Positions 1-47,628 of a stretch of DNA of 47,628 nucleotides are shown one piece after another. This DNA is from a virus, in IMG/VR virus record IMGVR_UViG_3300033143_001222, positions 1 to 47,628 of that record; one strand, 5' to 3'. How positions within the stretch are numbered: the stretch's first letter is position 1; the number at the start of each line of letters is the position of its first letter. A program made the position numbers and the translations under genes. The notes under the pieces were generated by a model. That model did no database searches. It was not told where the DNA came from and worked only from the letters and a program-made list of their open reading frames with translations.

Positions 1-52
1 ACCGCATCCAAAAATTTGCCACGCCAGGGGATAAAGGATCTTCCAAAGCCGG
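1..52. repeat. Terminal overlap, left copy (circular join)
   Basis: These 52 bases are identical to 47577-47628. A protein-coding frame runs through both copies without interruption, so the repeat is best read as the overlap left when a circular or circularly permuted genome is assembled linearly. A true terminal repeat of the packaged DNA is less likely, because it would cut a replication gene. Confidence 0.9.
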
Positions 53-2156
53 TTGGTATTGGTACTCAGAGTTTGAAGACGAATACAGGCCAGGCGCGTT
101 TGTCGGTGTCGGTGTCTTCGGTAATTACCGGGAGCCTTGTCAGGAGCGTATTGTCTGGACATCAAAGCGTAAGAACGTAATGTCACCAACTGAGGTTGCG
201 CTGTTCAGTGAGCAGATCGAACGTGCTGCTATCAACCGCCAGATCGAGAGAGAAGAAGCATACAAACGTGCTGCCACCAAAGCCCAAGCTATCTGGGAAA
301 ACGCGGACCCGGCACCAGAAGACCATCCATATCTGGTAAAGAAGGGCATTCAACCCCACGGCGCACGCTTCAGAAACGGATGGCTTGTGCTATCTGTTAC
401 GATCGATGGAGTGATTACATCGCTTCAGGAGATCAAGGGCAACAAGAAAAAATTTCTGATCGATGGAAAAATTGGTGGCGGCTATTATATATTGGATGGC
501 ACCACTACTGTTGTATATGTCTCAGAAAGCTATTCTACTTCAGGCAGCATACGAGAAGCGACCGGCGCCAAAGTGTATTGTGCTTACAACGCCAACAACC
601 TCCTGGACGTTGTAAACATAGCCAAAGATCAAAACCCTGATTCAAACGTCATTATCTGTGGAGATGATGATATCTGGAAGGAAACCAACACAGGAAGAAC
701 CAAGGGCATGGCAGCCAGCGAGGCCACACAATGCCGTATTGTCTTCCCGTTATTTCAAGACACCACCAGCAAGCCAACCGATTTTAATGATATGCACGCC
801 CTGGAAGGGTTAGATGTTGTCCGGAAACTTATTGAAGAGAAGCCGGCGCTATATATAAAAAAGACCGACTACGAGGATATGCCGGAAGAACTACTTTCGC
901 CGCCAGGGATCCTGGGAGACATCGCCAACTATTACAATGTTACCGCACGCGCACCGCAGCCAGGCTTTGCCGTTCAAACAGCGCTTGCCATCGGATCAAT
1001 CGTCATGGGCAGAAATTTTAAATCCACCAAGGGCAACCATACCAGCCTATATTTCTTAAACATCGCAAAATCAGGAACGGGAAAAGAGCATGGTAAAACA
1101 GTTATTGAAGATATTTTGTCGAAAGCCGAGCTTCACGACTACATCAATGGGAGTGGTTATACCAGCGCAGGGGCAGTATTTTCTGCTTTGCTCCGCGCAC
1201 CAAAACATATCACTATCATCGATGAGTTCGGCAGGTACCTTGAAGCTGCTCAGGGAAACAAAAACACACAGCTTATGGAAGCGAATACACAGTTGATGGA
1301 GGCTATCGGCCGGTGCCACGGAACAATGCGCCCCAGCAGCTACAGCACGATGACGCTCACCAAAGAAAAAGCTAAAGAAATGTCAGACCGGCAGATCAAA
1401 AACCCGGCGATCACATTAATGGGGATGACCACACCGGTCGCCTTCTTTGCCAACTTGAGATCCGATGCTGTTGCAGATGGTTTTCTCGGTCGGTTTATAA
1501 TCCACCAGTCCAATATGCCGCGCCTGGTTCACGATGATAAAGATATGATTGACGTGCCTAACAAAATTACCAATTGGGTTAAGAGCGTGCAGGATCGGAC
1601 CGGACACAATGCGGGCTTGTCCGACACAGCCGCCACCGACCCCCTGTTTGTTACGATGGCTTTTCATGGGGATTCTATTGCTATGCTGAGATCCTATTCT
1701 CAGGAGTGTGTTGATATGGCTAACGAGCTGGAGCGCTTTGGTCTGGAGGCCTTACCTGGCCGAGCAAAAGAGATGGCCATGCGTATAGCAATGATAGTTC
1801 AAGTGTCAATAGATCCAGAATCCGACATTATTGGCACCGAGGCTGTAGGATGGGCTATAAAATACATGCGCTTTTCAATCAATCAATCAGCCAGCGTGTT
1901 GAAAATGAAGATGGCCGGGTCATCCTTTGAAGCCGACAAGAAAGAAGTATTGGAAGCTATCCGGGAAGCTGGAGAGAATGGCGTGAGCTGGAGCGATATG
2001 CAGAAAACGCCACCATACGCAAAACACCGCAAACGCGATATGGGCGATATCATGGACGCGCTGATATCTGCGGAGCTTGTTACACACGAACGAATCACGA
2101 GCGGAAAACGTGGGCGACCGCGTGAGGCGTATATTGCAATAGAAGGAGAGAAGTGA
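1..2156 (+). CDS. TOPRIM/DUF3987 primase-helicase, 3' part (gene crosses the join)
   Basis: This is the main part of a 763-aa protein whose start is at 47441; the reading frame enters here with its first full codon at base 3. In full-length numbering, a TOPRIM-like region spans about 205-320, with the acidic motif SESYSTSGSI near 216, an acidic DDD triplet at 267-269 and DFND at 306-309. It is followed by a DUF3987-type ATPase region with Walker A SGTGK at 403-407 and Walker B ITIIDEF at 449-455. The last 75 residues look like a winged helix. Such proteins prime and unwind DNA at phage forks. Residues just after Walker B contain NTQLMEA twice in tandem, which may be a recent 21-bp duplication. 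The stop overlaps the next start as TGATG. Confidence 0.88.
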   Translation, partial: RIQKFATPGDKGSSKAGWYWYSEFEDEYRPGAFVGVGVFGNYREPCQERIVWTSKRKNVMSPTEVALFSEQIERAAINRQIEREEAYKRAATKAQAIWENADPAPEDHPYLVKKGIQPHGARFRNGWLVLSVTIDGVITSLQEIKGNKKKFLIDGKIGGGYYILDGTTTVVYVSESYSTSGSIREATGAKVYCAYNANNLLDVVNIAKDQNPDSNVIICGDDDIWKETNTGRTKGMAASEATQCRIVFPLFQDTTSKPTDFNDMHALEGLDVVRKLIEEKPALYIKKTDYEDMPEELLSPPGILGDIANYYNVTARAPQPGFAVQTALAIGSIVMGRNFKSTKGNHTSLYFLNIAKSGTGKEHGKTVIEDILSKAELHDYINGSGYTSAGAVFSALLRAPKHITIIDEFGRYLEAAQGNKNTQLMEANTQLMEAIGRCHGTMRPSSYSTMTLTKEKAKEMSDRQIKNPAITLMGMTTPVAFFANLRSDAVADGFLGRFIIHQSNMPRLVHDDKDMIDVPNKITNWVKSVQDRTGHNAGLSDTAATDPLFVTMAFHGDSIAMLRSYSQECVDMANELERFGLEALPGRAKEMAMRIAMIVQVSIDPESDIIGTEAVGWAIKYMRFSINQSASVLKMKMAGSSFEADKKEVLEAIREAGENGVSWSDMQKTPPYAKHRKRDMGDIMDALISAELVTHERITSGKRGRPREAYIAIEGEK

Positions 2157-2350
2157 TGACCAAAGAAGAAAAATTAAAACGCCTGAAATATAAACTGCAA
2201 CTAGCCATAGCTGATCGGATGGTTTTTGATGGCTACACCGCAACCAACGCATCGGGTTTGGCATTGATAATAGAGGCTAAGAAAAAAGAGCTTAAAGCTC
2301 AAGAAAAACTTCGCAGATTCATGGATAAATATCCAAAGGTAGGAAGATAA
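2156..2350 (+). CDS. Small basic hypothetical protein
   Basis: A 64-aa lysine-rich, mostly helical protein of unknown function. I chose the ATG at 2156, which overlaps the upstream TGA and lies behind a good AGAAGGAGAG ribosome site; a GTG one codon earlier (2153) is possible. Its TAA overlaps the ATG of the helicase stump at 2350, so it was probably co-translated with that helicase before the latter was disrupted. Confidence 0.6.
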   Translation: MTKEEKLKRLKYKLQLAIADRMVFDGYTATNASGLALIIEAKKKELKAQEKLRRFMDKYPKVGR

Positions 2351-2427
2351 TGATCCTCACCGAAGAACAAGAACACGCCATATCATCGGCCCCGGATGCG
2401 ATCGAAGGCCCCCTTGTTCTTTTTTAA
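2350..2427 (+). pseudogene. 5' stump of a UvrD-like helicase gene
   Basis: A 25-codon frame starting at an ATG that overlaps the previous stop (TAATG). It reads MILTEEQEHAISS, then EGPLVLF and stop. This matches the start of UvrD/PcrA-type SF1 helicases, where L-x-x-EQ-x-x-A-[IV] (Q-motif region) is followed by EGPLL-[VI]-[LM] and then the Walker A AGAGSGKT. The match ends exactly where Walker A should begin. The sequence then turns A/T-rich and leads into the GIY-YIG gene. The matching 3' end of such a helicase is at 3198-3260. Assignment to the family is from motif memory, not a database search. Confidence 0.6.
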
Positions 2428-2448
2428 ATATTACGTTACTATCCATAA

Positions 2449-3204
2449 ATGAGAAAAATATACAGTGTTTACAAAATTACAAACCTAATAACTCAAAAAA
2501 TATATATTGGAGTTACTTGTCGAGATATGAAAACGAGATGGAGGCAACACAAAAATAGAAAACCACAAAATAATTTTTTCAGACTTTGTATCAAAAAATA
2601 TGGAGAAAAAAACTTTAAAATTGAAATTTTATTTTTGTTTTCCTCGCAAGACAAAGCATACGAAAAAGAAAAATATCTTATCAATAAACATAAAACTAAT
2701 ATATGCCGTTACCCAGAAGGTGTTGGCATGAATATGTCTGATGGTGGAGAAAGGGGGAACTACGGTTATGTTGCTACAGAAGAGCACAGAAAAAATTTAA
2801 GCAAAGCCTTTACTGGAAGAAAAATAACTAATACAGAAAACATGAGAAAAGCAAAATTAGGCGCCAAAAATCCAATGTATGGTAAAAAAATGTCAGAAGA
2901 AGGGAAAAAACAAAGAAGTGATTTTTGGAAGACGGACGCTAATCCGATGAAGGGGAAAACTGGAAAAAACAACCCGCTATACGGAAGGGAGAGGCCTAAG
3001 CATGTTAAAGAGGCTTTGTTAAAAAATAACATGAAGAGGGCAAGACCAGTTTTACAAATATGCCCTGAAACGAATAAAGTATTAAATGAGTTTGAAAGTT
3101 GTGGCGCTGCCTGTAGATCAGTAAATATAAAAAATGGCGTTCATGGCGCCTGTAATAAAAAACAGAAAACAGCAGGCGGGTATAAATGGAGATATAAGAA
3201 ATGA
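2449..3204 (+). CDS. GIY-YIG homing endonuclease with NUMOD modules
   Basis: A 251-aa protein. The N-terminal 95 residues form a GIY-YIG nuclease domain, with SVYKITN standing for the GIY strand, KIYIGVT for YIG, and the Arg/His helix RWRQH. Residues about 105-190 contain NUMOD3-type DNA-binding repeats (HRKNLSKAFTGRK, AKNPMYGKKMSEE, NPMKGKTGKNNPLYGRE). The C-terminus is NUMOD1-like (RPVLQICPETNKVLNEF). Such enzymes cut a specific site so that their own gene is copied into it. The gene is visibly A/T-richer than its neighbours and has no strong ribosome site, which suggests recent transfer. It replaces the centre of a helicase gene. Confidence 0.88.
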   Translation: MRKIYSVYKITNLITQKIYIGVTCRDMKTRWRQHKNRKPQNNFFRLCIKKYGEKNFKIEILFLFSSQDKAYEKEKYLINKHKTNICRYPEGVGMNMSDGGERGNYGYVATEEHRKNLSKAFTGRKITNTENMRKAKLGAKNPMYGKKMSEEGKKQRSDFWKTDANPMKGKTGKNNPLYGRERPKHVKEALLKNNMKRARPVLQICPETNKVLNEFESCGAACRSVNIKNGVHGACNKKQKTAGGYKWRYKK

Positions 3205-3260
3205 TGCAGATGCTTTACGTCGCAGCAACGCGACCGAGCAATTGCCTGGTGGTAATGTAA
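3198..3260 (+). pseudogene. 3' stump of the UvrD-like helicase (motif VI)
   Basis: Right at the end of the GIY-YIG gene another frame encodes E-MMQMLYVAATRPSNCLVVM and stop. LYVAxTR followed by a hydrophobic strand is motif VI of UvrD/PcrA/AddA helicases. With the stump at 2350-2427 this makes a helicase lacking everything from Walker A to motif V. An ATG at 3201 could in principle start a 19-aa peptide, but no ribosome site or function is visible. Confidence 0.55.
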
Positions 3261-3270
3261 AGGAAAGACT

Positions 3271-3483
3271 ATGGATATAGAAGTAAAGCTTGACGCGATC
3301 GGTAAAGAGGTCGTCAGAAAAGTAGATGCAAAATATAAAGCCGGCATGATTGAACATGGCGAGGGCGTGCGCGGTATGTCCGACGCTGGGCTATCACGCC
3401 TGGAGTGGTTGCTTGCCCTACAAGAAGAGGCGATTGACACAGTTGCCTACTGCGAAGTTCTGATTCAGCAAGAGCAAAAATAG
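3271..3483 (+). CDS. Hypothetical protein, faint MazG-like character
   Basis: A 70-aa acidic, helical protein with AAAGGAAAG as ribosome site. Its second half (LEWLLALQEEAIDTVAYCEVL) resembles the E-E-x-x-D helix of small phage MazG-like or dNTP pyrophosphohydrolase-like proteins, but the rest of the fold is not recognisable and the similarity is weak. It follows the helicase stump and ends before an intergenic promoter-like region. Confidence 0.6.
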   Translation: MDIEVKLDAIGKEVVRKVDAKYKAGMIEHGEGVRGMSDAGLSRLEWLLALQEEAIDTVAYCEVLIQQEQK

Positions 3484-3501
3484 CCAACTAACTGCCCTGT
3501 A

Positions 3502-3530
3502 TAGGTAAACCATTAATATTGTGTTAAGAT
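3502..3530 (+). promoter_or_regulatory. Possible extended -10 promoter
   Basis: Upstream of the metallophosphoesterase gene lies TGTTAAGAT (3522-3530), an extended -10 element (TG-N-TAAGAT), with only a poor -35 (TAGGTA, 3502-3507). Transcription would start near 3537. The same bases lie in an imperfect inverted repeat TGTT-N10-AACA. Weak evidence. Confidence 0.3.
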
Positions 3531-3564
3531 AGTCGAACATTTCCATTATCACAGTGGGGGATAT

Positions 3565-4689
3565 TTGACTTTATCAGCAGAAGAACTCAAAGAAGCGTAT
3601 GATGCACACAAGACCTTCAATGGATGCGCTCGTGAAGCAGCGGCCTTTTTAAACCTGAATATCAGGACTTATGGCGAGAGGCTTAAAAAAGCAAAAGAAA
3701 AATTCCTATACAACATGCCCGATGACCACAACCTGAAGGGCGTCAGTAACTACGAAAAACTAAACCCTGAAACCGGCGAGTGGGAGGCCACCCGAAGGTG
3801 GTGCAAATCAGACAAAGATAAAGAAAACGCTCAAGAAATAGCCTCTGTGATACTGAAGGGCATTCTTGATAAGATTAAACCAGTTGTTCCAACCCCCGCT
3901 CCAAAACATACAGTTTCCGACCTGTTAGCTGAATATAATTTAACCGACTTCCATCTGGGCGCCCTAGCCCACGCAGAGGAGAGTGGCGACGACTGGAATA
4001 TTGATATAGCAGAAGACCTGGTTCGTAAATGGTTGTTATCCGCTATGGACTCTGTGCCAAATGCACACACCGCAGTCTTGAACAATATGGGTGACTACCA
4101 GCATTTTAGCTCTATGATAGCCGAGACACCAGCACACAAGCACCCTCTGGACGCAGCCGCTAGACCGTACTTAATAGTAAGAGCCGCCATAAGAATAATG
4201 CGCATGTTGATTGACGAGCTGTTGAAAAAACATGAGCATGTCCATGTCAAAATATGTGATGCCAATCATGATCCGTATGGTCAATTGTTCTTGCGTGAAT
4301 CTCTAAGGCCTCTATATGAAAGCGAACCCAGAGTAAGTATAGACGATTCACCTACAGCATATTATTGCTATGAATGGGGAGACGTGAGCTTATTCTATCA
4401 TCACGGCAACAAGAAAAACCTTAAACAGATATCTGAGGTATTTGTAGGGACGTTTAGGAAAATATATGGTCGCACTAAATTTAGCTATGGAAGAATAGGC
4501 CATTTCCATCATGGCGCATCTACAGAGGACTGTCTTATGAAGACAGAGATTATGCCAACGCTAGCGCCCAAAGATAATCACGCGGCAGAAAGCGGATACT
4601 TAAGCAAGAGGGAGGCGGTGACGGTCGTGTTCCACAAAAAATATGGGGAGGTGAAGCGTATCACCACATCTCCGGAGATGGTGTTGTGA
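3565..4689 (+). CDS. Metallophosphoesterase-family protein
   Basis: A 374-aa protein starting at TTG, 3 bases after a GTGGGGGAT ribosome-site region. Residues 1-45 look like a small helix-turn-helix (AAAFLNLNIRTYGERLKKA). The calcineurin-like phosphoesterase motifs follow in order: DFH (128-130), GD (176-177), NHD (234-236), HHG (279-281) and GHFHH (312-316), which supply the two-metal site. Family members in phage replication regions are thought to act as nucleases or phosphatases; the substrate here is unknown. The stop overlaps the GTG start of the next gene. Confidence 0.8.
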   Translation: MTLSAEELKEAYDAHKTFNGCAREAAAFLNLNIRTYGERLKKAKEKFLYNMPDDHNLKGVSNYEKLNPETGEWEATRRWCKSDKDKENAQEIASVILKGILDKIKPVVPTPAPKHTVSDLLAEYNLTDFHLGALAHAEESGDDWNIDIAEDLVRKWLLSAMDSVPNAHTAVLNNMGDYQHFSSMIAETPAHKHPLDAAARPYLIVRAAIRIMRMLIDELLKKHEHVHVKICDANHDPYGQLFLRESLRPLYESEPRVSIDDSPTAYYCYEWGDVSLFYHHGNKKNLKQISEVFVGTFRKIYGRTKFSYGRIGHFHHGASTEDCLMKTEIMPTLAPKDNHAAESGYLSKREAVTVVFHKKYGEVKRITTSPEMVL

Positions 4690-5279
4690 AGAAGATTTCA
4701 TTAAAAGAAGCAAGGCGGCTAGGCAGATCGAGATATTATACAGGCGTGCCATGCGTTAGGGGTCACATATGCGCCAGAATAACCACTAGTGCGCTGTGCT
4801 GTGAATGCTCAAAAATGCACAAACGAAACGCTCATTACAAAAAGGCTGGTGACCCAGAATATAAAAGAAAAAGAAAAGAATACACCGAAAGAAACAAGGA
4901 TTCTAAAAAAGAATACGACAAAAGATACCGCAAAGATAACAGGGAAAAGGTTAATAAAAACTCTAGAGAATGGACAAAAAACAACAAGAGCAAGCGCAGT
5001 GCCATCTCTCAAAATTACAAAGCAAAAAGAAGGGCTATTAAAAAAGAAGGAATGTCATCCATAGAGCTGATGGAATGGAAAAAATCTCAGCAAAAAGTTT
5101 GTCACTGGTGTCAGGTTGAGTGTGAGGAATCCTTCCACGTAGATCATTATATCCCTCTTTCTAAAGGCGGTAAGCATATAGCATCTAACTTGGTTATATC
5201 ATGCGCATCGTGCAACGTAAGAAAAAACAATAAAATGCCAGATATCTGGGAAAAAGAAATAAGGGAGATGATCGCATGA
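4686..5279 (+). CDS. HNH endonuclease (probable free-standing homing enzyme)
   Basis: A 197-aa very basic protein with a GTG start overlapping the previous stop. The N-terminus carries a Cys/His cluster (CVRGHIC, then CCEC) that probably binds zinc. The middle is a lysine/arginine-rich helix (about 50-115). The C-terminal 65 residues are an HNH domain: CHWC, FHVDHYIPLSKGG, NL and CASCN. It cleaves DNA and is likely a selfish homing enzyme placed between host-like phage genes. Its A/T-rich, A-rich codon use differs from flanking genes, like the GIY-YIG gene. Confidence 0.85.
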   Translation: MKKISLKEARRLGRSRYYTGVPCVRGHICARITTSALCCECSKMHKRNAHYKKAGDPEYKRKRKEYTERNKDSKKEYDKRYRKDNREKVNKNSREWTKNNKSKRSAISQNYKAKRRAIKKEGMSSIELMEWKKSQQKVCHWCQVECEESFHVDHYIPLSKGGKHIASNLVISCASCNVRKNNKMPDIWEKEIREMIA

Positions 5280-5467
5280 TGTGGTATGCAGCAGCCTTAA
5301 TATATTTCGGAAATATCGATCAGCAACGGAACGTAGCGTGGGGCAGAGGCTTTAAAACAAAGGCCGCTTGTGAAAAATTCATCAAAGACCCTACCGTTCC
5401 AAAGTACATGATGGTGATCGAGATTGAGTGTGTTTTCAAGGCAGAAGGCAAAAAGGTGTCTGTATAA
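5276..5467 (+). CDS. Hypothetical protein
   Basis: A 63-aa protein whose ATG overlaps the HNH gene's stop (ATGATG). It begins MMWYAAALIYFGN and contains a region with alternating hydrophobic residues. It resembles the short single-domain proteins in which aromatic residues precede a K-x-x-C-E helix (TKAACEKFIKDP), but I cannot name a function. Confidence 0.55.
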   Translation: MMWYAAALIYFGNIDQQRNVAWGRGFKTKAACEKFIKDPTVPKYMMVIEIECVFKAEGKKVSV

Positions 5468-5479
5468 TAGAACTTAGAT

Positions 5480-5509
5480 GTTGCTATTCTTTCAACCATT
5501 CTTTACTCT
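5480..5509 (+). promoter_or_regulatory. Promoter with operator palindrome O1
   Basis: A sigma70-type promoter TTGCTA (5481-5486), 17-base spacer, TACTCT (5504-5509), expected start near 5516. The -35 lies in the palindrome GTTGCTATTCTTTCAAC (5480-5496), matching the GTTG-N9-CAAC sites at 6210, 6241 and 43491. It drives the HTH gene at 5553, so the HTH protein may regulate itself. Confidence 0.6.
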
Positions 5510-5514
5510 ATTAC

Positions 5515-5530
5515 TTGTGCGGCGGCACAA
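5515..5530. promoter_or_regulatory. Perfect palindrome at the predicted transcription start
   Basis: TTGTGC-GGCG-GCACAA, a perfect inverted repeat with 6-base arms, lies exactly at the predicted +1 of the 5481 promoter. It could be a second regulator site or a 5' mRNA hairpin; it does not match the GTTGA-N7-TCAAC consensus. Confidence 0.4.
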
Positions 5531-5552
5531 CACTGAATAGGAACGAACGACT

Positions 5553-5762
5553 ATGAACCGCGTAGAAAAAATGATTGAAAAGTTCAAGCCGGCCTTTGAG
5601 GGATCAATCCCTAAGATGTCCAAAGCTATGAACATTGATAGAACCACGCTTCACCACGCCATGAAGCGTGGAACTTTTAGCACTGACTTGCAAGAGAAGT
5701 TTTTGGATCTGGCCAAAGAGCATAAAGTTAAAGTCAACCCAGTAGACCTGTTGAATGTCTAA
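5553..5762 (+). CDS. Small HTH DNA-binding protein (Cro/CI-like)
   Basis: A 69-aa basic protein with ribosome site TAGGAACGA. Residues about 16-45 (SIPKMSKAMNIDRTTLHHAMKRG) fit a helix-turn-helix with the second helix TTLHHAMKR in the recognition position. The size suits a Cro-like or YdaS-like regulator. It is the first gene after a promoter that carries a GTTG-N9-CAAC palindrome and is the simplest candidate for the protein that binds it. Binding itself is inferred, not shown. Confidence 0.7.
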   Translation: MNRVEKMIEKFKPAFEGSIPKMSKAMNIDRTTLHHAMKRGTFSTDLQEKFLDLAKEHKVKVNPVDLLNV

Positions 5763-6180
5763 AAAATCCAACAAACTATCCATTCTGAATCGCGCCCTGT
5801 GGAACGACGCCAGCTTGCCTTGGCTGGAAGAGCATTTGCAGATTGCTATTGTTGAAGCTTTAAACAAGATGGTGCTTGCCGGCGCCAAGTTTACGTTTGC
5901 CGCTGACATGAACGCCGGCAGACGGAGTAAGAGGCAGGGAGCCAAGCTAAAGTTAGCCGGTATGGTCGCCGGTGAATGCGACTTGCGTTTTTACTTGGAC
6001 GATGGGCGGCTTGGTCAGATAGAATTAAAGACCAAGCGCAATGGCGTTGTCTCTAAAGTCCAAAAAAATCGTCACAATCTGTTGCGCTCACTCGGCCATG
6101 ATGTTCGTGTAGTCAAGGCTAACTGCCCAACAGATGCCGTTAATCAAGTCCTCGCTATTCTCGACGAGTGGATATCTTAA
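5755..6180 (+). CDS. VRR-NUC domain nuclease
   Basis: A 141-aa PD-(D/E)XK nuclease of the VRR-NUC type. An N-terminal EEHLQIAIVEAL helix is followed by the basic stretch NAGRRSKRQGAKLKLAG, then the catalytic D76 (GECDLRFY), E90 and K92 (IELK), and the QKNRHNLLRSLGH helix typical of the family. Phage VRR-NUC proteins act on branched DNA such as Holliday junctions, which would suit resolution of recombination intermediates before packaging. It overlaps the HTH gene by 8 bases and is co-transcribed with it. Confidence 0.85.
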   Translation: MSKKSNKLSILNRALWNDASLPWLEEHLQIAIVEALNKMVLAGAKFTFAADMNAGRRSKRQGAKLKLAGMVAGECDLRFYLDDGRLGQIELKTKRNGVVSKVQKNRHNLLRSLGHDVRVVKANCPTDAVNQVLAILDEWIS

Positions 6181-6209
6181 AAATTAACGCGAATTAATTT
6201 CTTTTTACT

Positions 6210-6257
6210 GTTGACTACAATTCAACTTGCTCCTAGTATTGTTGCAAGACATTCAAC
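6210..6257 (+). promoter_or_regulatory. Strong promoter with two operator palindromes (O2, O3)
   Basis: TTGACT (6211-6216), 17-base spacer, TAGTAT (6234-6239) is the best sigma70-type promoter in the window, start expected near 6246. O2, GTTGACTACAATTCAAC (6210-6226), covers the -35. O3, GTTGCAAGACATTCAAC (6241-6257), covers the start site. The centres are 31 bp apart, about three helical turns, an arrangement fit for cooperative repression of the recombination operon. Confidence 0.7.
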
Positions 6258-6288
6258 GGTGAGTGTTTAAAACAGTAAAGGAAAGATT

Positions 6289-6792
6289 ATGACGAAAAAC
6301 CACGTTTCTATGGAGGCTCTTCTAACGATGACCCCCGCAGATCTGGATGCCCTGACTGTCGATCAATTGCTACTGATACAGCAAGACATTGTCGATGAGG
6401 CCAAACGGATCAAAAGCATTATAACCATATATGATAGCGTCCTTAATAAGCGCTATACAAAATCAATAGCCAAGGCTTACAAGGCTAAAGATGAAACGTA
6501 TGGCAAGGTCACCTTCTGCGATAACAGCCAAGATGATTATATCATTGACGTTGAAACTCCCAAGAACATTAAATGGGATCCAAGCGCTATGATAATTGCT
6601 GAGGCGGTTATTCGTGACGAATGGGAAGAAGATCCTGATGAGTATGTCACTACCAAACGGTCAATCCCTGAAGCTAAGTACCTTGGCTGGCCTAAAGCAA
6701 TCCAAAAAGTGTTTGCTCCTGCCCGTGCTGTTACGGCCGGCAAGCGTAAAATTTCAATCAAACTTGTAGAAAAAGAAGAGGAAGCTGCATAA
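6289..6792 (+). CDS. Conserved-type phage protein of the recombination operon
   Basis: A 167-aa protein with ribosome site AAAGGAAAG. The first 60 residues are helical (VDQLLLIQQDIVDEAKRIKSI), and the middle part is acidic with DDYIIDVETPKNIKWDP. Proteins of this layout often precede Sak4-like ATPases in phages, but I cannot give an activity. It is the first gene behind the 6211 promoter and its TAA overlaps the next ATG. Confidence 0.75.
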   Translation: MTKNHVSMEALLTMTPADLDALTVDQLLLIQQDIVDEAKRIKSIITIYDSVLNKRYTKSIAKAYKAKDETYGKVTFCDNSQDDYIIDVETPKNIKWDPSAMIIAEAVIRDEWEEDPDEYVTTKRSIPEAKYLGWPKAIQKVFAPARAVTAGKRKISIKLVEKEEEAA

Positions 6793-7559
6793 TGGCTATC
6801 GATTTAAAATCAATTCAAAAAGGTGCGTCGCATTTGCCACCACGGATACTGGTTTATGGTGTCCAGGGTATCGGTAAATCGTCGCCCAACGCTCCAAACC
6901 CAATTTTCATTCTAACTGAAGACGGTTTGGGCTTACTGGAATCGGATCACTTTCCACTGTGCAAATCCTACACAGATGTAATGGATTGCTTAACCGTACT
7001 GGCAACCCAGGAACACGAGTTTGAAACTCTTGTAATGGATTCCCTGGACTGGATGGAACCACTGGTATGGCAACATACTTGTGAGATCAATAACTGGTCG
7101 AGCATTGAAGATGCCGGCTACGGAAAAGGTTATGTTGAAGCCCTGGCTTTTTGGTCAGAGTATCTTGATGCGATCAACTATCTTCGCAATGAGAAGAACA
7201 TGACGATCATCCAGACGGCCCACGCTACGGCCAAACGGTTTAACGACCCTACCACCGAGCCGTATGATCGGTACCAGATTAAACTCCAGGATAAAGCTGC
7301 CGGCAAAATGCTGGAGCATAGCGATATCGTGTTGTTTGCTAACTATCGCGTCACCACCATTAAAGACGGCAAGGACAAAAAGAATGTCCGGGCTGTTGGT
7401 GCAGGCGAGCGGGTTATATACACTGAGGAACGCCCAGCGTTTATAGCCAAAAACCGTTACTCTCTGCCAGCCGAGATGTCTTTAGACTGGAACGAACTTG
7501 CTAAACATATCCCTTACTTCAACCCCAAGAAAAAAGCCGCTGGTAAGAAAGCCGCTTAG
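6792..7559 (+). CDS. Sak4-like RecA-fold ATPase (AAA_24), recombination
   Basis: A 255-aa single-domain ATPase. Walker A is GVQGIGKS (23-30) and the Walker B strand is TLVMDSLDW (79-87). Later motifs include MTIIQTAHA and the KAAGKMLEHSDIVLFANY segment seen in phage Sak4/AAA_24 proteins. Sak4 proteins bind single-stranded DNA and promote strand annealing or exchange together with a phage SSB. Here the SSB candidate is the next gene, 11 bases downstream. The C-terminus ends in a lysine/alanine-rich tail (KKKAAGKKAA). Confidence 0.85.
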   Translation: MAIDLKSIQKGASHLPPRILVYGVQGIGKSSPNAPNPIFILTEDGLGLLESDHFPLCKSYTDVMDCLTVLATQEHEFETLVMDSLDWMEPLVWQHTCEINNWSSIEDAGYGKGYVEALAFWSEYLDAINYLRNEKNMTIIQTAHATAKRFNDPTTEPYDRYQIKLQDKAAGKMLEHSDIVLFANYRVTTIKDGKDKKNVRAVGAGERVIYTEERPAFIAKNRYSLPAEMSLDWNELAKHIPYFNPKKKAAGKKAA

Positions 7560-7570
7560 GAGAAATTACT

Positions 7571-8110
7571 ATGGTACAACTTGCAGAAAACTATGATGAC
7601 AGCTCACCAACAATGGGCGGTAGTGGATTTCCACTGAACGAAGGCGAACATCCTTTTATTATTATCTCTGAAGAGGTGAAGGAATCTAAGTCGAATCCTG
7701 CCAATAAATATCTTCAGTATAATTGCGTTTGCGATGATGGCCCGCAAAAAGGTGTTGACTTTACCATCATCTTGAACTTCTGGAATAGCAATCCGATCGC
7801 AACTAAAATTGCCGGCGAGGAATTTAATACCTTGCGTATGGCAGCGATGGTTCCAGGAACAAACGACTCTGCCGCGCTTCTACAAAAACGTGCAATTGCG
7901 GTAGTCAAGAAGAAAACCAAAGGCAAGAGCGCTGGAGAAATCCACATTGCCGATTACGGTCCAGTTGCCGGTGCTTCCCAACAGCCCGCCGCTACAACAG
8001 CAGCGCCAGCAGCAAGCCAACCCGCAGCAGCTCCAGCTACCACAGCTCCAGCTACGACGGCACCACCCGCTACAGCCAACGCACAGGCTGACGCTCCTTG
8101 GCGCAAGTAA
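7571..8110 (+). CDS. DUF669-like single-stranded-DNA-binding protein
   Basis: A 179-aa protein with AGGAGAAA as ribosome site. Residues 1-125 match the DUF669 pattern: LNEGEHPFIIISEEVKESK, YLQYNCVCDDGPQKG, and FTIILNFWNSNPIATKIA. The remaining 50 residues are a low-complexity linker of alanine, threonine, proline and glutamine, ending in DAPWRK, much like the flexible tail of SSBs. It probably coats single strands and partners the Sak4-like ATPase. A strong hairpin follows the gene. Confidence 0.8.
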   Translation: MVQLAENYDDSSPTMGGSGFPLNEGEHPFIIISEEVKESKSNPANKYLQYNCVCDDGPQKGVDFTIILNFWNSNPIATKIAGEEFNTLRMAAMVPGTNDSAALLQKRAIAVVKKKTKGKSAGEIHIADYGPVAGASQQPAATTAAPAASQPAAAPATTAPATTAPPATANAQADAPWRK

Positions 8111-8125
8111 GCTAGGGAAACCCTT

Positions 8126-8159
8126 GCCGGGCAGGGTACTGCTACGCCCGGCGACTTTT
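8126..8159 (+). terminator. Hairpin terminator after the Sak4/SSB operon
   Basis: GCCGGGC (8126-8132), a 13-base loop, GCCCGGC (8146-8152), then GACTTTTA. The perfect 7-bp GC stem plus a short T-run fits an intrinsic terminator, perhaps a leaky one that lowers expression of the genes beyond 8218. Confidence 0.6.
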
Positions 8160-8165
8160 ATTCCA

Positions 8166-8203
8166 ACAACTACAATACAACTACAAACAGTTACAAATTG
8201 TAG
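8166..8203. repeat. Three tandem decamers before the nuclease gene
   Basis: ACAACTACAA (8166-8175), ACAACTACAA (8177-8186) and ACAGTTACAA (8187-8196) follow each other with 10-11 base spacing, one helical turn. CTACAAT (8170-8176) also recurs inverted as ATTGTAG (8197-8203). A cluster of binding sites or an mRNA leader element is possible. Confidence 0.5.
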
Positions 8204-8217
8204 CTATCAAGGACGCC

Positions 8218-9174
8218 ATGAAACTCCCAGTAACCACCACAGATCCTACCCTTGACGCAATGGACGCGGCACAGGAAGCGGCACAGACCGGAGAAAAGCG
8301 CCGGCCTTATCTGGGTATGTCCTCTCTTGGGAATGAATGCTCGCGCCAGCTCTGGTATGGATTCCGCTGGGTACAGCGCATAACCTTCAAAGCTCAAACC
8401 CTACGATACTTTGAAGACGGCCACCGGACAGAAGATATGGTCGCAGAGCGAATCAAAGCTGTTCCGGGTATCGAACTTACCACCCACGGTCCAGACGGAA
8501 GGCAGCTTGGATGGAAGGATTTTGGCGGCCACCTTAGAGGACACGCCGATGGTATATTAACTGGATTGCTTCAGGCACCAAAGACCAGACACCTTTGGGA
8601 AAACAAAGCCGTCAATGATAAGAAATTCAAGAAGCTGGAGAAGCTAAAAGCGATCAACGAAAAAGTTGCTTTGTCAATATGGGATTTCACCTATTACGCG
8701 CAACAAGTTTTGTATATGGACTATGAAGGCCTGACGAGATCCTGGATGACCGTCACAACGCCAGGCGGGAGACACCAGATAGGCGTCCGTACCGAAGAGG
8801 ATCCGGCAGAAGCGATTAAATTAAAAGCCAAAGCCGAGAGAATTATCTTTTCAGATAGCCCCCCTAATATCGTAAGCGACAGCGACAAGATGCCGCCATG
8901 CTTATTCTGTGACCATAAAGAGATATGCAGAGGCCGCCAGGCTGCCGACCGGAATTGCCGGACGTGCTGCCATACCACCCCGGAGCGGGATGGTACATGG
9001 AGCTGTGGGAAGTTTGAGGAGGTAGTGGATTATGATAGGCAAACAAAAGGCTGCAGCCTTCACAGATACAACCCTGCATTCGTGCCTGGCGAAGTAATAG
9101 ACGCCAGTGAAGAAGAAAACTGGATTGAGTATAGGTATAGTTACAGCGGTGATATCTGGAGGGATGAGGGATGA
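8218..9174 (+). CDS. Cas4/RecB-like PD-(D/E)XK nuclease with cysteine cluster
   Basis: A 318-aa exonuclease-type protein with AAGGA five bases before the start. The core has SSLGNECSRQLWYGFRW (C41), then H109 and D111 in GHADGIL and E128/K130 in WENKA, the PD-(D/E)XK residues. C41 with C228, C231 and C237 (PPCLFCDHKEIC) gives the one-plus-three cysteine layout that holds a 4Fe-4S cluster in Cas4/AddB-type nucleases. A second cysteine group (CRTCC, later two cysteines) sits in the C-terminus. It probably makes single-stranded ends for the Sak4-like annealase. Confidence 0.85.
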   Translation: MKLPVTTTDPTLDAMDAAQEAAQTGEKRRPYLGMSSLGNECSRQLWYGFRWVQRITFKAQTLRYFEDGHRTEDMVAERIKAVPGIELTTHGPDGRQLGWKDFGGHLRGHADGILTGLLQAPKTRHLWENKAVNDKKFKKLEKLKAINEKVALSIWDFTYYAQQVLYMDYEGLTRSWMTVTTPGGRHQIGVRTEEDPAEAIKLKAKAERIIFSDSPPNIVSDSDKMPPCLFCDHKEICRGRQAADRNCRTCCHTTPERDGTWSCGKFEEVVDYDRQTKGCSLHRYNPAFVPGEVIDASEEENWIEYRYSYSGDIWRDEG

Positions 9175-9440
9175 GCGGATTAGATGATTTAATAGATGCG
9201 TCTGTAAAATGTGTGAAATGTGGCACCAAAGGAATAGGTAATTGTGATTGTCACAACCACCCAAAACCAGAAGAAACAGACCTGTGCTATGAATGCAACG
9301 ACCCCGGAAGAAAGTACACCCTCAATTATATTGATTGTGTTCTCTGCGATGATTGCGCCGAGGAAAATGGCGTTGATATATTAGAGTATCACCCAAAAGC
9401 AGAATTAAGATGCGACAAAACAAAGGATATGTTTGCATAA
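9171..9440 (+). CDS. Cysteine-rich zinc-binding protein
   Basis: An 89-aa protein whose ATG overlaps the nuclease stop (ATGA). It contains CVKCG, CDCHNH, CYEC, CVLCDDC, enough ligands for two zinc sites. No enzyme motif is visible; it may be an adaptor of the nuclease before it or the helicase-like protein after it. Its TAA overlaps the next ATG. Confidence 0.7.
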   Translation: MSGLDDLIDASVKCVKCGTKGIGNCDCHNHPKPEETDLCYECNDPGRKYTLNYIDCVLCDDCAEENGVDILEYHPKAELRCDKTKDMFA

Positions 9441-11083
9441 TGTACACCCCACGCCCATATCAGGAAAAAGGAATCTGCGCCCCATTTGACTTTTGGGCGA
9501 TCGCTGACGGCAACCCGTTAATTATCGCGCCAACACAAAGCGGTAAAGCTTTGATGATCGCTGAGTTTACCAAGAGAGCCTGCACCCTTTACCCCGGCAC
9601 TAGAATATTAGTGTTGGCTCATGTAGCCAAACTTTTGAAACAGAACGCCGCCACCTTATTCAAGCAATGGCCTCATGCGCCGCTTGGCTTTTACAGCGCA
9701 AGCCTCGGCCGCAAAGACCATCACGCCAAGATTTTATTTGCCGGGATTCAGTCGATATATAAGAAGGCGTCCATTGTCGGCCACGTTGATGTGATCCTGA
9801 TTGACGAGGCTCACATGATTTCGCCCAATCAAAGCACGATGTACCGGCAATTCATTGCCGCCTTGCTGGTTATCAATCCCAAATTAAAAATATGTGGATA
9901 CACAGCAACACCATATAGACAAAATCAAGGATATCTGACCGAGGGTAAAAACCCAATATTTACAGATATCGCTCTTGATATACCAGTCCTTCACTTATTG
10001 GAAGAAGGATATTTAACACCAGTTATAACACCGGAAACAAATATTGAGATGGACGTGTCTGGCGTTGGTATGAGCGGCGGGGATTTTGTTATATCCCAGC
10101 TCGACGAGGCTGTGAATGTAGATGAAATAACAAGGGCTTGTGTCGGTGAGATTATCCATCACATGCAGGAGCGTAACTATCCGTTGGTTTTTTGTGTCAC
10201 GGTTGCCCACGCTGAGAACACAGTGGAAGAATTTAAAAGGCGAGGGTTGAATTTTGCGCTGGTCACTGGCGATACCAAAGAAACAGAGCGCGACGTTATA
10301 TTCGCGCAGCTTGAGCGCGATGAGATTGACGGCATTGTAAATGTAATGACGATGACAACAGGGATATCGATTCCATGCGTTGACCTCATTGCATTAATGC
10401 GTCCGATCCGCGCCCCGTCTTTATACGTCCAGATTGTTGGCCGTGGCATGGCGCTGGTTGACGGAGCCATTGGAAACCTACCAACAGCAGAAGAGCGCTT
10501 GGCCGCTATTGCTGCGTCAACTTGTCCGAATTGTATGGTGCTTGATTTTGGCGGTGTAGTGAAAGCCCTTGGCCCGATCGATAACGTGAAGGTCAAGCCC
10601 CCCGGCAACGGAACCGGCGACGCGCCAATCAAACAATGTCCAGAATGCCTGAGCTTAAACCATGCCGCTGTGCGCGTATGCTTTGATTGCGGATATGAGT
10701 GGCCAGAGCCGGAGCCGGATGTTGAAGTTAAAAGCAGCAAAGCCGCGATCCTGTCAACCCAGATTGAATCTGTGTGGGAAGATGTAGGTGATGTTTATTA
10801 CGACCTTCATTTAAAAGAGGGTAAGCCAGATTCAATTAAGGTCAGCTATTACATAGGCGTGTTGAGCGTGAGCGAGTGGATCTTCCCGGAACATCCCAGG
10901 ATGAAAGCAAGGTTTGCCGGCTGGTGGATTAAACGTGGTGGCGATGTAATGGCTATACCACAAACCGCAAAGGACGCGCTGGAAGTTATGGACGGTCTTG
11001 ACAAACCAACAAGAATACTGGTCAGGCCTAACGGAAAATTTGAAGATATATTGGAGTATGATTTCAATGACAAAGCGATGTAA
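9440..11083 (+). CDS. SF2 (DEAD/DEAH-type) helicase-like protein with altered ATPase motifs
   Basis: A 547-aa protein; I chose MYTPRPYQ at 9440, overlapping the upstream TAA, since YTPRPYQ is the usual start of such helicases. Motif I is APTQSGKA (30-37), motif II IDEAH (121-125), motif III GYTATPYR, and motif VI QIVGRGMAL. A zinc ribbon follows (CPECLSLN, CFDCGYEW), and about 110 more residues after that. Two usually invariant residues differ: the Thr/Ser after GK in Walker A is alanine and the last arginine of motif VI is alanine. It may be a weak or dead ATPase. It is expected to act in remodelling replication or recombination intermediates. Confidence 0.85.
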   Translation: MYTPRPYQEKGICAPFDFWAIADGNPLIIAPTQSGKALMIAEFTKRACTLYPGTRILVLAHVAKLLKQNAATLFKQWPHAPLGFYSASLGRKDHHAKILFAGIQSIYKKASIVGHVDVILIDEAHMISPNQSTMYRQFIAALLVINPKLKICGYTATPYRQNQGYLTEGKNPIFTDIALDIPVLHLLEEGYLTPVITPETNIEMDVSGVGMSGGDFVISQLDEAVNVDEITRACVGEIIHHMQERNYPLVFCVTVAHAENTVEEFKRRGLNFALVTGDTKETERDVIFAQLERDEIDGIVNVMTMTTGISIPCVDLIALMRPIRAPSLYVQIVGRGMALVDGAIGNLPTAEERLAAIAASTCPNCMVLDFGGVVKALGPIDNVKVKPPGNGTGDAPIKQCPECLSLNHAAVRVCFDCGYEWPEPEPDVEVKSSKAAILSTQIESVWEDVGDVYYDLHLKEGKPDSIKVSYYIGVLSVSEWIFPEHPRMKARFAGWWIKRGGDVMAIPQTAKDALEVMDGLDKPTRILVRPNGKFEDILEYDFNDKAM

Positions 11084-11642
11084 TAAATTTGAACGTAACG
11101 AACGGGACTTTTACCCAACACCTTATGAGGCTGTGGAGCCACTGTTGCCGTTCCTAAAGGACGTGGAATATTTCTGCGAACCTTGCGCCGGCAATGGTGC
11201 TCTTGTCAGGCACTTAGAAAGCAATGATCTAATATGCCACGGCGCATTTGATATCGAGCCTCAAGCGGATAATATTACGAAGTACGATGCTTTCAAAACA
11301 GAAATAGATAGCGCGGTTATTGATTGTGTTATTACCAATCCGCCGTGGGCAAGAAACATACTGCACCCAATGATAGATCATTTTAAAGATATGGTTCCAA
11401 CATGGCTGTTATTTGATTCCGATTGGATGTTTACCCGCCAAGCAATACCTTACTTAAAATATTGTAGCGACATTGTTTCTGTAGGTAGGGTATCATGGAT
11501 GGATAACGGACAAGCGGGGATGGACAATTGCGCTTGGTATAGATTTTATCACAACGAAACATCAACCACATTTCATGGGCCTATGTCTAAACCAGATCAA
11601 TACAGATGCAAAGACACGCCAGATATGTTTGGTACCGACTAA
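11067..11642 (+). CDS. DNA N6-adenine methyltransferase-like protein
   Basis: A 191-aa class I SAM-dependent methyltransferase fold. FCEPCAGNGALVRHL is motif I (SAM binding), FDIEP the acidic end of the second strand, and VITNPPW is the catalytic (D/N/S)PP(Y/F/W) motif with T before NPPW. I chose ATG 11067, ten bases after TTGGAG and inside the preceding gene's end. It may modify phage DNA against restriction. No target-recognition domain is visible, so specificity is unknown. Confidence 0.8.
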   Translation: MTKRCNKFERNERDFYPTPYEAVEPLLPFLKDVEYFCEPCAGNGALVRHLESNDLICHGAFDIEPQADNITKYDAFKTEIDSAVIDCVITNPPWARNILHPMIDHFKDMVPTWLLFDSDWMFTRQAIPYLKYCSDIVSVGRVSWMDNGQAGMDNCAWYRFYHNETSTTFHGPMSKPDQYRCKDTPDMFGTD

Positions 11643-11974
11643 TGATGTGCGCTATCTGCCCCAGAGAAGCACGAGGGTTTGGTTACAACCCAGAACTAGC
11701 AGGAGAAAGCGGCCGGCCAGGTAAGGCTTGCAGCATGGAACACTTAAACATATTAAAGGAGTTAAAAGGCATGGTAGATCCAACAGGGAACGAAATTGAA
11801 GCTGCGCTATATGGCGGGCAAATGGGTGGTGAATATCTTGACGAGATGGGCAAGACAAACCTGGCTGCGTTATCAGCAGCGGAGTGGCAGCAATTCCTGC
11901 TTTGTGTTGTCGGTGGGTATGTGACTCAACTCGCTAAAACGCGCCCTCTCACAGAGGATGAGATTCCTTTTTAA
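11642..11974 (+). CDS. Small Cys-containing protein, DUF6511-like start
   Basis: A 110-aa protein whose ATG overlaps the previous stop (TAATG). It begins MMCAICPREARGFGYNP and has CSMEHL about 25 residues later, a C-x2-C ... C-x3-H zinc-knuckle layout similar to the short phage domain DUF6511 (CxxCxRxARGFG ... CS). The rest is helical, with EAALYGGQMGGEYLDEMG. Function unknown. Confidence 0.65.
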   Translation: MMCAICPREARGFGYNPELAGESGRPGKACSMEHLNILKELKGMVDPTGNEIEAALYGGQMGGEYLDEMGKTNLAALSAAEWQQFLLCVVGGYVTQLAKTRPLTEDEIPF

Positions 11975-11998
11975 CAACTAAACTCTGGGAGACAGAAC

Positions 11999-12547
11999 AT
12001 GCACGATTTAATGATTGATTTAGAATCAATGGGGACCGACCCGGACACAGTAATATGCTCTTTGGGCGCTTGCTTTTTTAATCCGGACACTGGCGAGATT
12101 GGAGCCAGGTATTACACGCGAATCGAATGGGAGAACGATGCCCAGGGAGACAGAAGCATTACCGCCAGCACAAGAGGATTCTGGGCGAAGCAAAACCCGG
12201 AGGCAACCAAGGAAATTTTTGACCATGAAAACAGAGCCACCCTTGAGGAAACACTGGACCACTTCAAAGAATGGGTACACAAAACATCACGCCACGCAAA
12301 ACCTTGGGGCAATGGCGCCACGTTTGATATCTCTATATTAGATAACGCTTATGGTGGCGGAGGCCGGTCGCCTTGGAAGTTCTGGAATGTTCGTGACGTA
12401 AGAACAATATGCGATCTTGCAAGTCACAAATATAGCCATAAGAAAGACTTTCCGTTTGTTGGTGCAGAGCATCACGCCCTAGATGACGCCATACACCAGG
12501 CTAATTATGTTTCAAAAATGTGGCAGTTTTTAAAGGGGATAGAATAA
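11999..12547 (+). CDS. DEDDh 3'-5' exonuclease (Rv2179c-like/RNase T superfamily)
   Basis: A 182-aa protein with ribosome site CTGGGAGAC. The DEDDh residues are visible: D7 and E9 in MIDLESMG, D110 in GNGATFDISIL, and H158 with D163 in HHALDDAIHQ. FWAKQNPEA and WNVRDVRTI are also typical of the phage group related to Rv2179c. It trims 3' ends of RNA or single-stranded DNA. It is the last gene of the + strand half, ending 8 bases from the end of the opposing lysis cluster. Confidence 0.85.
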   Translation: MHDLMIDLESMGTDPDTVICSLGACFFNPDTGEIGARYYTRIEWENDAQGDRSITASTRGFWAKQNPEATKEIFDHENRATLEETLDHFKEWVHKTSRHAKPWGNGATFDISILDNAYGGGGRSPWKFWNVRDVRTICDLASHKYSHKKDFPFVGAEHHALDDAIHQANYVSKMWQFLKGIE

Positions 12548-12555
12548 ACCCGCGC

Positions 12556-13065
12556 CTAATCGTTTAGATTGTCGTAGTCATATCTTTTCTCTACTCGATC
12601 ATTCCATTCAATACCTTCTTGGGGATCCTTTGAATCATCGTTTTTTGCCGCGAGGCTTGTCCGTGATGCGTTCTGATACTTTTTAAGGACAGTCTGTTTG
12701 ATTTTGTATTTACCGAAGTCCTTGTGCAAGCGTCCGCCAAAGAAGAACACAACGATTGTTCCGAGGATCCACCACATTTCTTGAGGCATCAGCTCCAGAT
12801 TAACAGCGCCGGCTACAAACTTTTCCGGATCGTTCCAGCAAAGAACAAAAAGATATATGGTCCCAAATGCGAATATAGGACGCGGGAGCCTGTTCAATCC
12901 ATCAATGAGACTATCAAACCAATTCCGGCCATGACCAAACTCAGCGGCAAACTGTGAGGAAGAGGCAGCTTTCCCTTCTGCGTCGTACTGGTCCCGCTTT
13001 TCTTTGCTGCCAAAGATAGTGCCGACAAGTTTATTTACTAATGGTATTCCTGCTAACCAGCTCAT
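12556..13065 (-). CDS. Holin, GTA 3-TM type
   Basis: A 169-aa protein. I chose ATG 13065, which overlaps the endolysin stop as ATGA and has AAGGGG upstream; a longer frame to 13098 lacks a good ribosome site. MSWLAGIPLVNKLVGTIFG is followed by a soluble part, then hydrophobic segments PIFAFGTIYLFVLCW and MWWILGTIVVFFFGGR. This matches the GTA_holin_3TM family known from gene transfer agents. It would let the endolysin reach the cell wall. The C-terminal tail is charged. Confidence 0.8.
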   Translation of the reverse strand: MSWLAGIPLVNKLVGTIFGSKEKRDQYDAEGKAASSSQFAAEFGHGRNWFDSLIDGLNRLPRPIFAFGTIYLFVLCWNDPEKFVAGAVNLELMPQEMWWILGTIVVFFFGGRLHKDFGKYKIKQTVLKKYQNASRTSLAAKNDDSKDPQEGIEWNDRVEKRYDYDNLND

Positions 13066-13454
13066 AAGTATCCCCTTGGTATTTGATAGTGAGGCCAATC
13101 TTTAAAGCTTGCCCAATGGCCGCCGGCCTCAATAATGATTCCCATTTCCATTGCTGCCCTAAACATTAGTGATGTTGCAACGGCGAAAGCCTCTATGTTA
13201 TGCCAATCAACCGGCAGAGGGATAAGGTCTATGGCGTGGCCATAACCTGTATCTTGGACGCGGTGAAGGCTGTTCATTGTTTGGGATGCGCCGATATCTA
13301 CGAGATGTTTTTGATCTGACTTTAGGCGCCGGCCACCGTATTGAGGAACGGTAAGGTCAATTATGCCGTATGACATTGCACGTTCGGCGCATTCTATCAG
13401 GAGAGGATGAACGCCCTCTGATCTTTCAAGGGATGTTTTTCCGAATTTATACAT
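13062..13454 (-). CDS. Endolysin, M15-family peptidase
   Basis: A 130-aa single-domain protein. FGKTSLERSEGVHPLL at the start, a metal-binding H-x-D pair in TGYGHAIDLIP, and the final GGHWASFKDWPHYQI with the last histidine ligand match phage M15 (L-alanyl-D-glutamate type) endolysins. It cuts peptidoglycan stem peptides. No signal peptide is present, so export depends on the holin encoded right after it. Confidence 0.88.
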   Translation of the reverse strand: MYKFGKTSLERSEGVHPLLIECAERAMSYGIIDLTVPQYGGRRLKSDQKHLVDIGASQTMNSLHRVQDTGYGHAIDLIPLPVDWHNIEAFAVATSLMFRAAMEMGIIIEAGGHWASFKDWPHYQIPRGYL

Positions 13455-13696
13455 TAGCCTATCTTCTTAAAGGCCTCTATGACGAATTGAGTTGCTACTC
13501 CACCAGCTATTACAACGACGCTACAATATGTGAGAACCTTGGTTCTAAACTGATCGTGCTTGTCGGCTCGGTTATCAAGCTTTTTTAACCTGGCGTTAGT
13601 ATTTATCTTGTATTCTTTATGCTCGTCATCCATGCGCTTTACGAGCGTATGGGTTTCAATTATCTTGTCCCTTAATTCAGGATCTATGTCTGCCAC
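13454..13696 (-). CDS. Small coiled-coil membrane protein (XhlA- or spanin-like)
   Basis: An 80-aa protein with a GTG start behind AGGAGT. Residues 1-52 form a charged coiled coil (ETHTLVKRMDDEHKEYKINTN); residues 55-75 are one membrane segment (YCSVVVIAGGVATQFVI). This is the layout of XhlA-like lysis accessory proteins. It overlaps the endolysin gene by one base, which supports a lysis role. Confidence 0.65.
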   Translation of the reverse strand: MADIDPELRDKIIETHTLVKRMDDEHKEYKINTNARLKKLDNRADKHDQFRTKVLTYCSVVVIAGGVATQFVIEAFKKIG

Positions 13697-13706
13697 TGTT
13701 TTACTC

Positions 13707-14360
13707 CTAAGAAATCATTAAAATTAAAAACGCTATCACCAACACACAAAGTAGATTACGACCACCTCCATTCATATATTCTGCCGGCTCGGTGCTTTTC
13801 CAAAACCTATAACCAGCCATGTAAGATAGCGACTTTACAACACCGGTTAAAAGAAACAGGAAGCCAACAGGTTCAGCAAAGGCCATACTCAACACAAAGG
13901 CTGGCAGACCGACAAGAGTTCCGGTAACAAACATCCCAAAGACACAGCGCCAATAAAGTTTGTTGAGGCCGTAGTCCTGCATTCGTAAATAAATCTCATC
14001 TTTTATTTCTTGTGGTACATACTTCCAGTCGTCATCTCTGTATTCGGAAAACTTATTATCTGTGCGCGGTTCACGGCCAAAGAACAATCTGACTATAAAA
14101 TCAAAACGCTCGCCACTACTAGCTTTGGGCTTCAGCTCCAGGAAGTATTGGCCGTGACCGGTAGCGATTCCGACGACGCCCAACAAGGCCAGCCAGGCCC
14201 AGCCAGACGCAAAGGGCGCACAAGCTATCACGAAGAAGATCATAATTAATATTCGGCTCGTCCATCGATCAAAACCAGGAATGCCACCACCATTAATCCG
14301 ACCGCATATAGCCCCCATTGCTATCGTGTATAAGCTTAATAATATAACAAATAGTATCAT
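13707..14360 (-). CDS. Multi-pass membrane protein
   Basis: A 217-aa protein with about five hydrophobic segments: residues 1-17, 33-70, 145-165, 168-185 and 203-217, separated by a soluble loop (about 75-135) rich in charged residues. The family is not recognisable. Its place between the fibre genes and lysis genes suggests a role in lysis timing or in the host membrane. Its ATG overlaps the stop of the previous gene (ATGA). Confidence 0.65.
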   Translation of the reverse strand: MILFVILLSLYTIAMGAICGRINGGGIPGFDRWTSRILIMIFFVIACAPFASGWAWLALLGVVGIATGHGQYFLELKPKASSGERFDFIVRLFFGREPRTDNKFSEYRDDDWKYVPQEIKDEIYLRMQDYGLNKLYWRCVFGMFVTGTLVGLPAFVLSMAFAEPVGFLFLLTGVVKSLSYMAGYRFWKSTEPAEYMNGGGRNLLCVLVIAFLILMIS

Positions 14361-14650
14361 GCCACCCCTGCCGGTTTCGGATACTTAGACTTGACAGCCA
14401 TGCAAGACATCGCAATAGACTTCAATTCCGGCGTGGCGGTGATTTCATTTTCACCAGCAACCCATTTCATAATTGCGTCAAGCTGTTCGCCAATGTCCGG
14501 ATATTCGTCGCGCCGCTTCTGGTCATACGGCCTTTTGTCCCGTATTTCTTTATCCCGAGCTATTCCGGCCGCGTGAGCGGCAAGCTCTTCTTGGGTCCAT
14601 TCACGTGTTGTTTTCTTACCCGTTGTTATATCTAATCCATGTATTGTCAT
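14357..14650 (-). CDS. Small fibre-associated hypothetical protein
   Basis: A 97-aa protein following the fibre gene. The segment RRDEYPDIGEQLDAIMKW is a motif often seen in short proteins or domains coded beside phage tail fibres, where some help fibre assembly. The start M-T-I-H-G-L-D fits the same group. Function is inferred from context only. Confidence 0.65.
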   Translation of the reverse strand: MTIHGLDITTGKKTTREWTQEELAAHAAGIARDKEIRDKRPYDQKRRDEYPDIGEQLDAIMKWVAGENEITATPELKSIAMSCMAVKSKYPKPAGVA

Positions 14651-14656
14651 TTTGTT

Positions 14657-16282
14657 TTATCCTTCATGAGAGAGGCCTACTGCACCACCGTCATAGCTAT
14701 CTGTGCCGGTACGGGTTACGCGTACTTGTGTCAGCTCAGCGCTCAGTGATTTAATTCCCGACCCATTTATGACATCGGCCCCCGCCCTTATTCCTGAGTG
14801 CGTAGCAAGCCAAGTGTTGGTGGCTTCGTCCATAAGGGTAAATGTTACCGCCCAATCATAAACCTGCGCCGCACTTGACAACCTGACAATAATTCCGGCC
14901 GTGCTGCTTACGTTTCCAGTGCCTTCAAGGTTTGAGACTGACCGCGCTCCCGATGTTTCTATCCCGCCCACATCGCCTAACTGGATTAGAATATCGTCGG
15001 TTCCGTCTAAAGAACTGGCGTCACCCATAACGGTAAAGCGCTTTGTCCCAGCCGGAAGGCCGGTAAAGTCGAACGCGGTTCCGCTTGTTGTGGCTTGCTT
15101 CGTTTCTAATGTTATATGATCCAGCGCATCAGATTCAGCCTTTGAATAAACGTCAACCGCAGTCCTAACCTGTGCTGGTGTCATATCAACAGGAACGCCA
15201 GTGCCGGCGCCGGAAACCCTGCCCTTGATTGTGGCCTGTGCCATATCCGCAAGCTTGGCATTCGCTACCGAGCCGTCTGCGATGGCGGTCGTTTGAACAA
15301 CCTCAACCCATTCGCCACTTGTTAAGTCACCGATAATAGAATGCGTTTCCCACTGTGAAGTGATGACAACAGAAGCCGCGCCGTTTATGGTATCGGTTCC
15401 GCCACGATTGATTGTGATCGTGTTCGCGTCGCCTGTGTCTTTCACGAAGGCAAACTTCATATCTTCCGCATAAACAGATAACTCTGACAAGTTTATGACA
15501 ACATTGCCGCCAGACGTGTCGATCTTGAATAAGAATCCTTCTTCCGTCAGCAACGGAACAATGGGACTATCAGCAAAATCTTTGCCTTCAACATTATTAT
15601 AAAGACCTTCAAGTGCAGCGCTTGCAGCAGCCACAGCGCTTGCCGCGGCATTTGTTTCCGATGTTGCTGCGTTCGCTTCTGACGTTGACGCAGCACCCTC
15701 GCTAACAAGAGCAGCGGCAGCGCTCGCAGCAGCAGCGGTTGCCTCGGCCTGAGCGCTAGAGATAGCACTGGCTGTCGGGCCTTCAATAATGGCCGTCCCC
15801 GCGCTATCCCAAATACCAACAACAGTGTTGGCAGCAGGAGCGGGCAATGTAAAATCAGCGCCGGAGTCATCAGATATCGGAACCTTCAGAGATCTGTCAA
15901 TCTGCTCTTGTTGCTGTAAATCAATCATGCGCGAATAATCGAACGTGGCCTCAACCGTTTCAGGTTTATATTTAGCCTGGTTCTGGAGATCTGTTTCCTG
16001 GTCAATGTCCACAGCGCGGGAGAGGGTCAGCTTATCTCCGGTTGCCAGCTCAGTCCCCAATGTTGCCGGATATGTGATCGATCCCTTACCAGGGTAATCA
16101 GCAACAGAGATGCTGTAATTACCTGTCCCGGTACCTTCTGTTATTGTTGTTTCAGCGCCAAGGGCATCTGTGTGGATCACAGTTATATCGGTGGCTGCGT
16201 TGATTATGAAGTCAAACGAAAAAACTGTTGTTGAGTCGTTTCCGTTTTTAATCTCTTTGGGATCTGTGTCTGCAAGGGTCAT
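14657..16282 (-). CDS. Tail fibre protein with T7-type N-terminus
   Basis: A 541-aa protein. Residues 1-145 resemble the T7 gp17 N-terminal domain that anchors the fibre on the tail: FSFDFIINAATDITVI, a beta-rich middle, TLSRAVDIDQETDL, then YSRMIDLQQQEQIDRSLK. Residues about 160-225 are an alanine/serine coiled coil (AQAEATAAAASAAAA). The rest is beta-rich and ends in a jelly-roll-like receptor region. It probably decides host binding. No retroelement or template repeat was seen beside it. Confidence 0.8.
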   Translation of the reverse strand: MTLADTDPKEIKNGNDSTTVFSFDFIINAATDITVIHTDALGAETTITEGTGTGNYSISVADYPGKGSITYPATLGTELATGDKLTLSRAVDIDQETDLQNQAKYKPETVEATFDYSRMIDLQQQEQIDRSLKVPISDDSGADFTLPAPAANTVVGIWDSAGTAIIEGPTASAISSAQAEATAAAASAAAALVSEGAASTSEANAATSETNAAASAVAAASAALEGLYNNVEGKDFADSPIVPLLTEEGFLFKIDTSGGNVVINLSELSVYAEDMKFAFVKDTGDANTITINRGGTDTINGAASVVITSQWETHSIIGDLTSGEWVEVVQTTAIADGSVANAKLADMAQATIKGRVSGAGTGVPVDMTPAQVRTAVDVYSKAESDALDHITLETKQATTSGTAFDFTGLPAGTKRFTVMGDASSLDGTDDILIQLGDVGGIETSGARSVSNLEGTGNVSSTAGIIVRLSSAAQVYDWAVTFTLMDEATNTWLATHSGIRAGADVINGSGIKSLSAELTQVRVTRTGTDSYDGGAVGLSHEG

Positions 16283-16331
16283 TTGTCATCCTCATTGAAT
16301 ATTACATTTATAACATTTATTATTGCGGTTG

Positions 16332-19300
16332 TTAATCCTTATCTGGTCCTCGTAAAAATTCTACCATATCCGGCATGGTGCCATCATCTTTCCACTTCGC
16401 CAGAGAATCAAGCAATCTTTTGGGCTGCAAGACAGGAAAGCCAAAGGCATATCCGGCAGCAGACAGGGCTTTTATAGCAGCCTCTCTGCTCATTTCTCCC
16501 TCATCAACAGCCTGAGCAATCTCCCTCATCGCCTTGGCCATCTCTTTTGGAATGCTGTCAAGAGGTGTTGTGCTGTAACCAAAACCTTCAGCTATACCGG
16601 TGAGGTCACGCACAAACGCTACGGATGTTGCGCTATATAAAAATGATTTAATCATCAACCATCTAACATAATCTTCCTCATCATCCGGTTTTTCACCGCG
16701 CATCATAGCTTCTAAAGCTGTGGGCAGAATCAAAATAACAGCAGCTCTGGCAGCAAACCTACCAACATCGCGTGGCTTCTTAATTTTTGTGGTACCAAAG
16801 GCGCGGGCCTGGATGTTATAAAGCAAATTAAAGAACGAATAGAACATGGTGAAGGCATTCATTAATCCGCGTTGACGCTGGATCTGTGCCAGGTCTTTTG
16901 TCCCACCGGCCGTTTGTGTTTTGCGAACCATGCTATCAGCAGAATTAATAGCCTGCGTTTCGCTCTTGCCTTCTTTCAAAGCCTTGTCTTGTGCGGCAAT
17001 CCACGTAGGAATATCAACCATATAAAACTGTATATAAGCGATATGCAGCAAAGTTGAACGCTGGAATTTTTTCCAGATACCTCTTTTCCCGGACAACTGT
17101 TTCATGGCATGAGACAGATCACGATCGATGTTATCTATCCGGTGACGCATCTGACCAGAAACATCTATGACGTGTTCTACGATACCCTTCTGAGTAATTG
17201 CTTGCTTCATGCCCCACGCCAGAGCCAAGGCGCCTTTCTGCGGCTTGTATGATCCATCTTCCTGGCGAGATAAAGCATCTATTGACTGCGCCCAGCCAAG
17301 AGGCTGTGACATTCCTGTGGTGTAAGAGACACCCATGATCGCAATGGTTACGTTGGTACGCATTGCCTCAACAGCTTTATCCCAGAAATTGAGAACCTTG
17401 TCTGTCTGGCCATCAGCGGCAACGTCACCAATCCAGGCCTTCAGCTCACGATAATATGCCTCACCAAGTTTTTCAGTGATGGCTGTTGATAAAGTTTTTC
17501 TGGACAATAGCTTCCTGGTCAAGCGAACCGTTTCATAATGGGAAACATAATGAGCCATCCGGCGAACGTGATTAGGAACAGCAGCGATATCAAGCAACAC
17601 AGGAGCGGCAAAGTTTGTCCGGGCTTTTGTCATGCCAGAGAACACACCGGCCTTTGTCACTTGGCTCTGCATAGCTTCCAGGGCAGACTTGCCTTCCAGA
17701 TCTCGTGACATAGCGGAGCGACGCGGATCATACATCATCGGGAAGTATCTGCCGGTATAGTCACCATGCTTGGTTTCTATTTTTTTAGACTCAATCTTTT
17801 CAGGAGATACACCGTTTTCTCTGCGGTAGATATCTTGAACTTGAGGGTAGATATTATCGAACGCATCCCATACAGCCTGGATGAAATCCCACTCTTCTTT
17901 GGTGAGGGCTTCCAGAGCTTCCATTATTCCTTCTTCTGTCCATGCGGCACCTTCCTGTTCGGATCCACGTATCATCTTATCGAGATTCGATTCGTTCCCA
18001 ACATTCAGGGCCAGCATGAGCAGATTGCCCCTGTTCATCTCGCGGCCAAGAGAAGGTACAAATTTATCTCTGCCCAGATTTTTACGAACCTCTTTCGGCA
18101 AAGCTTGTAACTTCTCCATAAATACTTCATTGACTTTCCGGACAATATCATTCTTCTGATTTTCAGCATCAGCTACCGGCTGGAAAAAAGCCTGGTGCGC
18201 TGGGCCTGTGCCTTCACCATCCATAAACTCCAGCAAAAATTCTACCTTGCGGAGAGATGCGTCAAACGAATGAAAGCGCTCGGTTGCTTTGTCTTTGAAT
18301 GACGGATCTTGTCTTATGGCTTTGGCGGTTTCTACCGACTTGGTTGGAAGGTTATCAAGGCGAGCCATGATATCTTCTTCCATTTGTTTAATATCCACCA
18401 GCTCGCCATCGACCAAAGCTTTTTTCTTCAGCCTGCCCTGGGCTTCCAGGTTTCTAATGGAATCTGTCAACGTCCGGAACTCGTCAAGAGTTAAATCCCG
18501 GAAGTGCGTTTTCTCGTCAGCATCCAGGATCTCTTGAGGAACATTAAATATAGCACCCTCGTCTTCTGCCTGGCGCTCCATCCAATCATTGAAAGCAGCC
18601 TTCTCGATCATACGACGCTTTTTATCTGATAGGCGCGGGCCAAGTTGGTAGCTGCCCAATATCTCTTTAATGCGATCGATGTAATCTGCGTCAATTGTTT
18701 TGAACAGTTTTTTCTTCTTGTTAAATTTCCGCATATAGTTACGGGATTTATCCATCTCGGCACGAACTTTATAGGATTCCTTGGCCATAAAGTGATTCAT
18801 TGCCTGGCGGAATTTCGCACGCTGGGCTTCAAGCATGTTGCCGGCTTTAAATTCTTTTGCCGCCAGGCGAGCATAGCGCTTTTCAGCAGCCAGGAACTTG
18901 GTCGGTTTGATATTGTCAACCTTGTGTTTACCAATTTGCTCTTTAGCCCACTGACGAACAAAGGCTGATTTAAGCTTCTCCTGGCCTTCACGCAGGGCAT
19001 TCACTTCAGCAACCAGCACATCGCCGCGTTTGTCTCCGTGAATAGATTCTACCGCAGCAGCTTCAGCTTGATCTGGCAATTGCATATCACCATGCTTTGC
19101 CTTCATACGCGCATCGGCCTCAGATTCGATCACCTCCTTCATGGGTTGGACGTTCATTAATTCTATAAGCATATCTCTCGCGTTGCTATATCCGTATGTC
19201 ATAGCGACAACATCAGGATGGGCTTTGCCTTCCTTACTGGCTGTCGCATAAAGAACTTTGCCTTGGACTTTCGGCAGGCGCTTGGCTGTCTCATCGTTCT

Positions 19301-21470
19301 CCATGATAAGATCGATAGCTTTGCGATCCATCCGGTTTGGACGGCCTTCCAGGGATTCGCCGTTTGGATGCGTGCCATTAGCCAGGGCATACATGAGCTT
19401 ATATTCTTTGCGCTCGTGCGTTTCTTCTGCAACTTCTGACTTTATTTTTTCAAGCTCATCCGTCCACCACTGAAGACGCTCACGCTCAACCTCGTTAAGA
19501 TGTTTTTTAAGCTGTCTGGTTTTACCTTCTTCGACAGACCGGGCTACATCTCTCTGGTAATTTTTGAACTGCTTTGGCGTCATGCCGATTTCTTCAGCAG
19601 ATCCAAACATGGCTTTCATATCATACTGAGAAGAGGCCATCTCGATTTCTTCATCCGTCGCCAATAAGCGATCCATCACATCACGCACGTCAGGAGTAAA
19701 CTGGACAAGGCCGGTGGCTTTCTTGTAAATCGACACCAGCCATGCCCGGAAACGATTAAACGCGTCCTGTAGGGCAATGCTGGGTGCCTGACCTGTACGA
19801 AAGTAATCTTCGACGCCACGCGCCCATTGTTCGTGCATCGCTATAGAGAGGTATCCCTGAGCGTCCTGACTACGATCCAGATCACCGGTTATCACAAATT
19901 CTTTTATCTGCTTGTCAGACATAGCCGCAAGAACGGTGACAGCCTCGGTGTCATTTGCCTTGCTCGCTTGGTCAATGGCTTCTTGTTTTAATGCGCCGGC
20001 ATTCTTGCCCCACCATTTAGTGATGACGTTCCAATCGTCAACCAACTGCTCATTAGTGGTGCCATACGCCTGTTGGTCCTGACGTAATTGCTCCAGGAAC
20101 AAGTGACCACTTTCATGCAGGAAACTGGATCTGTCAGAACCAAGGCCAAGATTAATGTTTACACCTGTAGGACCGAATTGAATCGAGGCGCGTTTGTCTT
20201 GGCGCATGATGCGTGGGTCGCTGGGATCAAAGGTGCCGACGTTCTCCACAGATTTAATATTGGTGCGACCAGAGTGGAATACGTGAACGTGAGCTGTGCC
20301 TGGTTCTATGTTCATAGTAGAAAACTGATTGTCTGCATTTTTCAAAATGATACCATCGTAACCCATTTCCTCTATCACCTGAGACAGAAGATCGCTACCT
20401 ATAAACTCGCCGCCTTCATCGCTTTCAGCGTACATAAAATCCTCTGACTCGCGCATCAACTTATCTACATCAGAAGACCTTGCTTCACCACCAAGCTCAA
20501 AAACCTGTCCCGCCAACTCGCCAGCTTCTATACCGTTTTTCATAGCAACTTGCTGGATAGCCTCGATAAGAATGTTTGGCGTTTCAGCCTCTATATCCCA
20601 CCGAGCTTCACTGATCTGATCGTCGTACACATCAGCATTATTAAGAACCTCTTCAACCGTGATACCCTCGTTATCAGCCACCTGTTCCACAGCTTCGTTG
20701 GTAATCTCTTCATTATCAACAAGCTCTATCCATTGACTATCCTCGCCAACAACAAATGGCTTTTCCATCTTGACATACAGATCCAAAGTTTGGTCTTGTC
20801 CTCCAGACAGCTCTTGGCGAGCTATGGTTTTGGCCGCTAGATCAGCGGCGTCGTGGTCATCCATCTTAGAGATGTGATCGCTTATAAAAGCGAGATCCCC
20901 CAGAGATCTGTGCAGAGATTCTAAAACTTCTTTACGGCCCTTCTCTTCAAATTGACCTTCGATATCCTGAGATAGTCTTTCAGTTCTTTGCTCTATCCTG
21001 TTCGTGAGATCCGGGCCTTCACCAGCATAATTATCATGTGCATCCTGCTCAGAACTGGTAAAATAATTCATTGCGCCGAAATGACTTTCCACATTAGCTT
21101 TGGTAGCATCAAACGCCTCAAACTCATGCGTGGTGCCGTGAAAGACCTTAACCACAACCGGACCTTCACCGGTGAAATCATAATCATTAATCTCGTGCGG
21201 ATTTATAACGCGAACGTCTTCACCACCAGCCCAAGCCTTAAACTCTGGCGTCGCCGTAGGATCCTGAAACCCCTGAAACAATTCCCTAGTCCCCATGCGC
21301 TCAGGCGCCGGCACCGCAGGAACATCAAAACCCTGCTCTGTCAACTGGCCCCGTAAACTTTCCAGATCCTCACCCAGACCGGCCCGGTATTTATCCAGGC
21401 CCAGATCGGTTATTTCCGTAGCAGTTTCACTATCTACTTTGAGGCTTTTCAGGCAATCAGCTAATGACAT
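16332..21470 (-). CDS. Giant ejection protein with ART-like and metallopeptidase domains
   Basis: A 1712-aa protein, the largest gene. Residues about 105-425 look like a polyvalent-protein ADP-ribosyltransferase domain: VKVFHGTTHEFEAFD (H111), NYFTSS, GYDGIILKN, IKSVENVGTFDPSDP. The glutamate that usually precedes the last strand is not evident (TAHVHVF). Residues 445-590 look like a MPTase-PolyVal metallopeptidase: LHESGHLFLEQL (H452, E453, H456) with a later MHEQWARGVEDYF and RFRAWLVSIYKKATG. The rest is mostly helical, with hydrophobic segments near the C-terminus. It is probably packed in the virion core and injected with DNA. It may modify host proteins early, but activity is untested. 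Confidence 0.8.
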   Translation of the reverse strand: MSLADCLKSLKVDSETATEITDLGLDKYRAGLGEDLESLRGQLTEQGFDVPAVPAPERMGTRELFQGFQDPTATPEFKAWAGGEDVRVINPHEINDYDFTGEGPVVVKVFHGTTHEFEAFDATKANVESHFGAMNYFTSSEQDAHDNYAGEGPDLTNRIEQRTERLSQDIEGQFEEKGRKEVLESLHRSLGDLAFISDHISKMDDHDAADLAAKTIARQELSGGQDQTLDLYVKMEKPFVVGEDSQWIELVDNEEITNEAVEQVADNEGITVEEVLNNADVYDDQISEARWDIEAETPNILIEAIQQVAMKNGIEAGELAGQVFELGGEARSSDVDKLMRESEDFMYAESDEGGEFIGSDLLSQVIEEMGYDGIILKNADNQFSTMNIEPGTAHVHVFHSGRTNIKSVENVGTFDPSDPRIMRQDKRASIQFGPTGVNINLGLGSDRSSFLHESGHLFLEQLRQDQQAYGTTNEQLVDDWNVITKWWGKNAGALKQEAIDQASKANDTEAVTVLAAMSDKQIKEFVITGDLDRSQDAQGYLSIAMHEQWARGVEDYFRTGQAPSIALQDAFNRFRAWLVSIYKKATGLVQFTPDVRDVMDRLLATDEEIEMASSQYDMKAMFGSAEEIGMTPKQFKNYQRDVARSVEEGKTRQLKKHLNEVERERLQWWTDELEKIKSEVAEETHERKEYKLMYALANGTHPNGESLEGRPNRMDRKAIDLIMENDETAKRLPKVQGKVLYATASKEGKAHPDVVAMTYGYSNARDMLIELMNVQPMKEVIESEADARMKAKHGDMQLPDQAEAAAVESIHGDKRGDVLVAEVNALREGQEKLKSAFVRQWAKEQIGKHKVDNIKPTKFLAAEKRYARLAAKEFKAGNMLEAQRAKFRQAMNHFMAKESYKVRAEMDKSRNYMRKFNKKKKLFKTIDADYIDRIKEILGSYQLGPRLSDKKRRMIEKAAFNDWMERQAEDEGAIFNVPQEILDADEKTHFRDLTLDEFRTLTDSIRNLEAQGRLKKKALVDGELVDIKQMEEDIMARLDNLPTKSVETAKAIRQDPSFKDKATERFHSFDASLRKVEFLLEFMDGEGTGPAHQAFFQPVADAENQKNDIVRKVNEVFMEKLQALPKEVRKNLGRDKFVPSLGREMNRGNLLMLALNVGNESNLDKMIRGSEQEGAAWTEEGIMEALEALTKEEWDFIQAVWDAFDNIYPQVQDIYRRENGVSPEKIESKKIETKHGDYTGRYFPMMYDPRRSAMSRDLEGKSALEAMQSQVTKAGVFSGMTKARTNFAAPVLLDIAAVPNHVRRMAHYVSHYETVRLTRKLLSRKTLSTAITEKLGEAYYRELKAWIGDVAADGQTDKVLNFWDKAVEAMRTNVTIAIMGVSYTTGMSQPLGWAQSIDALSRQEDGSYKPQKGALALAWGMKQAITQKGIVEHVIDVSGQMRHRIDNIDRDLSHAMKQLSGKRGIWKKFQRSTLLHIAYIQFYMVDIPTWIAAQDKALKEGKSETQAINSADSMVRKTQTAGGTKDLAQIQRQRGLMNAFTMFYSFFNLLYNIQARAFGTTKIKKPRDVGRFAARAAVILILPTALEAMMRGEKPDDEEDYVRWLMIKSFLYSATSVAFVRDLTGIAEGFGYSTTPLDSIPKEMAKAMREIAQAVDEGEMSREAAIKALSAAGYAFGFPVLQPKRLLDSLAKWKDDGTMPDMVEFLRGPDKD

Positions 21471-21769
21471 TTGGTTATCTCTTCCATGAATTTCATCATT
21501 GTTTCCAGTATGATCTTATCATCTTCCAATATACGCTGTCTATGGTCGACAGCCATGCCCATGGCACCGGCCGGATCGGTTGCAACAGCAAGCCCAGCAG
21601 CAGCGCCACCAGCCCAGAAGGCAAACATTGACCTAACGCCCGCCTGCTCTATGACAGGGATGCCACCCGCGCCACCAGACCAGAAGGCAAGCATTGACTT
21701 AGCCCCAGCTTGGACGGCGACCGCTGCGCTTCCGGCTCCACCAATCCAATAAGCTAAAAGGCTACGCAT
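21461..21769 (-). CDS. Small virion-region protein with three tandem glycine-rich repeats
   Basis: A 102-aa protein. Residues 1-60 hold three copies of a module of about 21 residues: MRSLLAYWIGGAG, KSMLAFWSGGAGG and RSMFAFWAGGAAA. Each is an aromatic, hydrophobic stretch followed by glycine. The rest is a charged helix. Many phages encode a single such module as a short protein; here it is triplicated. The gene overlaps the giant ejection gene by 10 bases, so it may help pack or insert that protein. Confidence 0.65.
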   Translation of the reverse strand: MRSLLAYWIGGAGSAAVAVQAGAKSMLAFWSGGAGGIPVIEQAGVRSMFAFWAGGAAAGLAVATDPAGAMGMAVDHRQRILEDDKIILETMMKFMEEITKCH

Positions 21770-24243
21770 TATGTAGGATCATTCCCTGTTATTGGGTCAG
21801 CCGCCGCGTCAGTCGTCACAGTTGCCGTCCATGCGCTTGTTGCATCATCCTCTTTAGTAACCGTCAAAGTTGTTCCAGAAAGCGACCACTTGTTTCTCAA
21901 GAAGCGTAAAGCGTTAAGAGGCGACCTGGAGTTTGTATCTGATACAGCACTCAGGTCACGGTTTAACAAAGCGTCAGCGTTTTCTATCGCTGTTGGCGAG
22001 GCAGAAATCATATCGGTATTGGTCGTTGTTACATCAACTAAATCAACATTTACCACAGCTCCTGAAAGCGTAGTTATTGCTCCAGCCGAAACTATATCAG
22101 TCGCGGCATGAGTAGAGAACCCTGTGGCCGTGATCCAGTTGCCTTGGTTGGTTTGCAGTTCGTTTGTGTCCCCGACAATAGCCGCAAGCTGAGTAGAGTT
22201 TGCGTCCATTTCCTCGCGGATTTCAACAACGGTAGGGGCGGAGCCACCCGCTCCTGTGGTCCAAGCTGCATCACCTCTATCACGAATAGCTTCTAGGCTA
22301 TCTGTTGACGTATTGAATGTAGCGCCTTCTACACCATCAAAACGGGCCGGAAGTGTTGTGCTTGTATCTACTAAGATAGCCGCTACATCAGCCGCTAATA
22401 TAGCGCCATCAACATTCACCGTTGGCGAACCTGTTAGGTTATTTACCAGAGCCTTATAAGTCCCGCGAATTTCAACTTGTGCATCAGCGCCGTTAAGAGT
22501 GACTGTTCCTAATTCGCCTGAAACAGTAACTACGTCACCAGCCGCTAGGTTGTTAATTGTTATACCTCCCGACCAGCGCCTAAACGATACTGTTGATGCG
22601 CCTATAGCGGCCCCCATGTCTAATGTTGGCGCTCCGTCTCCGGCTACTCCTGATTGACAATTCACAATAGAATAATCCCCTGCGTCTGTTAAGGTTACTG
22701 TGTCCTCCATAGTACAGTCAAAAAGGTGGGCGTTCTGTATAGAAATAGCTCCAACAAAAGCATCGTGGAAATCAGCATCCGTTGCCGATGTGGATATTCC
22801 TGAAACTTCACCATCAAAAATATGTGTCTCGTTTATACTTTGACCGCCAAGCTCTAAAGTGCCGCCGTGGTTATAGATAATAAGCCCATCATGCGCGTCT
22901 GCCATAACATAGGTAGACCCTGGTATATTAGTGATAGCTTTATATCCTGTACTAACCAGAAGGGTTTGAACAGCGGCTTCTGTTGAGACAGGATTGCCAG
23001 CCGTGCCGTCAACACCAACAATAGTTCCTGTGTTTGACGCTGCGCTATTGTACCAGATAGAAGCCCGATCATAGCCCTCTGTTCCTTGTGAAAAAGCTGT
23101 GTAGATTTGGTCTATCGCCAATGTTGCAGATGTAAGGCCGGACGCTGCGAGAAATCTTACCCGTATCTTACCCTTATTAGCTCCAGTGCCGACCATATTA
23201 ACAAATAAATCATAGTTATTAACATCATTGGTAGCTGAACCCTTACCAGCCATTATACCTATTTGTTTCCATGATGTAGAAACCCAATCGTACCCAAAAA
23301 CATTTAAGCTATCGTTGGCGCTACTTAAGTAGCCCGTAACAGTAACAGACGAAGGAGTACCAGCACCGACAGTAAACTCGTAATAAAGCTCCATAGCGCC
23401 GCCATCGTCTGTATGTTCGTGGCGTGTTCCATCAAGAGCCTCAGTAGAAGCGTATGTGTTGGCTGACTGTACCCCCGTAGTAAGCGAGTATGAGACTGCT
23501 GGCGTGTTAATCGCGCTGCCAACATTCGTAATAGCGGATAGTTGTGCTTGACTAGATGGGAAGGTGTCGCCTGTTAGTCCGGTTGTGTCATATTGTTTTT
23601 CAATATTAGATAGTGCCGTTGAATTTAAGATGTTCGTTCCGGCTGTTAAGATGCGAGTTCCGACTGACCAAACATCAGCAGCCGCATGAGTAGAGAACCC
23701 TGTCGCTGTAGCCCAAGCCCCTTGATTGGTCTGTAATTCATCTGTATCAACTAAAATCGTATCAACAATTCCGTCAATGGTGGCGAGCGTGGCGGGTAAT
23801 GTGGTGCCTGTGTCGACCAGAATAGCGTCTACATTGGTATCGAGCGTTGTGATAGTCGCCGGAATAGTCGTTCCGGTGTCTACTAAAATAGCGTCTACAT
23901 TTGTGTCAATTATATCCTGTTTCGCCTCTGTAGCTAGGTCATCAATATCATTGGTGGTTGTTGGTATATCGATAAACACGCTTTTCCATTCGGTTCCTGC
24001 AGCGTCCTTACAGTGAATAGCAACATTATTGGCATCCATCTCTGTTGCAGACAACGAGAGCTTAACAGCTTCCCCCCCCGCTGGTGTAACTGTCGGAAGT
24101 GTCGCTAGATTGGCAAAGGAACCGCCGTCTTTGGAAACCTTGAAGTCACCGGCCGCAATAGTTGGCGCGGCTTTAAAGATATCGTCATCAGCTACGGAAG
24201 GTAGCCCAATATATTTTATAAATGCTTCGTTCTTTTTAGGCAT
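21769..24243 (-). CDS. Repeat-containing tail appendage or fibre protein
   Basis: An 824-aa beta-rich protein low in lysine and arginine. Residues 1-100 form a separate domain (FIKYIGLPSVADD, SLSATEMDANNVAI). Residues 115-168 contain two near-identical 22-residue repeats starting NVDAILVDTGTT and a third degenerate one. The later segment ELQTNQG-x-W-x-TATGFSTHAA occurs both near residue 170 and near 715. The central part (VEGDAPTLDMG-like, GGITINNLAAGDVVTVSGELG) suggests a beta-helix. The C-terminus ends DPITGNDPT. It is likely an external tail structure; the receptor is unknown. Confidence 0.7.
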   Translation of the reverse strand: MPKKNEAFIKYIGLPSVADDDIFKAAPTIAAGDFKVSKDGGSFANLATLPTVTPAGGEAVKLSLSATEMDANNVAIHCKDAAGTEWKSVFIDIPTTTNDIDDLATEAKQDIIDTNVDAILVDTGTTIPATITTLDTNVDAILVDTGTTLPATLATIDGIVDTILVDTDELQTNQGAWATATGFSTHAAADVWSVGTRILTAGTNILNSTALSNIEKQYDTTGLTGDTFPSSQAQLSAITNVGSAINTPAVSYSLTTGVQSANTYASTEALDGTRHEHTDDGGAMELYYEFTVGAGTPSSVTVTGYLSSANDSLNVFGYDWVSTSWKQIGIMAGKGSATNDVNNYDLFVNMVGTGANKGKIRVRFLAASGLTSATLAIDQIYTAFSQGTEGYDRASIWYNSAASNTGTIVGVDGTAGNPVSTEAAVQTLLVSTGYKAITNIPGSTYVMADAHDGLIIYNHGGTLELGGQSINETHIFDGEVSGISTSATDADFHDAFVGAISIQNAHLFDCTMEDTVTLTDAGDYSIVNCQSGVAGDGAPTLDMGAAIGASTVSFRRWSGGITINNLAAGDVVTVSGELGTVTLNGADAQVEIRGTYKALVNNLTGSPTVNVDGAILAADVAAILVDTSTTLPARFDGVEGATFNTSTDSLEAIRDRGDAAWTTGAGGSAPTVVEIREEMDANSTQLAAIVGDTNELQTNQGNWITATGFSTHAATDIVSAGAITTLSGAVVNVDLVDVTTTNTDMISASPTAIENADALLNRDLSAVSDTNSRSPLNALRFLRNKWSLSGTTLTVTKEDDATSAWTATVTTDAAADPITGNDPT

Positions 24244-24252
24244 TATTCTTCC

Positions 24253-25152
24253 CTAGGTTAAATCTTCATATTGATAAATTGTGTCGTTGGCGTTATCAAG
24301 AACGTACATTTTTGTATAATCTGCGCTCATGTGAACGTCTACCGCAGCGCCTGTCTCGCCGGAATAATCAACCGATACACTGGAATAAGACAAAGTTTCG
24401 GCATCCCAAGAGGTTGATAAATCATACTGGAATATATAACCTTGGTTAACCCCTGCCAATAACATTACATCACCCTCTGCGCTCATGCATATCCCGCGAG
24501 GCGTTGATTGTTCTGAGGCTGTGCTGTCAGTAGATTGATTACTGTCGTCACTAGCTGTTGTAATGTCCCATGGTGTTGACAAATTATAACGGATAAGATC
24601 GTCAGAAGCGGCACCGATAACATAAAACTTAGTTCCGTCAAGTTTGAACCAAAGACCACTAGGGGTACCCTCTTGCGCTTGAATAGAAAAAGGTGTACTA
24701 CCGCCATCAATCGTTGATAAATCCCAAGGAGTAGAAAAAGAAAACTCTGTAACATCGTCGGGGCCACGATCTAGACACCAGCATTTCGTACCGTCTGGTT
24801 TGAAGAAGAAATCAAAGTCTTTACTAACACCTGCTAGAACTGCCGATGTACTACTATCAAAACTACCTGTTGATATATCCCCCGGTGTTGAAAGAGTGAA
24901 TTTGTGGAGCTTGTCCGAAGTTTGTCCTGTGACAAATACCGCAGTACCGTCAGGCTTCATAAACATAGACGTAGGAACGGTAGCATACCCGCCCACATAA
25001 AGCGACTTGCTTGCGTAAGTGAACCCGGTAATGTCCAACACGTCGGGTTCAGGAGGCTCACCGCCGCCGCCCTCTCTGGCTGTAAAGATAGAGATATCCG
25101 AAGCGCTATGTCCCTTCTGATTTAACCCTAAACTTTGAATGGTCATGCTCAT
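24253..25152 (-). CDS. Beta-propeller-like structural protein
   Basis: A 299-aa protein after a proline/glycine linker. It has five or six repeats of about 40-45 residues: a strand ending in FMKPDGT, FFKPDGT, WFKLDGT or MSAEGD followed by a strand such as KFTLSTPGD, EFSFSTPWDLST, RYNLSTPWDITT or QYDLSTSWDAET. This is the pattern of a beta-propeller. It is placed with tail genes and is probably a virion surface or receptor protein. Its start overlaps the previous gene's stop (ATGA). Confidence 0.7.
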   Translation of the reverse strand: MSMTIQSLGLNQKGHSASDISIFTAREGGGGEPPEPDVLDITGFTYASKSLYVGGYATVPTSMFMKPDGTAVFVTGQTSDKLHKFTLSTPGDISTGSFDSSTSAVLAGVSKDFDFFFKPDGTKCWCLDRGPDDVTEFSFSTPWDLSTIDGGSTPFSIQAQEGTPSGLWFKLDGTKFYVIGAASDDLIRYNLSTPWDITTASDDSNQSTDSTASEQSTPRGICMSAEGDVMLLAGVNQGYIFQYDLSTSWDAETLSYSSVSVDYSGETGAAVDVHMSADYTKMYVLDNANDTIYQYEDLT

Positions 25153-25496
25153 TTGTCTTTATACCAACTTTTTGCCACGTTTCGATCCTCTACAGTATCA
25201 ATGTTTGTTGGCGTGGCGTCAACACTCTTGATAAAGCCCTCTGAATTTCTGTGGACCTCAAAGTGATACGTGGGATAATCCTTCTCAACCGATAGAGCTT
25301 CCATCTTTTCGATCAAGGCTTTTTGTTGTGCCAGGATCTCATCGGGTATTTTTTGCTCGACAACAACCGGCGCTAACGGCTCCAATTTAATATTGTTGAT
25401 CGCAGCCAATATCTCTGCCTTATCCTGCGAAGACGGCTCTTTCTTCACAAGCTTTTTAGGCCAAGACTTTTTTATATCTGACTTTTTAACCCGCAT
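25149..25496 (-). CDS. Hypothetical phage structural-region protein
   Basis: A 115-aa protein starting MRVKKSDIKKSW. The first 25 residues are basic, the middle has a helix (IPDEILAQQKALIEKMEAL), and the end (YHFEVHRNSEGFIKSVDATP) resembles a small beta domain common in phage proteins of unknown role. A GTG two codons earlier (25502) could also start it. It overlaps the preceding gene by 11 bases. Confidence 0.6.
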   Translation of the reverse strand: MRVKKSDIKKSWPKKLVKKEPSSQDKAEILAAINNIKLEPLAPVVVEQKIPDEILAQQKALIEKMEALSVEKDYPTYHFEVHRNSEGFIKSVDATPTNIDTVEDRNVAKSWYKDK

Positions 25497-28059
25497 TGAC
25501 ACAATCCACTATAGCATTAACCTGGTTATGTTTGCGACGCATAATCGTAATAGCTTTCTTTGCCTTAATGCTATGCTCCGCACCATCTTCATCTTGCACC
25601 TTGATCTCTTTATTCTTCAGCTCTTTTTGAGGGATGGAGAATATAGGATCTTCTTTGGTTATATTGATTTCTTCGGTAGGTGTAAATTGCTCAAACACCT
25701 TGCCCTCGATCGCAGCTCTGATTTCCTCATCGGTATTGACATTGATATCCATGCCAGCATCTCGCATTTGAAGATTAAAGTCTTCAACGCCAACATCAAA
25801 ATCTTCAAGCTCGGTCATCTCGCTTTGAGTACGGTTAGCTTCACCAAAGGCCTCACGCGTAATAGCTTCAATCAACTCATCAGGATCTATATAACTATTC
25901 AAATCTGCATCTTCTTGTTGCCCGGCAAAAAACGGAAACTCACTTCTTATAAAATTATCCGCGTCCGTCGCGCCGCCTTTTTTAAACAATCCAGGAACCC
26001 TGGCGCGGGTCACGCCCTTGGCTTTAAGCTCGCCGGCAAACCGACCTTCAGGATCTATACCTCCATGACTAGCAATGACGCCTCGGACAACAGGCTGCTT
26101 TTCCAACTTTAATTGGTCTTCTTTCGATTTCTCAGATCTCGCCCTGTCAAGCTTAACAGTCAAATCATCAACAGCTTGTCGCATCTGCTCGTCTTGAGTA
26201 ATGTTCAGATTATCCTTCATATACAATTCAAGAGCATTCTGCCCGGATCTTTGCGCCCGCGTCATATATCTCTGGGCCATCAGTATGCCGTAGTAGGAAG
26301 ATGTTTCTGAGCTTTCCCCTGCGGCCTGAAGCTGGTCTTCAATTTTTTGCTGTATAAGCTGAACATCATATTGTTCTTCAGGATCTAATGCCTGGAAGGT
26401 TTCAGAGATACGCTCAAACTCATCTTGCAGCCCGGACTCGTCAAAAACTTCTGCCTCGGCTTCTGTCATACCATCATTGATACGCGTGTGTTTTGCCAGA
26501 GCGTCAACCACTTCAGGAGGCAGCATAGCATATTGTTCCGGTGTCAACTCGATATCGCCATCCATCGCTTCGTATAGCTCAAGCTTTCCTTCTTCGCTCA
26601 ACCCCAGGCTTTCGATCCAGGACGTATCCCCACCTGATTGATTGAACTCAGCAAAGCCCTCACCAGAAATTGATATCTGCTCGACACCATTCTCTCTGAG
26701 AATCTTGCCCTTGAACTCTGCATATTTTTCAGGAGAGCGCTCACGAAGGTTTGATTCAATGGCGTTCATTTCTTTAAGAGATTCAGCAAACCGCTTTGCC
26801 CGGTACGACTGTTTTAGATCACCAATATATTGGCCACCAACACCAACAACCTCGATCGGAGCCATAGCGAACTCACCAAGAGCCTCTAGGACAACCTCGC
26901 CAGCATCGATCTCACCAGTTGTTGCCAATTGTGCTGTAGCCTCACCACCGCCGCCCATACCGGCTTGTATGCCCATTTGCGTGGTCATTGTCCTTAAAGG
27001 TCCGCCGAATGTTTTAGACGCTATGCCACCAGATATAGCATCAACCGCCCCGATAATTGCCCCGCGAGTGAAGCCAAATTCCTTTGCCTTGGCCATTAAT
27101 ACTGGATCGTTTATTACTTTCTCTATAGCGCCCGGCTCGTTTAAATCAATACCCTGGGAGCTTAGGTACTCCACAGGCGAGGCGTAACGCTCTGTCATGC
27201 CGGACAACATACCCATTGTTGCAGCGCCTCCAGCCGGGCCTGTGGCCATCGTAACAGCTCCGCCAACAAGTAACTGTGGAGCAAACTCTATACCGATCTC
27301 AGCAGATAACGCCATCGCACCAACCGGATCAGCAGCGACAGCCCTTAAAGCCCCAATAAAACCATCCTCTTGGCCACCTTTCATAACAGCTTCAAGCGAT
27401 CGTGTTGCCGGCGCAGACTTTACCTTTTCCTGCATTTCCTGAGCTGTTTGTGCAACGCCTTCCATGCTTCGTTTGGCAGATTGCTCCGCTCCACCGAAAA
27501 GCCTGGACGTAGCCCAACGCTCTGACGCGGCAAGCAATGTAAGAGGATCTGAAACAAAACTGCCATGCGGGCTTTGCTCTCTTCTGATTTCACCAAAAGA
27601 GCGACTGACATCTTGAAATTGTTCAGCAGATTCTTCTGCCATAAACTGATGACCACCCTGCCTTATCCGGAGAATGCCACGGTCCCATGCGTTAGCAATA
27701 GCCTCTAGCGCCGTTAGATTTTCTACATCATCATGCGCCAAGCGAGCGTTGCCCTCTTCAGCCATCCATGTTGCTGTAAATTTATGCTTATCCAGCGACT
27801 TGCGAATCGCTTGGCTTTTAACCTGGTTCTCAACAGCTTTCTGGTCCTGCTCGACCGTCGCTGTGGGCAAGCCGGACTCGGTAGATAACCGCAGATTTTT
27901 TGCATGGTCATCTGGATTAACATGAATAGCGTCCTCGATCGGTGCCGTGAGATTCGGCTTCAAAGCTTCCGGCTTGAAAGTAAGACTCTCGCCCACCTCT
28001 GATTCCATCTCTGGCTCGTTTTGGTTTAAAGCCATAGGGTCAAATTTGAAATCTGACAT
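25486..28059 (-). CDS. Large internal virion (ejection) protein
   Basis: An 857-aa protein without cysteines in its first half. The N-terminus is acidic and disordered; residues about 90-220 are helical. Residues about 235-410 are glycine/alanine-rich and hydrophobic (GAVTMATGPAGGAATMGML, IIGAVDAISGGIA, EALGEFAMAPIEVVG), as in internal proteins that insert into the host membrane at DNA entry. The remaining half is charged and helical. It lies between core-type proteins and the giant ART-like protein, consistent with a T7 gp15/gp16-like set. Confidence 0.7.
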   Translation of the reverse strand: MSDFKFDPMALNQNEPEMESEVGESLTFKPEALKPNLTAPIEDAIHVNPDDHAKNLRLSTESGLPTATVEQDQKAVENQVKSQAIRKSLDKHKFTATWMAEEGNARLAHDDVENLTALEAIANAWDRGILRIRQGGHQFMAEESAEQFQDVSRSFGEIRREQSPHGSFVSDPLTLLAASERWATSRLFGGAEQSAKRSMEGVAQTAQEMQEKVKSAPATRSLEAVMKGGQEDGFIGALRAVAADPVGAMALSAEIGIEFAPQLLVGGAVTMATGPAGGAATMGMLSGMTERYASPVEYLSSQGIDLNEPGAIEKVINDPVLMAKAKEFGFTRGAIIGAVDAISGGIASKTFGGPLRTMTTQMGIQAGMGGGGEATAQLATTGEIDAGEVVLEALGEFAMAPIEVVGVGGQYIGDLKQSYRAKRFAESLKEMNAIESNLRERSPEKYAEFKGKILRENGVEQISISGEGFAEFNQSGGDTSWIESLGLSEEGKLELYEAMDGDIELTPEQYAMLPPEVVDALAKHTRINDGMTEAEAEVFDESGLQDEFERISETFQALDPEEQYDVQLIQQKIEDQLQAAGESSETSSYYGILMAQRYMTRAQRSGQNALELYMKDNLNITQDEQMRQAVDDLTVKLDRARSEKSKEDQLKLEKQPVVRGVIASHGGIDPEGRFAGELKAKGVTRARVPGLFKKGGATDADNFIRSEFPFFAGQQEDADLNSYIDPDELIEAITREAFGEANRTQSEMTELEDFDVGVEDFNLQMRDAGMDINVNTDEEIRAAIEGKVFEQFTPTEEINITKEDPIFSIPQKELKNKEIKVQDEDGAEHSIKAKKAITIMRRKHNQVNAIVDCVNAG

Positions 28060-29765
28060 TATTTGCTCTCCCTAGAATCCCAAACCTTCATCATATTATT
28101 GATCGTCATGGGCGCGTTGTTCTTCCTAATGAAATCTTGAACAGCTTCCAAGCTCTCAGCCGGAACGCCGGTTGCCTGGATTAATTCCTCATCATCAATA
28201 ATCAAATCAGAAATAGGCGTGTCACCCTGCTCGGAAACGGTTGTGTCTTCGTTATACCATGCAAATCCATCCTTTTGTATTTGCATCATTATCCGAGAAG
28301 CCTCTTTACGCATTTCATCTTCAGTTGGCAGCTTGCCAGTTTTATCAATAGCCTCGGCCACATAATCGTTCATACTGTCACGCGCCCTTTGTGCCTGTGC
28401 GCGACGTGTTGGGCTTGCCGCTTTGGTGCCGATATGCCACGTCTTAGGAGCAAATTCTTTAACCAAGCGATTAACCGTAGCAGCCTGGCCTGGCCTATCC
28501 GCCATATCCTTGATTGCACGCTCGGCATCGTTCTGGCGTTTAGAGACTTTATTCCAATCGCTCTCGGTCATTTTAGACTGTAATGCCGTTAGATCTTCAT
28601 TAACAATTTCTGCATCTGGCATACCAAGATACTCTTGAACAGAACCGGTATCAGAGGTAAGGGCAAATCCTTTGCCGCGTTTAGCGGTGTTCTTGGCATA
28701 GTTCCAATAACTGTCTATATTCTTTGAACGGAAAGCCTCATCTCTCTCTGCCGGCGTGAAATCATCTGGCGTCCCCCCTTTGGAGATTTTCTCAGAAGAG
28801 CTTTTACGCAAGGCTTCTTGTTGTTTCTTTTCCAGCCGCTCATTTTCGCCATAACGAACCTTCAAGCGCTTCACAATAGCGTCACGCTCTTCACCCTTAT
28901 AATCCTTGCGAGCTTTAGCCAGGGCTTCTGTCTGGGTTAAATCCTGAGCCATAATGCCATCTGTTTCATTCTGCGCTTTCTGTGATATAACGCCGGCGCT
29001 TACAGCTCTCTCAAGATCAGCAATATCTTTGCCGTCGATCTCTTTACGATTTTTCTCCAGATATTCTGCCGCATCAGACCCAAGCTTCTGGCCTAACATA
29101 CGATCGATAACACCTTTGTGCATCGAGCTTACTTCTGATTCTATTTGCTGTGCTGTTTCTTCAGGCGACCAACCATTAGCTTCAGCGCTCCGCTTCATGG
29201 TGCTTCTGATTCTTGTTTCTGATTCCGCTAGTTTCTGTGGGTCATTGTAATAGGTGGCAGCATCTTCTTTGGACCCCTGAATACGTGCCTCACGCAAACC
29301 ATTATCATAAACTTCCTTTTGATTTTGCTCATATCTACTGACCTCTTTCTCCAGTCCAGATCCCTTCTGGCCAATATAAGCTTCCAATCTTTGCCTTGCA
29401 GCAGAAGAAACAGCCCGGCCCTGGAGAAGTTTGCTGGAGAATTTAGCGTAATCTTCTTGTACGGATTTTGTCGAGCCAATAGCACCGCCGCCTTTCTTGC
29501 GGTAAATGCCGTCCTCGCCCTGAGTAGCTTCAAACTGCCAGTCTCTAATCTCTTGCTCAACCTCCATTGCAGCACGCTCATCTTCTGCACGCGCCCTTTT
29601 GTTGGCTTCCTCAGTTAACAAAGAACCGACTTCTTGCGCCCTTCGTGCCTGGACAGAGCCAAACATATCAGCGCTTGTACTGAGATTCTGAAATGGCGTA
29701 GACCCGGCTCCTGTTTGCCTGACTTGCCCCAAACCCATATCTGTAGCTGTAGGTACCTTTGGCAT
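28059..29765 (-). CDS. Internal virion core protein, coiled-coil rich
   Basis: A 568-aa protein, nearly all helical and highly charged (KRARAEDERAAMEVEQEIRDW, ERLEKKQQEALRKSSSEKISK). The start MPKVPTATDMGLGQVRQTG is the type seen in podovirus inner core proteins. It probably stacks on the portal with the 857-aa and 1712-aa proteins and leaves the capsid with the DNA. Homology to T7 gp15 is by context only. Confidence 0.7.
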   Translation of the reverse strand: MPKVPTATDMGLGQVRQTGAGSTPFQNLSTSADMFGSVQARRAQEVGSLLTEEANKRARAEDERAAMEVEQEIRDWQFEATQGEDGIYRKKGGGAIGSTKSVQEDYAKFSSKLLQGRAVSSAARQRLEAYIGQKGSGLEKEVSRYEQNQKEVYDNGLREARIQGSKEDAATYYNDPQKLAESETRIRSTMKRSAEANGWSPEETAQQIESEVSSMHKGVIDRMLGQKLGSDAAEYLEKNRKEIDGKDIADLERAVSAGVISQKAQNETDGIMAQDLTQTEALAKARKDYKGEERDAIVKRLKVRYGENERLEKKQQEALRKSSSEKISKGGTPDDFTPAERDEAFRSKNIDSYWNYAKNTAKRGKGFALTSDTGSVQEYLGMPDAEIVNEDLTALQSKMTESDWNKVSKRQNDAERAIKDMADRPGQAATVNRLVKEFAPKTWHIGTKAASPTRRAQAQRARDSMNDYVAEAIDKTGKLPTEDEMRKEASRIMMQIQKDGFAWYNEDTTVSEQGDTPISDLIIDDEELIQATGVPAESLEAVQDFIRKNNAPMTINNMMKVWDSRESK

Positions 29766-30322
29766 TATACTTTAGCCTTTCTTGCTGTGTTCCACCTATC
29801 AGATACCTGACCGGCCCCGGCTAACAATGTTGTGCCGGCAGAAAACGCTGGGCTTTGAGCATCGGCTTTGGCTTTATATAAGCCAGCTTGTGCTTCAAAA
29901 TTCATACCTTGCACACGAGCATTATATGCTTCACGACCGGCATTGCTTTTAATTGTCTGAGCGTCAAACTCACCAAGCTCTGCGGTATCTGCCAACAGAT
30001 CAATACTTGTCCCCTCTGTCACATCAACGCCCTGGCCAGCAAGACCAACCGTTTGCTCGGCAGACATCCTTCTAACCTTGGCGCGATACCTGTTGGCCTC
30101 ATCTTCGCCTTGTCTGGTGATGTCTCTGGCATTTCGGTCTGAAATGATCTTGTTGTTTCTGGCAACAGCGGATTGATAATTGGCTTGGTCTTTTTGGGAC
30201 TGTGCATTTGCATAAGCTCCATACGCAGACATAGCAAGCCCGGCAGTAGCAATCACCGCAGTTGTCGTGGCCGCTGCGGATGCGCTCATTCCTAACGCAA
30301 CAAGGGTTGTTGGTTCACACAT
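29765..30322 (-). CDS. Internal virion protein, T7 gp14-like
   Basis: A 185-aa protein starting MCEPTTLVALGMSASAA, the signature start of the small internal virion protein in many podoviruses. An N-terminal hydrophobic segment (residues 8-37) is followed by a helical, alanine-rich body (YQSAVARNNKIISDRNARD). Homologues form the outer-membrane part of the DNA ejection channel. Its ATG overlaps the preceding stop. Confidence 0.8.
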   Translation of the reverse strand: MCEPTTLVALGMSASAAATTTAVIATAGLAMSAYGAYANAQSQKDQANYQSAVARNNKIISDRNARDITRQGEDEANRYRAKVRRMSAEQTVGLAGQGVDVTEGTSIDLLADTAELGEFDAQTIKSNAGREAYNARVQGMNFEAQAGLYKAKADAQSPAFSAGTTLLAGAGQVSDRWNTARKAKV

Positions 30323-30795
30323 TATTTAGCCTCCATATAAAACCTACGAAACATCTCTTTCCTTCTTCCGTATGGTGCCGGCTTATCAAATTTAAACCCT
30401 AACCACTTTAACCATACTATAGTTTTCCTGTTTTCAACATGGCAATAATTTTCAAACATCCTTAAATTGCCCATCATCTTTTTTATTTCTTTGCCACACT
30501 CCCGGCCAAACTTCATAGCGTGTTTATCTATTTCTTCTGATGATAACATCCAAACAATACCAGTATCAGATAGGTGCGACAACTTGCGAACACCATAAAT
30601 ACAGAACGGAACATCATCGGCAGTCCCCACTTGGCAGCTCTCAGATCCATTTATACCTGACCTCAGAACAACAAGCGCCGGGCGACCGGTCACAGCATCG
30701 ATCTCTCGCAGATCCATAGGCTTGAGCCTAGTGGATAAGTATTCTGCATCCTCTTCAGTCGCAGACCTTATATTATATTTAACCGCCTCCGACAT
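30322..30795 (-). CDS. GNAT-fold acetyltransferase-like protein (gp13-like)
   Basis: A 157-aa protein; I chose ATG 30795 (MSEAVKYNIRSATEEDAEYL) rather than a TTG five codons upstream. The start (R-x-A-x-x-E-D), the central sheet (GRPALVVLRSGINGSE, VPFCIYGVRKL) and the C-terminal VWLKWLGFKF are those of phage GNAT-like proteins coded where T7 has gp13. In T7 the gp13 product assists core assembly; enzyme activity here is uncertain. Confidence 0.7.
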   Translation of the reverse strand: MSEAVKYNIRSATEEDAEYLSTRLKPMDLREIDAVTGRPALVVLRSGINGSESCQVGTADDVPFCIYGVRKLSHLSDTGIVWMLSSEEIDKHAMKFGRECGKEIKKMMGNLRMFENYCHVENRKTIVWLKWLGFKFDKPAPYGRRKEMFRRFYMEAK

Positions 30796-33289
30796 TGGTA
30801 TCCGCCACAATTGATAAAATGGTTTGAGGCAGCCCAGGATTAGCCCGGACTATCACGCTAGAATCTCGACGCCAATCATCTGAGACTGGAATACGAATTA
30901 TATTTGATATTGCCGCAGCAGGATCTCCCCACAACTCTTCTGACCGGGTTGGATATTCATCCAGATTATCTTCTTTGGTTCCTGCCCATATACCGCGAGT
31001 GGAAAGAACACGCATGATAACAGCCTTGACAACCTTCCGCTTTGATATCGTTTGAGAGGCGCTGTTGATCGGCATACTTTCGATCAATGGCTGATAAGTT
31101 AAACCAACATGAGCTTTTATGAAATTGTCGGCCAAGGTCACGGAACCGCTAGTGACGGTTAACTCTTGTTCCAGGTTGCCATCGGCCAGGGCGATCACTG
31201 TTTTGGCTTCAAGGTGATCCAGTCCGGATATGGTCGTATATAATTTTTGTGCCGTACCGTTGGCGGTATAGGCTGTATAAGCCGTTCCGTCTACACCGGC
31301 CAGTTCAAATGTATGAGTTGCTTTGTTGGCCACGGTATATTCGTTATTGTTCAGTTCGGTCATCCCCTCAACGCCGGTTATAATAACCGTATCACCATCA
31401 CTTAGGTTGTGACTGGTTGCGGTAACAACCACCGGATTAGCGGCAGTCGCACCAGATATCGTTTGCGGATCCGTGCCATCAAAAGTCACACCACTATCAA
31501 CAAAGAAAGCGTCTTCTATCACATTGAATTGGCGGGTATGTAATTTCTCAACATTTCTTACTGTGTTGCCGTCGATCGTGCGTTTAATAACAAAATACGC
31601 TGTGTCTTCCTGGCCTTCAGGAACGCTACATACGCTCTCAAACGTGCCGTCAGTTTCCCACACAGAAAAAGCATATATCTGATGCTCGTTCAAGTAAGTC
31701 ATGCAGATGATTTTGCCATCATCACGCACGCACAGTATCAATCGATACGGACGCTCGATATAACACCACTCTTTGATCGTGTGTCCTTCAAACAAATGCC
31801 TGGATAAAACAGTCAGATCAGATCCAACATAGTTACCAGAAACACCGCTATTAATATCTTCACCAATAGAATGAATCTCAAAGCCTGCATCGGCTTGCCC
31901 GGATACCATAAGCATGGCTGTTTTAATCGTCATCGGTGGGATATGGGTTGAGCTTAGATATTCCTGAATTTTTAACTGTTTGGATGCTGGTGTAATGCCA
32001 TCACTATTCCCGCCCGGCCCCAATGTCCATACGGCGCCGGATGTAAACACAAACAACAGCTCCCGGAAAGATCTGAAGTGGCGGATCTCGTTACCCTTAC
32101 CAGTTACCATGCGAAGCGTGATCGCGTCCGTAGCTTTTGTCGGACTGGATACGTTCATGTTTTCAAACTGAGATGTTTGTGATAACCAGGTATTCAATGG
32201 CTTGTTATCTGTATTGCCCCACACAGAACGCTGCTCATGCAACCCAACCGCTCCAGGGTAGTCCCCAGAGGTAGCAAACGGTTGACGCAGCTTAGGAGCT
32301 GTGTCCTCGAAGTCAGGCAATATATTCTTATCGTTAAACGTCGTTGTTTCTGTAGAGCCTATAAATCCATAAAGACCATTATCTGATCTATAAACATCAT
32401 AGCTCTCTGCGTCAGCGGCCCCGGTAAAGGTTATTTGATTGTAGTTTGTAGAAGATGGCGTGGCATGGCCGGTTGTCGTTTGCCCAGCGGCGACAATGCT
32501 TTCTTCTGCAGTTTCTTCAGCGATGGCCGTAACATAATAATCGTATGTTGTGGATCCGGGGGTGCCTTGCGGTGTTACTGTTACGCCAGTCGGTGCAGCC
32601 TGAACCGGAGCAAAGGTAATCGTCGCTATAGTCCATGCGTCGTGGTCAGTCCGGGACAGTTTACGCGGAGCATGATTGCGATGCGACAAATACATAATAT
32701 CATTTGATTGACGAAATTTTAATTGCTCAAGCTCGGCAGTAAGATACGGTGTTACCAATGTAAACACTCGCTCTGATTCTCCACCGGATGACCAAGCAGT
32801 ATAACCTGTGCCGTCAACACCAACCAGCTCGAACGTGGTAGCTGTTTTATTGGCCACGATGAAAAACTTACCGTTTAGCTCTGTCATACCAACAACACCA
32901 GAAATATAGACCTCATCACCATTGCTATAGCTATGAGTTGCAGTTGTCACAACAACAGGGTTTGCCTGAGTTGCTGCGCTAATTGCAAAGCCCGATTCCA
33001 CCACGATACCACCATTGCGATAAACACGCATGTACTGATCGCCAAACTCTAAAGCATAAGATTGATCTTCATTGTATTCAAATGTGATAACGCGAGATAC
33101 GGCCGAGCTGTCTTTTGTTTCTCTAATATAATCTATACCCTGGCGGTTTGATATGCCACCTTCAGCATGAACAAAATAATCCCTTAATCGCTTTGCTCCA
33201 CTTCCAAATTTCTGGAGATCTATACGTGAATAGACAGCCGGGGATAACTCTCCACCGCCAAACGATATGGTTGGTATTGGTAAAGGCAT
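30779..33289 (-). CDS. Tail tubular protein B (nozzle), gp12-like
   Basis: An 836-aa protein. MPLPIPTISFGGGELSPAVYSRIDLQKF is not quoted in full here, but the FGGGELSP and F-V-H-A-E-G-G-I-S-N-R-Q-G core is diagnostic for podovirus tail tubular protein B. Two inserted copies of an E1-FCCH-like domain, each about 65 residues, occur near residues 103-168 and 615-680: both contain NPVVV, NGDEV or DGDTV, GMTELN, VANK and FEL. The protein forms the tail nozzle below tubular protein A. The gene's start overlaps the A gene's stop. Confidence 0.87.
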   Translation of the reverse strand: MPLPIPTISFGGGELSPAVYSRIDLQKFGSGAKRLRDYFVHAEGGISNRQGIDYIRETKDSSAVSRVITFEYNEDQSYALEFGDQYMRVYRNGGIVVESGFAISAATQANPVVVTTATHSYSNGDEVYISGVVGMTELNGKFFIVANKTATTFELVGVDGTGYTAWSSGGESERVFTLVTPYLTAELEQLKFRQSNDIMYLSHRNHAPRKLSRTDHDAWTIATITFAPVQAAPTGVTVTPQGTPGSTTYDYYVTAIAEETAEESIVAAGQTTTGHATPSSTNYNQITFTGAADAESYDVYRSDNGLYGFIGSTETTTFNDKNILPDFEDTAPKLRQPFATSGDYPGAVGLHEQRSVWGNTDNKPLNTWLSQTSQFENMNVSSPTKATDAITLRMVTGKGNEIRHFRSFRELLFVFTSGAVWTLGPGGNSDGITPASKQLKIQEYLSSTHIPPMTIKTAMLMVSGQADAGFEIHSIGEDINSGVSGNYVGSDLTVLSRHLFEGHTIKEWCYIERPYRLILCVRDDGKIICMTYLNEHQIYAFSVWETDGTFESVCSVPEGQEDTAYFVIKRTIDGNTVRNVEKLHTRQFNVIEDAFFVDSGVTFDGTDPQTISGATAANPVVVTATSHNLSDGDTVIITGVEGMTELNNNEYTVANKATHTFELAGVDGTAYTAYTANGTAQKLYTTISGLDHLEAKTVIALADGNLEQELTVTSGSVTLADNFIKAHVGLTYQPLIESMPINSASQTISKRKVVKAVIMRVLSTRGIWAGTKEDNLDEYPTRSEELWGDPAAAISNIIRIPVSDDWRRDSSVIVRANPGLPQTILSIVADTNVGGG

Positions 33290-33903
33290 TAGTCTTCCCC
33301 ACTTCCGCCGAGTCTAGCACGCTCCCAAGGACTATCAAGCTCAGGATCGCTTGAACCTTCATCGCTATCGGTCGATTGAGCTGAGTTCATATAATTACGG
33401 TAAATAGTCAAGACAGACTCTTGCTTCTTGAGGTCGCCTGTTAAGGCTGGAGCAAGCTCGCTGGCCAGATACCAACCAAACGCTGCGACAAAACTTGGCG
33501 AGAACAATGCTGTGTTCTTCACATCGTATGTATAAACGCATGTAGCTTCATCCTGGTCTGTGATAATACACAAGCCACTCTCGGTTCCGTCGTCCTCAAT
33601 CTCAAAGGGGATGGGCAAATCATTACGAGTAAGGCGCTCGATCTCGCGTACCTTCAGGCAATCGGATGGATAATCATACCGATATGCCCAGCTAGTAGGC
33701 GGAGAACCAATATCAGCGAGATCAACACGCTTACCCGCAAAATTCCAATGATGGTTAGCAAGCACAAACTCTCTGGCAATGTCATAGTGAATACGACACT
33801 GAATAGCAATTGTCCCGGTATCAGTATCCAGGTTTGATATCTGTGTCTCGGTCTGGTTGATATGGGCCAGGGCCAGGTTACATATTTGCGCTTTACTCGC
33901 CAT
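33289..33903 (-). CDS. Tail tubular protein A (adaptor), gp11-like
   Basis: A 204-aa protein. The start ICNLALAHINQTE, the segment AREFVLANHHWNFAGKR and the later SWAYRYDYPSDCLKVREIE are the hallmarks of the podovirus gp11-type adaptor that sits between portal and nozzle. The C-terminal 35 residues are acidic and likely flexible. The next gene down is its partner nozzle. Confidence 0.87.
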   Translation of the reverse strand: MASKAQICNLALAHINQTETQISNLDTDTGTIAIQCRIHYDIAREFVLANHHWNFAGKRVDLADIGSPPTSWAYRYDYPSDCLKVREIERLTRNDLPIPFEIEDDGTESGLCIITDQDEATCVYTYDVKNTALFSPSFVAAFGWYLASELAPALTGDLKKQESVLTIYRNYMNSAQSTDSDEGSSDPELDSPWERARLGGSGED

Positions 33904-33923
33904 CTTAAATTCCTTGTAAGAGT

Positions 33924-33950
33924 TGGCGGGACTATACGTCAGCCCCGCCA
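33924..33950 (-). promoter_or_regulatory. mRNA hairpin between structural genes
   Basis: TGGCGGG (33924-33930) pairs with CCCGCCA (33944-33950), and CT (32-33) with AG (41-42). The one mismatch on the + strand (A31/C43) is a G-U pair in - strand RNA, giving a 10-bp stem with a 7-base loop right after the stop of the 267-aa structural gene. There is no T-run in the - direction, but one (GTTTTTC) in the + direction. It may stabilise or process late mRNA, or stop + strand transcripts. Confidence 0.5.
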
Positions 33951-33957
33951 GTTTTTC

Positions 33958-34761
33958 TTATGTAGTGAACGGAGATGCTTCTGAGCCAGTAGAAATCAGG
34001 AAGCCTTCGACCATCCAAAGGTCAGGAGCAACGTCCGTGACCTTATAGAATGATCCTTTAACACCGCCAGTTGTTGATCCGCTCATTGAGAGGCCAACGT
34101 CCGCAGCAGAGTTAGCGAGCATAACCACACCAGCAATGTCCGTAGCAATCGCAACACCACCAGCAAACTTACCAGCGCCTTCAGAAACGATACTGTGAGC
34201 GCCTGTAGCAGTTGTCTCGACAAACACTGTGTAAGTGTTGCCATTACCAACCGCCTCTGGAAGCGTAAGAGCTACACCAGCCGCACGATTTAGCATGAGA
34301 ACACGCCCAGCGTGCAACAGAGCAGTCAGCGTCAGAGTAGCGTCAGTAACATCAACGATGCTATCAGACGTTTTGACCGCACCACCAGCCTGGCTAAGAA
34401 TACCATTGACCTTGATACCAGACTGTAGAACCTGAAGAGGGGCCGGAGCAATACCAATCCCATCAAACTCATGTAGAATCTTATCAGATTCATCAGCAAG
34501 CGTGGCAACAGCCGTTCCGCTAGTGTCAACAATCACGACCAGACGAAGCACTTCACCAAAATCTTGAGTGGTGTAGTAATCTGATTCAGTGGCGTTGGCT
34601 GTATCATACGTGCGTATAGCCGCTGACCAGACACCTTCACCAATTTTCTTTTGCAGCTCAATAGTCATATCGTATGTACCAGATATAGAAACAAGAATGT
34701 CCTCGCCTCTTGCCGGTACACTTAGTTCAACGCTGTCTCCAACGCCTGTAAATGAAGCCAT
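33958..34761 (-). CDS. Putative structural protein (head decoration or fibre type)
   Basis: A 267-aa beta-rich protein with strong ribosome site TAAGGAGAAG. Residues 1-95 form a first sandwich-like domain (VELSVPARGEDILVSISG, FGEVLRLVVIVDTSGTAVA). Residues 115-225 have the phage beta-prism/beta-barrel pattern (TDATLTLTALLHAGRVLMLNR, VALTLPEAVGNGNTYTVFV). It lies between head genes and tail adaptor, so it probably decorates the head; no close family is recognised. Confidence 0.65.
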   Translation of the reverse strand: MASFTGVGDSVELSVPARGEDILVSISGTYDMTIELQKKIGEGVWSAAIRTYDTANATESDYYTTQDFGEVLRLVVIVDTSGTAVATLADESDKILHEFDGIGIAPAPLQVLQSGIKVNGILSQAGGAVKTSDSIVDVTDATLTLTALLHAGRVLMLNRAAGVALTLPEAVGNGNTYTVFVETTATGAHSIVSEGAGKFAGGVAIATDIAGVVMLANSAADVGLSMSGSTTGGVKGSFYKVTDVAPDLWMVEGFLISTGSEASPFTT

Positions 34762-34778
34762 GATAACTTCTCCTTATG

Positions 34779-35192
34779 TTACGCTTCTGCTTTGTCTGCA
34801 AGAAGCAGTTCATCAACCAACGCACCAGCATCAGCTTTATTTAGATCGACGCCACCTTCGACGACTTTCCCATCAGCTCCCAAAACCTCGTATTTACCGA
34901 AGCCTTTATGGAAGGCATGAATGCCTTTTTCATCTGTCTTGTCTTTGTCTTTGGCAGGGGCCTTAGTTTTCGCTTTACCTTTTGCCTGGATCTTGGCTTT
35001 AGCTTCTTGCTGGGCTTTTATAATCTCAGCATCTTCTTCAGCTTTAGCCTTTGCCTCTGCCTGAGCTTTGCCGGCTTCATCTGCGGTCATCATCCACATG
35101 GCTGGTTTCTTGCCATCAAACTCAAACTTCTCACCTGGATGTCTCCAGCGGCCTTGTGGGTGTTCACCTAACTGTTTTGCTATAACTAACAT
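34779..35192 (-). CDS. Hypothetical protein with long charged helix
   Basis: A 137-aa protein with ribosome site AAAGGAATAA. The N-terminal 35 residues (MLVIAKQLGEHPQGRWRHPGEKF) resemble the small phage domain found next to capsid genes. Residues 40-90 are a lysine/alanine/glutamate-rich helix. The end (GFGKYEVLGADGKVVEGGVDLNK) looks like a short beta hairpin domain. Function unknown; possibly a head protein. Confidence 0.6.
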   Translation of the reverse strand: MLVIAKQLGEHPQGRWRHPGEKFEFDGKKPAMWMMTADEAGKAQAEAKAKAEEDAEIIKAQQEAKAKIQAKGKAKTKAPAKDKDKTDEKGIHAFHKGFGKYEVLGADGKVVEGGVDLNKADAGALVDELLLADKAEA

Positions 35193-35226
35193 TTCTTTAT
35201 TCCTTTTTCCTGTGCGATTTTAAGAG

Positions 35227-35253
35227 GTGGGATGCCCATCACGGACACCCCAC
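35227..35253 (-). promoter_or_regulatory. mRNA hairpin after the cement gene
   Basis: GTGGG-A-TG (35227-35234) faces CA-C-CCCAC (35246-35253) across an 11-base loop. The A/C mismatch on the + strand becomes U-G in - strand RNA, so the full 8-bp stem exists only in the late transcript. It lies between the stop of the cement gene and the next ribosome site. Confidence 0.5.
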
Positions 35254-35265
35254 TCAATTTAGATT

Positions 35266-35700
35266 TTAGCGATTACCGAAAGCGCTTTCCAACTGAACAA
35301 TACCAGCAGTGACCTTGCCAACAGTAGGATTAGAGCCGTTCACTGTATAATTAATACGAGTGTATTGCTCCAATGTGTTGAACGGGATCGTCCGTATTGC
35401 TGTTTTCTTACCGGCCACGAGATCGGCCAATAAGATGTTTTCAGTGTAGATTACTTTCGTAGATGAAAACGCTGCGTTATCATCAGTCTCGAAAGTTATA
35501 TCCAGGCTTGTCAAAGCATCAAAGTCTTCTGTGACTTGAATGCCGAGGCAAATCATGGAAACACCTTTGTCGTCCACGATAGGCGTGGTCGCATGAACCC
35601 AGGTACCAGGAGTACCAAAGTCAATTACATTCGTAGAAGCTGCCGTAGCCGTGATAGCTTGCTGATCCGAATATATTTCTTGTGCAGATAAAATAGCCAT
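35266..35700 (-). CDS. Capsid cement protein, Bbp16-like
   Basis: A 144-aa protein. The start (AQEIYSDQQAITATAASTNVIDFG) and the region LTSLDITFETDDNAAFSSTKVIYT match the Bbp16 family, the jelly-roll cement protein of Bordetella phage BPP-1 that clamps capsomers. It lies directly after the major capsid gene, as in that phage, with ribosome site AAAAAGGATA. It is expected on the outer capsid surface in high copy. Confidence 0.8.
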   Translation of the reverse strand: MAILSAQEIYSDQQAITATAASTNVIDFGTPGTWVHATTPIVDDKGVSMICLGIQVTEDFDALTSLDITFETDDNAAFSSTKVIYTENILLADLVAGKKTAIRTIPFNTLEQYTRINYTVNGSNPTVGKVTAGIVQLESAFGNR

Positions 35701-35736
35701 TATCCTTTTTCCTTCTTTTTTAGTTTAAACCAAACC

Positions 35737-35752
35737 CGTATTAAGTAATACG
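35737..35752 (-). promoter_or_regulatory. Small hairpin over the major capsid stop codon
   Basis: CGTATT-AAGT-AATACG, a perfect 6-bp stem with 4-base loop, overlaps the stop codon of the major capsid gene. It could slow exonucleases or ribosome read-through; too weak in GC for a sure terminator. Confidence 0.35.
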
Positions 35753-36808
35753 AGCTTCAGAATTAACAATTTGATCCACCTGACGAAGCGGCAAGCCACG
35801 ATACGTCAGAACTTCTTTGCCTTCTACCTCACGAGGAGTTAGACGAACAAAGTTGTCAGTAGATCCACTATTCACGCTGGATGCGTCAAGAGCTTCAAGA
35901 CAATCTTTGTTCATATAGACAGTAGTTCTGCCCATACCAAAGTTTCCGTCCATGCCAGAACCAACACCGTTTGCACCATTATCAAGCGAGCGCATACCGT
36001 GACATTGGTAATAAGCTTTCCGCATGTAATGGAACAGGCTGTTGCTGCTTCCATCAATGTTGTTTGGCGTAGCGATCATTGCTGAAACATCGATGTTTGC
36101 TATGCGAACAACTTTTCTCCAGTCACGAACCGCAACACCTAAGTGCCAGCGGAAAGTTTCCTCAAGAGCGTAGTAAGCGTTTCCGTCAGAATCAAGAACG
36201 CGTTGTTTGCCGTGATCTTCACGAGCAATACCAGCGCTTGAGCCTTTAGGATAAAGCAGTTGAACAGAATCGGTACCCCAAGTAATGAACCACACAGATG
36301 TGTTGTCCGAACCTGTACCACCGGCATCAATGATCTGAGATCCAGTTTCCGCACTGAGATCAGAAAAACGTGGTGCGAAACCAGTAATCTTCTCAGGGTT
36401 GGTGTCTGCATTCTCATAGAAAATTGCGCGGCAAGCCTCTTGAGACATTGCTTCCAGGAAGCTTTGAGCTTCTTGCAAACGGAATGCTTCAAGGTTTGGC
36501 TCAACTTCAGCCAGGCGGGCATCGACAGTAGAACGACCCTCGACAAAACCAGTTGTATCAGTTACCTGAGTACGCTGGGCTTTGCTGTTAGGAATACCCT
36601 GGTAAAGCTTACCCCACACTACAGCCGGCAAACCGGACATAACAGTGTGTTTATGGGATTTACCTTCATTACACTCGCGTGCAATAGCGTCTTCCATGAT
36701 CGTGTTGGTTTGGCGCAGCATGTTGATAATATCTGCAACCTCTCCATTCTTGGTCGAGCCTTTATAAATATCAGCCAAGCCAAGAAACGTGTTACCAATA
36801 GTAGCCAT
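35741..36808 (-). CDS. Major capsid protein
   Basis: A 355-aa protein behind the strong ribosome site AAAGGAGATAG. It starts MATIGNTFLGLADIYK and contains a conserved head-protein pattern: DIINMLRQTNTIMEDAIARE, RQVDQIVNSEARI at the end, and the middle FRWHLGVAVRDWRKVVRIANID. Length and gene order (scaffold before, Bbp16 cement after) fit the HK97-fold capsid protein of the BPP-1 type (Bbp17). No protease gene is obvious nearby. Confidence 0.85.
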   Translation of the reverse strand: MATIGNTFLGLADIYKGSTKNGEVADIINMLRQTNTIMEDAIARECNEGKSHKHTVMSGLPAVVWGKLYQGIPNSKAQRTQVTDTTGFVEGRSTVDARLAEVEPNLEAFRLQEAQSFLEAMSQEACRAIFYENADTNPEKITGFAPRFSDLSAETGSQIIDAGGTGSDNTSVWFITWGTDSVQLLYPKGSSAGIAREDHGKQRVLDSDGNAYYALEETFRWHLGVAVRDWRKVVRIANIDVSAMIATPNNIDGSSNSLFHYMRKAYYQCHGMRSLDNGANGVGSGMDGNFGMGRTTVYMNKDCLEALDASSVNSGSTDNFVRLTPREVEGKEVLTYRGLPLRQVDQIVNSEARIT

Positions 36809-36831
36809 TTGACTATCTCCTTTGTATTGGT

Positions 36832-37548
36832 TTATTTACCGCCAGAACCATACCAGCGATTTTCTATAGGAGTCTGAGTGTCGCCACCGCCTTTATTACC
36901 GGCAGAGTTATCCTCAGACAAGGTCTTTCCGACACGTACCATCATGCGTAAATACTCAGGATGATCTGCCCAACCGAATTGCTCTCCAAACTCTTGGAGT
37001 TCCTTAGAGCCAAAGTGAGCCAAAGCTTTTTGGGCATGAGCCATGTTCTCGTCAAACGCAGCCCCACCGATTTCTTTGTCAGACTTTGCTTCAGTCTTCC
37101 AGGCATTCCGGGTATCATCCCATGATTGGTATTGAGCATCCATCGCGTCTTGTTGCTTTTTAGCGTACAAACTAACCAAGGCCTGATCGCGGTCTTTACC
37201 AGATAGCTCTTTATTGTTAGCTATCTCCAAAAACTCTCCCATCATACCCTCGTCAACCTCTACACCTTCCGGCATCTCGAAGTCGTCAGCGGTTAGAAGC
37301 TCATTGGCTTTGTCGTCATCACCACTATCATCGTCGTCTTTGCTTTTTTCAGCATCGTCGTCCGAATCTTCCTTGGCTTTGTCGTCGTCGGCCTTCTTAT
37401 CTGCGTCACTACCTTCGCCTGTGTCTTTGGCTCCAGCATCACCTGACGCGGATTCTTTTGTGGCGTTTGTCGCATCATCAACACCGGCATCAACATCACC
37501 AGTATCTTCAGATCCACTATCGCCTGCATCTCCTGTATCTTCACTCAT
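36832..37548 (-). CDS. Probable capsid scaffolding protein
   Basis: A 238-aa, extremely acidic protein. Residues 1-85 are almost only D, E, S, G, A, K (for instance DDDKAKEDSDDDAEKSKDDD). The rest is helical (LEIANNKELSGKDRDQALVSL), ending in a glycine-rich tail with ENRWYGSG. The tail motif W-Y just before a glycine run and the place before the major capsid gene are typical of scaffolds in this phage group. Confidence 0.75.
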   Translation of the reverse strand: MSEDTGDAGDSGSEDTGDVDAGVDDATNATKESASGDAGAKDTGEGSDADKKADDDKAKEDSDDDAEKSKDDDDSGDDDKANELLTADDFEMPEGVEVDEGMMGEFLEIANNKELSGKDRDQALVSLYAKKQQDAMDAQYQSWDDTRNAWKTEAKSDKEIGGAAFDENMAHAQKALAHFGSKELQEFGEQFGWADHPEYLRMMVRVGKTLSEDNSAGNKGGGDTQTPIENRWYGSGGK

Positions 37549-37549
37549 C

Positions 37550-37810
37550 TTATTTCTCCATTTCCTGTGCGCGTATTTGAAGCATTTTTAAAAATGATGC
37601 GGGAGCTGCTTCCATCACCCACTCATGTAAATCTACACCAATTTCTCTCTTGCCTTCGTTCCGGTTCATAAGAGCCGGATCAAGTGCCAGGTTGCGAGAC
37701 ATCAGCCCACATTTATCCATTATCTCCCAGATAACACGACGGCCCTGGTCACTGGCAAGCATATCACGCATATCAGCCAGGCGTTGTTCCTGGAACTGTT
37801 TAGCTGTCAT
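37550..37810 (-). CDS. Bbp19-like small phage protein
   Basis: An 86-aa protein with MLASDQGRRVIWEIMDKCGL and the later NEGKREIGVDLHEWV, which match the short Bbp19-type proteins coded between portal and scaffold genes (pattern: D-x-x-GRR-x-x-W, N-E-G-x-R). I chose ATG 37810; upstream GTGs at 37846 and 37834 that overlap the portal gene are possible. Its role in the head is unknown. Confidence 0.7.
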   Translation of the reverse strand: MTAKQFQEQRLADMRDMLASDQGRRVIWEIMDKCGLMSRNLALDPALMNRNEGKREIGVDLHEWVMEAAPASFLKMLQIRAQEMEK

Positions 37811-37823
37811 CTTTGCAATGTTA

Positions 37824-39530
37824 TCAGCCACCACCAATTCCCCCACCGCTTACGATATCAGACAACACGCTGTTGCCGGTCGTTTTGGTTTCACTCATGG
37901 TCTTGGCTGCATCAGCCATCGCAGTACCTTGTTCAGCACGTTGGGCCTGTGCCATAGCATCAGCCCTTGCCTCTCTTTGGCCGGCGACCTCATCATCGGT
38001 ATAAACCGCAGCGTTTGGCACGCCTAGATCCTTGGCCATGATATCTGTAATCTCATCAGAGTTAATCTTATCGGTAGCGTCCTCGTTACCAGGGATAGCA
38101 GCCATCTGACCAACGAACCCAACCCAACGCTCGATAGCGCTTGTTGCTACCATCTTCTGTGCCTGGGCCAGAATAGATATGTATTCAACCCTAAGCTCGG
38201 CATTCTCCAACTCTGGAGGTGGCGGAGGGATCATCATCTTGTCAGTCAGACCCTTCCAGCCAGGCTCGCTCGCACGAACCAACATCATAAATGTGCGGTT
38301 GATGATTGGATCAAGCAGCTCATCATTCAAATTTTCCAGCACCGGGCCAAGCTGCAATAGCTTTTCTTCATGCTTCTCGGCAATCTCAGTTGCGGTAGCA
38401 CGCTGGTTCCGGGTGTCATTCTGAATCATCAGGAACATATCAACGTAAAACGCACGATTAATACGATCCTCAGTCCTGCGGATATCTTCAGCCAGCTCAT
38501 TCACGCGTGGATCGATCTGGTAGATTGCCCGGAAGACATTGTTCGGATCATCCGTGAAGTTGTTAGCGCCCGGAAGTAATGACAATTGTGTGTTTTTCAA
38601 TGCCGATGGTGCAGTTGTAGGTGGTGAAACCATCTTGGCAACAGCTTTGCCTTTTTCTTTTTCCTGCACTTGCAACGCAAAAGAATCGCCTAAAGCATCC
38701 ATGCCTGGAGAAATACCGTATGTATCGCCAGGCTTTGTATCCCAGCGTGGCGCGTGGACAGGAAACTCATGGTATCCCTTGACAGATAAATATTGATTAT
38801 GGCCAGCTCTGTTGCCTGTTTCATAATAAACAGACCGGAAAGCAAAGCCTTCAAGCTTATCCAGACCTTCAACCGGCTTGTCATTTGGCTCAATGATATG
38901 ACGGATCTCAAAGCGAGAGCTTAGATTCCCGCTCTCATATAGCTGTTTAATATTATCAGATACGTTTTTAATACCAAACTTGGTTACAATTTGGTGGACT
39001 GTCTGTTGATATTCACGGCCAAACGTATCAACCTCGTTCTTACCATTGATATCAATCATATACTCGCCAACAGTAAATACCGTAAAGCGAGTGACATTCT
39101 CGAAATCTTCTTCTTGCAGCATAGCCGCTGTGCCAATTGTACCGCATTCCTCATAGACCGAAGGAAGCACGCGATATAAACCGGATGATGCGAAGACACG
39201 ATACATCACATCTTGCACATCATCCAGCCATCCCCGCACAGGGCCGAAATCTGCCATATCAGGATCGGGTGGCCCTAACTTGAACCAAGGACGCGCAGGA
39301 CTGGTCGCGCCAGTCATCATGCCCGCACGTAATACACGCTTCGCAAACAACGGCGTGTTGTTAGGAAGCTGATTACGCTTATTGCCTTTGTTATTGTCAG
39401 AGGTATCGAACTTGCCCCGGCGAGGTTGGAAGTTTTTATTCAAGTCTTTCCAATGCGTAGTCCAGCTTGAGCGCTCGGATCGCATTTGTTCCATACGGTA
39501 GTCGAAATAATCTCGTGCTGTTTTAGCCAT
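37824..39530 (-). CDS. Portal (head-tail connector) protein
   Basis: A 568-aa protein of the podovirus head-to-tail connector family. The N-terminus (WTTHWKDLNKNFQPRRGKF), LFAKRVLRAGMMTGATSPARPWFKL, the GTAAMLQEED region, and the RNQRATATEIAEKHEEKL helix are hallmark segments. The last 60 residues are alanine/glutamine-rich and end in a glycine run. It forms the twelve-fold ring at which DNA is pumped in and the tail adaptor docks. Confidence 0.88.
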   Translation of the reverse strand: MAKTARDYFDYRMEQMRSERSSWTTHWKDLNKNFQPRRGKFDTSDNNKGNKRNQLPNNTPLFAKRVLRAGMMTGATSPARPWFKLGPPDPDMADFGPVRGWLDDVQDVMYRVFASSGLYRVLPSVYEECGTIGTAAMLQEEDFENVTRFTVFTVGEYMIDINGKNEVDTFGREYQQTVHQIVTKFGIKNVSDNIKQLYESGNLSSRFEIRHIIEPNDKPVEGLDKLEGFAFRSVYYETGNRAGHNQYLSVKGYHEFPVHAPRWDTKPGDTYGISPGMDALGDSFALQVQEKEKGKAVAKMVSPPTTAPSALKNTQLSLLPGANNFTDDPNNVFRAIYQIDPRVNELAEDIRRTEDRINRAFYVDMFLMIQNDTRNQRATATEIAEKHEEKLLQLGPVLENLNDELLDPIINRTFMMLVRASEPGWKGLTDKMMIPPPPPELENAELRVEYISILAQAQKMVATSAIERWVGFVGQMAAIPGNEDATDKINSDEITDIMAKDLGVPNAAVYTDDEVAGQREARADAMAQAQRAEQGTAMADAAKTMSETKTTGNSVLSDIVSGGGIGGG

Positions 39531-39742
39531 TAGCTACCTAGTAATGTTTTGTTTGCTGTGTTGGCAGGGGACATTAGACCGCGTGGCCCGGTGAGTTGGG
39601 TTGAAGCATCTCCAGCCATGCTGCGGCTTTTCTTCTTTGATTCATCTCTAGCCCTACGAACAGCTTCACCGGCCTTTTTAGCTGGTGCAGGAGGTGGAGC
39701 AGGAGGCGGAGGGGCAGACGGAGCTTTGGATGACATACACAT
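39530..39742 (-). CDS. Small proline-rich protein upstream of the portal
   Basis: A 70-aa protein: a proline/alanine stretch (APSAPPPPAPPPAPAKKAG), a charged helix (VRRARDESKKKSR), and the ending LTGPRGLMSPANTANKTLLG. The LTGPxGL ... KTLLG end is common in short proteins coded before connector-type portals. Its function is unknown; head assembly is likely. Confidence 0.75.
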   Translation of the reverse strand: MCMSSKAPSAPPPPAPPPAPAKKAGEAVRRARDESKKKSRSMAGDASTQLTGPRGLMSPANTANKTLLGS

Positions 39743-39987
39743 TAATTGAGGCCTTTCGCAAAAGGATTGAGGAAGTGAAGAGCGAGCTTAATGCGAACTA
39801 GAACGCTATAGCTCTTTGGATTGAACAAACATTTAATACGCCAGGCGTGCTGCATCATTACGAAATCAACCTGTTCATGGGTCATGCTGTGCTTCTTTGC
39901 TAACCGACCAAACTCATTAAAATCATCTTCAGAAAACTGCAGATCTATTTGTCTACAGTAGTTTTTGCTGGCTTCTGGGTCGTACAT
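39742..39987 (-). CDS. Hypothetical protein
   Basis: An 81-aa protein; I chose ATG 39987, five bases after CATAGGAAAC, over a longer frame. It is mostly helical with one amphipathic C-terminal segment (VLVRIKLALHFLNPF) and the central helix DDFNEFGRLAKKHSM. No family is recognised. It lies between the terminase and portal genes. Confidence 0.6.
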   Translation of the reverse strand: MYDPEASKNYCRQIDLQFSEDDFNEFGRLAKKHSMTHEQVDFVMMQHAWRIKCLFNPKSYSVLVRIKLALHFLNPFAKGLN

Positions 39988-40061
39988 ATTGTTTCCTATG
40001 TGTTGAATGACGTTCAACCTATTGAAATGATTACCCTTTATTTATAACTCAGCCTCGAAAC

Positions 40062-40250
40062 CTAGTCAATGCCGAGAGAATCTTTTGTGACAATGCTATG
40101 GGATTTTATCTCAGAACTACCCTTGAGCTTATAATTTATTTCCAGATAGATAATGCGGTGCGTGAAGGCCACATCAAACATTCCCCTAATCAGCTCAATC
40201 ACAGCCGACTCGCTTTTGAATTTAGGTGGTGGTAGTTCTTTAATCGTCAT
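40062..40250 (-). CDS. Small hypothetical protein overlapping the terminase end
   Basis: A 62-aa protein starting MTIKELPPPKFKSESAVIEL, with GGGAG five bases before ATG 40250. It overlaps the end of the large terminase gene by 11 bases. The second half is a beta hairpin (RIIYLEINYKLKGSSEIKSHS). Function unknown. Confidence 0.6.
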   Translation of the reverse strand: MTIKELPPPKFKSESAVIELIRGMFDVAFTHRIIYLEINYKLKGSSEIKSHSIVTKDSLGID

Positions 40251-41730
40251 CATCACTCCCTGCGTATGGATCCCAATCCACAATAGCCGGCGCATTACCA
40301 AAGCCATCGTTCTGTCGGATCTTCTTCACGGACCCCATCGGGATAGCATACCGCTTCATCATGTGAGCATAACGCACGGCTGATATGATATCATCTTTCT
40401 CTTTGACAACCCGGCCATGATCGTCACGGTGATACAGCAATTTCTCCTCGAAGAACTCACGGCACGTTGAGAACACCTTGAATTTGCCATCACGCATATC
40501 CTGGAGCATCTGCCATAGACCAGCTTCAACAGATAATCCACCCTCAACATGGGTAGCGTGTGTCTCGACCATATCAAAGCCAGCGGTCTTGTAATCATTC
40601 TTGAGCTGTTCACCGCCACCTTTCTCGTGTTGCAAGCCATCATGCGGCCATGCACTCGGCACATCCTTGGCCCAGGTCTTAACAGCGGTCCACGCCTGGC
40701 CGGCATCTCGTTCTGATTTACGCCATACATGAACCACGTATGTGATTCCCTCATCCATATCGAGCCACAATTGGATATGAGCCTGTGGGTGATCCCAACC
40801 GAAATCCATACCATCAAGCACAAACCAATGATCCGGACACTCAAACGGCTCGACCTTGATATCTTCATCAGCGACCGGGAAGATGACACCAGATCCCAAT
40901 ATTGGAATACCTTTGGATCTCATGTCACGCTGATACTCAGGTATGGCGCCAAGTAATTGCTCTTTGGTATCCTCATCCAAGTGAGGTGCATCATCCCAGG
41001 TAACATTCTGAATGTACTGACCAGGCTTGATATCATCCAGGAAGTGAGATACCAGCGGTGTTCTGCCATTCTCAGGCGTGAATGTCATCACGACATAGCC
41101 ACCCTTGCCGCCATTGCCTGTTGCGGTACGTGTTACGCACTGAGGATAGATAGCCTGGTCGCGTGGCTCTTCATCAATCCAGATGAAATCAATCGACTGA
41201 CCCATCAAAACATGCTGGCCTTGCTCGTATGCCTTGAAGCTGATTGATGAATATGAGTTGGATGGCTCGTGATATACCTTAAATTCTTTGACTAGGCCAC
41301 GCGTGGAAGGTGCCCGGATGATAGAATCCATATCAATGGACTTGAGAGGGATAGCACCTTTGCCAAAATTCTCGCCATCGAGGATATCACCCAGCAGCTC
41401 TTTCTGGATCACGTCACGGATCTGCTCGAACGATACACCAAGCGCCCACATCCGTGGAGCGTGCTTGAACCTGATACCATCCCACCAGTCTGGGTATCTG
41501 CCGGTAGCATGATAAGCAAACTCGCGTGATTCACTGAACGTCTTGCCAACCCTGTTGGCAGCCATGAGCAGGCGTTGTTTGTTCTTCTTGCCGGCAGCGT
41601 AGAATGTTTCTTGCCATTTATATGGTGTGAAGTCAGCCAGGGCATTGGTAGCTATAACGTGCTTGAGCTTTTGCCTCACGCGTATCTCTCTGATTATCTC
41701 TTCATCGGTTTGTGGGGATTGTGCGGCCAA
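40240..41730 (-). CDS. terL: Terminase large subunit
   Basis: A 496-aa packaging motor. Walker A is MAANRVGKT (57-65) and Walker B FIWIDEEP (182-189), followed by the coupling strand YVVMTFTPENG. The nuclease half begins VLDGMDFGWDHP and ends with EKDDIISAVRYAHMM, with the acidic residues expected for RNase H-fold cleavage. The start codon is TTG at 41730, eight bases after GAGGA; no nearby ATG fits the conserved start. A serine/aspartate tail (GSDDDD) ends the protein. Confidence 0.9.
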   Translation of the reverse strand: MAAQSPQTDEEIIREIRVRQKLKHVIATNALADFTPYKWQETFYAAGKKNKQRLLMAANRVGKTFSESREFAYHATGRYPDWWDGIRFKHAPRMWALGVSFEQIRDVIQKELLGDILDGENFGKGAIPLKSIDMDSIIRAPSTRGLVKEFKVYHEPSNSYSSISFKAYEQGQHVLMGQSIDFIWIDEEPRDQAIYPQCVTRTATGNGGKGGYVVMTFTPENGRTPLVSHFLDDIKPGQYIQNVTWDDAPHLDEDTKEQLLGAIPEYQRDMRSKGIPILGSGVIFPVADEDIKVEPFECPDHWFVLDGMDFGWDHPQAHIQLWLDMDEGITYVVHVWRKSERDAGQAWTAVKTWAKDVPSAWPHDGLQHEKGGGEQLKNDYKTAGFDMVETHATHVEGGLSVEAGLWQMLQDMRDGKFKVFSTCREFFEEKLLYHRDDHGRVVKEKDDIISAVRYAHMMKRYAIPMGSVKKIRQNDGFGNAPAIVDWDPYAGSDDDD

Positions 41731-41733
41731 TGG

Positions 41734-41880
41734 TTAATCCTCGTAATCCAATGGGGGCAAGCGCAGGATCTTCTCTCTTGTAAACTTGCCAGCTTCAAAT
41801 CCACGATCATAAGCTTTAGGGCCGTACAGAAGTTGACCAAAAAGAACGCCAATCAGAAATATCATTACCAGTTTAATCAT
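41734..41880 (-). CDS. Small membrane protein between the terminase genes
   Basis: A 48-aa frame. It reads MIKLVMIFLIGVLFGQLLYG at the start, a clear membrane segment, then GPKAYDRGFEAGKF and ends LPPLDYED. The first of three consecutive ATGs lies at 41886; I chose the third (41880), six bases from the GAGGG site. It overlaps the small terminase end and stops 3 bases before the TTG of the large terminase. The full use of the space and the good signals support a real gene of unknown role. Confidence 0.6.
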   Translation of the reverse strand: MIKLVMIFLIGVLFGQLLYGPKAYDRGFEAGKFTREKILRLPPLDYED

Positions 41881-42397
41881 CATCATCCCTCTTCAACGCA
41901 GCCAGTTCAGCCTCAAGCTCTTCCCTGGTCGCATTATCCAGGTCGAGTGATACTGATTTCTTTTCATTAAACGACTGGATAGCAACGTGCTTACCAATCA
42001 GCTCCAGGCCTTTGGCAGCTCCACCGGAATCAAACTTGAATAGCAGGTTGCCATCATCATCGGTGTCCTGCACCATATCCTTGCCGACACGCTTCATCAC
42101 AGGACTGACCTCACTCATGCACCGCTCGTGTAGCTTGACTGATTGCCGTAGAACGTACTCTGCATCTATCTTGACAACGGCCATACGAGCGGCTTTGCCC
42201 TCTTCCACCAATTTGAGGATGTGCGCATTGGTCATGAGTTTTGATCCCTGAGATTTAGCTGTCTTCGCGCTATAACCCGCTCTGATGGCCGCTTGCGTAC
42301 GGTTGCCATCAATCAGCATCTCGGCAGCAAATAATTTTTGCTGATCGTTTAGCTTTCTAATCTTGTATTGCTTGGTGGTTTTTTTCTTTTTGGTCAT
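41873..42397 (-). CDS. terS: Terminase small subunit (Terminase_2 type)
   Basis: A 174-aa protein. After a basic start (MTKKKKTTKQYK) comes the HTH region KLNDQQKLFAAEMLIDGNRTQAAIRAGYSAKTAKSQ (read in parts), the signature of phage small terminases: NRTQAAIRAGYS. A later oligomerisation helix region and an acidic end (LKRDDDD) follow. It recognises phage DNA for packaging. The predicted promoter start almost coincides with the ATG, so its mRNA may be leaderless. Confidence 0.85.
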   Translation of the reverse strand: MTKKKKTTKQYKIRKLNDQQKLFAAEMLIDGNRTQAAIRAGYSAKTAKSQGSKLMTNAHILKLVEEGKAARMAVVKIDAEYVLRQSVKLHERCMSEVSPVMKRVGKDMVQDTDDDGNLLFKFDSGGAAKGLELIGKHVAIQSFNEKKSVSLDLDNATREELEAELAALKRDDDD

Positions 42398-42404
42398 ACC
42401 ATCC

Positions 42405-42434
42405 ACTCTATCCCAATGTTGAAATCCAATCAAT
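42405..42434 (-). promoter_or_regulatory. Late promoter with operator palindrome O5
   Basis: Read on the - strand: TTGATT (42433-42428), 17-base spacer, TAGAGT (42410-42405). The predicted start is about 42398, next to the small terminase ATG at 42397. The palindrome ATTGA-N7-TCAAC (42434-42418) matches the GTTGA-N7-TCAAC operators with one change and overlaps the -35 in the same register. It would drive the whole virion operon. Confidence 0.6.
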
Positions 42435-42556
42435 AGCTGGGTGAGAAAGTATGCCGAATGAATTGTTTTCGCCTATAAACCATAGTAGAAGCCAAAAACA
42501 CTAATAAACTGATTTTACATTTTTAAATCCATTCCTTTATAACCCTTTGTGAGTGC

Positions 42557-42583
42557 CAGTTTCCGAATAAACTGAATTAATTT
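42557..42583. repeat. Iteron-like repeat copy with hairpin (left)
   Basis: CAGTTT (42557-42562) pairs with AAACTG (42569-42574) across CCGAAT. The repeat from CCGAATAAAC to 42583 recurs at 42750-42770 with 19 of 21 bases identical. Confidence 0.6.
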
Positions 42584-42735
42584 TCGTCGCCTTAAAGAAA
42601 AGAGCAAAGAATATCGTTAAAGGTTAATCATGTATGTAAAGTAATCCTGAGAGAGGTGAGAGTACTATATATATAAAACAAAAAAACAAATAAAAATAAA
42701 AACTACTACTACGTAGACTCACACACACTTACAGA

Positions 42736-42770
42736 CCGTTTAGGCCAACCCGAATAAACGGAATTAACTT
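42736..42770. repeat. Iteron-like repeat copy with hairpin (right)
   Basis: CCGTTT (42736-42741) pairs with AAACGG (42756-42761) across 14 bases. Compared with the left copy, the T-to-G change inside the repeat is matched by an A-to-C change in the partner arm, so pairing is preserved. Confidence 0.6.
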
Positions 42771-42791
42771 CAAACTAGATAATTATATAAA
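42764..42791 (+). promoter_or_regulatory. Possible promoter of the 42862 gene
   Basis: TTAACT (42764-42769), 16-base spacer, TATAAA (42786-42791) within A/T-rich DNA. The -35 lies in the right iteron-like repeat, so whatever binds the repeat could also control this gene. TATGAT at 42815-42820 is an alternative -10. Confidence 0.35.
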
Positions 42792-42861
42792 TAACTTATT
42801 GATTTAATGTATGTTATGATTTAATAATAATAGAACCGAAAAACAAAATGGAGATACGATT

Positions 42862-43476
42862 ATGAGAATCGAGATTGAGATAACTAATGAGCAAAGTTAT
42901 GGCTCGTTAGTTAAAAGGATAGGGCAGCAAAAAGTTGAGGATGTTTTTAGCAATGCTTGTGATGCTGTTTTATCTAGTATGGATACAGCATCGCTGGGAA
43001 CCCAGAAACAGAGGGTATATGATATTGTTAAAAAAATGGGCAACGGCTCGCCTAAAGACTTCTTTAATGCTTATCGAGATACCTACCCAAATAACAATAT
43101 GGCGTATACAACTTTGGGCGTGTATCTTACAAACATGATTAGCGATGGGGTTGTCCTTAAAACCAGTCGCGGCCAATACGCCTATATTGGCTACAGAGGC
43201 GCAACTGAGCCTGCGCCTATCCCTGAGCCAGCCCACGAGACTCCTGTGGAAGATATAGGCAGCCAGCTCAACGATGAGCTTACAGAGGAAATATGTGACA
43301 CCATAGAGGTTGGCGGGAGAAAGTGTACCGCTGATTATATTGTTGACCATATAACTATGTCTGACGAACAAGGTATAACCGCTAGAATAGATACCCTAGT
43401 TAAGCATGGCATCATCAAGGTACAGCAATCATCGCTGCATGGTGAAGCCGTTATAATCTACACAATAGCTGTATAA
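42862..43476 (+). CDS. Putative DNA-binding protein with two winged-helix-like domains
   Basis: A 204-aa protein with ribosome site ATGGAGATACG. Residues 45-110 (QRVYDIVKKMGNGSPKDFFNAYRD, TTLGVYLTNMISDGVVLKTSRGQYAY) and 140-200 (ADYIVDHITMSDEQGITARIDTLVKHGIIKV) both fit winged helices, joined by a proline/glutamate linker. Lying next to the repeat-rich region, it could be an origin-binding or regulatory protein. No named family recognised. Confidence 0.6.
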   Translation: MRIEIEITNEQSYGSLVKRIGQQKVEDVFSNACDAVLSSMDTASLGTQKQRVYDIVKKMGNGSPKDFFNAYRDTYPNNNMAYTTLGVYLTNMISDGVVLKTSRGQYAYIGYRGATEPAPIPEPAHETPVEDIGSQLNDELTEEICDTIEVGGRKCTADYIVDHITMSDEQGITARIDTLVKHGIIKVQQSSLHGEAVIIYTIAV

Positions 43477-43490
43477 AAACAAAATTAACT

Positions 43491-43519
43491 GTTGAAATTA
43501 AATCAACGCAGTGTATCGT
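43491..43519 (+). promoter_or_regulatory. Early promoter with operator palindrome O4
   Basis: TTGAAA (43492-43497), 16-base spacer, TATCGT (43514-43519), start expected near 43526. GTTGAAATTAAATCAAC (43491-43507) is a perfect GTTGA-N7-TCAAC site over the -35. It drives the small-gene string leading to the primase-helicase. Confidence 0.6.
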
Positions 43520-43559
43520 AGTAAAGCAATAAATGAATCATAAACAACGGAGAAAACCA

Positions 43560-43796
43560 ATGACCGAAGCAAACGGCAATAAAGCCCACGTAACCGAAAT
43601 CGACAAGGCAATGGAAACAGCACGAGAAAAACAGGCCGAAGAGGTCCTGCACGAACAGGTCCGCATGGAACGCCTGCACGTATCCACAATGGCTCTGTCA
43701 GGACTATTGGCCAGTGGAATGAACCGGAGCGTAAAGGACGTTGTGAAGCAAGCTATTGGTCACGCTGACGAGCTGTTGAAACAGGTGACGAAATGA
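43560..43796 (+). CDS. Small phage accessory protein, first of a related pair
   Basis: A 78-aa helical protein; I chose ATG 43560, nine bases after ACGGAG, over an ATG at 43533. The second half (RLHVSTMALSGLLASGMNRSVK, then GHADELLKQV) resembles the phage protein type whose core is (R/L)D-x-x-A-x-x-A-L-x-G-x-L-A ending in AD-x-LL/ML. The next gene has the same layout. It overlaps that gene (ATGA). Confidence 0.6.
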   Translation: MTEANGNKAHVTEIDKAMETAREKQAEEVLHEQVRMERLHVSTMALSGLLASGMNRSVKDVVKQAIGHADELLKQVTK

Positions 43797-44035
43797 ACGC
43801 CCAAACAGCCGCAGCGCTGGCCAAGGTACGCAAAGACCTGTGTGATTTACGCAGGGACTTTGAAGACCATCGCCATAACGACCAGATTCGGCTACGCGAC
43901 CAAATAGCTATGGCGGCATTGGCAGGGGTAATGTCTTCGTCTAAGGTGGCGTTGCGTTCTGTGGAATGGCAAAGGGGCGCTGCGTGGGATGCTTATTCTG
44001 TTGCCGACGCCATGATGAAAGAGAGGGTGAAATGA
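43793..44035 (+). CDS. Small phage accessory protein, second of a related pair
   Basis: An 80-aa protein. The core LRDQIAMAALAGVMSSS, then AWDAYSVADAMMKERVK, is the common short phage protein with RD-x-x-A-x-x-AL-x-G and a final ADAM-L helix. It is similar in plan to the preceding gene, suggesting an old duplication. Function unknown. Confidence 0.65.
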   Translation: MNAQTAAALAKVRKDLCDLRRDFEDHRHNDQIRLRDQIAMAALAGVMSSSKVALRSVEWQRGAAWDAYSVADAMMKERVK

Positions 44036-44089
44036 CCCCAGACAGCCCGAAAGCAATTGATAGATATTTTGAAGAAGTTAGGAGATACC

Positions 44090-44320
44090 ATGAGACAAGA
44101 AAACGCAGAGCTACAGCCTATAAAATACCCGAAAGCGTCAAAGCCGACATCCGCCCTAAGAGCATGGGCGCAAATGCTAGTGTTTGCTACGGCTCTGTTC
44201 GTATGCCTGGCAATTTACGATTATCGCCTGGGTCAGATCCAAACGGACTTTCAAGAGTGTGAAGCCCGCCAGGACAAGATTGATGACTATTACGGCATTC
44301 ATACAGGCATGGGAGGGTAG
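44090..44320 (+). CDS. Small membrane protein
   Basis: A 76-aa protein with a strong ribosome site TTAGGAGATACC and ATG 44090. Residues 30-47 (WAQMLVFATALFVCLAIY) form one membrane segment; the end is charged (CEARQDKIDDYYG). An overlapping frame from ATG 44032 (MTPDSPKAIDRYFEEVRRY), which overlaps the previous stop, runs to 44262 in another phase and cannot be excluded as a second gene. Confidence 0.6.
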   Translation: MRQENAELQPIKYPKASKPTSALRAWAQMLVFATALFVCLAIYDYRLGQIQTDFQECEARQDKIDDYYGIHTGMGG

Positions 44321-44322
44321 CC

Positions 44323-44457
44323 ATGACTGAGAACAAATTCTACGACCTGACGCCTAAGCCGGCCGACAAGATGGACGATCTGCGCCAGGACATTGAAGAC
44401 TTGAAAGCTCTTGTGACCAGCCTCACATTAATGATAGCCGTGGGGATGAGAGCATGA
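44323..44457 (+). CDS. Short helical protein
   Basis: A 44-aa frame with ribosome site GGGAGGG, starting MTENKFYDLTPKPADK and continuing as one coiled-coil helix (DLRQDIEDLKALVTSL) with a hydrophobic end. It overlaps the next ATG by ATGA, and both genes begin with MTENK. A real small gene seems likely. Confidence 0.6.
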   Translation: MTENKFYDLTPKPADKMDDLRQDIEDLKALVTSLTLMIAVGMRA

Positions 44458-44672
44458 CCGAGAATAAATCCGAGTTCAAACAGTACAAGATCTACGTCGA
44501 TGGCAAATGCCTTGACACAGTAGGCAGTTGGTCAAACGATAGCTGCCGGCGAGCGGTACGAAACGATTATGCCGACCGGCGAGGTATCCCACGGCATTAC
44601 TTGAGGATGCGCCCGGTCCATATCAGGCCGTCAACGAGACAGCTACAAAATGAAAAGAGGAACACGCTATGA
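44454..44672 (+). CDS. Hypothetical protein
   Basis: A 72-aa basic protein starting MTENKSEFKQYKIYVDGK, overlapping both neighbours by four bases (ATGA). Its centre is a helix with paired arginines (SCRRAVRNDYADRRGI). The short beta pair FKQYKIYVDGKCLDTV is a pattern seen in small phage proteins. Function unknown. Confidence 0.6.
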   Translation: MTENKSEFKQYKIYVDGKCLDTVGSWSNDSCRRAVRNDYADRRGIPRHYLRMRPVHIRPSTRQLQNEKRNTL

Positions 44673-44995
44673 AAGAAGGCATATACTTTGGCACGGAAAC
44701 CATGACGGTTGTGGCGTACATGGACGGGCAACCGACCAAGACAGAATACGACCTGTCGGGCGCTTGGACAGACCCCGTACCAGAAGGGATCACCTTCACG
44801 AAAAACGGATACGGCATGATAGTCGGTGACGATGTTTACCTTTTGCCAAGGCAATGGGATGTATCTAATACAATTCCTTTCGAAGATAAGGACCTGTGGA
44901 AACAGGTGGTCGATGGCCTTGAGGCTGTGTACGAGGGCCGTAAGAAGGAAGCCCCTCGCCGAAGCCTATTCCGTAAATGGGGAATATTTCAATAA
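44669..44995 (+). CDS. Hypothetical protein
   Basis: A 108-aa mixed protein starting MKEGIYFGTETMTVVAYMDG, with an overlapping ATGA at its start and AAGAGGAA as ribosome site. It has a beta-rich first half and a helix (DLWKQVVDGLEAVYEGRKKE) before a basic end. No family recognised. Confidence 0.6.
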   Translation: MKEGIYFGTETMTVVAYMDGQPTKTEYDLSGAWTDPVPEGITFTKNGYGMIVGDDVYLLPRQWDVSNTIPFEDKDLWKQVVDGLEAVYEGRKKEAPRRSLFRKWGIFQ

Positions 44996-45117
44996 CCAGT
45001 TTCGCCTGCCGATAAACAGGCGGATAGTCGGGGGAGCGGTGCCAAGGAGTTAGAGGGCTTTGGCTGTCAATAATGACAAGGAGAGCCGCGACCCCGGCAA
45101 CTTAACAGGAGAGAACG
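44996..45117 (+). other. Structured 122-base spacer
   Basis: No protein frame is credible here. It holds the hairpin CGCCTG-N8-CAGGCG (45003-45022), the small hairpin TGTCA-ATAA-TGACA (about 45065-45078) and an outer pair GGCT/AGCC around it. The spacer is long for this tightly packed operon. It may encode a small RNA or an mRNA control element. Weak evidence. Confidence 0.35.
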
Positions 45118-45702
45118 ATGACCGATAAAATGCCGGACGAGATATGGGTAATAGAGCCATGGAGAGAAATGCGTAGTGGCGTGTCAAGACGACCAACAGA
45201 CGACCACACCGTCAAATACACCCGCGCCACAACCGGAAATAATGACCAATGTGCAAAAAATGCACATTGCTCTGATAAAACAGACGCAGGGGAGGCGCTT
45301 AAAGCTTTGAGGGTTTTGTCACAGTTAGCCATGTGCGCCCCAGCGCACGACCTTGACCGACTTATTGATACGATTGACAAGGCGATAAAACCAATCAAAG
45401 CAGCCCTAACCGATCAGCAAGCGCAAATAGAACGTGCCGGAAAGTTTGTGAACAAGCTTGAGGATGAGCTTGATGAGAAGCAAGCGCAGGTTGAAAACTG
45501 GAAAGACGCAGCGCGCAGACAAATGGAGCGCCAGCCGATTCATATTATCGACCCAAGGCAATCCGAAACCATTGCCGAGCTAGTGGCGGCTTTGGAGAAC
45601 ATCGCAAGCCATCAAAATACAATAGCGGGAGATTTAGTTGTTATGTCACCAACATATAAAATAGCAACCAACGCAATACAACGCGCAAAGGAGGCGGAAT
45701 AG
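45118..45702 (+). CDS. Hypothetical protein with coiled coil
   Basis: A 194-aa protein with ribosome site CAGGAGAG. The first 40 residues (MPDEIWVIEPWREM, TVKYTRATTG) are the PDEIWV ... KYTR start common in phage proteins. A helix pair follows (RLIDTIDKAIKPIKAAL) and a coiled coil at about 100-140. The end (ALENIASHQNTIAGD) resembles the tail of similar eaa-like phage proteins. Function unknown. Confidence 0.65.
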   Translation: MTDKMPDEIWVIEPWREMRSGVSRRPTDDHTVKYTRATTGNNDQCAKNAHCSDKTDAGEALKALRVLSQLAMCAPAHDLDRLIDTIDKAIKPIKAALTDQQAQIERAGKFVNKLEDELDEKQAQVENWKDAARRQMERQPIHIIDPRQSETIAELVAALENIASHQNTIAGDLVVMSPTYKIATNAIQRAKEAE

Positions 45703-46458
45703 ATGACACCGAAAAAAGGCGACATAATAGCAGTTTGGTTTTCTTGCGGAGCCGCCAGTGCAGTAGCTGCAAAGTTGGCTCTGGAGAAATACCCAGACTG
45801 TGATGTTAGACTAATCAACAATCCGGTTATTGAGGAACACCCTGACAATTTACGATTTATGAAAGATTGTGAAGATTGGCTGGGCGTAAAGATTGATATA
45901 GCAAAGAATGAGAAATTCCCTGATTGCTCTGCACATGAGGTCTGGAAGAAAGTTAGATATATGGCTGGTCATGCCGGAGCGCCTTGCACGGTTAAGTTAA
46001 AAAAAGAGGCTCGGCAGCAATGGGAAGACGAAAACAAACCAGACTGGCACGTTCTGGGTTTTACGATAGATGAGCGCAGAAGGTACGACAGGTTTATTAT
46101 GGGGGAGCTGCCCAATGTTCTCCCTATACTGATAGAGGCAGGGATAAACAAATCAAAGTGCTTTCAGATACTAGAAAAGGCAGGGGTCAAGCGCCCAGCT
46201 ATTTATGACTTAGGCTATCCGAACGCTAACTGTATAGGCTGTGTTAAGGGGCAGTATGGCAAATACTGGAATCTGGTTAGAAAGACGTTTCCAGATGTAT
46301 TTAAACAACGCTGTGAACTATCAAGAGAGTTAGGAGTTAAACTCTGGAAGCTAACTGATACAGATAGGCGCTTTCTTGACGAACTGCCAGAAGATTACGA
46401 TGACGGACAACAGGTAATGGATTTTGAATGTGGAATATTTTGTGAGGAAAACCAATGA
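45703..46458 (+). CDS. PAPS reductase/adenine nucleotide alpha hydrolase-like protein
   Basis: A 251-aa PP-loop enzyme with ribosome site AAAGGAGG. WFSCGAASAVAAKLAL (12-27) is the nucleotide-binding PP-loop. GAPCTVKLKKEA (C95), YPNANCIGCVKGQYGKYWN (C177, C180) and CGIFC at the end give cysteines that may hold a metal or cluster or take part in sulfur transfer. Phage members of this group are called PAPS reductases; some relatives make modified nucleosides or phosphorothioate DNA. The actual substrate is unknown. Confidence 0.78.
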   Translation: MTPKKGDIIAVWFSCGAASAVAAKLALEKYPDCDVRLINNPVIEEHPDNLRFMKDCEDWLGVKIDIAKNEKFPDCSAHEVWKKVRYMAGHAGAPCTVKLKKEARQQWEDENKPDWHVLGFTIDERRRYDRFIMGELPNVLPILIEAGINKSKCFQILEKAGVKRPAIYDLGYPNANCIGCVKGQYGKYWNLVRKTFPDVFKQRCELSRELGVKLWKLTDTDRRFLDELPEDYDDGQQVMDFECGIFCEENQ

Positions 46459-46709
46459 AAACAGATGATGCGATTGAAGCGGTAAAAAAGAACACAGACA
46501 GTCTAGGCGATATAGTCTATGTGGACGGACATGGGTATGAGAGCGATGTAATAGATAGCAGCCATGTTAAAACCATCCTCCGCGCCCTAACCCTATTGAA
46601 GAACTATGAGGGGATGGAACGGAAATGGACAGAGGGGTTGTATAACGCTCAATACGATGCGGGCTACAACGCAGCCCTAGACGAACTAAAAAGCAAGATG
46701 GAGGAATAG
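46455..46709 (+). CDS. Hypothetical protein
   Basis: An 84-aa acidic protein whose start overlaps the previous stop (ATGA). The first half is MKTDDAIEAVKKNTDSLGDIVYVDG, the second a helix with YNAQYDAGYNAALDELKSKM, a common ending in small phage proteins (AG-YNAALD). Function unknown. Confidence 0.6.
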   Translation: MKTDDAIEAVKKNTDSLGDIVYVDGHGYESDVIDSSHVKTILRALTLLKNYEGMERKWTEGLYNAQYDAGYNAALDELKSKMEE

Positions 46710-46760
46710 ATGCTATTTTCGACCAAAACAAATGAATTTCGACCAGAGAGGGAAAACCAA

Positions 46761-46931
46761 ATGAGTAACTACTGTATAAAAGTACGTAACAAAGAAACCG
46801 GAGAAGTCCGAGCCTGTGCTTGCGTGGATGATTTTTTCGGTCAGCATAATTACGGCTATATGGTTGAGAATGTTGATAAGGTTTTGACAGGCGATGAAAT
46901 TGAAAAAGATTGGGAGATGGAAGATGAGTGA
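46761..46931 (+). CDS. Hypothetical protein
   Basis: A 56-aa acidic protein starting MSNYCIKVRNKETGEVRACACVDD, with ribosome site AGAGAGGGA. A longer frame from ATG 46710 exists but has a poorer ribosome site. The 51 bases before the start contain TTTCGACCA twice (46717-46725 and 46737-46745). Function unknown. Confidence 0.55.
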   Translation: MSNYCIKVRNKETGEVRACACVDDFFGQHNYGYMVENVDKVLTGDEIEKDWEMEDE

Positions 46932-47283
46932 TTACGAGACTATCAGAGAGGCTTTGGAAGAGCTGCACCCCGCCGCACAATTATACGCAGACTGTAACGA
47001 CAAAATAAGCCGTGATTATTACCACGAATATAACAAAGCCCTCGAAGCCCTTGACAGGCTGGAGAAGCAGGGGGAGTGGCAACCGATAGAGACAGCGCCA
47101 AGAAAGGGCAGACAAGCAATTTATATATGGGGGCCAAACTATCGGGAGCCGCAGAAAGTTTATGCAGACTCGTGGTGGACTTGTGGATTTTCTGTAGAGA
47201 CAAAACCTACCCACTGGCAACCACTACCACAACCACCGCAAGAGGAAACCCCACGCTGCACAGACACAAAGGAACTGTTTTAA
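46924..47283 (+). CDS. DUF551-domain protein
   Basis: A 119-aa protein; ATG 46924 overlaps the previous gene's end and follows GGGAGATGG. Residues 50-105 match DUF551: WQPIETAPRKGRQAIYIWG, VYADSWWTCGF, THWQPLPQPP. The first 45 residues are a helical extension. DUF551 proteins are frequent in phage accessory regions; their function is unknown. Confidence 0.75.
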   Translation: MSDYETIREALEELHPAAQLYADCNDKISRDYYHEYNKALEALDRLEKQGEWQPIETAPRKGRQAIYIWGPNYREPQKVYADSWWTCGFSVETKPTHWQPLPQPPQEETPRCTDTKELF

Positions 47284-47441
47284 TGGTAATTACAGTAGGG
47301 TTGCTTTTGTTTTTGTATGCAAGTTGGGGCTTTGTCCGTATCAGAACGCTTAATAGGCGCTTAGATGAAATTGATGCAAACACAATAAAGTTCATGAAGG
47401 CGCAGAACGCTCTGCACAGCAAATCAAAAAGGATTAAATAA
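47283..47441 (+). CDS. Small membrane protein before the primase-helicase
   Basis: A 52-aa frame starting at an ATG that overlaps the DUF551 stop (TAATG). Residues 1-19 (MVITVGLLLFLYASWGFV) form a membrane segment; the rest is a basic helix (RIRTLNRRLDEIDANTIK). Its own TAA overlaps the ATG of the primase-helicase. The two tight couplings support a real gene. Confidence 0.6.
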   Translation: MVITVGLLLFLYASWGFVRIRTLNRRLDEIDANTIKFMKAQNALHSKSKRIK

Positions 47442-47628
47442 TGGTTGACTTATCAGACCAAGACCTATCAGGCACAATGGTCAAACCCCAAACCCATGAA
47501 GAAGATCCACGCACAGCGTTCATAGGTGAGCTGCGATCTTATGGCTTCACTATTAAAGAATCCGTCCCGGAGATTGACCGCATCCAAAAATTTGCCACGC
47601 CAGGGGATAAAGGATCTTCCAAAGCCGG
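47441..47628 (+). CDS. TOPRIM/DUF3987 primase-helicase, 5' part (continues at base 1)
   Basis: Start of the 763-aa protein, ATG 47441 overlapping the previous TAA. It begins MVDLSDQDLSGTMVKPQTHE and continues RIQKFATPGDKGSSKAGWYW across the join, the usual start of phage/plasmid primases (a basic strand region before the TOPRIM fold). The frame is continuous: base 47577 equals base 1, and the 105 codons from here meet the internal ATG at base 180. Confidence 0.85.
   Translation, partial: MVDLSDQDLSGTMVKPQTHEEDPRTAFIGELRSYGFTIKESVPEIDRIQKFATPGDKGSSKA
47577..47628. repeat. Terminal overlap, right copy (circular join)
   Basis: Exact copy of 1-52; see the left copy. Removing one copy gives a circle of 47,576 bases with an unbroken primase-helicase gene. 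Confidence 0.9.

Follow-up and report, generated by a model that had tools for sequence, protein, structure and literature searches.

The helicase gene that once lay downstream of the primase gene in this virus appears to have been lost recently, and a gene for a GIY-YIG homing endonuclease (HEG) very probably stands in its remains. Whether the HEG itself caused the loss is a tentative matter, since that reading shares the ground with the rival explanations weighed below. The window analysed here is the whole virus record IMGVR_UViG_3300033143_001222, with a length of 47,628 b and a GC content of 46.6%.

Organization of the locus

The record carries a 52-b repeat at its ends and is therefore probably circular and complete, with the primase gene spanning the record ends. 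The features of the locus are listed in Table 1. The two short frames described in the earlier note were found where it had placed them, and the only ORF between them is the 251-codon GIY-YIG ORF. The translational couplings on the left side, which the same note had considered intact, are so: the ATG at 2156 shares bases with the primase stop codon TGA, just as the ATG of the left stump does with the stop codon of the frame at 2153-2350 (TAATG). The gene at 3271 had been named as the flanking gene on the right. A shared right neighbour does exist, but it is the gene at 5553 and not the gene at 3271, which is not the direct neighbour in the relative L002, because the window has a 2.2-kb island (3262-5470) after the stump. 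This island follows directly on the helicase stop codon, is absent from this place in both L002 and L003, and contains an exonuclease-like gene (phrog_704) together with an HNH gene, putatively a second mobile endonuclease.

Table 1. Features of the helicase locus in the window
Feature	Coordinates	Strand	Evidence or remark
Primase gene (DUF3987)	180..2156, across record ends	+	Left anchor; 86% (L002) and 85% (L003) identity; PHROG DNA primase
65-aa ORF, coupled to stump	2153..2350	+	Absent from L002 and L003
N-terminal helicase stump, 25 codons	2350..2427	+	Certain homology at 2356-2406; 17-residue alignment to L002; blastn match at 2356-2390
AT-rich spacer ahead of endonuclease ORF	2428..2448	+	GC falls from about 0.6 to 0.17 around 2420
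Predicted free-standing GIY-YIG HEG, 251 aa, with NUMOD3	2449..3204	+	PF01541, PF07460, TIGR01453
C-terminal helicase stump with motif VI	3196..3260	+	blastn 3196-3261 to L002 4611-4676; 18/19 residues; junction comparison
Island absent from L002: 70-aa ORF, exonuclease-like gene, HNH endonuclease gene, 63-aa ORF	3262..5470	+	
Small gene, putative HTH (label only)	5553..5762	+	Right anchor common to L002, L003 and L021, 71-78% identity

Remnants of a Dda-like helicase

One check that had been proposed was to look for an intact helicase gene flanked by homologues of the neighbouring genes, and it was positive: L002 has a gene for a 436-aa helicase (3365-4675) with the primase gene on one side and the homologue of the 5553 gene on the other. 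As evidence against its reading the earlier note had named relatives that carry both short frames but lack a helicase, and no such relatives were found. The left frame (2350-2427) encodes MILTEEQEHAISSAPDAIEGPLVLF followed by a stop codon, of which the segment encoded by 2356-2406, LTEEQEHAISSAPDAIE, corresponds to residues 7-23 of the L002 helicase; the right frame (3201-3260) encodes MMQMLYVAATRPSNCLVVM followed by a stop codon, and 3196-3260 spans the last 19-20 codons of the L002 gene. The ungapped alignment of the left frame to the L002 helicase covers 17 residues with a score of 70, which was reached by none of 20,000 shuffles (best score 47), while that of the right frame covers all 19 residues, 18 of them identical, with a score of 92 (0/20,000 shuffles, best score 58). 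At the nucleotide level, blastn matched 2356-2390 to L002 (83% over 35 b, E 0.003) as well as 3196-3261 to L002 4611-4676 (82% over 66 b, E 7e-12), and gave no match to L002 for window positions 2391-3195. The stumps are collinear with the L002 helicase gene in strand, order and flanking genes, with the primase gene to the left and the HTH gene to the right.

When the L002 helicase was used as a query at E-values up to 10, three of five records gave matches: the record of L002 itself (G004) contained the full copy, record G001 a C-terminal part and the window the two stumps, which were the only sites matched in it. The records of L021 and L003 gave none. Likewise, no match to Pfam AAA_30 was found in the window at E-values up to 1, in a search that was positive in 14 of 14 control genomes. 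The claim that the helicase core has been lost was thus borne out for the whole record, from which about 390 of 436 codons are missing, beginning ahead of Walker A and ending shortly before motif VI. What remains are residues 7-23 and the last 19-20 of the 436 residues, with Walker A and the rest of the core absent, and the helicase is dead because these core codons are gone. A second copy of the lost gene was sought elsewhere in the record and none was found; the SF2 helicase gene at 9377-11080, whose homologue in L002 is RadD-like, belongs to another family.

The L002 gene for the SF2 (RadD-like) helicase (L002:9038-11605, + strand) encodes 855 aa, as compared to 523 aa in L003. An insert of about 300 aa interrupts it in frame, starting with CIAEGQKILTDIGLVPIEKI and ending with LLVSN before a cysteine; by these end motifs it looks like an intein, and no intein model matched it. 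Inside the insert, in another frame, a 243-aa ORF (L002:10320-11051, + strand) gave matches to HNH endonucleases (phrog_374, 7e-19) and no Pfam match. The copy of the SF2 helicase in the window has no insert.

The label UvrD/PcrA that had been given to the parent gene did not hold. The best families of the L002 helicase are Dda-like and RecD2/RecD (PHROG Dda-like helicase, 4e-84; Pfam AAA_30, 4e-20; RecD2 model, 2e-26, which is far below the cut-off of that model), and among the UvrD models UvrD_C_2 alone, which is C-terminal, passes its cut-off (3e-7). Among solved structures, the L002 helicase matched 9kwf, Deep-Sea Helicase 9, and T4 Dda (3upu, 2e-9). Judged from its sequence, the parent of the stumps is a predicted Dda/RecD2-like SF1B helicase. 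The positions of the motifs were obtained from an alignment of the L002 helicase with seven phage homologues, in which we take residues 32-39 to be Walker A and LYVAVTR to be motif VI.

Age of the loss

The earlier note also held that the loss was recent, and the substitution pattern agrees. In the 36 alignable stump codons, 20 synonymous and 5 nonsynonymous changes separate the window from L002 (pN 0.059), a pattern like that of the living primase gene, where 357 synonymous and 150 nonsynonymous changes were counted over 658 codons (pN 0.098). The nonsynonymous change in the stumps and in the primase gene was not significantly different (Fisher p 0.34). If the helicase had been dead for at least 20% of the window branch, the probability of observing 5 or fewer nonsynonymous changes would be 0.006 or less, and for 10% of the branch it would be about 0.03 or less, both for dS from 0.8 to 3.0, and this bound depends on the assumed dS because synonymous change is saturated. 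The 17 codons on the left were chosen as alignable, which favours conservation, and the dating did not include the 6-7 codons of the left stump that cannot be aligned; the 19 codons on the right were not chosen. Because of the saturation and of this choice of codons, the pattern is an argument and not a date. It nevertheless supports a helicase loss that would be recent relative to the split from L002.

The endonuclease gene

The product of the gene between the stumps is predicted from its sequence to be a free-standing GIY-YIG homing endonuclease. It contains a GIY-YIG catalytic domain (PF01541, 47.2 bits, cut-off 22.6) and a NUMOD3 DNA-binding module (PF07460, 37.1 bits, cut-off 20.4), and it matches TIGR01453 with 85.2 bits (cut-off 56) over residues 7-247 of 251 and phrog_314 over residues 1-251. 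The sequence match to the I-TevI domain is weak (E 0.1), with an arginine and a glutamate aligned at the positions of R27 and E75, which we take to be catalytic residues. Many phage matches, among the matches listed, end at residues 249-251, and since the usual C-terminus of the family lies near its end, as judged from TIGR01453 and these phage matches, the endonuclease looks complete.

Its relatives are distant. The closest ones found are 10 loci with 28-56% identity, the value of 56% applying to about 30 residues, and the identity to phage records is at most 32% for the best 30 of 432 matches. No close relative of the HEG was found in genome_contigs, and no DNA relatives of the segment 2340-3300 were found among 50,697 phage records. 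With a GC content of 33% and a GC3 of 0.29, the HEG also deviates in composition from the primase gene (GC3 0.52) and from the stumps (GC3 0.59 for 22 codons on the left and 0.68 for 19 codons on the right). This contrast makes the stumps look resident and the HEG a foreign newcomer. Ahead of the ORF, no promoter signal emerged (5 promoter-like sites in 2100-3600 as compared to 4.0 in shuffles), nor did the fold z-score of +1.40 point to an RNA structure.

A possible course of events

In the ancestor of this phage, a gene for a Dda/RecD2-like SF1B helicase was very probably flanked by the primase gene and the 5553 gene, as it is in L002. The endonuclease would have cut a helicase allele, and repair of the break would have installed the HEG; the helicase core may have been lost in the course of imprecise repair, or afterwards by deletion, the gene having become useless. 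The allele with the HEG and without the helicase could then spread to helicase-bearing relatives by cutting, followed by copying together with its flanks. The helicase was an accessory one, for no copy of it lies between these two genes in L003.

An extension of this course of events, which we regard as improbable, is that the homing allele deletes its own target, so that the HEG and the helicase-minus junctions form one cassette that would cut intact helicase genes in co-infecting relatives. The replacement of the helicase by this cassette through co-conversion of the shared flanks, which is a part of the same reading, is likewise doubtful. If it were true, gene loss would spread through the phage population by homing, and if it fails, what is left is ordinary turnover of accessory genes beside the primase gene. 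The locus allows a defined test of whether a deletion that removes an accessory gene can spread in phage populations by way of homing.

Relatives and the accessory neighbourhood

When viral contigs were scanned with the primase, two close relatives emerged, L002 (86%) and L003 (85%), as well as a distant one, L004 (24%). A scan with the primase alignment returned L002 and L003 again and no others, and a scan with AAA_24 gave 11 loci, of which three were close at 84-86% identity, on the contigs of L002, L003 and the newly found L021. No relatives of the endonuclease or the primase were found in genome_contigs. An intact helicase at this locus was found in one relative, on L002's own contig alone; a scan with a pattern from the N-terminus of the helicase yielded five stretches, one on the contig of L002 and four that did not match the helicase. 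The exonuclease-like gene has relatives at 7 loci (37-44% identity). A helicase was found in none of the 17 records of these 7 loci and of the 10 endonuclease loci, many of which are fragments, in a search that had no positive control.

The interval from the primase gene to the 5553 gene measures 3397 b in the window, 2061 b in L002 and 516 b in L003, where it contains a 150-aa ORF and no helicase gene. The contig of L021 begins inside the interval and carries a putative methyltransferase-like ORF there. Since the contents and lengths of the interval vary among these relatives, the helicase was part of an accessory, fast-changing stretch.

Other differences between the relatives lie further downstream. 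In the AAA_24 gene of the window (6792-7559), the stretch after the Walker A lysine is altered and two codons shorter (GIGKSSPNAPNP in the window, GIGKTKFGADAPNP in L002, GIGKTKFGADAPKP in L003 and L021). Genes for tRNAs are present in L003 (5819-5894) and L021 (1521-1602), between the homologues of the genes at 5553 and 5755 in the window, and no tRNA gene was found in the window.

A second decapitated copy of a helicase gene of the same type is present in record G001 (L032:60-506, - strand), where only the last approximately 140 residues are retained, with 59% identity. Upstream, small ORFs take the position of the helicase core, and the record gave no match to GIY-YIG. The contig gave no protein match to the larger ORFs of the window.

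The accessory nature of the stretch makes the loss of the helicase less surprising, and it is the main support for a different sequence of events, in which the gene decayed first: a deletion would have left two stubs of an accessory helicase, and the HEG would have landed later in a harmless scar. We consider this rather unlikely. The dispensability of the helicase, as indicated by L003, and the fast turnover of the stretch that separates the primase gene from the 5553 gene speak in its favour, as does G001, in which the C-terminal part of the helicase persists without the core and without a GIY-YIG gene, but the fragment in G001 belongs to an unrelated phage. Furthermore, the endonuclease sits exactly between the two stubs, and because the stumps are without signs of long decay both events would need to be recent.

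The junctions

The earlier note had the helicase cut exactly at Walker A, which the comparison with L002 does not support. The certain homology on the left ends at E23, 8 residues before the first glycine (G32). Beyond E23, the left stump continues with GPLVLF, which is unmatched in L002 (HQKRYVIK); since one homologue has SGPFFLLRGSAGTGKT there, some of the GPLVL residues may still derive from the helicase. The foreign sequence on the left side starts at about 2407-2424, and the GC content, which falls near 2420, rises again near 3200. On the right side, the homology starts at 3196, just upstream of motif VI, with GAAATGATGCA common to the window, L002 and G001; upstream of it the sequences diverge except for one or two A's. 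In the frame of the endonuclease GAAATGATGCA reads AAG AAA TGA, so that the last two lysine codons and the stop codon of the HEG are helicase-matching DNA in the +1 frame, and the first 9 b of the C-terminal stump double as the end of the endonuclease gene. The source of this stop codon is thus present in L002 and G001, in whose records no GIY-YIG match was found. The homing site may have been at the right junction near motif VI or, equally possibly, at Walker A.

The junctions are sharp on both sides, and the HEG end and the helicase have AAGAAATGA in common at the right junction. Both observations would fit a replacement in one step, in which an illegitimate or short-homology exchange during co-infection swapped the core for an HEG cassette, the HEG having had no part in cutting the helicase. 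We think it unlikely that the locus arose so, and unlikely to the same degree that AAGAAATGA aided such an exchange at the right junction: no donor was found for a comparison of donor and target, and the 9 b may be due to chance.

It is very unlikely that the arrangement is an assembly artefact, with reads from two genomes, one bearing the helicase and the other the endonuclease, fused into an order that no phage has. The record is a virus contig from a metagenome, and a second contig with either junction was not found, but an artefact needs two independent false joins that agree in strand and order, the 52-b repeat closes the record, no outstanding repeat is present at the junctions, and the stumps share the high GC3 of the window. 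A search for junction repeats able to drive either a deletion or a misassembly gave only short two-copy matches, none of which stands out.

There is next to no chance that the endonuclease lies within a group I intron or an intein whose splicing restores the helicase, for although the best NCBIfam model for the HEG is named after a group I intron endonuclease, both element types are ruled out by the lack of any Rfam match in the window, by the reading frames, with a stop codon (2425-2427) preceding the HEG, and by too little DNA outside the ORF (58 b between the L002-matching bases 2390 and 3196, all to the left of it), and splicing cannot restore a helicase of which about 390 core codons are absent from the record.

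Comparison with known systems

In the literature searched, which leaves most subscription journals outside, no report of an HEG between the stubs of a Dda-like helicase gene was found. According to Belle, Landthaler and Shub (2002), T4 segF reportedly stands where T2 has another gene, and if so it would resemble the window in that an HEG replaces a gene kept by a relative. The target listed for T4 segF in a review of T4 mobile elements is the neighbouring gene 56 (PMC2988022). In that review the T4 seg genes are placed at gene borders, such as uvsX/beta-gt and soc/56 (PMC2988022); they are similar to the HEG of the window in being genes for intron-less GIY-YIG nucleases in or beside genes for DNA metabolism, and they differ in that the HEG of the window lies inside a gene without its core.

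Also described there are mobE in nrdA of phage Aeh1, mobA in gene 60 of T4 and seg43 at gene 43 of phage 25, each an HEG in or at a split replication gene whose halves work or are thought to work (PMC2988022). The stumps in the window together do not cover a whole helicase, and the protein cannot be reassembled because about 90% of its codons are absent. The two stubs should not be annotated as small genes. Another locus with a homing element in what is annotated as a phage helicase is Arth_1007 of Arthrobacter FB24, described as a 'DnaB' intein pseudogene with exteins of 52 and 14 residues (PMC3196547). There the intein is decayed and its exteins are unmatched (PMC3196547), in contrast to the intact endonuclease ORF of the window and to stubs that can be traced to the helicase of a relative.

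HEGs in the replication genes of phages are thus already known, and the present case, with only stubs of the gene left, is a modest variation on them. The locus provides a clear snapshot of an HEG occupying a recently killed replication gene whose intact allele is known from a relative.

Follow-up and report, generated by a model that had tools for sequence, protein, structure and literature searches.

Operators bound by phage repressors are familiar elements of a classic kind of control circuit. Activators can occupy much the same ground: lambda CII recognizes the direct repeat TTGC-N6-TTGC around the -35 element, and both CII-like and T4 MotA-like activators act around -35 to ~-19. An inverted repeat of another kind, the Fnr-type box, reads TTGAT-N4-ATCAA. 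Lambda-type Cro/CI repressors bind palindromic operators of 16-17 bp, as exemplified by PY54 Cro (PMC4488713). In cluster A mycobacteriophages, a monomeric repressor binds asymmetric 13-bp sites, the stoperators, and stops elongation (PMC6550527, PMC9283540); these sites lie mostly in one orientation relative to transcription (PMC6550527).

The window analyzed here is the whole of the 47,628-base virus contig IMGVR_UViG_3300033143_001222. Its first 25 kb, used as a query against 50,697 phage records, gave no closely related DNA, and a search of the INPHARED phage collection with the protein P0001 found no match. At both ends (43.5-47.6 kb and 0-12.5 kb), genes run rightward and encode primase, exonuclease and endonuclease VII, followed by recombination and replication genes, while 12.6-42.4 kb holds leftward terminase and virion genes. 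A 1,712-aa virion protein that matches podoviruses such as BPP-1, together with a head-tail adaptor, major head, internal virion proteins and terminases, suggests that the record is a podovirus with a broadly BPP-1-like virion content. No Pfam integrase match was found anywhere in the record, the proteins scanned (all but a few ORFs, mostly late genes) gave no match to a CI or integrase family, and Rfam and tRNA scans were both empty. The early region also carries a phosphoadenosine phosphosulfate reductase family gene (phrog_424, 45703-46458).

The original prediction had placed a 17-bp dyad, GTTG-N9-CAAC, at five positions (O1 to O5). These coordinates are right, with four exact sites (5480, 6210, 6241 and 43491) and one bearing a single change (42418). 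The total of four exact matches was too low, as the window contains eight, against 0.78 expected, and at least eight were reached in 0 of 100 shuffles. A perfect intergenic site at 40002-40018, here termed O6 and the best of the late sites, had been missed and reads GTTGAATGACGTTCAAC; the remaining three are intragenic and start at 25207, 32937 and 45637. The five sites originally listed are all outside called genes.

The intragenic matches represent a slight excess, with three exact sites in ~45 kb of coding DNA versus 0.74 expected (P ~0.04), whereas the ~2.5 kb of noncoding DNA contains five versus ~0.04 expected (Poisson P ~1e-9). When every dyad of 4-base arms separated by 0-20 bases is counted in noncoding DNA, GTTG with a gap of 9 is the most frequent. 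When the same noncoding stretches were simulated with a Markov model, 4 of 300 simulations gave any dyad with at least five copies, and dyads whose arms hold at least two G/C had at most three copies in every one of the 300.

Table 1. Operators, predicted promoters and associated features in the window
Feature	Position	Strand	Remarks
O1 operator, GTTGCTATTCTTTCAAC	5480..5496	+	Exact; overlaps -35 of the predicted HTH gene promoter; kept in L007, L005 and L008
Predicted HTH gene promoter, TTGCTA-17-TACTCT	5481..5509	+	Weak -10; spacing equal in four phages; from sequence and alignment
Invariant hairpin/dyad, TTGTGCGGCGGCACAA	5515..5530	+	At predicted HTH mRNA start; identical in four phages, flanks differ; RNA hairpin fold
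69-aa HTH protein, candidate repressor	5553..5762	+	Predicted fold; 71-78% identity in three relatives
O2 operator, GTTGACTACAATTCAAC	6210..6226	+	Exact; over -35 of the predicted recombination operon promoter; conserved
Predicted recombination operon promoter, TTGACT-17-TAGTAT	6211..6239	+	Relatives keep hexamers and spacing
O3 operator, GTTGCAAGACATTCAAC	6241..6257	+	Exact; over predicted transcription start; 31 bp from O2; conserved
O6 operator, GTTGAACGTCATTCAAC	40002..40018	-	Exact; in leader of portal/capsid operon; kept in L023 and L025
Predicted late promoter, TTGACT-17-TATAAA	40041..40069	-	Near-consensus; upstream of O6; from sequence
Predicted terminase promoter, TTGATT-17-TAGAGT	42405..42433	-	-10 ends 7 bases before ATG at 42397; from sequence
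O5 imperfect operator, ATTGATTGGATTTCAAC (gene strand)	42418..42434	-	Over predicted terminase promoter -35; sixth best matrix score
O4 operator, GTTGAAATTAAATCAAC	43491..43507	+	Exact; over predicted -35 of early small-gene operon; top relatives-matrix score
Predicted early small-gene promoter, TTGAAA-16-TATCGT	43492..43519	+	From sequence

Palindromic operators of 14-18 bp lying over promoters, as in Cro/CI systems, are present here as six conserved 17-bp dyads. The proposal that the -35 hexamer begins at the second base of the palindrome applies to O1, O2, O4 and O5, but not to O3, which sits at the predicted start, or to O6, which lies past it. The latter lies 14 bp ahead of the start codon (ATG, 39987) of an operon leading to portal/head-tail adaptor and capsid genes, and its center is ~24 bases beyond the predicted start of the late promoter. 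The promoter coordinates are consensus matches, and promoter-like matches as a class are not commoner than in shuffles. A position over the -35, the +1 or the leader fits a blocking function. With 31 bp, or three helical turns, between O2 and O3, a pair of dimers could share one face of the DNA; the promoter hexamers are an equally possible cause of the fixed spacing. Both in the window (42397-42410) and in the relative L025, the predicted terminase -10 ends 6-7 bases before the ATG, so close that a nearly leaderless mRNA would result.

To examine conservation, we used relatives that had been found by homology to either the HTH protein or the Cas4-like exonuclease, independently of the motif. 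All three HTH-bearing relative contigs (L007, L005 and L008) have O1 before the HTH gene and O2/O3 before the recombination operon, and the O2-O3 start-to-start spacing is exactly 31 bp in these three and in the window. Of the three closest terminase-matched relatives, L023 and L025 keep O6 with altered spacers and L024 does not have it; terminase relatives at ≤72% identity contain no O6-type site at the corresponding place. The -10 region of the predicted late promoter upstream of O6, TTATAAATAAAG, is invariant in four phages. An imperfect O5 counterpart is found at L025:271-287, at a nearly equal distance before a start codon, while for the O4 region no relative was found, the gene query giving only a remote 35% partial match (L104). 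Across O1-O3 and O6 in the relatives, none of 88 half-site positions is changed compared with 33 of 99 in the spacers; the counts are 0 of 40 and 20 of 45 when only O3 and O6, the two without a -35 overlap, are considered. In sum, the dyad is enriched between genes and occupies six control positions, and in the relatives its half-sites are conserved at every base.

A symmetric weight matrix built from the relatives alone ranked O4, O6, O3, O1, O2 and O5 as the six best sites of the window, and the first five each scored higher than anything in the 60 simulated genomes. Because the training sites were exact GTTG-N9-CAAC matches, this result bears on position and inner bases more than on the half-sites. 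Sites that are conserved in relatives found without the motif, and the agreement of the matrix, bear out the central claim of the original prediction, and GTTGA-N7-TCAAC is strongly supported as an operator that early and late control regions have in common and that is conserved in relatives. It is extremely improbable that the sites are chance look-alikes in which a -35 consensus (TTGA) acquired an accidental second half. Four of the sites do have a -35 in common and three exact matches are intragenic, but the half-sites of O3 and O6 are conserved without a -35 overlap and the exact 31-bp spacing recurs in four phages. We rejected chance -35 similarity on the simulations, the conservation of the 31-bp pair, the matrix and the half-site versus spacer counts.

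The best candidate for the operator binder, and a well-supported one, is the predicted 69-aa HTH protein, since it is encoded between O1 and O2, is predicted to fold like Cro and lambda repressor, and accompanies O1-O3 in all four phages, the four related phages being the whole co-occurrence sample. Its putative recognition helix, RTTLHHAMKRG, is invariant in the four. The structural model, built on four sequences, reached a pLDDT of 85 (the best of five; the other four gave 58-65). In Foldseek searches with this model, phage Cro and repressor structures were among the best matches (TM 0.54-0.68, E of at least 0.2), the first being Xfaso 1 Cro (PDB 3bd1), and the N-terminal domain of TP901-1 CI (PDB 6tri) gave a TM of 0.68. 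With 14-17% identity and E values of 0.2-0.6 to 3bd1 and 6tri, this likeness is at the fold level only. The protein reached no curated family cut-off, a PDB sequence search returned spurious matches only, and a profile search of ~85,000 bacterial and archaeal GTDB genomes, in which close relatives alone are detectable, found no relative. In the Synechococcus phage Yong-M3-232, genes in the syntenic slot are annotated as cI, cII and RusA resolvase. Membership in the Cro/CI family is plausible.

The element TTGTGCGGCGGCACAA starts at ~+1 of the predicted O1 promoter, so the HTH mRNA may open with a hairpin; alternatively, the element may serve as an additional operator. Beyond the four phages, only L105 and L106 among 2.9 million viral contigs contain it, in chance-like occurrences, and neither showed homology to the window proteins tested.

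When the 2.9 million contigs were scanned for the O2-O3 arrangement without regard to any protein, five carried it, including all three HTH-bearing relatives. The other two are L019, a chance-like case with no homology to the window proteins tested, and L022, an unrelated GC-rich phage of 61 kb in which two GTTG-N9-CAAC dyads 31 bp apart (3799-3846) lie between divergent HTH genes. Paired GTTGA-N7-TCAAC dyads 31 bp apart also occur in actinobacterial genomes (Cellulomonas, Paraoerskovia; L108:547-594 and L109:2148-2195) and resemble operators of an unrelated chromosomal regulator. Recombination-operon relatives at 50% identity (e.g., L011) gave no HTH match, and no such dyad was present in the upstream stretch read. 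A further operator-promoter is found at L007:2917-2933, ahead of a small gene; in the corresponding gap, the window contains a homing-endonuclease-like gene (2449-3204).

These data bear on whether the binder is another protein: the 204-aa protein at 42862, a different phage protein or a host transcription factor adopted as a cue. The 42862 gene adjoins O5 and O4, the function of the HTH protein is itself a prediction, and the dyads near the unrelated regulators in L022, L108 and L109 indicate that the word is not tied to a single protein family. On the other hand, O1 and O2 flank the HTH gene in 4 of 4 phages, and a host factor leaves unexplained that the 31-bp pair was found only in the HTH-bearing relatives and two other contigs. 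The 42862 protein, proposed as a second candidate regulator, was rejected, as it has no relative in the 2.9 million viral contigs of IMG/VR or in the operator-bearing relatives, which are fragments. Altogether, we regard a different binder as unlikely. The 204-aa protein (42862-43476) has no family match, and ~430 bp of AT-rich noncoding DNA precede its gene.

We favor a scheme in which the phage encodes a Cro/CI-like dimeric autorepressor, probably the 69-aa HTH protein, and the sites serve as its operators. An HTH dimer would bind each dyad with one recognition helix per GTTG half-site. At O1, it would block the -35 of its own gene, resulting in negative autoregulation, and at O2 and O3 two dimers would lie over the -35 and the start, closing the recombination operon tightly. 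Repressor bound at O4 would close the early small-gene operon, and the weaker O5 and the downstream O6 would hold back the terminase and portal/capsid operons. Operator strength would be graded, and we infer that one regulator could switch early and late transcription.

Could the same protein instead turn these promoters on? A lambda CII-like activator near the -35, or a dual regulator acting on early and late promoters, would fit the span of O1, O2, O4 and O5 from -35 to ~-19 and the mediocre predicted -10 hexamers. We consider this very unlikely, as the -35 hexamers are good, the dyads are inverted, unlike CII-type direct repeats, and only blocking is expected of O3, over a start, and O6, downstream of a near-consensus promoter.

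A prophage repressor that silences all lytic promoters, with integration genes missing from the record or persistence as a plasmid, would also place operators on early and late promoters, in keeping with global silencing. A cI is present in related gene orders (Yong-M3-232) and the record, which carries no completeness estimate, may be incomplete. Against this, the record has no Pfam integrase and no CI was found, a 69-residue protein is too short to include a CI-type C-terminal induction domain, and the HTH protein has no relative in the ~85,000 bacterial and archaeal genomes, a search sensitive to close relatives only. We judge this explanation quite unlikely. A role in lysogeny is possible, yet unsupported because neither an integrase nor a CI was found.

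In terms of dynamics, the autorepressor would most simply act as a timing device in the manner of Cro. Early promoters would fire immediately, and the repressor would build up and limit them. A repressor made early and acting on late genes requires a relief step, and none is visible in the sequence; late promoters might remain weakly active until, through replication, the operators become numerous enough to titrate the repressor. In its fullest form, this reading depicts a CI-less, apparently non-integrating podovirus group that uses a 69-aa Cro-like protein as a genome-wide clock, with late genes awaiting replication-driven titration, and with paired operators for recombination, single ones for its own and early genes, an imperfect one for terminase and a downstream roadblock for portal/capsid. 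We put this forward tentatively, as a possible but doubtful extension. If titration is true, early shut-off and late onset would be tied simply to genome replication, and this coupling would operate without a recognized phage RNA polymerase, sigma factor or antiterminator. The result is a testable regulon for an uncultured podovirus group, made up of a single motif, a single candidate protein and promoters predicted on the two arms. What goes beyond ordinary repressor operators is that early and terminase/virion control regions carry the same motif. In the literature searched, no paper described the motif, and this kind of circuit was undescribed there for this virus group.

Several known systems can be set apart from the locus described here. 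The half-sites are one base further apart than in the Fnr-type box, which was rejected for this reason, and CII-type direct repeats were rejected because all sites are inverted repeats. As with lambda CII, the -35 region is occupied and the syntenic slot of Yong-M3-232 includes a gene annotated cII, but here the start and leader are covered as well. Like the stoperators (PMC6550527, PMC9283540), the sites appear to serve one phage repressor and are distributed genome-wide, mostly between genes; unlike them, they are few, symmetric 17-bp dyads located mostly at promoters. Because the sites are symmetric inverted repeats (GTTG-N9-CAAC), a stoperator system was rejected, and O6 alone is placed like a roadblock in a manner that recalls it. 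A lambda-type bistable switch would have a divergent cI with shared operators; no such partner was encountered, with no CI among the scanned proteins and no integrase, and the neighbors of the HTH gene, including a resolvase-like nuclease, run codirectionally. On present evidence, the locus is not a switch of this type. The closest resemblance is to Cro/CI systems such as that of PY54, which share a small HTH protein, a palindromic operator of the same size that overlaps promoter elements, an operator upstream of the protein's own gene, several operators per phage and adjoining early replication/recombination genes. The locus departs from these systems in having no divergent cI partner found, no sequence-family match and a binding activity that is predicted only, and in its operators, which spread from the early to the terminase and virion operons.
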